Of a stretch of DNA of 34,598 bases, positions 1-34,598 are shown one piece after another. Below the pieces are notes generated by a model. That model had not been told where the DNA came from and did not search any database. It was given only the letters and a program-made list of their open reading frames with translations. The stretch lies in the NCBI GenBank assembly GCA_023380305.1, contig JAMCQZ010000004.1, positions 1 through 34,598 of the forward strand, read 5' to 3'. The position numbers were made by a program, and so were the translations under genes. The stretch is from Patescibacteria group bacterium (lineage in GTDB: Bacteria > Patescibacteriota > Minisyncoccia > UBA6257 > Colwellbacteraceae). Positions within the stretch are counted from its first letter, which is position 1. The number at the start of each line of letters is the position of its first letter.

Positions 1-173
1 TCGGCGATGAGTTCCTGGGGATTCAAGGCTACGAAGGTGATTCCTCCGAGGATTCCAAGGATTCCTATGACAAGGAGGAGTTCGAGGAGGGTGAAACCCC
101 GTCCCAAACTGCGGGTTTGGGACGGGGGGAAGCCGGGGTGGAGAATACGGGGGGAGGAAGTAAGGCGAGGCAT
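1..173 (-). CDS. Type IV prepilin-like protein, N-terminal part (truncated by window start)
   Basis: Reverse-strand translation from ATG at 173: MPRLTSSPRILHPGFPPSQTRSLGRGFTLLELLLVIGILGILGGITFVALNPQELIA...; canonical G-FTLLE prepilin motif plus hydrophobic helix. Open to window edge; absent from ORF track. Confidence 0.85.
   Translation of the reverse strand, partial: MPRLTSSPRILHPGFPPSQTRSLGRGFTLLELLLVIGILGILGGITFVALNPQELIA
97..127. repeat. Perfect 13-bp inverted repeat with 5-nt loop (CCCCGTCCCAAAC-tgcgg-GTTTGGGACGGGG)
   Basis: Direct reading; arms 97-109 and 115-127 are exact reverse complements. Confidence 0.9.
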
Positions 174-229
174 GAAGCGAGAATTAAGATAGAAAAAAAT
201 GGAATAAGGCAGGACAAAACAATTTCATT

Positions 230-1408
230 TTATTTTACAAAGATATAAAAAAAGGCATTAGAAGTTGAAGAGCTCGTCGGATAAGCAACACGGGTTTTAT
301 ATTTGACAGCGTTACAATAATCTTTCGAATCGCTTAGAGTATATGGATAATCGTCGTATGATCCCCATAATATTCCGGCGCCGCCGTGTACCCAGTTATC
401 GGGATGATTAGCCGCGTCATTAGTCGATCCCTTGAGATTGGTGTCATCCATAGCAATGCCGGTTTCACAGAGGCCGGTAAGACAATTTTTGATTTGGCTA
501 TAAATGGCGTTTCCGTTTGTGGTCGCCGTGCCGTTATATTGTAGAGATCCGTCTTTATTGCCGTCGCAGGCAAACCTGATGACGTTCACTGAAATAAATG
601 GAGTCCAGGTCGCGAGCATGGAACCGGTGGGCGTAAGGCCAGCAAGCAGGGAATTGTAGGGCCCGGTTTGGTCGGCCAATCCGCCGGCTGTCTGTGAACT
701 GAAAATCAGAGTCCAACCGCCGCCTGAATAATCCATGTCGCAATAAACCGCTACCGAATCCGCCGCGCTCGGGTTGATATAATAAGTTCCCGACGGGGCT
801 GTCGTGTAAGCGGTTTTAACATCCTGGCAGCTCGCGAAATTGGTCGGGTGATTGATAAGCGCCGGATTGTCGCCGACTTCGTAGTGTATCGCGCTGTTGC
901 CGATATCGGTGCGCCCGGAATCCTTGATATATTTTTGGGATTCGAGCGTTGCGGCCGCTTCCCAAGTCGTCCCTCCTGAATAGACGTAAAAATAGCTCGC
1001 GTTATTCGAGGGATCGCGCGGAAGTACGGGGATCATTTTGACGTCCATTGTTGAAAAATCGACTGGCAGCCAGCCCGTGCCGTCGGTTTTTTTGAGATTG
1101 GCTTCGGTGACGCAATGGTAACTGTATCCTCCCGGAAGAACCGGCAAGGCATAAGAAGCGCAAGTCGAACTTGAATCGGGCAGAGAAAGATAGAGCGTGT
1201 TTGCCGTCCCCGGAGCGGAGCCGTAAAGAGCTCGATACAACTTCATCCCTTTATTGATAGTGTTCATATCCGCAAGTCTGGTCGCGTCCCTCGACTGGGC
1301 GAGCATGGCTGACGGATTGATAATGCTAACAGTGGTTACGCCTAAAACCGCTAAGATACCGATGACGAGCAATAATTCTATTAGCGTAAACGAGGGGGAG
1401 GGACGCAT
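230..1408 (-). CDS. Type IV prepilin-like protein with fibrinogen-like C-terminal domain
   Basis: N-term MRPSPSFTLIELLLVIGILAVLGVTTVSIINP (prepilin); C-term SCQDVKTAYTTAPSGTYYINPSAADSVAVYCDMDYSGGGWTLIFSS resembles the start of fibrinogen-related domains (CxDI..SGxYxIxP..VYCDM..GGGWT). Confidence 0.8.
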   Translation of the reverse strand: MRPSPSFTLIELLLVIGILAVLGVTTVSIINPSAMLAQSRDATRLADMNTINKGMKLYRALYGSAPGTANTLYLSLPDSSSTCASYALPVLPGGYSYHCVTEANLKKTDGTGWLPVDFSTMDVKMIPVLPRDPSNNASYFYVYSGGTTWEAAATLESQKYIKDSGRTDIGNSAIHYEVGDNPALINHPTNFASCQDVKTAYTTAPSGTYYINPSAADSVAVYCDMDYSGGGWTLIFSSQTAGGLADQTGPYNSLLAGLTPTGSMLATWTPFISVNVIRFACDGNKDGSLQYNGTATTNGNAIYSQIKNCLTGLCETGIAMDDTNLKGSTNDAANHPDNWVHGGAGILWGSYDDYPYTLSDSKDYCNAVKYKTRVAYPTSSSTSNAFFYIFVK

Positions 1409-1414
1409 GAGAAA

Positions 1415-2275
1415 TTAAATTTCGAAATCTCCGGCCGGCTTCGGTTTTTGACCTTCGATCTGAACGGTCTCGAGCTTCAATTTCCCGTTTTCGCCGATCT
1501 TCGACGCCAGAAGTTTGACGCGTTTGCTGTTTATCGTTGTCCAGACGCCGGGTTCTGGATAAAAAGCCCGGATTTTATTATGGACGATTTTCGCGAGATC
1601 GATGTCTCCGGATTCGGCGGCCTTCAGATCTTTTGCGTCGATGAAGGCCGATTTGGTTTCGAATTTTCCAGTGAAGGTCGCTTTGGATTCGTCCTGTTCA
1701 GTCGCTTTTATTTTGCCGGCTATAAATTCTGGCAGGGTCTTTATAAGCATCCGCGAAGACAGTTCGGCGAGCTTCCGCGTTAGGGTCTCGGTATTGTCGT
1801 CCGGATCGACGCTCATTCTTTCCTGGCTTAAAACCGGGCCGTGATCCATCTGGGAGTCGATTAAAAAAAGCGAAACTCCGCTTACGGATTTTCCTTCCAG
1901 AAGCGCTCCCTGGATGGGCGAGGCGCCGCGGAGTTCGGGCAAAAGCGAGGGATGGACGCCGATGACACCCGATTCGGGGATGTCGATGAGTTCCTGGGGC
2001 AATATTTTGGCATAGGCGGCGACAAGATAAAAATCAGCCGGTGTTGACCGCAAGACATCCAAAAATTTCGGAGTGATTTTTTCCGGTTGGAAAACCTTGA
2101 TGTCTTCTTTTGAATCGACAACGACGCGCTTCACGGCGCTCGGAGCGACGATGTGTTTGCGGCCGGCAGGCTTGTCGGGGTTCGTTACCACCGCTTCCGG
2201 AGCAAATCCGAATTTGATGAGATTATTTAAAATAATGGCCGCGAATTCGGGCGTTCCGAAAAAAATGAATTTCAT
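1415..2275 (-). CDS. fmt: Methionyl-tRNA formyltransferase
   Basis: MKFIFFGTPEFAAIILNNL...VVTNPDKPAGRKHIVAPSAVK...GVIGVHPSLLPELRGASPIQGALLEG formyltransferase motifs; adjacent to def. Confidence 0.95.
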   Translation of the reverse strand: MKFIFFGTPEFAAIILNNLIKFGFAPEAVVTNPDKPAGRKHIVAPSAVKRVVVDSKEDIKVFQPEKITPKFLDVLRSTPADFYLVAAYAKILPQELIDIPESGVIGVHPSLLPELRGASPIQGALLEGKSVSGVSLFLIDSQMDHGPVLSQERMSVDPDDNTETLTRKLAELSSRMLIKTLPEFIAGKIKATEQDESKATFTGKFETKSAFIDAKDLKAAESGDIDLAKIVHNKIRAFYPEPGVWTTINSKRVKLLASKIGENGKLKLETVQIEGQKPKPAGDFEI

Positions 2276-2730
2276 TATTCTTTATGATCGGCGATCAATC
2301 TGCCGTTTAAGTGATCGGTTTCGTGCTGGAAGATCCTCGCAAGCAAACCCCAGGCTTTGATCTTCAGCTTCTTGCCGTTCTTATCGAACCCGACGAGGGT
2401 TACCTGGTACGATCGCCTGATGTTTTTTTCCATTTCGGGAACGCTCAGACAGCCCTCCTCGCACTCGTCAGTTTCTTTGGAAGCGGCCGTGATTTTCGGA
2501 TTGAAGACCGTATAAAATTTCCCCTCGTTTTGGGCGACGAACATCCTCCAGTTCAATCCTATTTGGTTCGCCGAAAGACCGACACCCTTGCTGTCCTGCA
2601 TTATCTTCCGCATCTTCTTAATGACTTCGGATATTGCTTTCCGGTCGGCTTTTTTGAAATCAAAATCCGGCACCCGTCCGTGGAGGATCTTCGCTTCTTC
2701 CTTCTTATCTTGTATGGTGACGATCTTCAT
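2275..2730 (-). CDS. def: Peptide deformylase
   Basis: GVGLSANQIGLNWRMFV, EEGCLSVPE, FQHETDHLNGRL (HExxH). Confidence 0.95.
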   Translation of the reverse strand: MKIVTIQDKKEEAKILHGRVPDFDFKKADRKAISEVIKKMRKIMQDSKGVGLSANQIGLNWRMFVAQNEGKFYTVFNPKITAASKETDECEEGCLSVPEMEKNIRRSYQVTLVGFDKNGKKLKIKAWGLLARIFQHETDHLNGRLIADHKE

Positions 2731-3007
2731 TCTCTTTTTGCCAAAGGGCCATGAAATAGGCGCCCTTGTTTTTGATATTTTTCTTCTCGGCGACGGACTT
2801 AGCGAGACTCATAAGCCTGTTTTCACTAAAGTTCTTGGCCAGCTTGATATATAAGGATCTATGACTTTTATCGTCGAGAAGTTCGGCTATCTCGAGGCCC
2901 ACAAGCTGGTGCCGGGCGTAAATCCGGGATTCTTTCGCCCGTTTGTCGATTGTTTTTAGATAATCGGCAAAATCGCGCTTGGTTTCTGGTTTCCGGCCGG
3001 CGTTCAT
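2705..3007 (-). CDS. Small conserved-looking hypothetical protein (100 aa), overlapping the def start
   Basis: ORF in an apparent operon with def/fmt; -10-like TATAAT 8 nt upstream of ATG. Confidence 0.7.
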   Translation of the reverse strand: MNAGRKPETKRDFADYLKTIDKRAKESRIYARHQLVGLEIAELLDDKSHRSLYIKLAKNFSENRLMSLAKSVAEKKNIKNKGAYFMALWQKENEDRHHTR

Positions 3008-3015
3008 CGAATTCT

Positions 3016-3025
3016 ATTATATAAT
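3016..3025. promoter_or_regulatory. Symmetric divergent -10 element (ATTATATAAT) between the 2705-3007 gene and thpR
   Basis: CAT(3005-3007)-8 nt-ATTATATAAT-8 nt-ATG(3034); each strand reads TATAAT 8 nt before its start codon. Confidence 0.55.
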
Positions 3026-3033
3026 ACTTTCTG

Positions 3034-3603
3034 ATGAATAAAAGAGTTTTCGCGGCTGTCAATCTTCCCCCGGAAGCCAAGGCGGAAGCCGTGGCGGATT
3101 TGCGCGAATTGGAGGCATCTTGGAGGGGGGTAATTTTTCCGCGGTTGATCAGCGAAGAGAACTGGCACATCACCATGGGTTTTTTCGGCGACCGGAACGA
3201 GATGGAGATTGATCTGATCGGCGAGGCGATCCGGGAGGCGGCCGCGGCTTTCGCGCGCCCGAAGATAAGGCTTGAGAGGATAGTTTTCGGACCGACCGGA
3301 GGCCGTGAGGCGCGTATGGTCTGGCTCGAGGCCGTTTCGGCGGATCTCGAAGCCGTCAAAAAATCTTTGAATAATAATCTTGAAAAACGGGGGATTGTCC
3401 TCGCCGAAAAAGAAAGGAGGTTTTCTCCGCATATCACCTTGGCGAGATTCGAGCCGACGGATCCCGGCCGCTTGCCGCGGCTCGACCGGAAAATAGGTTT
3501 TGATTTCGAGGCCCGGTCGCTTGATCTTATGGAATCGAAATTATCGAGTGGGGGAACAGTTTATTCGCCGATTTTTGAAATAGACTTTAAAGGAGTAAAA
3601 TAG
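3034..3603 (+). CDS. thpR: RNA 2',3'-cyclic phosphodiesterase (LigT/2H family)
   Basis: Two HxTx motifs: NWHITMGFFGD and SPHITLARF. Confidence 0.88.
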   Translation: MNKRVFAAVNLPPEAKAEAVADLRELEASWRGVIFPRLISEENWHITMGFFGDRNEMEIDLIGEAIREAAAAFARPKIRLERIVFGPTGGREARMVWLEAVSADLEAVKKSLNNNLEKRGIVLAEKERRFSPHITLARFEPTDPGRLPRLDRKIGFDFEARSLDLMESKLSSGGTVYSPIFEIDFKGVK

Positions 3604-3613
3604 TACAATCCAC

Positions 3614-4849
3614 ATGATGAAGAAAAGGATTCTAATCGGAGTATCGCTTGTGATTTTGCTTGTCGGCGCGACCGCCGGCGCTTTCTATATAGGCTACAAA
3701 AAAGGCTTCGCCGAAACGAAGATCATCGAGATCAAGGGCGTGGCCGACATCAATCCGAACGAAAAGGTTAACGCCGATTTTGGGGTTTTTTGGCAGGCCT
3801 GGGACAAGATCAAATCCAAGTATGTCAAAGCCAAAGACGTCAAAGACCAGGATTTGGTTTACGGAGCGATCAACGGCATGCTCGAGAGTCTCGGCGACCC
3901 CTATACCATTTTTATGAATCCGGAGGACGCCAAGAAATTTACCGAGGATGTGAACGGCAATTTCGGCGGGATTGGGGCCGAACTTGAAAATCGGGACAAC
4001 CAGGTGGTGGTGGTCGCGCCTCTCAAGGGGACGCCGGCCGAACGGGCCGGATTGAAACCCGGAGACATCATCCTCCAGGCCGGGGACGTCAAGCTGACGG
4101 ACATCGACGTGAGCGAGGCGGTGAAGATCATCCGCGGCGATCCGGGGACGGAAATCACCCTGCTTATCATGCGCGAAGGATTTGCGGCTCCGAAGGAATT
4201 CAAAATCACGAGGGAGATTATCGAGGTGCCGACCCTTGATTGGTCTTGGAAAAATAACAAGATTGCCTACATCCAGCTTTATAATTTCAACCAGGTGGCG
4301 CCGAGCGCTTTCTACAGAGCTATCGTCGACACCGTGCCGCAGGGCGCGAGAGGCGTTATCTTGGATTTGAGGAATAACCCGGGCGGCTACCTTGACGTGG
4401 CCGTGAACATCGCCGGATGGTTTCTAAAACCCGGCGAGACCGTGGTCTCCGAAAAATTTGCGAACGGAGACATGGACGTTTTGCGGGCTTCGGGAACTGG
4501 TGCCCTTCAGAACATGCCTGTTGTGGTTTTGGTAAACAGCGGATCGGCTTCGGCTTCGGAAATTCTGGCCGGAGCTCTCCGCGATAACCGTGGCATTAAG
4601 ATCGTCGGGGAAAAAACCTTTGGCAAAGGCACGGTCCAGGAGCTCGAGGATCTCAAGGATGGTTCGGTTTTGAAAATAACTATTGCCAGCTGGGTGATGC
4701 CCGGAGGCAAGATTTTGAACGGCAGCGGCATCACGCCGGATTACGCGGTTGATCTGACGGACGACGATGCAAAAAACGATCGCGACCCCCAGCTCGACAA
4801 AGCCATCGAAGTTTTGGAATCCCAAATAACGGTCGGCCAAAACCAATAA
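3614..4849 (+). CDS. Carboxyl-terminal processing protease (S41 family) with PDZ domain; start may be the second ATG at 3617
   Basis: N-terminal TM; PDZ-like region GTPAERAGLKPGDIILQAGDVKL; S41 core GVILDLRNNPGGYLDVAVNIAGWFL...VVLVNSGSASASEILAGALRDN..KTFGKGTVQ. Confidence 0.93.
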   Translation: MMKKRILIGVSLVILLVGATAGAFYIGYKKGFAETKIIEIKGVADINPNEKVNADFGVFWQAWDKIKSKYVKAKDVKDQDLVYGAINGMLESLGDPYTIFMNPEDAKKFTEDVNGNFGGIGAELENRDNQVVVVAPLKGTPAERAGLKPGDIILQAGDVKLTDIDVSEAVKIIRGDPGTEITLLIMREGFAAPKEFKITREIIEVPTLDWSWKNNKIAYIQLYNFNQVAPSAFYRAIVDTVPQGARGVILDLRNNPGGYLDVAVNIAGWFLKPGETVVSEKFANGDMDVLRASGTGALQNMPVVVLVNSGSASASEILAGALRDNRGIKIVGEKTFGKGTVQELEDLKDGSVLKITIASWVMPGGKILNGSGITPDYAVDLTDDDAKNDRDPQLDKAIEVLESQITVGQNQ

Positions 4850-4863
4850 TTTCGTTTTAAAAA

Positions 4864-5298
4864 ATGAAAGTCATTCTACTCCAGGATATAAAAAATGTCG
4901 GCCGAAGGCATGAAATAAAAAACGTTTCTGACGGCTACGCCAGGAATATGCTTTTACCGAGGAGGCTGGCGGTTTTAGCCACCCCGGAAGAACTCAAAAA
5001 AATAGAAAAGGAGAATTTAGCCGCCGTCGCGGAGGAAAAGGAACTGGTCGCCAAACTGAAATCGGTAACCGACGGAGAGCCCATCAAGTTCTATCTGAAA
5101 ACCGGGGATAAAGGAGAAATCTATACTTCGATCAAAGCCGAAGACATCGAAGAGGAATTGAAGAGAAGGGGATTGGAGGAAATAAAAGTGAAGCTTTCGA
5201 AGCCGATAAAAAATCTCGGCCTTACAGAAGTCGAGATCCATTGGCGTAAAGGTATTGTTGCCAAAGTTAAGATTTCGGTAGAACCTTCACCCCGGTAA
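4864..5298 (+). CDS. rplI: 50S ribosomal protein bL9
   Basis: [42 protein letters not shown]. Confidence 0.95.
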
Positions 5299-5548
5299 CG
5301 TATCTGATTTTGGAATTGAACCGAGTCTTCTTGGTTTTGAAATAGCGGACAACGCCGTCGATTTTCGAATAAAGAGTGTCGTCTCCGGCGCGGGTGACGT
5401 TCACTCCGGCGATATATTTACTGCCTCTTTGGCGAAGCAAAATCTGGCCGGGCTTAACCGATTCTCCGTGATTCTTCTTTATGCCTAATCTTTTAGCCTC
5501 GGAATCTCTGCCTAACTTGGTGGATCCGAGGGCCTTAGTATGTGCCAT
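5267..5548 (-). CDS. rpmA: 50S ribosomal protein bL27 (start trimmed to internal [11 protein letters not shown])
   Basis: [65 protein letters not shown]. Confidence 0.95.
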
Positions 5549-5574
5549 AACGGGATAATGATAATATAGAAGTA

Positions 5575-5718
5575 ATGAATCTGTCAACCGGAAAAACAAG
5601 GATTTTCCTCGTTGTTATCGGGCTCCTGACCCTTATTCTGGTTTTCGGTTTAGGCTATTTATCAGGCCAGAGCTTCTGCCGGAATCCGATAATAATAGAA
5701 CAGAAGGGGTGTGGATAA
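5575..5718 (+). CDS. 47-aa single-TM small membrane protein candidate
   Basis: Hand translation [47 protein letters not shown]; below ORF-track cutoff; divergent from rpmA with AT-rich promoter-like sequence between. Confidence 0.5.
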
Positions 5719-5757
5719 GGTAATTGACAAAGCCTGGCGGTACTTCATCATTGAGAT

Positions 5758-7752
5758 ATGACACATTTATCAAGTAGAAAGACTTTTCTATTGGTATTGT
5801 GGTTGACGGCTCTCTTCGCGACTGGAGAGCTTTTTTGTACTCATAGGGTTGAAGCCGCGGATAATTATGCACAAACGATTGTTTTAAATCCAGGCTGGAA
5901 TATTGTTTCCACTCCGAGGCTTTTAAGCAGTCATGTCTTTTCTGTCGATGCGATAAGCCAAAACTTTGATATTTATACCTTGAATCCAACCGATCCTTCA
6001 GGGTGGTCGACAATGGCCGGGATTAATCAAGTAGAGTTCAAACCGTTGTTTGGGTATTTTATTAATAATAAAACCGGTGTCAATCAAACATTAATTTTTA
6101 ATTACCAACAGGGCCTTAACCCAAATCAACGATTATTTCAAAGGAACTTTAATACGATCGGTTGGTATTCAATTGGCGCAGCGCAACCAACCTATACAAA
6201 AATTAAATGCGCAAATACCACCGATACTAATAATGTCTCTAAAATATTAACTTCAATCAAAGATGCTTATAGTCAATTGATTGATTTTACTAATGAAGAT
6301 TATGACATTAATAATCAGACTAGCGTTAATTCAGCTCGTATCGGCGATTCGTGGAAGGCGGTCATTGCTGACGACGCCGATGATATGAACGACTTACGAG
6401 AATTAAAAGGATATGCTGTATATATTAATAAGTCTTCTTCTTTTATTGGAACGCAAAATATTGATCCAGTAGTCGATGAATGTGTTGAGCTTGATTTAAC
6501 GCCACCGATTATTACATTAAGCGGGCCTTCGACTATTAATCTTAATGCCGGTGAAAACTATATCGAGTTAGGCGCTACAGCTATGGATAATATCGATGGC
6601 GATGTCGCGGTAACAATAAATGGCAATATCGATACTTCTGTGTCAGGAACACAATATGTGTTATATAACGCTGTTGATGCCGCCGGAAATCATGCTATAC
6701 AAGCAACACGGATGGTTATTATCCATACTACGCCTGATTTTCTGTCTTCATCGGATAGCACTTTGACCCCGATCGATCAGAACGTTATCGGCCCGGTTTC
6801 TCAAGTGGTCCTTGGCTACTTGAAGATTACCGCCCAGAACGAGGATCAGGATCTTCGCAGATTGCTTTTGAGCTCCACCGCGACTGTGGCCGCCGACTTG
6901 AGGACCGTCGCTTCGAGCGTTGCCCTTTACGATGGCAACACCCAGGTGACCAACTTCAATGCTCCGCTGGCTGCTGGTGGAACTTGTATCACCGCTGCTG
7001 ATGAGGCTGCTGGTGATGTCTGCTTCGCTGCGACTGATGTCTTGACCCCGACTACCTTCAGCTTGAACACGCCGAAGACTTTGAAGGTTGTTGCTAACCT
7101 TTTGACTCCGGCTGCTGAAGATATAACCGAATATTTATTTATTCGACCAGGTAAATTAGAGTTGCTTGGTAAGACCTCTGGTGTTGTCGCTTCGAACGGC
7201 GCTTTGATTGATCTTCGCACGACCACTTCTTTGGGCACCGGCGGTACCTATACCGTCCGCTCGAACGTTGTGGAAGTCGTGAAGGACGCGACCTCTCCTT
7301 CGGGAAGTGTCCGCGGCACCTTCGTCAATCACGGCATCTGGCAGTTCACCGCTAACGGCACTGCTGCGACCTTGGATATCGGCCGTTTGATCTTTACCTC
7401 CCGCGTCGGCTTGCCGAACGTGGCTGGTAATGCTGCGACTGCCGCTATGTTCAGGTTGTACAATGTGACCACCGGCGCGGTTATCACTCCGGTAACGATC
7501 ACTGTTAACAACGCCGCCGGCACCGTAACCTTTGATGGCATTCCTTCCGGTCAGCTTCAGTTGACCCGCGGTATCGCCCAGAAGGTCGCCTTGCAGGTGA
7601 CTACCACTTCGACCGCTGTCTGGCCGATCAACACCCAGCTTCAGTGGAGCTTGACTACTCGAGATTCAATAGATGTAACAAGTGGTGGCGCTGGCTATGG
7701 CGCGACCACCTGGTCGTTCCCGGCTGACGCGAACACTGTCACTCTTCCATAA
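5758..7752 (+). CDS. Secreted surface protein: signal peptide, N-terminal domain, DUF5011/Ig-like domain, S-layer-like C-terminal region
   Basis: Signal peptide (FLLVLWLTALFATGELFCTHRVEAADNY); PPIITLSGPSTINLNAGENYIELGATAMDNIDGDVAVTINGNIDTSVSGTQYVLYNAVDAAGNHA resembles DUF5011; C-terminal Thr/Val/Ala-rich beta-type sequence. Confidence 0.75.
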   Translation: MTHLSSRKTFLLVLWLTALFATGELFCTHRVEAADNYAQTIVLNPGWNIVSTPRLLSSHVFSVDAISQNFDIYTLNPTDPSGWSTMAGINQVEFKPLFGYFINNKTGVNQTLIFNYQQGLNPNQRLFQRNFNTIGWYSIGAAQPTYTKIKCANTTDTNNVSKILTSIKDAYSQLIDFTNEDYDINNQTSVNSARIGDSWKAVIADDADDMNDLRELKGYAVYINKSSSFIGTQNIDPVVDECVELDLTPPIITLSGPSTINLNAGENYIELGATAMDNIDGDVAVTINGNIDTSVSGTQYVLYNAVDAAGNHAIQATRMVIIHTTPDFLSSSDSTLTPIDQNVIGPVSQVVLGYLKITAQNEDQDLRRLLLSSTATVAADLRTVASSVALYDGNTQVTNFNAPLAAGGTCITAADEAAGDVCFAATDVLTPTTFSLNTPKTLKVVANLLTPAAEDITEYLFIRPGKLELLGKTSGVVASNGALIDLRTTTSLGTGGTYTVRSNVVEVVKDATSPSGSVRGTFVNHGIWQFTANGTAATLDIGRLIFTSRVGLPNVAGNAATAAMFRLYNVTTGAVITPVTITVNNAAGTVTFDGIPSGQLQLTRGIAQKVALQVTTTSTAVWPINTQLQWSLTTRDSIDVTSGGAGYGATTWSFPADANTVTLP

Positions 7753-8424
7753 ATGCGTCTCTTTAATACTTCATTAAAGCTCTTAATGGTAGTTTCTTAC
7801 TTTTTGAGCCATGCTAGTATGGCTCAAGCCACAATGTTTCCGGACTTTCCAATGGCTTTTTGGGGTAGTGTGACTATTGATGGTGTGGCGGCGCCAGCGG
7901 GGACTATAGTTCGCGCTTATTATGGTAATGTTTTAGCCGGGGAAATCATTCTTAAAGAGAGCGGCATTTATGGTTATGCTGATTCTATAAAACAGAAAAT
8001 GCTTGTGAAATCAGGAAGTGGACAAATTACTTTTAAATTAAAACCCATCTCCGGGTTAGAGACAGAGGGATTAGTACTGATTATTTATCCGCAATTTACA
8101 AGCGGATTGACGGTTAATAAATCATTAAGTTTTATCACTCAATCTCAAGCAGCCAATAATATAAATAATACTGGTGGCGGAGGAGGTGGCGGGGGAAGCT
8201 TGTCAAATAGTTTCGAATCCTCGGCGAATAACGCGACAGATAATACCAATTTATCTTATTCAAAAGGAGACGCTAATCATGATGGTAAGATTGATCTTCT
8301 CGATTTCAATACATTAATGGTGAATTGGAATCAAACAGAGGTTAATAACAACGCTGATTTTAATAATGATGGCAAGGTCGACATCTTTGACTTTAATTTA
8401 TTAATGATTAATTGGACAAAATAA
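7753..8424 (+). CDS. Secreted protein with C-terminal dockerin type I-like Ca-binding repeats
   Basis: Start abuts previous stop (TAAATG); N-terminal hydrophobic signal; Gly linker NTGGGGGGGGS; two DxNxDGxIxxxD loops: GDANHDGKIDLLDFNTLMVNW and ADFNNDGKVDIFDFNLLMINW. Confidence 0.8.
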   Translation: MRLFNTSLKLLMVVSYFLSHASMAQATMFPDFPMAFWGSVTIDGVAAPAGTIVRAYYGNVLAGEIILKESGIYGYADSIKQKMLVKSGSGQITFKLKPISGLETEGLVLIIYPQFTSGLTVNKSLSFITQSQAANNINNTGGGGGGGGSLSNSFESSANNATDNTNLSYSKGDANHDGKIDLLDFNTLMVNWNQTEVNNNADFNNDGKVDIFDFNLLMINWTK

Positions 8425-8425
8425 A

Positions 8426-9172
8426 ATGAAGAAACAATATTATTTCACCTTTCTATTAATAATCGTGATAGTAGCTTGTCATAATCAAGCACAAGCAGCT
8501 ACTATAAAACTTGATCCGGAAAACAAAACATTGATAGAAGGCCAGTCTTTCCAGGTGGATATTAATATTTTCCCCGGAGAAAGCCGGGTTTATACCGTAA
8601 AAGCTGTAATCGATTATCCTGCCGAGTATTTAAGGTTAACGTCTTTTAACTTCGTTGATCAGTGGCTGCCATTAGCTCAATCGGACTATAGCGTCATAGA
8701 TAATGTGAACGGGCGCTTAATTAAGACCGCTGGCTATCCTGGTGGCATAAATAGTATTACTAAATTAGGGACAGCCATCTTCGTACCCCAGAAAATAGGA
8801 GGGGCCAAAGTTTCAACGGCCGCAGATTCGGCGATATTAGATAACAATAATCGTAATATATTCGATAATATTGCCGCGCAAGCAAGTTTTAAACTTGTTG
8901 CCGCTTTACAACCAGATCTTCAAATACCAGTTAAAACTTCAGAACTTCCTTTCGAGGAAGAAACGTTGTTGCCGAGCCCGGAAATTATCAAGCCGATTAA
9001 GCCCAATGTCTTATTACTTGCTATGGCCTTTGTTTTATTACCATTCAATCCCATTTTCTTCTTAGCGATAGCTTTTGCCGCACTTGCTGGAGCTTTTACG
9101 TTTCATAAAACGCGACGTGATATAGCGGTTCATTTTAATGTAAAAGATAAAATACGGTTATTAAGAAAATGA
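8426..9172 (+). CDS. Membrane-anchored cohesin-like domain protein
   Basis: Signal peptide; IKLDPENKTLIEGQSFQVDINIFPGESRVYTVKAVIDYPAEYLRLTSF...GTAIFVPQKIGGAKVSTAADSAILDNNNRNIFD resembles the cohesin fold; C-terminal TM segment(s) and basic tail HKTRRDIAVHFNVKDKIRLLRK. Confidence 0.7.
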   Translation: MKKQYYFTFLLIIVIVACHNQAQAATIKLDPENKTLIEGQSFQVDINIFPGESRVYTVKAVIDYPAEYLRLTSFNFVDQWLPLAQSDYSVIDNVNGRLIKTAGYPGGINSITKLGTAIFVPQKIGGAKVSTAADSAILDNNNRNIFDNIAAQASFKLVAALQPDLQIPVKTSELPFEEETLLPSPEIIKPIKPNVLLLAMAFVLLPFNPIFFLAIAFAALAGAFTFHKTRRDIAVHFNVKDKIRLLRK

Positions 9173-9211
9173 TTAAAGCTTCTATAGAGCATAGCATTTA
9201 GATGCGGAGGT

Positions 9212-9970
9212 TTAGAGGTAGCCGATTTGTTTCAACCAGTATTCGTTTTCCCATTCCCAGAGTCTTTTGGCTCCGAGGAAGGCCTGGTAGTCGTTGATGA
9301 AGTAGGGGAATTCCTGGAGTTCGATTTCGCCCTGGATTTCGGACCATTCGTGGTCGCAGAGCCCCGGATTCCGGCCGTTGAAGCCTTTTATTTTTTCGCG
9401 TCCGCCTTTGACGCGGCGCGTCGCTCCGCATTTGCGGCATTTCTGGTTTTGATCGATCCGCAGGATCCAACGAGTTGAGAGATCGCGCATTTCTTTTTGA
9501 AGGGGGACGAGATAGGCAGAGGTTTGGAGGTTGTAGTCGCGGTAGATCGCCTGGGAAGTTTTGATGTCGAGCACGCCGAATTTACCGTTGATCGTCGCCA
9601 AGGCGTCTACGGTTCCGGCATAGCGATCGTCGCGGTTCACAACTTTATGTTCGACCCATTCGGGATTGGCGATGATGCGGCAGTCTTCGTTAAATTTCAA
9701 AAAAGCGTCGACTGCCGGCTTGACCGCTGGGTTGGTAGAAGGGGATTTGCCGAGAAGGATGTCTTCGATGGCGTTGTGGACCAGGGTCCCTTCGTCGGCG
9801 GATTGTTTCTTTATGGCCTCGCCCTCGTCGAAGCTCGCAAGCTCGGCGTAGTACCTGTAGAGGGCCGGCTTGGCCTTGATGCTCACGATGCTCGTCACGC
9901 GGGGATACCAGACGTTCTCAAGCCCGTAGCCGTTCGCCGCTTTGAATTGGTCGATGTTCGAATAGTACAT
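9212..9970 (-). CDS. PD-(D/E)XK (RecB/Cas4-like) nuclease with cysteine-rich insertion
   Basis: GTLVHNAIEDIL; YAGTVDALATINGKFGVLDIKTSQAIYRDYNLQTSAYL; insertion CRKCGATRRVKGGREKIKGFNGRNPGLCDHEW. Confidence 0.75.
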   Translation of the reverse strand: MYYSNIDQFKAANGYGLENVWYPRVTSIVSIKAKPALYRYYAELASFDEGEAIKKQSADEGTLVHNAIEDILLGKSPSTNPAVKPAVDAFLKFNEDCRIIANPEWVEHKVVNRDDRYAGTVDALATINGKFGVLDIKTSQAIYRDYNLQTSAYLVPLQKEMRDLSTRWILRIDQNQKCRKCGATRRVKGGREKIKGFNGRNPGLCDHEWSEIQGEIELQEFPYFINDYQAFLGAKRLWEWENEYWLKQIGYL

Positions 9971-9976
9971 AAGCAG

Positions 9977-11326
9977 TTATTTTAATAGTTTGTCCGTCAA
10001 AGTGAAAATATTCCCGGCTCCCATCATAACGACCACGTTGTCTTTCTTGGCTTCTTTGATTTCTTCGAGGGTGATTTTCAAAATGTCGGCTGTTTCCGGG
10101 CAATCCGGCAGGTAGCTCACGTCCTTAATTCTGTTCTGATTGGCAACGGCTGCCGCCAAATCCTCCGAAGTAATATTTTGCGACACTTCCTCGCGGCCGG
10201 CCACCTGGTAGACGTCGAGGAGGATCAAATGATCGGCCGTGTTGAAAGCCTTGCTGAAATCGTTGAATAGCGCTTCTAGGCGTTTGGCTTGGTGGGGTTG
10301 GAAAACGCAGACCAGATTGGAGTTCGGGAATTTTTCCTTGAGCGCTTGGAGCGAAGCCTTGATCTCGGTCGGATGGTGAGCGTAGTCGTCGAAGATTTTG
10401 AATCCGGATTTGGCCTCGCCGCGGTATTCGAGCCGGCGCCAGATGCCGGTGAATTCCGAAAGCGCTTTAAAAACGGTTTTCTCGTCGATGCCGAGGTTTA
10501 AAGCAAGGGTCATCGCTCCCAGGGCGTTTGAAACATTGTGCTTGCCCGGAACTTTCAGAAGATCTTTGATTTTTGTCCGGCGCCTGTCTTTGAGCGAATA
10601 CCAGGCGACGTGGCTGCTTTTGAGGGACGGATAAATGGAGACGATATTCTCGTTGTCCTTGTTTAAAACAACGAAACCGTCCTTGTCTACTTGGTTCAAA
10701 AATTTGATGAATGATTTTTTAATGTCCCCGAGGTCTTTATAGAAGTCGAGGTGTTCGAGATCGATGTTCGTCACCAGAGCTGCCCAAGGATGGTAGTTCC
10801 AAAACGATCCGTCGTACTCGTCGGCTTCGACTATGAGGTAATCGCTTTTGCCGGATCTGAAATTGGAGCCGTCGATCTTGCTGCCCAAGATTAAAGTCGG
10901 ATCAAATCCGGCCTCTTCGAGGATGTTGGCGACCATGGCCGTGGTCGTGCTTTTGCCGTGGGCTCCGGCGATGGCGATGGTTTTATAATCGTTCATGACC
11001 CGGCCCAAGGCCTCGGCATAGGTTAAAATCTCCATGTTTCTGGCCTTGGCCTCCTTGATTTCCGGATTTTTGGCCAAAATAGCCGCCGAACGCACCAAAA
11101 GACTGGCGTTTTCGGGAATATTCGAGGATTTATGGCCAATTTTGATTTTTGCGCCCTTTTTAGCCAAATCCTTGAGTATTTGGCTATCTTGGATGTCAGA
11201 ACCGCTTACAGCCCAATTTTGAGCCAAAAACCAGGAAGCCAGGCTGCTCATGCCAATACCGCCGATGCCCACGAAGTGGACGGCTTTGTAAGATTCGGAT
11301 TTTTTTAATTTAAGGCTTTTAGGCAT
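9977..11326 (-). CDS. murC: UDP-N-acetylmuramate--L-alanine ligase
   Basis: HFVGIGGIGMSSLASWFLAQNWAVSGSDIQDS; AGAHGKSTTTAMVANILEEAG; DDYAHHPTEIKASLQALKEKFP. Confidence 0.96.
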   Translation of the reverse strand: MPKSLKLKKSESYKAVHFVGIGGIGMSSLASWFLAQNWAVSGSDIQDSQILKDLAKKGAKIKIGHKSSNIPENASLLVRSAAILAKNPEIKEAKARNMEILTYAEALGRVMNDYKTIAIAGAHGKSTTTAMVANILEEAGFDPTLILGSKIDGSNFRSGKSDYLIVEADEYDGSFWNYHPWAALVTNIDLEHLDFYKDLGDIKKSFIKFLNQVDKDGFVVLNKDNENIVSIYPSLKSSHVAWYSLKDRRRTKIKDLLKVPGKHNVSNALGAMTLALNLGIDEKTVFKALSEFTGIWRRLEYRGEAKSGFKIFDDYAHHPTEIKASLQALKEKFPNSNLVCVFQPHQAKRLEALFNDFSKAFNTADHLILLDVYQVAGREEVSQNITSEDLAAAVANQNRIKDVSYLPDCPETADILKITLEEIKEAKKDNVVVMMGAGNIFTLTDKLLK

Positions 11327-11551
11327 AGGTCTCGGAGAGGCGGGCTTTGGTTGATTGTGGAATCAAAGTGAATAAATAACAAATATATTGATGCTTTGCG
11401 GCTACGGCCTCAGCTCTTTAAAAGCCTACGGGGGAGAGCTTAAAAGGTTTATCTCTATAACAGCTGTCGTAAAAGATATATTATGCGACAACCATAATGC
11501 CGGAATGTTATATACTCTCCTTTCTTCATCAAGGCACCCGTCGCTTTGTTA

Positions 11552-11580
11552 AGTATAAATGCGTCCGCTTGCCGGCGCAA
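11552..11580 (-). promoter_or_regulatory. Putative sigma70-type promoter for murC (TTGCGC-N17-TATACT)
   Basis: Minus strand: -35 TTGCGC (11580-11575), 17-nt spacer, -10 TATACT (11557-11552); implies a ~220-nt leader. Confidence 0.4.
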
Positions 11581-11662
11581 TTTAAAATAATGACAGACCG
11601 CATTATTTTATCCGATGTCAAAGGGTTTGATTTTCGTGAATCAATACTTTAAGAGGAAGTTT

Positions 11663-12190
11663 TTATTTGAAAAAATTTACTCTTACGGCTTGAAAATGGT
11701 CTTTGGTGAAAATGTCCCTGTTGGTTTCCGATTCCACAAGGCCGATGCTTACGTTCGTGCCGACCGTGATATCGGCAAGGGCGTAGCTCTTGTCGGTTTT
11801 ATAATTTCCTCCTCCGAGTATGATGTCGGCGTTATCCGTGGAGATCGTAATATTTTTGGAGGCGATCGGCGTTTTGGGATAAATTTGTGCGATATCGGCT
11901 TTGATGATTATCGCGTTGTGCTGGATATCGGGATCTTCCAAAACCGTTCCGCCTATGACGCCGCGAGGAAAGTCTGAATTAACTTTTAAGATTCGCCCCT
12001 GAAATTCGATCGATGTACGATCGTCCCCCATCCCCTCTGTCCTTGATTGTCCTGGTTGTTGAGGGCTGAAAATCCCCTGCGGGTTTTTTATATAATAAAC
12101 ATAGACTCCTATGATAACTGCCGCCATCATTAAGGCGATGACGATAAATCTGTAGAGGCTTTGTTTATTCTTTGATATTCTTTCGGGCAT
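11663..12190 (-). CDS. Membrane-anchored hypothetical protein
   Basis: N-terminal TM (YRFIVIALMMAAVIIGVYVYYI), extracytoplasmic beta-type domain; close behind the GT2 gene. Confidence 0.65.
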   Translation of the reverse strand: MPERISKNKQSLYRFIVIALMMAAVIIGVYVYYIKNPQGIFSPQQPGQSRTEGMGDDRTSIEFQGRILKVNSDFPRGVIGGTVLEDPDIQHNAIIIKADIAQIYPKTPIASKNITISTDNADIILGGGNYKTDKSYALADITVGTNVSIGLVESETNRDIFTKDHFQAVRVNFFK

Positions 12191-12191
12191 T

Positions 12192-12872
12192 TTATGGTTT
12201 GAATGCTTTATATTTGATCAAAGTGGCGATTGACCGCACCGCGTCTATCGGCCTGATTTTTTTACCCTGTTTTATCGTTCTGGGGTAATAGTTGATCGGC
12301 ACTTCGACGATGTGCGCTCCCATTCGCGAAACTTTAGCCGTCACTTCTTCGCAAAAATTAAATCTTGGCTCAGCAAGTGGAATCTTTTTGAAAAGTTCCG
12401 CCTCGAATCCTTTATAGCAAGTGTTTAGATCGGTGAGTCGTATTCCGTAAAGCAGATTTCCTATGACGGTGATCATCTGTCCGCCGAGATAAAATGCGAG
12501 CGAATTCCACTGATTTTTTTTCAAACGGCGGGATCCATAAACGACTTTTTCTTTTCCCGACAAAATCGGTTCAAGAACGACCGGATAATCCTTCGGGTCA
12601 TATTCGAGATCTCCGTCTTGGATGATTACCGCTGTTCCGGAGACGACGGCCTGGGCGCTTTTGATAGCCGCTCCTTTTCCTTGATTTCGACTATGAATTA
12701 TCAGCGTGAATCCCATTTTGTCTCGCAGTCCCAGAAGTTTTTTTGAAGTGCCGTCTGTCGAGGCATCATCGACCACGATGATTTGTTTCTCGTACGGTGC
12801 TTCCGCGACAGCCTTCAAACACTGCTCGATGGAGTCCGCTTCGTTAAATACCGGTATAATAACGCTTATCAT
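12192..12872 (-). CDS. Glycosyltransferase family 2 (polyprenyl-phosphate sugar transferase-like)
   Basis: MISVIIPVFNEADSIEQCLKAV...IIVVDDASTDGTSKKL...NQGKGAAIKSA..IIQDGDLEYDP. Confidence 0.9.
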   Translation of the reverse strand: MISVIIPVFNEADSIEQCLKAVAEAPYEKQIIVVDDASTDGTSKKLLGLRDKMGFTLIIHSRNQGKGAAIKSAQAVVSGTAVIIQDGDLEYDPKDYPVVLEPILSGKEKVVYGSRRLKKNQWNSLAFYLGGQMITVIGNLLYGIRLTDLNTCYKGFEAELFKKIPLAEPRFNFCEEVTAKVSRMGAHIVEVPINYYPRTIKQGKKIRPIDAVRSIATLIKYKAFKP

Positions 12873-12878
12873 GGTTGT

Positions 12879-14318
12879 TTAATGCGTTTTTTTTGACGTT
12901 TCCGAAATAAGCAGCATAATTGCATTTCTGGCTGCGTACAGTATCCCCTTTATGCTTGAACGTCTTATTAAACGGAATATTCGGTCGACATTGAAATAAT
13001 ACTTTAAATATGACAGTTTCTTCAATTTCATGGTTTCCTCAGCCGTCATTGTCGGCAGGTCCATCACCGATTGCATCTGGTCGAATTCGGCAAAGCGGCT
13101 TCCTTTTCTGATCCACCCGTTTTGCAGGGCATTTTTATAGAGCTTTGATCCTGGAAACGGAACAGCGCAGTAAAATTGGGCGAAATCCGGCTTAGTCCGT
13201 CCGAGGAGCTTCCATGTCTTTTTAACCGAATCGACGGTTTCCCCGGGAAGGCCGATGATTGTGTGGGCAATCGTCATTAATCCCGCTTTTTTTGCGAGCG
13301 CGATTGCTTTTTCCGAATCAGAGACCAAGGCGCCTTTGTTTGCCGCATCGAGTATTTTTTGATCGCCGGATTCCACGCCAAAGCTTATCATCCAGCAGCC
13401 CGCCTTCCGCATTTTATGGAAAAGAGGTAGAGAAGCAGCGTTGGTTCGGCTATTGCAGACCCAGTTGATCTTCAATCCCCTTTTGATTATCTCATCGCAA
13501 ATTTTTTCAGCCGCCGGGGTCATAGTAAAAGATTCGGTCCACATGAGAAAATCATTGACGCCGAATAGCCGCACGTTGTTTTCGATTTCATCAACCACTT
13601 TGATGGGGTTTCTGGGCCTTATTTTCTTTCCGTAATAGGAAGCGGCGTTGCAGAAAGAACAGCTGTGAGGACAACCGCGAGAAGGCGTTACCGTGAGGAA
13701 TTTACGCGGAGTCATGTCTTTGCCTGGCATGACGTATTTGGATAAATCGAACAGATTCCATGCCGGAAAAGGTATTTGATCGAGGTCTGTCGCGAAAGGA
13801 TTTCCGAAAAAGGTTTCGACGCTGCCGTCGGATTTTTTTCTCATAAAGCTCGCCTCCTCGAATCGCGCTTCCGATCCATCAGCCAGGGATCGGGCGATAA
13901 TCTTTATCGAATTTTCCGGCTCCCCGATGATCGCTATGTCCGCTCCTTCCTTCAGACATTCCGCCGGCAAGGCGGAAGGATGCATGCCGAAAACGGCGAT
14001 AGTTGTTTCCGGAAAAAGTGTTTTGAGACGCCTGACAAAACGCATGTCGTTTTCTATTGTCGGCGTCGCGGTGTTGATTACGGCAAGATGTGGCGGCTCG
14101 TCGGAGTTTATTTTGAGGAAAAAAGCATCTTCATCAAGTTCCGAAGCCACACAATCGAAAGCCTTTATCTCCTGGCCATCTTCTTGCAGCAAGGCAGCAA
14201 TATAAGCCAGGCTGGTGGGCGGCCACAATGAGGACCACATTTCTTTTTTTTGCATGCATCTTCCCTCTCTCACCGCGGCGCCGCCGGGGAAAGGCGGATT
14301 GATAATCCATATTTTCAT
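12879..14318 (-). CDS. B12-binding-domain radical SAM protein
   Basis: N-terminal cobalamin-binding-like domain; radical SAM CxxxCxxC in SRGCPHSCSFCNAASYYG. Confidence 0.92.
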   Translation of the reverse strand: MKIWIINPPFPGGAAVREGRCMQKKEMWSSLWPPTSLAYIAALLQEDGQEIKAFDCVASELDEDAFFLKINSDEPPHLAVINTATPTIENDMRFVRRLKTLFPETTIAVFGMHPSALPAECLKEGADIAIIGEPENSIKIIARSLADGSEARFEEASFMRKKSDGSVETFFGNPFATDLDQIPFPAWNLFDLSKYVMPGKDMTPRKFLTVTPSRGCPHSCSFCNAASYYGKKIRPRNPIKVVDEIENNVRLFGVNDFLMWTESFTMTPAAEKICDEIIKRGLKINWVCNSRTNAASLPLFHKMRKAGCWMISFGVESGDQKILDAANKGALVSDSEKAIALAKKAGLMTIAHTIIGLPGETVDSVKKTWKLLGRTKPDFAQFYCAVPFPGSKLYKNALQNGWIRKGSRFAEFDQMQSVMDLPTMTAEETMKLKKLSYLKYYFNVDRIFRLIRRSSIKGILYAARNAIMLLISETSKKTH

Positions 14319-14323
14319 GTTTC

Positions 14324-16057
14324 TTATTCCAATCGGAATGCTCTGATATTAGTGAAATTTAATGGTATTTCTGCGGTGCGATGGATCTCTATGAACTTTT
14401 TTATAATGACGTTTACTAGTTGCATCGGATCGAGGTTTTCCCCATTATCCGTTGACGTCATTATATCATCTGTTGATGTGATAATGATTATTTTATTTTT
14501 CTTGCTGTCCCAATCGGGTAGCCGCATTTCGGCGGCGGCTACCTCCGGGTCACGAGACGTTGACGTTTTTATCAAACTTGAAAGTGCATAGCTGTCGTAA
14601 CCGTTAAATCTCAAAAAGTCGGTTAAATTGTTTTGTTTGGCATAGATTATATTTTCGGCTGCGTTAAAATAGGGATTTTTAATCATTTCTTTTACTTGCC
14701 TGATGGATGATGTAAAGCCTATATCATAGAAATCGACAGCAGCGTTTGGGATGGCGACGAAAAGAGCGTTCGCGGCATAAGCTGGGAGAATGAGTAACGG
14801 AATAGCGGCCAGATACAACGGCAATTTTCTTCGAAAGTATTCAAAGATCGTTATCAACATTGCCCCGAAAGCGATGGAAATGAAGGGAATCGTATAGAAA
14901 GCGAAACGGCCGCTTTCCATATCGAAAACGACATCGGCCGCCATATACGGCGTTGCTATACCCAGGGTGGAGATGGCGGTAAACAACAATAATTTTCCGC
15001 CTATCTTGTTTTTGTTTTTCTGTGTCGCATAGATCGCTATGCCGAGCAGTATCACACCGATGAATGTCCCTTTTTGAAGGCTGGTAAGAAAAGAGACGAA
15101 ATTATCGACGTCTCCGACGAAATAATCGAAAGAAAATCGGTCGTTCAAAATCGGCTTCAATATTTTATCTATGATCGACGGCGGCTGGTTTGTCTTTTGA
15201 GATAGGTACATTCCTGTCACTCCATTTGCCGCTCTAATATTTCGGTTCAGCTGATAGTTTTTTGTAAAAAACGGGATAAAGGCGACAACAATAGCGATGA
15301 TCAGACAGGCGTACTTCAAATAAGCGATTTTGTTTTTAAAATTTGGCCTGATGCCCCATGCCATTATCACGACCGCAATAGCAGGAATGACGAGGGCAAA
15401 AAACTCGGGCTTTGTTTCGGAAGCCAGAGCCACGGTGAGCCACATACCGACATGGTAAGCCACCGATTTAGTCCTGATAACCATGGCACCGAAAAAAGCG
15501 AATAAAGCCATAAAAAACGCCCCAAACGCTGGATAACCCATAGTAAACCCGGAGAATTTGATTACCAAAGGCAGAGAGCTGTATCCGATCGAGGCAGCCA
15601 CGCCGGCGCCATTTTTTTTAAAGATCAGATAAGCGGTTAAGCCAACGAGCGCCACGGTTAAAGCCGCGCAAAGCGCGTTGACGATTATCGCCGCATGTTC
15701 ATTTTTGCCGAAAACCATCATCAAAGAGGCAATAACCAAATCGTACACCACTCCTTTTGGAGAGTAGGCAAAAACTTTCAGATTACCATTTAAAATATTT
15801 TTCGCTTGGTTGATGTTAAACCACTCTTCATCGGACGGAACAAAACCGCGCTGCCATCCGGTGATTAAAAAACACAAATACAGTGCCGATAACAAAACGA
15901 GAATGATTAACGTCGCCTTACTTATTCCGCTAAAAGCTTTTTGCAGATCACGCCGTCCTTTTATGGCGGCGATCAGAATTCCCGCCGCCGACAGACCGGT
16001 AATAATAAACATGATGCCGTGGGGATTTCCAATCAGTTTTTCGAAGATCTGGCTCAT
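14324..16057 (-). CDS. Polytopic membrane glycosyltransferase (GT39/PMT/ArnT-like)
   Basis: Many TM helices; early DEEWFNINQAKNIL acidic motif after TM1-TM2 region; neighbours GT2. Confidence 0.75.
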   Translation of the reverse strand: MSQIFEKLIGNPHGIMFIITGLSAAGILIAAIKGRRDLQKAFSGISKATLIILVLLSALYLCFLITGWQRGFVPSDEEWFNINQAKNILNGNLKVFAYSPKGVVYDLVIASLMMVFGKNEHAAIIVNALCAALTVALVGLTAYLIFKKNGAGVAASIGYSSLPLVIKFSGFTMGYPAFGAFFMALFAFFGAMVIRTKSVAYHVGMWLTVALASETKPEFFALVIPAIAVVIMAWGIRPNFKNKIAYLKYACLIIAIVVAFIPFFTKNYQLNRNIRAANGVTGMYLSQKTNQPPSIIDKILKPILNDRFSFDYFVGDVDNFVSFLTSLQKGTFIGVILLGIAIYATQKNKNKIGGKLLLFTAISTLGIATPYMAADVVFDMESGRFAFYTIPFISIAFGAMLITIFEYFRRKLPLYLAAIPLLILPAYAANALFVAIPNAAVDFYDIGFTSSIRQVKEMIKNPYFNAAENIIYAKQNNLTDFLRFNGYDSYALSSLIKTSTSRDPEVAAAEMRLPDWDSKKNKIIIITSTDDIMTSTDNGENLDPMQLVNVIIKKFIEIHRTAEIPLNFTNIRAFRLE

Positions 16058-16168
16058 TTATTTACGTTATCCATTTTGTATATAGAGACTTTTGTATTCG
16101 CGAAGGATCCGCGGAGTCTTCTTAAAAAAAGGCACTTCGGCCGCAGGAATTGTGTTTTTCGGCCTCGA

Positions 16169-16312
16169 CTATAGGTGGCTCATTCCTTGGCGGATGAGGT
16201 TGGTTATGAAATCCAGGGTGAGAACCAGGACTTTGCCGATGACCTCTACAAGCGAGGTGAAAATCGGCGTGGCGGACTTTATAAGATTCCAGACTTCTTC
16301 GAAATATTGCAT
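16169..16312 (-). CDS. 47-aa small ORF translationally coupled to the M23 peptidase gene
   Basis: Hand translation MQYFEEVWNLIKSATPIFTSLVEVIGKVLVLTLDFITNLIRQGMSHL*; its ATG overlaps the upstream stop (TAATG). Not in ORF track. Confidence 0.5.
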   Translation of the reverse strand: MQYFEEVWNLIKSATPIFTSLVEVIGKVLVLTLDFITNLIRQGMSHL

Positions 16313-17544
16313 TAGAGGTAATCGTTCGGATTGAGATTGGCGCCGTAAGGCATGACGCCGCAGGATCTGCTCGACCCCATGTAGAAGCTTTTCGAAGCGT
16401 ACACGGTAAAATGCAGGTGTGGTCCGGTCGAATATCCGGTGTTTCCGGCATAGCCGATCAGCTGTCCCCTTTTCACTATATCACCGGATTTGACGATGAT
16501 GCGAGACATGTGTCCGTAAAGCGTGGTCAGGTTGTTGTTGTGGGTGATAACCACAAATCGGCCGTAAGATTGGCGCGGACAATAACGATCCAAGTCGCCG
16601 GTGGCTACCACTTTCCCGTCTTCGGCCGCGAACAACGGATCGCCGATGTTTAAGTCGAAATCGAGCCCGTTGTGAAAATGGTTTTTATAGGCCCTTAAAG
16701 CGAAGGCGGTTCGTCCGTATTGCTGAACGATCGGACCGAGACAGGGTCGGCCCAGGATGCCGGAACCGGATGGCGGCAGCAGGCTGGGATCAAGCTTCGC
16801 TTTTAATTCCTGCTCAACTTTGTCTATTTCGGCCGAAATCTCGGCTTGCTTGTCGAAAAGTTTGTTGAGGTTCGCCTGGTAAACCTTCTCCTGGTTTTTG
16901 GATTGGGCGAGAAGGTCCTTCTGATAAGTTTTCTGGTCCTCGATGATCGCCTTCTTGTTGACGAGGTTCACGTTTTCCGCCTGGATCGCGCGCTTTTTAT
17001 CGGCCGTCTGTTTAACGTTCGTTTCGAGGTCGGTCGTCAGTTTGTTCAAGGAGGAGATCTCCACCGAGAGATTTTCCTGGAAGTTGGTGAGACTCTGCAT
17101 TTCGAGCAGACTGTCGGCGAGGCTCGATGATTTTAAAAATGTCTGGAGGGATCCTTCGTTGTCGTTCTTTTGGATTTCGGCGAGGATCAGGCCGATGGTT
17201 TCTTTTTTAGTCTCGATGTCCGTTCCAATACCGCCGATCTGACTGTTTAAGTTCTGTATTTCCAGTCCGAGCTTCTGGATGGTGAGCGTGCTCGATTTGA
17301 TGCCGAGGTTCAGCTGGTTTAAGGTGTTCTGGGTGCTTTGCAATTCCTTATCCAGGCTTTGACTGCGTTTGGAAATAACCGCCATCTGGCTTTGAGCATC
17401 GCTGATCTCTTTCTGGACGTCTTGAAGTTCTTTGGTTTTGGCGTTTATTTGCGTTTGCAAGTCAGAGGAAGTGGCCGCGTTTACGGAATATCCGAGGCAG
17501 CTCATTAGCACAAGCGAAATTAAAATTGTTCTGAAATATTTCAT
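16312..17544 (-). CDS. EnvC-like murein hydrolase activator / M23 peptidase with coiled coil (start trimmed to MKYFRTILIS)
   Basis: Signal peptide, long coiled coil, M23 motifs HNGLDFDLNIGDPLFAAEDGKVVATGD...TTLYGHMSRI...GNTGYSTGPHLHFTVY. Confidence 0.92.
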   Translation of the reverse strand: MKYFRTILISLVLMSCLGYSVNAATSSDLQTQINAKTKELQDVQKEISDAQSQMAVISKRSQSLDKELQSTQNTLNQLNLGIKSSTLTIQKLGLEIQNLNSQIGGIGTDIETKKETIGLILAEIQKNDNEGSLQTFLKSSSLADSLLEMQSLTNFQENLSVEISSLNKLTTDLETNVKQTADKKRAIQAENVNLVNKKAIIEDQKTYQKDLLAQSKNQEKVYQANLNKLFDKQAEISAEIDKVEQELKAKLDPSLLPPSGSGILGRPCLGPIVQQYGRTAFALRAYKNHFHNGLDFDLNIGDPLFAAEDGKVVATGDLDRYCPRQSYGRFVVITHNNNLTTLYGHMSRIIVKSGDIVKRGQLIGYAGNTGYSTGPHLHFTVYASKSFYMGSSRSCGVMPYGANLNPNDYL

Positions 17545-17572
17545 GGCGGAATCGGTTGACGTCGTCCAGCGA

Positions 17573-18961
17573 TTACTTGCCCAATTTTTCGATGGCAATT
17601 TTTATTCTTCTCAATGATTCTTCTTTTCCGAGGCCCGCCAAAAGTTCAAACGGCGTAGGACTCGTTTTCGATCCGGAAAGACTTACCCGGAGGGGCCAAA
17701 GATAATCCCCTTTTTTATCTTGCGGCACCAGGCTCATGATCTTCGCGGTGATCTCTTCAAGGTCGAAGCGGTCGCCGGCGGTTTCGATCTCATTCGCGAG
17801 TTTTTTAAGGATCCCGGCGGTGTCGCGATCTTCGCCTTTCCAAAAGAGCAGAGTCCCGTCGTAGTCGGGCAATTCGAAATAAACATGCAGAAGCTCGGCA
17901 GCGTCTCCCAATCTCTCCAAGCGCGGTTTTATGGCCTCGATCATGGCAGCGTTTGTCTTCCAATCGGCCGGAATGAATCCCCGAATCTTTTCCGTAAGGT
18001 TTTCTTCATCCAAGGCGTTGAGGTACTGGCGGTTTATCCAGTTCAGTTTTTCGATGTCGAAAACTGCTCCGGCCTTTTGAACGCGGTCGATGTCGAATTC
18101 GTCGACAAGCTCGTCGAGAACCATGATTTCTTTATCGTTTTTCGGATGCCAGCCGAGCAGGGCGACAAAATTGACGATCGCTTCCGGCAGATAGCCTTTG
18201 GAAAGGTATTCTTTTATGGAAACATCCCCGTAACGTTTGGACATTTTGCTTCTGTCGGGCGAGAGAATCAGCGGCAGGTGTCCGAAAGTCGGTTCGGGGC
18301 GGCCGAGCGCCCGGTAGAGGGCGATTTGTTTCGGCGTGTTCGGAATATGGTCTTCTCCCCTGATGACGTGGGTGATGTCCATGAGGATGTCATCGACGAC
18401 GACGCTGAAATTGTAGAGAGGCTCGTCGAGATTTTTGGCGATGACAATGTCTCCGACAAGCCCGAGGTCGAATTCGATCGGCCCCCTGATCATGTCGTCG
18501 AAGGACACTTTCTCGGCCGGGATCTTCAGACGGATGACGTAGGGCTTCCCCGCTTCGAGATTCGTCTTGATTTCTTTCTCGGTCAAAACGCAGCATTTGC
18601 CGCTGTATTTGGGCGCGACGCCGGCGGCGGTTTGCGATTCGCGTTCGGCTTCGAGATCTTCTCTCGTGCAAAAACAATAATAAGCCTTATCCTCGGCGAT
18701 AAGCTTCTCCAGATATTCGCGGTAGATTCCCGAGCGTTCGCTTTGGCGGTAGAATTCGTCCCACTCGAGGCCGAGCGTCTTCATGCTCTTCAAGATATCG
18801 TCCTCGTATTCCTTCTTGGAGCGCTCCTTGTCGGTGTCTTCTATGCGTAGAATAAAAACGCCTTTGTTTTTTCGGGCGAAAAGCCAGTTAAACAAGGCTG
18901 TCCGGCTGCTGCCGATATGGAAGTATCCCGTCGGGCTCGGGGCCATTCTAACCCTGATCAT
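17573..18961 (-). CDS. gltX: Glutamyl-tRNA synthetase
   Basis: RMAPSPTGYFHIGSSRTALFNWLFAR...FILRIEDTD...LSPDRSKMSKRYGDVSI. Confidence 0.96.
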   Translation of the reverse strand: MIRVRMAPSPTGYFHIGSSRTALFNWLFARKNKGVFILRIEDTDKERSKKEYEDDILKSMKTLGLEWDEFYRQSERSGIYREYLEKLIAEDKAYYCFCTREDLEAERESQTAAGVAPKYSGKCCVLTEKEIKTNLEAGKPYVIRLKIPAEKVSFDDMIRGPIEFDLGLVGDIVIAKNLDEPLYNFSVVVDDILMDITHVIRGEDHIPNTPKQIALYRALGRPEPTFGHLPLILSPDRSKMSKRYGDVSIKEYLSKGYLPEAIVNFVALLGWHPKNDKEIMVLDELVDEFDIDRVQKAGAVFDIEKLNWINRQYLNALDEENLTEKIRGFIPADWKTNAAMIEAIKPRLERLGDAAELLHVYFELPDYDGTLLFWKGEDRDTAGILKKLANEIETAGDRFDLEEITAKIMSLVPQDKKGDYLWPLRVSLSGSKTSPTPFELLAGLGKEESLRRIKIAIEKLGK

Positions 18962-20099
18962 TATTCGCTAATTTTACTATTTCCTGGCTGATAATTAAAG
19001 CGGCGTCCCTTTTTCCGAAAAGCCTCGCCTGCGCCGCCATTTGTTCGCGGACATCGGGATTGTCGACGATATTTTCGACTTTCATGAGGAACGTTTCCGG
19101 AGAAAAATCCTTTTCCGTCATGATATCGCAGGCTCCGGAGGCGGCGTAAACCTTGGCGTTTTCTTCCTGGTGGTTCGAAGCCGCTTCCGGAAGAGGAATG
19201 AGAATCGAGGGTTTACCGAAAGCGGCGATTTCAAACAGGGCGCTTCCCGATCGCGAGACGATGAGGTCGGCCGCGGTCATCACGTCTTTCAATTCGGATT
19301 TGAAAAACGGAGTAAAGCGGTACCGCTGCTGAATTTCATAAGGGAGTCCGCTCAAAATCGGCGCCACTTCCGATTCATATTCGTCGTAGTTGTTGTCCCC
19401 CACTTGGTGGAGCACCTGGTATTTTTGGAGAAGCCGCGGCAGGGACAAAAGGACAAAATCGTTGATTCTCGTCGATCCCTGAGATCCGCCCATAACAACG
19501 ACCAGGGGCAGGTTCCTGTCGAAGCCGAAGAATGTTTTTGCCGAATCGGACGCCATCAGATTCGTAAAAAGCTGCCTTCTCAATGGATTGCCGGAAAAAA
19601 CAATTTTCTGGCCGTCGGTTCCGGAAAAATAAGGAGCCGCTTCCTTGAAAGCGAGGAATATTTTGTTCGCAAATCTTGCGCTTGAAAGCGAAGTCAGGCT
19701 CGGCCGGCTGTCCGATTCGTGGACATAGATCGGAATTTTGTAGAAAGCGGCAGCGAGGACGACAGCCATGGCTCCGGGGCCGCCTTTCGAAAAAACGACA
19801 TCCGGCATGAACCAATAAAGCCCCCAAAGGGCCTGAATGAGGCTAAAAACGAATTTTGGAATATCGATCAGGTTTCTCAAATCGAAATATCTCCTGATTT
19901 TGCTTTCCGTTATGGAAGAAATCGAAACGCCATTTTCCTCGAGTGTTTCGCGATACTGTTTTGGCGACCCGAAATACCGCATGTCGATTTCCAGGTGTTC
20001 TTCGGCCGCCAAAATCTGCGTCTCGGTGGCGACAGCGATCAACGGATATATATGGCCCCCGGTGCCTCCGCCGGAGAACGCGACTCGAAGTTTATGCAT
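18948..20099 (-). CDS. murG: UDP-N-acetylglucosamine--N-acetylmuramyl-(pentapeptide) pyrophosphoryl-undecaprenol GlcNAc transferase
   Basis: RVAFSGGGTGGHIYPLIAVATE...VVVMGGSQGSTRINDFV...ADLIVSRSGSALFEIAAFGKPSILIPLPEAASNHQEENAK. Confidence 0.96.
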   Translation of the reverse strand: MHKLRVAFSGGGTGGHIYPLIAVATETQILAAEEHLEIDMRYFGSPKQYRETLEENGVSISSITESKIRRYFDLRNLIDIPKFVFSLIQALWGLYWFMPDVVFSKGGPGAMAVVLAAAFYKIPIYVHESDSRPSLTSLSSARFANKIFLAFKEAAPYFSGTDGQKIVFSGNPLRRQLFTNLMASDSAKTFFGFDRNLPLVVVMGGSQGSTRINDFVLLSLPRLLQKYQVLHQVGDNNYDEYESEVAPILSGLPYEIQQRYRFTPFFKSELKDVMTAADLIVSRSGSALFEIAAFGKPSILIPLPEAASNHQEENAKVYAASGACDIMTEKDFSPETFLMKVENIVDNPDVREQMAAQARLFGKRDAALIISQEIVKLANNDQG

Positions 20100-21183
20100 G
20101 GCGATAAAAATTAACCATCAATCCGAGCATGGTCATGAAGACGGCCAAGCTCGTTCCTCCATAACTTATAAACGGAAGAGGGGTCCCGGTCAAAGGAATG
20201 AGTCCGGAAATGGCGCCCATGTTGACGAAGGCCTGGATGCCGATGATCGACGAAAAGCCGATCATGGCGAATTTCCCGAATTTGGTTTTCGTTTCCAGGC
20301 TTCCGAAGAATCCGGCAAGCGTCAGGACCAAAAAAAGCAGGATAAAGAATGCGACGCCGACAAATCCCAGTTCCTCGGCGGCGATGGCAAAAATGGAGTC
20401 GCCTATCGGTTCCGGCAGGCCGATGATCTTTGAGGTTGAATTGCCGTAGCCGACGCCGAAAAGTTGTCCCGAACCGATGGCGATCATCGCTTGGTTCACC
20501 TGGAACGAGGCCCCCAGAGGGTCGGCATCCTTGTTGAAGAAAGTGATGAATCTGGCGAGCCTGTAGGGGGTGAGGGCGATCAAGAGTCCGAAAGCGACGA
20601 CCGCGAGCATAACTATCGCCGCGATGAACGAAAGTTTGGCGCCGCTCACGAAATAAACGATGAGCGTCGCCGCCATAATGATGAGTACGATGCTCGTCGC
20701 CGGCTGGATGACGAGTAAAAATCCGATAAGCCCCGAGATGATAAGGAATGGCAGGAATCCCTCCCAGACGTCGGTTTTGCGGTCGCGCTTGGAGGCTGCG
20801 AGCCAGGAAGCGATATAAATGATAAAGGTGATCTTTAAAAGTTCGGAGGGCTGGAAAGAAAGCCCTTTGATTTCAAGCCAACGGGAAGAAGTTTTGTCGT
20901 GCACCCCGAGGGGCGTGAACACGAGCACCAAAAGGCAGATGTTTAAAATGAGCGCGACCAGGGCGGTTTTCTTGATGATTTTCGGGGAGACGAACATGCC
21001 GGCCAGAAATCCGACCACGCCGGCGGTCAATCCGAAAAGCAGCTGGCGTTCGAGAAAATAATAGGGATCGTGAAATTGCCGTTTTCCCCAGGGAGACGAG
21101 GCGCTCGCGAGCAAGGCGAATCCGAGGACAATAAGGAGAATCGCAATGCCGATGATGATGGTGTCAGCGTTTTTTCTTAACAT
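20092..21183 (-). CDS. ftsW: FtsW/RodA/SpoVE-family SEDS glycosyltransferase
   Basis: Polytopic; PSELLKITFIIYIASWLA, LLVIQPATSIVLII, AIAAEELGFVGVAF, SYGGTSLAVFMTMLGL. Confidence 0.93.
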   Translation of the reverse strand: MLRKNADTIIIGIAILLIVLGFALLASASSPWGKRQFHDPYYFLERQLLFGLTAGVVGFLAGMFVSPKIIKKTALVALILNICLLVLVFTPLGVHDKTSSRWLEIKGLSFQPSELLKITFIIYIASWLAASKRDRKTDVWEGFLPFLIISGLIGFLLVIQPATSIVLIIMAATLIVYFVSGAKLSFIAAIVMLAVVAFGLLIALTPYRLARFITFFNKDADPLGASFQVNQAMIAIGSGQLFGVGYGNSTSKIIGLPEPIGDSIFAIAAEELGFVGVAFFILLFLVLTLAGFFGSLETKTKFGKFAMIGFSSIIGIQAFVNMGAISGLIPLTGTPLPFISYGGTSLAVFMTMLGLMVNFYRHA

Positions 21184-22672
21184 CGTGTTTTAATACCTGT
21201 CCGGCGGCGGAGTTTTCAATTTCTCCGTTGCGGACAGCTATTTTTCCGGAGACAATGACGTCTTTGATCCTATTGTCGCGGATCAAAACCAGATCGGCGA
21301 GATTCCCCTCTTTAAGAAGCCCGCGGTTTTTGAGGTTAAATATCCGCGCCGGAACGGAAGTGATTTTTTTGACGGCGATTTCGATCGAAAGGGATTTGGT
21401 GGCGATTTCGAGATATTTTGTAAAGGTGTTTTTGGAGCGTTCGTGGACGAACTTCTCCGAGGGGTCGAAACTCGTCGAATTCGAAGCGATCAAAGACTGG
21501 CTGTGGAGCAGTCCTTTTTCGATGAGTTTCTCGTCGATGTTTTTCACAGCCATGGTGCCGCGCATGCGTGTCAATCTCATCAGTTCAAAAACCCCTTCGG
21601 CTGGTTCGAGCCCCCTGTTTTGGGAAAATTCCCGGATGGATTTGCCGACAACATAGTCGTTTTTCGGCGCGCCGGCGATGACCATCGTTTCCGGATCGAT
21701 TTTGTTTTTGCTCCAGAAACTTTGAATCTGTTTGATATATCCCGGTTTGCCGAGCCGCGCCAGGGTTTCTGCGACGCTTTCGGAAAGAATCCTTTTCGGC
21801 AAAAGATCGCTCAAAACGACCACGGAAGTGTCGTACGGAAAAATATCGAAATGAATGTCGGCGGCGGCGGTATTCTCTCCGATGATTCCGAGCGCCTGCT
21901 CGTATTTTTTGGCCGAAACCGAATAGGGTTCGAAATGACTGATGATGGTTGAAATGCCGCTTCGGACAGCCGCGCCGACGCTGTCTTTTACCGATTCGAT
22001 GAGCCCGTCGCCGTAGTCCCGGAGATGGGTTGAATAAATTCCGTTTCGATCCTTGACCGTTTTCAAGAGCTCGACAATTTCCTCGTTCTCGATGTCTTCC
22101 CCGGCGGCGTATCCGAGGCTCGACGACATTCCGAACGATCCGTCCCTGAGGCTTTTGTCGAGGAGCGCGCTGAGGATTTTCATTTCTTGGCCGGAAAGGG
22201 CCCGAGATTTTCTGACGATATTCTGCCGCATGGAAAGATGGCCGGAGAGCGTTCCGAAATTAACGCCGAGGGTCATGCGTCTCAGGCTCGATAAAAATTC
22301 TTTTGTCGTGCGCCAATCAACGTTCAGGCGTTCGCTTTCGGACCACTCCCGCACCGATTCCATCGAACCGTAAACGAGCGGGGCAAGCGAATAACCGCAC
22401 ATTCCGCCGAAAATAGTCGTTACTCCCTGTTTCAAAAAATCTTCCTGCCCGGGGTTCGTGAAAAGCGTCAGATAATGGTCGGAATCCGTGTCGACGTCGA
22501 TGAATCCGGGCGCCGCGTAGCATCCGAATCCGTCGATAACCGTTTCCGCCGGCCGGTGGCCGCGAAAATCGCCGATGGCCGAGATCTTGTCCTTTAGAAC
22601 GAGGATGTCCGCCTTGAAGGGCGAGTTGCCGTTGCCGTCCAAGATTTGCGCGCCTTTGATAAGGATGCTCAT
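21164..22672 (-). CDS. Amidohydrolase / N-acyl-D-amino-acid deacylase-like protein
   Basis: MSILIKGAQILDGNGNSPFKADILVLKDKISAIGDF...APGFIDVDTDSDHYLTLFTNPGQEDFLKQGVTTIFGGMCGYSLAPL; LLKEGNLADLVLI C-terminal motif. Confidence 0.85.
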   Translation of the reverse strand: MSILIKGAQILDGNGNSPFKADILVLKDKISAIGDFRGHRPAETVIDGFGCYAAPGFIDVDTDSDHYLTLFTNPGQEDFLKQGVTTIFGGMCGYSLAPLVYGSMESVREWSESERLNVDWRTTKEFLSSLRRMTLGVNFGTLSGHLSMRQNIVRKSRALSGQEMKILSALLDKSLRDGSFGMSSSLGYAAGEDIENEEIVELLKTVKDRNGIYSTHLRDYGDGLIESVKDSVGAAVRSGISTIISHFEPYSVSAKKYEQALGIIGENTAAADIHFDIFPYDTSVVVLSDLLPKRILSESVAETLARLGKPGYIKQIQSFWSKNKIDPETMVIAGAPKNDYVVGKSIREFSQNRGLEPAEGVFELMRLTRMRGTMAVKNIDEKLIEKGLLHSQSLIASNSTSFDPSEKFVHERSKNTFTKYLEIATKSLSIEIAVKKITSVPARIFNLKNRGLLKEGNLADLVLIRDNRIKDVIVSGKIAVRNGEIENSAAGQVLKHDVKKKR

Positions 22673-22694
22673 CTATTTGATTATAGCAGTTCCC

Positions 22695-23777
22695 CTAAAT
22701 TAGCCCGAAGAGATAAAAGACGAAAAGAATCACTCCAAATCCGGCGCTGATGAATCCGATGATCCAAAACCTCATGGTAATCTGCGCCTCGGGCATGCCG
22801 ATGGCTTCGAAGTGGTGATGGATGGGGGTCGAGAGAAAAATTTTCCTATGAAAAAGCTTCTTGCTTATGGTCTGGATGATGACTGAAAGAGTTTCCAAGA
22901 CCAAAGGCAGGGCGATTATCGGCAGGAGCAGGGCCGAATCGGTTTGCATGGCGATGACGCCCATGGTGATGCCCAGAGCCATGGAACCCGTGTCTCCCAT
23001 GAAAAACTTCGCCGGGTTGATATTGTTCCACAAAAACGCGAGTAGCGATCCGATGACGGCGCCGATCATCACCGCCAGGTTGTATTTCCGGAGAAGAAAA
23101 GAGACGATCATCAACCCTCCGAAAATAAACAAGGAAACGCCGCCGAGGAGTCCGTCGAGGCCGTCGGTTAGATCGGCCGAAAAGGCGCTCGCGACGACGA
23201 CGAGCATAAATATCGGTATGTACCAGAGTCCGACGTCGAAGTTTCCGAAGAAAGGAACGCGCAGGATGCAGGCGTTCGCCACATTGTCGAGACAACCGAG
23301 TTTCGCGTAGAACCACCATGCGCCGATCGCGGCGATGACACAATACATTATGAATTTCTGTCTGACTGTCATCCCTCCGCCCTTCGGGCCGATGCGGAGC
23401 ACGCCGAGCAGGTCGTCGAGAAATCCGAGGCCCGCGGCGATGAACATCGCGGCGAGCGGCAGATATGTTTCGGCGCGATTTATGAAATTGAGATATCCGA
23501 AAAATCCGTCGAAGAAATGGTTCAAGATTCCGAAGATGATCGCCAGACCGAGGACGGAAAGCCAGATGAGGACGCCGCCCATGGTGGGCGTCCCCTCTTT
23601 CTTGGCGTGGAGTTTGGCGAAGATCGGGGCGGATTCGGCCGAGCGAATCTGTTTCTTGATGCCGAATTTTTTCAGAAATTTAAAAAGCGCCGGCGTCAGC
23701 ATCAAAGCGCTTATGAAGGCGATGATGGTCACTCCGAGCACGCGGACGGCTTGTATTCTAATCGCTTCTTGAAGCAT
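22695..23777 (-). CDS. mraY: Phospho-N-acetylmuramoyl-pentapeptide-transferase
   Basis: KKEGTPTMGGVLIWLSVL; GFLDDLLGV; SADLTDGLDGLLGG; FMGDTGSMALG; PIHHHFEAIGMPE. Confidence 0.96.
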   Translation of the reverse strand: MLQEAIRIQAVRVLGVTIIAFISALMLTPALFKFLKKFGIKKQIRSAESAPIFAKLHAKKEGTPTMGGVLIWLSVLGLAIIFGILNHFFDGFFGYLNFINRAETYLPLAAMFIAAGLGFLDDLLGVLRIGPKGGGMTVRQKFIMYCVIAAIGAWWFYAKLGCLDNVANACILRVPFFGNFDVGLWYIPIFMLVVVASAFSADLTDGLDGLLGGVSLFIFGGLMIVSFLLRKYNLAVMIGAVIGSLLAFLWNNINPAKFFMGDTGSMALGITMGVIAMQTDSALLLPIIALPLVLETLSVIIQTISKKLFHRKIFLSTPIHHHFEAIGMPEAQITMRFWIIGFISAGFGVILFVFYLFGLI

Positions 23778-24660
23778 CGGTGATAAAATTCAATATTTTT
23801 TCGCTTTCTTCGAACCGGCTTTCGGTGCCGAGCACGAGGATCATAACGGGATGGTTCTGGACCGAAAAAACGGAAACCAGATTGCCTTGGGCCGAAGTCG
23901 TGAATCCGGTCTTACCTCCGAGGAAGTCCGACCGGCCGGCAAACTGGTGTGTGCTCGAAAATTCCTTGGTTTTTCCGCTTTTGATTTCGGTGATCGTTCC
24001 CTTGGGATTTTTATTTATCGAAAGGGCGCGTCGGTGATTTTCCCAAATATATTGTACTAATTTTACGAGATCGTCGCCAGAAGTCCGGCTCGATTCCGAA
24101 AGTCCCGACGAGTCGGCAAAATGCGTGTCGGCCATGCCGAGCTCCGCCGCTTTCCGGTTCATTTTGTCGACGAACTGGTTTTCGGGAAGATGGCTGGCGA
24201 ACGTGTAAGCCGCCTTGTTCGAGGAAGCTTTCATCATGATGTTTAAAAGATCGCCCGCGGTGTAAACCTCTTTGGGAAGAATGACGTCGTCGGTCGGGCC
24301 GGATTCCGGAATTCTGATCTCTTCCGCCGGGTCAAAGGATTCATCGACGATGACGGCCGACATGAGCTTGGTCAGGGACGCCGCCGGCCAGTTCTGTCCG
24401 CCGTTGTAATTCAAAATGTTCTTCTTCGTTTGGAGATCGACGACCTCGGCGGCGACCGCATTCAGCTTCTCGTTTAAAACGAGCGCTTGCGGCAATTCGG
24501 CCGGGTCTTTGGCTTCGGCGTATCCGGAGGAAACGTTTCCTGGAAGGCTTTCGTTGTTTATGGGAGTCGTTTTGCCGGCAAGAAGCCGTTGGTTCAAGGC
24601 GACGAGGCTGATGGTCGCGATAAGCAGTATTAAAAGACGGGGTCTGATTTCCGGATTCAT
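23758..24660 (-). CDS. D-alanyl-D-alanine carboxypeptidase (S11, PBP5-like)
   Basis: SxxK in AASLTKLMSA; SxN in ASSNKAA; KTG in GGKTGFTTSAQG. Confidence 0.93.
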   Translation of the reverse strand: MNPEIRPRLLILLIATISLVALNQRLLAGKTTPINNESLPGNVSSGYAEAKDPAELPQALVLNEKLNAVAAEVVDLQTKKNILNYNGGQNWPAASLTKLMSAVIVDESFDPAEEIRIPESGPTDDVILPKEVYTAGDLLNIMMKASSNKAAYTFASHLPENQFVDKMNRKAAELGMADTHFADSSGLSESSRTSGDDLVKLVQYIWENHRRALSINKNPKGTITEIKSGKTKEFSSTHQFAGRSDFLGGKTGFTTSAQGNLVSVFSVQNHPVMILVLGTESRFEESEKILNFITDASRSD

Positions 24661-25229
24661 TCTGTTTGGGATTTTTCTTGGGTTTCGTTTTCGGCGAAAA
24701 GCTTGGCGATTTCCCGGTAGTGGCCGTATTCCGGCAGTTCCGATTCTTTGGAAACACCGAGTTGTTTCAAAGCGTCGAAGGATAGTTTGTAATCGAACGA
24801 GGAAAGTTTTCTGGCGCTCGGATTCCTTTCGACGAGGCCACGCACCAGCAGGCTTCTTAAAATAAAACTCGAGTTGACTCCTCTGACATAATCGATGTCC
24901 GGTCGGCTGATCGGGCCGAGATAAGCGATGATGGACAGGGTTTCCTGCGCTGCCGGGGTGAGATCCTCCTTGATTTCGGCCTTGACGATTTCCTCGATGA
25001 TTTTTCCAAAAACTGGCTTGGTCGCAAGTTGTATCCGTTCGTCCGATTCGACGATAAAAAGGCCCGACTCCTCGGATTCGAGGCGGGCTTTCAGCCGGCC
25101 GACAGCTTCTTTGATTTGCGATTCATCCGTTCCGACCATCTTGGCGAGGGCCGATATTTTTACGGGTTCGCCGTAGATGAAAAGCACGGCTTCGATTTTC
25201 GCTTCCAGTTCCTTGTTGTTTTCAGGCAT
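24657..25229 (-). CDS. scpB: Segregation and condensation protein B
   Basis: LEAKIEAVLFIYGEPVKISALAKM...LTPAAQETLSIIAYLGPISRPDIDYVRGVNSSFILRSLLVRGLVE. Confidence 0.95.
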   Translation of the reverse strand: MPENNKELEAKIEAVLFIYGEPVKISALAKMVGTDESQIKEAVGRLKARLESEESGLFIVESDERIQLATKPVFGKIIEEIVKAEIKEDLTPAAQETLSIIAYLGPISRPDIDYVRGVNSSFILRSLLVRGLVERNPSARKLSSFDYKLSFDALKQLGVSKESELPEYGHYREIAKLFAENETQEKSQTE

Positions 25230-25920
25230 GCGGTGAAATGATTATTTCCTCGAACTGTCCTCCCTGTTCGATTCGGATGGTGTTGTCCTTCAACAAATGC
25301 AGCAAGGCCAGAAAAAGAATGATGATTTCCTGGCGTTCCTTGTCTTTGCTTAGTTCCTTGAATCTGAAAGTGGCTCCCTTGATCCGGCCGATGAGGTCCG
25401 CCACATATTTTTCAAAATCGATTACCTTGTGTTCGACATACTGCTTCTGATTGGCCGCGAATATATTATAAAGCCCGGCGAAAGCTTTGACCATAAGATC
25501 GGTTGAAAAATTCTTCGGCGGATAGAAGAACGTCGGCCGCGAAGCGCCGGCGGCAAAATCCCGGCTAAAAGATCGCCGATCCGACCCCCAGAGCAGCCGG
25601 ATATTTTTTTCGGCCGACTTGAATTCCTTGTAAAGCTTGAGCCGCGCCTCGAGGTCGGCGATGCTTTCCTCCTCTTCGGCCGTGAGTTCCAAATCCGGAA
25701 TCAGGCTTTTGGATTTGATGAGGAGCAATTTCGAAGCCACGGCGACAAAATCGGCCAGGGCTTTCGGTTCGGCATCCCCGATTTTCGAAACGTAGTCCAA
25801 AAACTCGCCGGTTATTTTCGCAAGGCTCAGTTCGGTGATTTCCAGTTTTCGTTCCTCGATAAGCTCCAGAAGTTTTTGAAGCGGACCGGAAAACCTTTCG
25901 GTGCTGATTTCAAAAGGCAT
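25222..25920 (-). CDS. scpA: Segregation and condensation protein A
   Basis: FSGPLQKLLELIEERKLEITELSLAKITGEFLDYV...DFVAVASKLLLIKSKSLIP; overlaps scpB. Confidence 0.93.
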   Translation of the reverse strand: MPFEISTERFSGPLQKLLELIEERKLEITELSLAKITGEFLDYVSKIGDAEPKALADFVAVASKLLLIKSKSLIPDLELTAEEEESIADLEARLKLYKEFKSAEKNIRLLWGSDRRSFSRDFAAGASRPTFFYPPKNFSTDLMVKAFAGLYNIFAANQKQYVEHKVIDFEKYVADLIGRIKGATFRFKELSKDKERQEIIILFLALLHLLKDNTIRIEQGGQFEEIIISPHA

Positions 25921-25965
25921 TTTATGAATTATAACCCCGGATTCTGCGGCCGACCAAGGCCGCGC

Positions 25966-26289
25966 CTAAAATCCGGCCTCTTTCATTTCGGCGATGATTT
26001 CTTTCGGAAGCGGTTCTCCGGGACGGGTAACGCCGGGATATTTCCAGGCGGAAATGATTTTGCAGATCCGATTTCCAGAACGGATTTCGTCTTTGATCAT
26101 CGCCCATATTTCATAGGGGTGCTTCGCGCTTCCCGATGGCTGCATGACGGCGATCGTCCCTTCGGCAATCCCCTTTTCGGTCCGCTTCGGATAATTGATG
26201 ACGCGTTTCACGCGGTATTCGGAAAGGCCGTAAAAACGCATTTTCATGGTGGCGTGAGTTGTCCAAACAAGTTTTCTTTGGTCCAACAT
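25966..26289 (-). CDS. Small protein with DUF4258/RelE-superfamily-like N-terminal pattern
   Basis: VWTTHATMKMRFYGLSEYRVKRVINYPKRTEKGIAEGTIAVMQ resembles HAxxRMxxRgIsexxVxxvixxP. Confidence 0.5.
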   Translation of the reverse strand: MLDQRKLVWTTHATMKMRFYGLSEYRVKRVINYPKRTEKGIAEGTIAVMQPSGSAKHPYEIWAMIKDEIRSGNRICKIISAWKYPGVTRPGEPLPKEIIAEMKEAGF

Positions 26290-26298
26290 GTTTTTTGG

Positions 26299-27537
26299 TT
26301 ATTCCGTCGCCGGCAGCAAGGCAGCTTTGGTGTAGCTGTTTTCCGGGCTCCAGAGCATCCAACCGGCGGTCGCGTCGATTTCTTCGACGGCCGTGATTTC
26401 TTGCCTCACTTTGACTGCGTCGTAGGTGGCTCCCATGTCGAAATCCTGGAGCCAAAGCCGGATTTTGGGCTGGTTTGTCATACCCTGGGATTCGAGGTTG
26501 TGAAGTTTCGTCATCGCCGTTTGAATGGTGTCCTTGACGACTTCGTAGGGATGATCGGCCGGATTTTTGAATCCCAAGAAGTTCGTGGCGTAGTGAGAAG
26601 GATAGGCCATGGGGCAGACGGCGTCGAAATACGGCAAAGCGTCCTCGATGATCTGGCCGATGCCGAGGTCGTCGTTCACGACTGCCGCCAGTCCGAAAAG
26701 GTCGGCTGAGATCGTTGTTTCCGGAAGGGTGTTTCTCACGTACTGGAAGAATTTTCTCATGGTGAGGTGCTTGGGGGTTACCATGTCGTAGACCGGAAAA
26801 TTCATGTCGGTGATGTTGCCGTCCGATGGAAAGCGGATATAGTCGAAATTGATTTCGTCGAATCCGCGAGAAGTCGCGTCCTTGGCGATCCCCAAGTTGT
26901 AATCCCAGACTTCCTGTGAAGCCGGGTCCATCCAGGCCAGACCCTTGCGGTCAAGCCATGTTTTGCCGTTCGATTTGCTTTGGACCGCCAAATCAGGCCT
27001 GTTTTTGGCTAAAATCGGGTCCTGGAACACGGCAATGCGGCCGATGACGTAAATACCCTGATCATGGAATTTTTTGATAAGGGCGTTGATTTTGGGGATT
27101 TTAACATCCTTGGCTTTGTATTGGTTTATGAGCGGATCTTCGATGTCGTAAGCCACGTATCCGGAATAATCCTTGATGTCGACGACGACGGCGTTTAACT
27201 CCGTGGTTTTGACGAGGTTGATGAAATAGTCGACCTGCTTTGTCGATCCGGCTGACCAGGCGGTTGAATAAATGGCCTTAACGACCGTCGGTTTTTCCGC
27301 GAGGGGTTTCTGGTTTTCGATGTCGCCGTTTTTCTGGCTGATCGGAATCTCGGCCGTCGCCTGCTGATCTTCGCCGATATTGATGAGCTTGCCGATGATG
27401 CCCGAAAGCCCGTTTGTTTTTTCGGGTTCGTTGGCCGCGGCCGCGCCGATTCTGAAAGTGTAAGTCGTGTTTAAAAACAAAAAAGCGCCCGTGATCAAGG
27501 CTCCCAGAATAATTATGAAGAGGATTTTTTTCATCAA
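26299..27537 (-). CDS. Putative glycoside hydrolase-like protein (DUF4015-type)
   Basis: N-terminal TM; ELNAVVVDIKDYSGYVAYDIED...IYVIGRIAVFQDPILAKNRPDLAVQ...WLDRKGLAWMDPASQEVWDYNLGIAKDATSRGFDEINFDYIRFPSDG. Confidence 0.87.
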   Translation of the reverse strand: MMKKILFIIILGALITGAFLFLNTTYTFRIGAAAANEPEKTNGLSGIIGKLINIGEDQQATAEIPISQKNGDIENQKPLAEKPTVVKAIYSTAWSAGSTKQVDYFINLVKTTELNAVVVDIKDYSGYVAYDIEDPLINQYKAKDVKIPKINALIKKFHDQGIYVIGRIAVFQDPILAKNRPDLAVQSKSNGKTWLDRKGLAWMDPASQEVWDYNLGIAKDATSRGFDEINFDYIRFPSDGNITDMNFPVYDMVTPKHLTMRKFFQYVRNTLPETTISADLFGLAAVVNDDLGIGQIIEDALPYFDAVCPMAYPSHYATNFLGFKNPADHPYEVVKDTIQTAMTKLHNLESQGMTNQPKIRLWLQDFDMGATYDAVKVRQEITAVEEIDATAGWMLWSPENSYTKAALLPATE

Positions 27538-27591
27538 ACGCCGCTTTTTTGAATGTTTTTATTTTACCCTTTTCTCGCCTATAATAAAACC

Positions 27592-28695
27592 ATGTCTCTC
27601 GCCATTTATCGCAAGTACCGGCCGAAGACCCTGGCCGACGTCCTGGGTCAGGAATCGGTAACCGATGTTTTGAAAAACGCCGCCAAACTCGACAAATTGA
27701 GCCACGCTTACCTTTTCTACGGTCCCCGCGGATCGGGTAAAACCACAGCTGCGAGAATTCTGGCGAAGATCGCGAACTGCGAAACCCGAGCGAAAGACCC
27801 GAAGTTCCGCGAGCTCGGCGAACCCTGCAACCATTGCCGGCCGTGCCTGGAAATAGACGAAGGCCGGGCGCTCGACGTCATCGAGATCGACGCCGCTTCG
27901 AACCGGGGCATAGACGAAATCCGGAACCTCAAGGAGGGCATAAAGCTCTCCCCGACCTCCTACCGCTACAAAGTCTTCATCATTGACGAAGTCCATCAGC
28001 TGACGAAAGAAGCTTTTAACGCGCTTTTGAAAACTTTGGAAGAGCCGCCGGAACACGCCATGTTTATCTTGGCGACGACCGAATACGAGAAGCTCCCGGC
28101 AACGATTATTTCGAGGACCCAGCGTTTCAATTTCCGCCGGTTGTCGGTGAAAACGATATTAGGGAAGCTCCAACTCGTTGTCAAGGAAGAAAATTTGAAG
28201 ATCGGTCCCGATGCTTTAGAGTTGGTGGCCGTGGCCGCCGAAGGAAGTTTCAGGGACGCGGAATCGCTTTTGGACCAGATAATTTCTTTGGGAGAGAAGG
28301 TTGACTTGGAAGCGGTCGAGGGCCTGCTCGGCAAAGTGGGCTTCGGAAAAACCGCTGACTTGGCCGAAGAACTCATCAAGCGCGATCTAGAAAAATCGTT
28401 AAAGACTTTGTCGGACATCAACGAGTCCGGATACAACCTGGTGGAATTAAACCACGATCTTATTCATTATCTTCGCCGGGTGCTCGTGCTCCATTTCAAC
28501 CCGGACATGAAAGAAGTGTTTGAGTCCGAGCTGACGCCGGACGAATCCGAAACTTTGGCCAGGCAAGCCAAGGAGGCCGACCCGGATAAACTAACCAGCC
28601 TTTTGAAGTCCTTGATCCGCGCTTACAGCGAGATGCGCTATTCGCCTTTCGCCATCGTGCCTTTGGAAATGGCGATCATTGAGAACCTGAAATAA
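27592..28695 (+). CDS. dnaX: DNA polymerase III subunit gamma/tau (short form; start trimmed to MSLAIYRKYRP)
   Basis: SLAIYRKYRPKTLADVLGQESV; AYLFYGPRGSGKTTAARILAK; zinc site C..CNHCRPC; VFIIDEVHQLTKEAFNALLKTLEEPP. Confidence 0.95.
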   Translation: MSLAIYRKYRPKTLADVLGQESVTDVLKNAAKLDKLSHAYLFYGPRGSGKTTAARILAKIANCETRAKDPKFRELGEPCNHCRPCLEIDEGRALDVIEIDAASNRGIDEIRNLKEGIKLSPTSYRYKVFIIDEVHQLTKEAFNALLKTLEEPPEHAMFILATTEYEKLPATIISRTQRFNFRRLSVKTILGKLQLVVKEENLKIGPDALELVAVAAEGSFRDAESLLDQIISLGEKVDLEAVEGLLGKVGFGKTADLAEELIKRDLEKSLKTLSDINESGYNLVELNHDLIHYLRRVLVLHFNPDMKEVFESELTPDESETLARQAKEADPDKLTSLLKSLIRAYSEMRYSPFAIVPLEMAIIENLK

Positions 28696-28725
28696 AACGG
28701 CGCGTTTGGAAGCGCCCGAGACGCT

Positions 28726-29364
28726 ATGTATAAAAATTCGCGAATCCAGCTTGCGCGACCTAAAAAAGAGAAAGAGTTGCAAAATCGGTATGGACACGCC
28801 GGGATTGAAGCGATATATGGCTGCGGATGCGTTTTTTCGCCGGATATTATATTGATGTTTATGAATCCGACGGCGCGCAATCTTTCTTCGACACCCGATT
28901 GGAGCGGACTCCGCGCCCCGTGGATCGGGGTTGAAAAGATTTGGAGGATGCTCTCCGATTTGAAACTTATAGATTATGCGATGGTTCCTTCGGAATGGAA
29001 TGAGCGTTCCGCAAAAAAATTATATGACCATGTCGCTGAACGGAAACTATATATAACCAATCTGGCGACTTGCACGCAGCCGGATGCCCGGCACTTGCCG
29101 GACGCGGTTTTCCGCGAGTATCTACCCCTCGTGTATGAAGAAATTAAAATATTGCGTCCAAATAAAATCATCACTTTTGGAAATCAGGTGAGCTCGATTT
29201 TCTTAAAAAAAACGGTTTCAGTTTCGCTTTATTCGGGCGTAAAATCCGAATTGCTCTCGATACACGGTTCTCCATATCGCGTATATCCGACTTATTATCC
29301 AGTCGGGCAAGGGCAAAGGAACATCCAAAAAGCGGCGCGCCGTATCCGCGCGATCAAAAAATAA
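28726..29364 (+). CDS. Uracil-DNA glycosylase superfamily-like protein
   Basis: DIILMFMNPTARNLSS; LYITNLATCTQPDARHLPDAVFREYLPLVYEEIKILRPNKIITFGNQVSSIFL; YPTYYPVGQG near the C-terminus. Confidence 0.65.
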   Translation: MYKNSRIQLARPKKEKELQNRYGHAGIEAIYGCGCVFSPDIILMFMNPTARNLSSTPDWSGLRAPWIGVEKIWRMLSDLKLIDYAMVPSEWNERSAKKLYDHVAERKLYITNLATCTQPDARHLPDAVFREYLPLVYEEIKILRPNKIITFGNQVSSIFLKKTVSVSLYSGVKSELLSIHGSPYRVYPTYYPVGQGQRNIQKAARRIRAIKK

Positions 29365-29377
29365 CCCGCTAAAGTAT

Positions 29378-29399
29378 TCCGCCTACGGCGGATCTTCGT
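29378..29399 (+). terminator. Hairpin TCCGCC-tac-GGCGGA downstream of the UDG-like gene; interrupted T-rich tail (TCTTCGTTTTT)
   Basis: Direct reading of the inverted repeat and following T-rich tract. Confidence 0.4.
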
Positions 29400-29487
29400 T
29401 TTTGTAGTTCGATAAAACTCACCACCCTTTTCCGCGCTCGTGCTTGCCCTGAGCAAGCCCGAAACGCATCGAGGGCGCGTCGAAGGG

Positions 29488-29558
29488 CTGCCGGACCTGG
29501 AATCGAACCAAGATTCACGGCTTCAAAGGCCGCTGTCCTACCGTTAGACGATCCGGCA
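29488..29558 (-). tRNA. tRNA-Gln(UUG)
   Basis: Minus strand TGCCGGATCGTCTAACGGTAGGACAGCGGCCTTTGAAGCCGTGAATCTTGGTTCGATTCCAGGTCCGGCAG; full cloverleaf, anticodon loop CTTTGAA, discriminator G, CCA not encoded. Confidence 0.95.
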
Positions 29559-29757
29559 ATATAGGCTTATTATCCCCTTTTCGAGCGATTTTTTCAATAA
29601 GAAGGCCTCTTTCGAGGCGGTCAAACCGCTATCAAGATTTTTTCAGATAGGCCGAAAATTGCTATTTTTACGGAGTTTCGTCAACCGATTGTGTTATACT
29701 GATACCAAGGCAAAACCGATCTTACCGTTGCCAAAGGTCGCAAAAATATTTTTAGCA

Positions 29758-30039
29758 ATGACTAAAGAAGTTGTTAAAAGGCACGGCGGGACTGAAAAGT
29801 TTGATAAAGATAAATTGCGCAAAGCCATCAAGGGGGCGGCCGAGGAAGCCGGATTGATGGGTGAAAAATTGAAGGAAGTGGTGGACGATACGGTTTCCGA
29901 AGTCATGGAGTTTTTAAGCGACAAAGAAAGGGTGCATTCCGCCGCCATCCGCGACGCCATTCTGATGCATTTAGATAAAGCCGAAACCGCCGTCGCCAAA
30001 GCCTGGCGCCAGCACGAAAGCGAATACAAGGGTCGTTAG
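29758..30039 (+). CDS. Stand-alone ATP-cone domain protein (start trimmed to MTKEVVKRHGG)
   Basis: EVVKRHGGTEKFDKDKLRKAIKGAAEEAGLMGEKLKEVVDDTVSEV matches the ATP-cone pattern (VxKRdGxxexFdxxKixxAI..A). Confidence 0.8.
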   Translation: MTKEVVKRHGGTEKFDKDKLRKAIKGAAEEAGLMGEKLKEVVDDTVSEVMEFLSDKERVHSAAIRDAILMHLDKAETAVAKAWRQHESEYKGR

Positions 30040-30081
30040 CGCCCGGTAGGCACCTCCTGTTTTTCGAATCCGAAAAAAAAC

Positions 30082-30110
30082 AAAGCCGTTCTCCAAAGAG
30101 AGCGGCTTTT
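30082..30110. terminator. Bidirectional terminator hairpin between convergent genes
   Basis: AAAGCCGTTCTC-CAAA-GAGAGCGGCTTT with T-tracts on both strands (eight A's on the + strand at 30073-30080). Confidence 0.8.
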
Positions 30111-31278
30111 ACGGATCGACGAATAGAGAGATTTGCTCGACCGCAGTCCTCTGCGGCGGGGCAACGGCGTGGCCGTTTCCGTCCCGCGTGAGGAACTTTA
30201 CGATCAGTTTGAGGCGGACTTTTTCCGGTTCTTCGGGATACGCGATGAGCCGGTCAGCCGCGAAGCGGTCGAGCCGTTCTATCGGCACGAGCCTGCCGAA
30301 GCGATAATACGGCCCGGACGGAAAAACCCGGCGGCAATACTTCGACACGGGACAGACGCCGCAGGCATCCTGGGTTTTGCCCCAGAGACCGGGTTCGGCC
30401 CAGAGGACCGCCGGATCAAGCAGCCGGCTTTTACGGCGGGAAAGTGTGTTCTGCCTGGCTTTGGAACAGAAGTTTCTCGAGAAGGTCCACATCCCGGGAT
30501 TGATGTCGAGATGCGTATATCCGAACTTCTCGATTCTCTCCATGCAGCCGAGGGCCACGCTGTCCGTCACCCACTCGTTCACGTTGATGTTCGTCCGACC
30601 AACGAGCGCCAAAGCCAATTGCGGATATTCTTTGGCGGTTTTGGTGTCGAGGATCTTCGCGGGGATCGGCTCTTCGAGGTTTTCGGTTTTAACGACACCC
30701 GTCGAAATCAGAAGCCTCAAGGCGTGGAAGTCGATGGGCGGCGGAACAACCGCGAATCTCCGAACCAGTCCCCTTTCCTGGAGCCAGATGACGAACAAGG
30801 AAAAAATTTTCATCCTTATTCCGTAGAGCTTTTTTTGGACCCGGCCGTAGGCTTCGGCGAAATCCGGAGCGTCAACTAGGTTAAGGGCGTTCCCGTCGAA
30901 CCTGTCGACGAGAAACCTGGCGTTTTTGATCCAGGCCTGGGCAAACTCCTCGATCTTGTAACCCAGCACCGTCTCGACTTCGATCGCCCGAAGGATTTCG
31001 TCCTTGGTCATCCGCGCGACGCGGAAAGGATCGAAGAGGTCCGGTCGCGTGGCGTAGATCCGATGGACGGCGTCCGAAGGCGTGTCGCTAATGACTCCGC
31101 CCCGCTGGAAAATGGCGAGAAAAAAAAGATAATTCGCCAGTTCTTCGGGGCTCGCGTCTTTCAGGAGCGGTAACCGGTCTTGCGGCAGCTTGATGAGCGG
31201 TCGCGCCATGTGCCAGAAATCCGTGAGCAGGCCGAAGATTGTTTTGGCCCGCTCCTCGTCGAATTCTATGGTTTTCAC
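30109..31278 (-). CDS. HhH-GPD-like (endonuclease III-like) protein with Fe-S-type cysteine cluster (GTG start)
   Basis: EndoIII-like topology: GYKIEEFAQAWIKNARFLVDRFDG, YGIRMKIFSLFVIWL (Lys position), PPPIDFHALRLL (Asp position), then FC...CGVCPVSKYC. SD-like AGGAGG 8 nt before GTG. Confidence 0.55.
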   Translation of the reverse strand: MKTIEFDEERAKTIFGLLTDFWHMARPLIKLPQDRLPLLKDASPEELANYLFFLAIFQRGGVISDTPSDAVHRIYATRPDLFDPFRVARMTKDEILRAIEVETVLGYKIEEFAQAWIKNARFLVDRFDGNALNLVDAPDFAEAYGRVQKKLYGIRMKIFSLFVIWLQERGLVRRFAVVPPPIDFHALRLLISTGVVKTENLEEPIPAKILDTKTAKEYPQLALALVGRTNINVNEWVTDSVALGCMERIEKFGYTHLDINPGMWTFSRNFCSKARQNTLSRRKSRLLDPAVLWAEPGLWGKTQDACGVCPVSKYCRRVFPSGPYYRFGRLVPIERLDRFAADRLIAYPEEPEKVRLKLIVKFLTRDGNGHAVAPPQRTAVEQISLFVDP

Positions 31279-31370
31279 TCGACGGCCCTCCTCTCTATTT
31301 TGTGATTGGAATGTCCGAAATGCTTTGATAAGCTCGTCATTTTAGGCATAAAAAACCTCGGCGGTCAACA

Positions 31371-31400
31371 AAAATCCCGCCCGATTGCTCGGGCGGGATT
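31371..31400 (-). terminator. Rho-independent terminator of rnpB
   Basis: Minus strand AATCCCGCCC-GAGCAATC-GGGCGGGATTTTT directly after the rnpB P1 stem. Confidence 0.85.
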
Positions 31401-31594
31401 CGGCGATCCGTAAGCCGGATTCTGTACCCTTCGGCAAGCTCATGGGCAACTCCAAAAAAAATTTGGAGCGGCCCATTTGACAAGCTCGGGGTGACGATTA
31501 TTTATCTAGGCCTCACGCAGATGAATAAATTCATCACGTGGCCACGAATTCTTGATAATTCGTGGCTTGATTGCTCTCGGGCTCAAGCGACTCT

Positions 31595-31612
31595 TCCGCC
31601 TCATCGGCGGAC
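31595..31612. repeat. 18-nt hairpin repeat TCCGCCTCATCGGCGGAC, copy 1 (inside rnpB)
   Basis: Exact match to copy 2 at 31746-31763; CCGCC/GGCGG stem. Confidence 0.9.
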
Positions 31613-31745
31613 TCGGTCTTGCACTCCACAAGGATTTAGCCGTTTCACTTCCGCGTTTTTATCCCTATCGCGGAATTAGACCATCGAGCTTGGGATCGGG
31701 TCTTCCTTCGCCTTTCGGCTCAGGACGTCACTGCTCGCACCTCTG

Positions 31746-31763
31746 TCCGCCTCATCGGCGGAC
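31746..31763. repeat. 18-nt hairpin repeat TCCGCCTCATCGGCGGAC, copy 2 (inside rnpB)
   Basis: Exact match to copy 1 at 31595-31612. Confidence 0.9.
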
Positions 31764-31946
31764 GGCGGCTTTTAACCGCTGTGTTTTTCGACTGCGATCA
31801 GAACAAATTTCTGAGGCAATTGAAAGAGAGTCCGGACTTTCCTCATTCCGAAACCGAAGTTTTGGAACGCAATCGTCAGGATCGCCGATAATAATATAGC
31901 ACAAATCGGGGTTTTGGTCAACCGAAAATCACTCTCGCGGAACAGG

Positions 31947-32351
31947 TTATTTGCTGTCCAAAGCCAGATTGACGAGATAATCCGCCCGCTTGTTCTGTTC
32001 TCTCGGTATGTGGAAAAAGTCCACTTTCTTGAAATCTTGCTTCAGGTTCCAGACTTCGATAAAGAGCGGCTGAAGATCGGGATTCATGATTTTGTATTCC
32101 CCGATGAGCTGTTTGTAGATGAGCTCGCTATCCATCCTCACTTCGAGGCTGGTTGTTTTGGCTTTGGCTTTGCCCAAAATCTGTTTGGCTTTCTTCAAAG
32201 CGAAAATCAGGGCGCTGTATTCAGCCATGTTGTTCGTGGCCGTGCCGATCTTCTCGGCGTATTCCTTGAGTCCGACAACGGCGCCGATGGCGGCCGGTCC
32301 GGGATTGCCCCTGCTTCCTCCGTCGCAATTGATGATTAGTTTGTTTTCCAT
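31947..32351 (-). CDS. rnhA: Ribonuclease HI family protein
   Basis: IINCDGGSRGNPGPAAIGAV; TNNMAEYSALIFALKKA; EVRMDSELIYKQLIGEY; IPREQNKRADYLVNLAL. Confidence 0.93.
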   Translation of the reverse strand: MENKLIINCDGGSRGNPGPAAIGAVVGLKEYAEKIGTATNNMAEYSALIFALKKAKQILGKAKAKTTSLEVRMDSELIYKQLIGEYKIMNPDLQPLFIEVWNLKQDFKKVDFFHIPREQNKRADYLVNLALDSK

Positions 32352-33175
32352 GGAAATTGGTTGTTTGTTGCTTTGATTCCGAATCCGGCGGCGTGCTTAT
32401 GTCCTCCTCCGCCGTAACGCTTGGCGAGCTCGGCCACGTCCGTCTGGCCGACCGACCGTAGGGAAACGAAGATTTTTTTATTTTTGTTCGACCAGATAAT
32501 GGCCACCTTGCCTTCTTTCGAAGCAAGTCTGTTTCCGATCTGCGAAGCGAGCACCGGCGAATTGACGACGAGAGCCTTCCTTCCTTCAAAAACAGCTTCC
32601 ACGGCCGAATCGGACAGCTCTTTCACCAGTTGTTCCTGATAGCGGAGAATGGCGCTGCCTTCCTTGATAAAGGCCAATCGTTTTTCCGGATTTTCAAAAT
32701 CCTTGATGAATTTGTCCCAAAGCTTAAAATCCTGTTCGTGGGATTCGAGCCAGGCCATGGTCTTCCGGGTATCTTTGATTTTAAATTTCCAAAGATCGAT
32801 GTCCTCGATTCTTTTCAAAAGGGCCGGCGTCGGTTTGCCGGGATTCATGTATTTCCAAGCGAGCACGCCGCCCGAATGATTAAGGTCGAAAACCGACTCC
32901 TGGGCGAACTTAACGGCTTGTTTCTGGCTTTCATGATGATCAATGGCGGTGATGTCATAACGGATCGCCAGGCCTTTCATCGTTTCGGCCGGAAAACCGA
33001 AATCTATCATGTAGACTTTCCTCGCGGATTTCAAAACCGCCGGAGGAGGCACCTGGTATTCCATAGGCCAATAAATGGCTCTGTCTTTGAACTTGCGCCA
33101 CATAATCCAGGCGCCGGCGAACCCGTCGCTGCAGCCCTTGTGATACAAAACCACTATTTTATTTTTGTCGGCCAT
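32336..33175 (-). CDS. DHH/DHHA1 family phosphoesterase
   Basis: HKGCSDGFAGAW, MIDFGFP, AIDHHES, C-terminal GGGGHKHAAGF. Confidence 0.92.
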   Translation of the reverse strand: MADKNKIVVLYHKGCSDGFAGAWIMWRKFKDRAIYWPMEYQVPPPAVLKSARKVYMIDFGFPAETMKGLAIRYDITAIDHHESQKQAVKFAQESVFDLNHSGGVLAWKYMNPGKPTPALLKRIEDIDLWKFKIKDTRKTMAWLESHEQDFKLWDKFIKDFENPEKRLAFIKEGSAILRYQEQLVKELSDSAVEAVFEGRKALVVNSPVLASQIGNRLASKEGKVAIIWSNKNKKIFVSLRSVGQTDVAELAKRYGGGGHKHAAGFGIKATNNQFPWKTN

Positions 33176-33180
33176 ATTTT

Positions 33181-34242
33181 TTATTTTTTGTCCGCGATTT
33201 CAATCCCCGGCATCTTGTTGCCGGCCAGGTATTCGAGCATGGCTCCTCCGCCGGTCGAAAGAAAACCGTTTTGCTTCTTAAACTTTTTTTTCAGGGCGAA
33301 GGCCGTGGTTTCACCTCCGCCGATGATCGCTCGGGCTTTGCTTTTGGTTATTGCTTTCAAAATAGCGGCCGAGCCTTTGGCGAATTCCGGTTTTTCGATG
33401 TATCCGAGCGGTCCGGCCCAGATGATTGTCTTGGCTTTTATAATGATGTCGCTGTAGATCTTTTCCGTTTCCGGGCCGATATCCAAAATATCGCCGCGCT
33501 GTCGGCGGTAATCGGCCGGGACCACGATTTTGCCCGATTTCAAGAGTTTTTTTGCCTCGGAAACCATGTCTTCTTCCACAAGCGAGCCGTTCGTCGGAAT
33601 ACCCGAAGCCTTCAAAAAAGTGTTTGCCGCCCCGCCGCCGGTCAAGACGTATTCCGCCCGTCCGATGAGCCTTTTGATAACGCCGAGCTTGTCCGAGATC
33701 TTGGCTCCGCCGACGATAATCGCGAGCGGTTTCCGGGGATTGCCGCGGGCCGTGTCGAGATGTTTTATTTCCGATTTCACGATTTCGCCGAGGATCGATC
33801 GTTTGGCAAACTTCGCGATTCCGGAAATCGAGGCGTTTTTTCGGTGGCTCGAAGCGAAGTCGTCGTTTATAAAGACATCTCCGAGCGAAGCCAGGGATTT
33901 CGCGAGCCCCGAATCGTTCGCGCATTCACCTTTTAAGAATCTTAAATTCTCGAGCATGAAGATCCTTTCTTTTGAAGAACGAACAGCACTACGGAGTTCG
34001 GAAAAATTGAATCCGTCGAAAAACACGATGGTCTTTTTAAGCTTCGCTTCCAGGAATTTTTTTGCGGGGAGGAGGCTCATTCTTTTATCCCGTCCGTTCG
34101 GCCGGCCGCGGTGGCTCAAAATAACGATCTTTTCGTAATGTTTGAGGAGCCGGTTGATTTCCGTGATAGCCAGACGAAGCCGCAACGAATTTGGAAATTC
34201 GTCCGGTTCGATATCCAGATTGATCCGCAAAATGGCGATCAT
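33181..34242 (-). CDS. pgk: Phosphoglycerate kinase
   Basis: LSHRGRPNGRDKRMSLLPAKKFLE; FMLENLRFLKGE; INDDFASSHR; IIVGGAKISDKLGVIKRL; TGGGAANTFL; IIWAGPLGYIEKPEFAKGS; GGGETTAF; STGGGAMLEYLAG. Confidence 0.95.
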   Translation of the reverse strand: MIAILRINLDIEPDEFPNSLRLRLAITEINRLLKHYEKIVILSHRGRPNGRDKRMSLLPAKKFLEAKLKKTIVFFDGFNFSELRSAVRSSKERIFMLENLRFLKGECANDSGLAKSLASLGDVFINDDFASSHRKNASISGIAKFAKRSILGEIVKSEIKHLDTARGNPRKPLAIIVGGAKISDKLGVIKRLIGRAEYVLTGGGAANTFLKASGIPTNGSLVEEDMVSEAKKLLKSGKIVVPADYRRQRGDILDIGPETEKIYSDIIIKAKTIIWAGPLGYIEKPEFAKGSAAILKAITKSKARAIIGGGETTAFALKKKFKKQNGFLSTGGGAMLEYLAGNKMPGIEIADKK

Positions 34243-34248
34243 AAATTA

Positions 34249-34254
34249 ATTATA
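34249..34254 (-). promoter_or_regulatory. -10 element (TATAAT) 6 nt upstream of the pgk start codon
   Basis: Minus strand TATAAT-TAATTT-ATG. Confidence 0.6.
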
Positions 34255-34292
34255 ATCCAAAAAGCCCGGATAAAGAATCCTTTTCAGATAAC

Positions 34293-34369
34293 AAAAATCC
34301 CGCCCAAGTAATAAAGGGCGGGACCAAATAGTCTTTGGGGCGCACCGGCATAAAGCCTATGCACTCGCT
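34293..34369 (-). ncRNA. Candidate ~77-nt small RNA
   Basis: Minus strand promoter TTGACT-N17-TATCAT (34404-34376), predicted start ~34369, internal GCATA-ggctt-TATGC hairpin, terminator TCCCGCCC-N10-GGGCGGGA-TTTTT at 34323-34293. Confidence 0.5.
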
Positions 34370-34375
34370 ACGGAT

Positions 34376-34404
34376 ATGATACTCCGTTTTTGCCCGAAAG
34401 TCAA
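34376..34404 (-). promoter_or_regulatory. Sigma70-type promoter TTGACT-N17-TATCAT
   Basis: Minus strand hexamers with exact 17-nt spacing. Confidence 0.65.
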
Positions 34405-34413
34405 GGGCTTTCA

Positions 34414-34506
34414 TCACCTGAACGCGAGCGGAATGAGGAAAGCGATGACGATGAAAATTATGACTATTTTATTGAAGATCTCCCTGCTTTTCTTATTTGA
34501 TTTCAT
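34414..34506 (-). CDS. 30-aa single-TM small ORF overlapping the end of the SIMPL-like gene
   Basis: Hand translation MKSNKKSREIFNKIVIIFIVIAFLIPLAFR*; ATG lies within the upstream gene's last codons. Confidence 0.45.
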   Translation of the reverse strand: MKSNKKSREIFNKIVIIFIVIAFLIPLAFR

Positions 34507-34598
34507 ATTTGACAGTCACATAAACGGTAATCTCTTCGGATCCAGGCTCAATGGTCGGCGCCGGGACAGCCCCCCCCCATGGGAGTGTAAACCTTTTC
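34493..34598 (-). CDS. SIMPL (DUF541)-like protein, C-terminal fragment (truncated by window end)
   Basis: Minus strand reading ...KRFTLPWGGAVPAPTIEPGSEEITVYVTVKYEIK*; (P)IEPGxxEIxVxVxVxYEI(K) resembles the SIMPL C-terminus. Confidence 0.65.
   Translation of the reverse strand, partial: KRFTLPWGGAVPAPTIEPGSEEITVYVTVKYEIK

Follow-up and report, generated by a model that had tools for sequence, protein, structure and literature searches.

Two neighbouring genes of a Patescibacteria group bacterium appear to encode the two halves of a surface mount: a secreted protein that ends in a dockerin and a membrane-anchored protein with a cohesin fold. We consider it likely (probability about 0.78) that these two proteins (genes 2 and 3) form a non-cellulosomal membrane anchor and its cargo, and we infer that the one docks onto the other. 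The window, which is the whole stretch of 34,598 nucleotides analysed here, is one entire contig of a genome of 544 kb that is 97% complete. An earlier note on this DNA had proposed that the cohesin anchors the neighbouring dockerin protein within a module of three genes. The cohesin fold and the conserved gene pair support the anchoring, but the unit is the pair and not the triad. The three adjacent open reading frames on the + strand were found as described (Table 1), and their junctions are indeed TAAATG between genes 1 and 2 and TAAaATG between genes 2 and 3.

Table 1. Features of the cassette and its surroundings, in window positions.
Feature	Position	Strand	Remarks
Inserted segment, missing at the exact point in two same-genus relatives	5691..9210		3.5 kb
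Gene 1, secreted mosaic surface protein	5758..7752	+	664 aa
Gene 1 N-terminal half (signal peptide, GWNIVSTP-type domain, most of PF16403)	5758..6708	+	low GC
PF16403 Bact_surface_Ig-like domain	6511..6723	+	E 8.2e-14, 51.8 bits, cut-off 27
Gene 1 C-terminal half, partial copy of the host's own S-layer-like protein	6709..7749	+	GC 0.545
Gene 2, secreted dockerin protein	7753..8424	+	223 aa
Gene 2 N-terminal beta domain (FPDFPMAFWG...)	7840..8142	+	AF2 pLDDT about 83-88 at aa 31-70, lower beyond
Dockerin_1 domain, two Ca-type loops	8263..8406	+	PF00404 32 bits (genome search), 29.8 bits (protein scan)
Gene 3, membrane-anchored cohesin-fold protein	8426..9172	+	248 aa
Cohesin-fold ectodomain	8498..8905	+	AF2 pLDDT 82-97 in blocks, aa 31-160; PDB fold matches
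C-terminal membrane helix, then short basic tail	9038..9103	+	AF2 helix 209-247, hydrophobic sequence

Gene 3 had been described as a protein with a signal peptide, a C-terminal transmembrane segment and a cohesin-like ectodomain. This description holds, the ectodomain being a beta-sandwich that is a cohesin by fold. The AlphaFold2 (AF2) model, for which gene 3 was aligned to 12 relatives (A3), has a pLDDT above 90 across most of residues 31-160. When this model was compared with the PDB by Foldseek, the first 26 matches were all cohesins or cohesin-like modules, the best being 2vo8 (TMt 0.81) and 6kgc (E 2.4e-9). By sequence, gene 3 gave no Pfam (PF00963) or NCBIfam cohesin match, and a PDB sequence search with a five-sequence gene 3 profile returned no cohesin, just a weak phage tail match. 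The comparison of structures was thus needed. The relative of gene 3 in genome G022 scores 23.0 against PF00963, under the cut-off of 24.1. Aligned by hhalign to the Pfam-level cohesin encoded at C8 in the same genome (PF00963, 25.3 bits), gene 3 reaches a probability of 96.5% with E 8.7e-10, in an alignment that is partly signal peptide. As it lies below the Pfam cut-off, gene 3 was filed as a divergent cohesin-fold relative and not as a member of PF00963. Conservation is higher in the 8-3-6-5 sheet, the dockerin-binding one of cohesins (strands numbered by order), than in the opposite sheet (p 0.046), an effect of strands 5 and 6. The signal peptide contains IVAC (window 8468-8479), a possible lipobox that is absent from the relatives and through which gene 3 might be lipid-anchored.

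The dockerin claimed for gene 2 is also confirmed. The protein has a signal peptide, a linker of eight Gly residues and a C-terminal Dockerin_1 domain (PF00404, 29.8 bits against a Pfam curated cut-off of 22.9) with two full DxNxDGxxxxxD loops. These Ca loops, DANHDGKIDLLD and DFNNDGKVDIFD, have D or N at positions 1, 3 and 5 and D at position 12, and most columns of the Ca-loop residues are invariant among relatives (alignment A4). The two halves of the dockerin are near-symmetrical, with 13/20 residues identical by manual count, so that two binding orientations may be possible. The AlphaFold2 model of gene 2 as a whole is of low confidence (pLDDT 67.7). The fold matches of its N-terminal domain are weak; the best is a chain with an X-module and a dockerin (E 8e-4), and the others are usher C-terminal and carboxypeptidase transthyretin-like domains. 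Given the low-confidence model, we take this fold as a lead.

The two genes keep company well beyond the window. Twelve relatives of gene 3 were retrieved by the gene 3 motif alone, with no dockerin used. These nearest relatives in named records all come from genomes of uncultivated bacteria, 9/12 of them labelled as Patescibacteria groups; the labels include Jorgensenbacteria, Liptonbacteria, Nomurabacteria, Wolfebacteria, Berkelbacteria and Paceibacterota. A dockerin is immediately upstream of, or fused to, the gene 3 relative in 10/12. The fused case is a membrane-anchored polypeptide of 582 aa that carries both dockerin and cohesin (L120 6897-8645, in the L095 record); it could bind to itself or link into chains. 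Orphan relatives of gene 3, with no dockerin nearby, are also present (L117 7998-8750 and L121 7953-8702). Within the genus, family and order (61 genomes), 20/29 dockerin places have a cohesin on the same strand within 3 kb, all 20 of them downstream, where 0.12 are expected; no cohesin was detected within 3 kb of the other nine. Across 241 genomes of the phylum, 86 have a dockerin, 73 a cohesin and 50 both (Fisher p 8e-12). Among the 146 dockerin places listed phylum-wide, a same-strand cohesin lies within 3 kb downstream in 37 and upstream in 3, and none lies on the opposite strand; chance would give 0.31 each way for an assumed genome size of 1 Mb, and as the genomes are related, these and the preceding pairing counts are not independent events. 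No cohesin was detected within 3 kb at 106 of the 146 places. Dockerins with no detected cohesin are in part due to contig ends and to divergent cohesins that Pfam misses, though not necessarily all. The triad envisaged earlier is not conserved as such; the conserved unit is the dockerin-cohesin pair.

The two partners also vary together. We compared the distance matrices of dockerins and cohesins from 25 neighbour pairs, which comprise class A (the C8 type), class B (found with other membrane surface genes) and class C (the window type). The matrices are correlated (r 0.71, p 5e-5), also when shuffles are confined to classes (p 4e-4); inside a single class the co-variation stays modest, with r 0.47 (p 0.04) for class C and r 0.37 (p 0.07) for class B. 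As species history might drive such a correlation, partners were swapped inside genomes. In four genomes with two pairs each, the true pairing gave the highest r of 16 arrangements, beating all 15 swaps, and each between-class swap lowered r. On blind clustering the dockerin and cohesin groupings mismatch at two or three groups and agree at four (adjusted Rand 0.87); the mismatch arises from single outliers that split off, and the matrix correlation is therefore the fairer test. Together, the co-variation and the swap test support matched partners. Co-variation of neighbours can also come from shared transfer without contact, and as the pairs were selected by adjacency, it is silent on the binding of a dockerin to a distant cohesin. 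A helix motif, DFNxLMxxW, is common to the class C dockerins. The dockerins of L118 and L119 read DFVxLMANW, and their neighbouring cohesins have YA, not the usual YT, at residues 56-57 (two cases only).

It is conceivable that the adjacent dockerin and cohesin never bind each other, the dockerin being the Ca-stabilised end of an adhesin and the cohesin-fold protein a receptor for something else. The orphan cohesins of L117 and L121 and the many dockerins with no neighbouring cohesin would agree with this, but the directional adjacency is far beyond chance, the co-variation depends on the correct pairing, and the fusion in L120 joins both domains naturally. We regard this explanation as unlikely.

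The host genome encodes another pair. At C8:26-32 kb, a frame of 1366 aa encodes a long protein with repeats and a terminal dockerin, and a membrane-anchored Pfam cohesin follows it. This anchor has a cytosolic helix, and after it come a single response regulator, PAS genes and a histidine kinase (L004 15-9850, C8:22000-36000). The order is repeated in G001, G002, G013, G017 and G049, with the signalling domains checked by Pfam in G001 and G013, and pairs of the C8 type may possibly signal from the surface to the cytosol. With the window pair, the host cell thus has two pairs of different class.

Type I dockerins and the cohesin fold are parts of cellulosomes, and expressed cohesin and dockerin genes of the CPR Shapirobacterales were interpreted as a cellulosome (PMC9123182). 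The window pair could accordingly be read as a small cellulosome whose cohesin recruits enzymes with dockerins to degrade polysaccharides, the more so as a scaffoldin-like array with glycosidase-dockerin proteins exists in some Patescibacteria. The host genome, however, has two dockerin proteins only, no catalytic domain exceeds the cut-off in either of them, and Pfam gives one cohesin in one other host protein and no multi-cohesin scaffoldin. With single cohesins only and no dockerin enzymes in the assembled 97% of the genome, a cellulosome at the window locus is largely refuted, and we hold it to be very improbable. The scaffoldin-like array itself (L139, G127:C27, 236-17359) is a run of dockerin proteins, several of which also carry apiosidase/GH5-like and CBM6 domains, and adjoins a protein of 939 aa with two cohesins and one dockerin. 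From its domains it looks like a true small cellulosome in a Patescibacterium. Similar matches in G153, of the same family as G127, make misbinning of this array less likely.

The cargo of the class C pairs varies. The dockerin protein of L111, beside a gene-3-type cohesin, combines a Peptidase_S8 domain (55.6 bits) with PF16403 and a dockerin. The reported lack of a catalytic domain therefore holds within the cassette, where Pfam finds none, and fails elsewhere, as this cargo is a subtilase. The neighbourhood in L111 would suit an anchored protease or processing system whose ancestral cargo was enzymatic and of which gene 2 is a derived form. We think this quite improbable, as Pfam scans of six dockerin proteins of class C (those of the window, L110, L111, L113, L114 and L118) gave a catalytic domain in L111 alone, L118 is Ig-like, and the proteins of L113 and L119 are scarcely more than a linker and a dockerin. 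The latter two (L113 7570-7995 and L119 7527-7922) contain little else but a signal peptide and might act as adaptors that bring no cargo themselves. In L116 (8010-9014), the class C cohesin protein also has a PG_binding_1 domain, and is predicted to combine membrane and cell-wall anchoring.

Gene 1 is a different matter. It was claimed to be a secreted DUF5011-type protein, and it has a signal peptide and a match to PF16403 (E 8e-14), which we take to be the family formerly named DUF5011. The further label of S-layer-like applies, in a limited sense, to the C-terminal half only, as the copy of another secreted peptidoglycan-binding surface protein. Along 923 b, its DNA matches the gene for a 1156-aa PG_binding_1 protein at C8 with 81% identity, and at the protein level the half is 76% identical to this secreted host protein. 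The front half has a GC of 0.379 and a GC3 of 0.32, and aa 7-238 are 48% identical to a sequence in G042:C21. From the contrast in GC and the DNA match to the host's own gene, gene 1 is a mosaic whose front looks foreign and whose back is native. The 1156-aa protein (L134 3641-7111) has repeated domains and relatives in the family; it is a candidate both for the main coat protein and for the donor of the gene 1 C-terminal half. A PF16403 protein accompanies the pair only in the window and in L114, and is fused within the dockerin protein in L111. By this distribution, gene 1 would be an optional companion of the pair, outside the conserved core.

The whole cassette lies in an inserted segment. 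The gene order S41 protease-L9-L27-PDDEXK is kept in relatives, and the window segment sits between L27 and PDDEXK. DNA homology to G001 and G002 ends at 5690 and restarts at 9211/9212; at the same break points G001 holds only about 18-20 b, and G002 holds a different gene. The GC of gene 2, gene 3 and the front half of gene 1 is 0.375-0.387, against 0.50 in the flanks. The break points 5690 and 9211 (L158 4608-5475), beside a small membrane ORF, have three contents in three congeneric genomes and are an insertion hotspot. No tRNA is present at the insertion point. Relatives of gene 3 were not detected in plasmids or viral contigs, and no carrier element was thus identified. The presence and absence of the cassette are observed directly; its horizontal gain into a variable insertion point we infer, together with the direction and source.

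On the anchor-and-cargo reading, gene 3, to judge from its sequence and model, would be secreted but retained in the membrane through its C-terminal helix, the cohesin domain facing outward. Gene 2 would also be exported, and its Ca-loaded dockerin would dock onto this cohesin. This would keep the N-terminal domain of gene 2 at the cell surface with no sortase, where it may contact a host cell or the cell's own envelope. A Pfam search found no sortase in the host genome, which fits the need for another kind of anchor. Gene 1, a presumed member of the same transcription unit, is likely to be built into the S-layer-like coat of the cell by way of the copied C-terminal half, although this step is the weaker one. 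A far more tentative extension is that insulated cohesin-dockerin pairs, in several classes, serve the Patescibacteria as sortase-free surface-display cassettes that are exchangeable and move horizontally, in which the swapped cargo sets the contacts of the cell and the anchor of one class reports to the adjacent two-component system.

Cohesin-dockerin pairs outside cellulosomes have been described. AfuCoh76 and AfuDoc75 of Archaeoglobus fulgidus (Voronov-Goldman 2011) are a strong non-cellulosomal pair according to PMC9705933, and have served to attach proteins to E. coli. Their gene numbers suggest that they are neighbours, as in the window. That pair is archaeal and a single case, whereas the kind seen here is widespread in one bacterial phylum, has a membrane-anchored cohesin and comes in pairs of different sequence class within one genome. 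A surface-held cohesin that receives a dockerin protein, as we propose, is also known from OlpA and OlpC of Clostridium thermocellum and ScaE of Ruminococcus flavefaciens, and cellulosomal anchoring cohesins share the fold of gene 3 (3ul4, 4dh2 and 2zf9 are among its PDB matches). Those proteins serve cellulosomes with dockerin enzymes, whereas here there is a membrane helix and one non-catalytic partner encoded next door. SEML1_0315 of Southlakia epibionticum is an essential envelope protein with a dockerin domain (PMC10633639). Like gene 2, it is a dockerin protein, and it sits at the surface of an epibiotic Patescibacterium; PMC10633639 names no cohesin partner. In the ultra-small Omnitrophota, giant proteins are rich in dockerins, which were read as possible adhesins (PMC10066038); nine dockerins occur in one such protein and no paired cohesin gene is described, in contrast to the gene pair of the window. 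In the open-access literature we found cohesin and dockerin genes of the CPR mentioned only in passing, and no text that describes their pairing as anchor and cargo. Provisionally, the interaction is of a known kind and the arrangement is new: a dedicated membrane anchor with a neighbouring cargo gene, in several classes per genome. This arrangement has apparently moved horizontally.

The recurrence of this socket-and-plug gene pair suggests a general way for the phylum to mount surface proteins. It bears on how the host-dependent Patescibacteria, with their tiny genomes, fix and change what they display. It also serves as a warning that cohesin and dockerin matches in these genomes do not by default mean a cellulosome. 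The pairs would offer new binding partners that, by prediction, probably do not cross-react. With a recognisable pair of anchor and cargo, surface cargo could be listed straight from genomes, and the pairs are testable with recombinant proteins.
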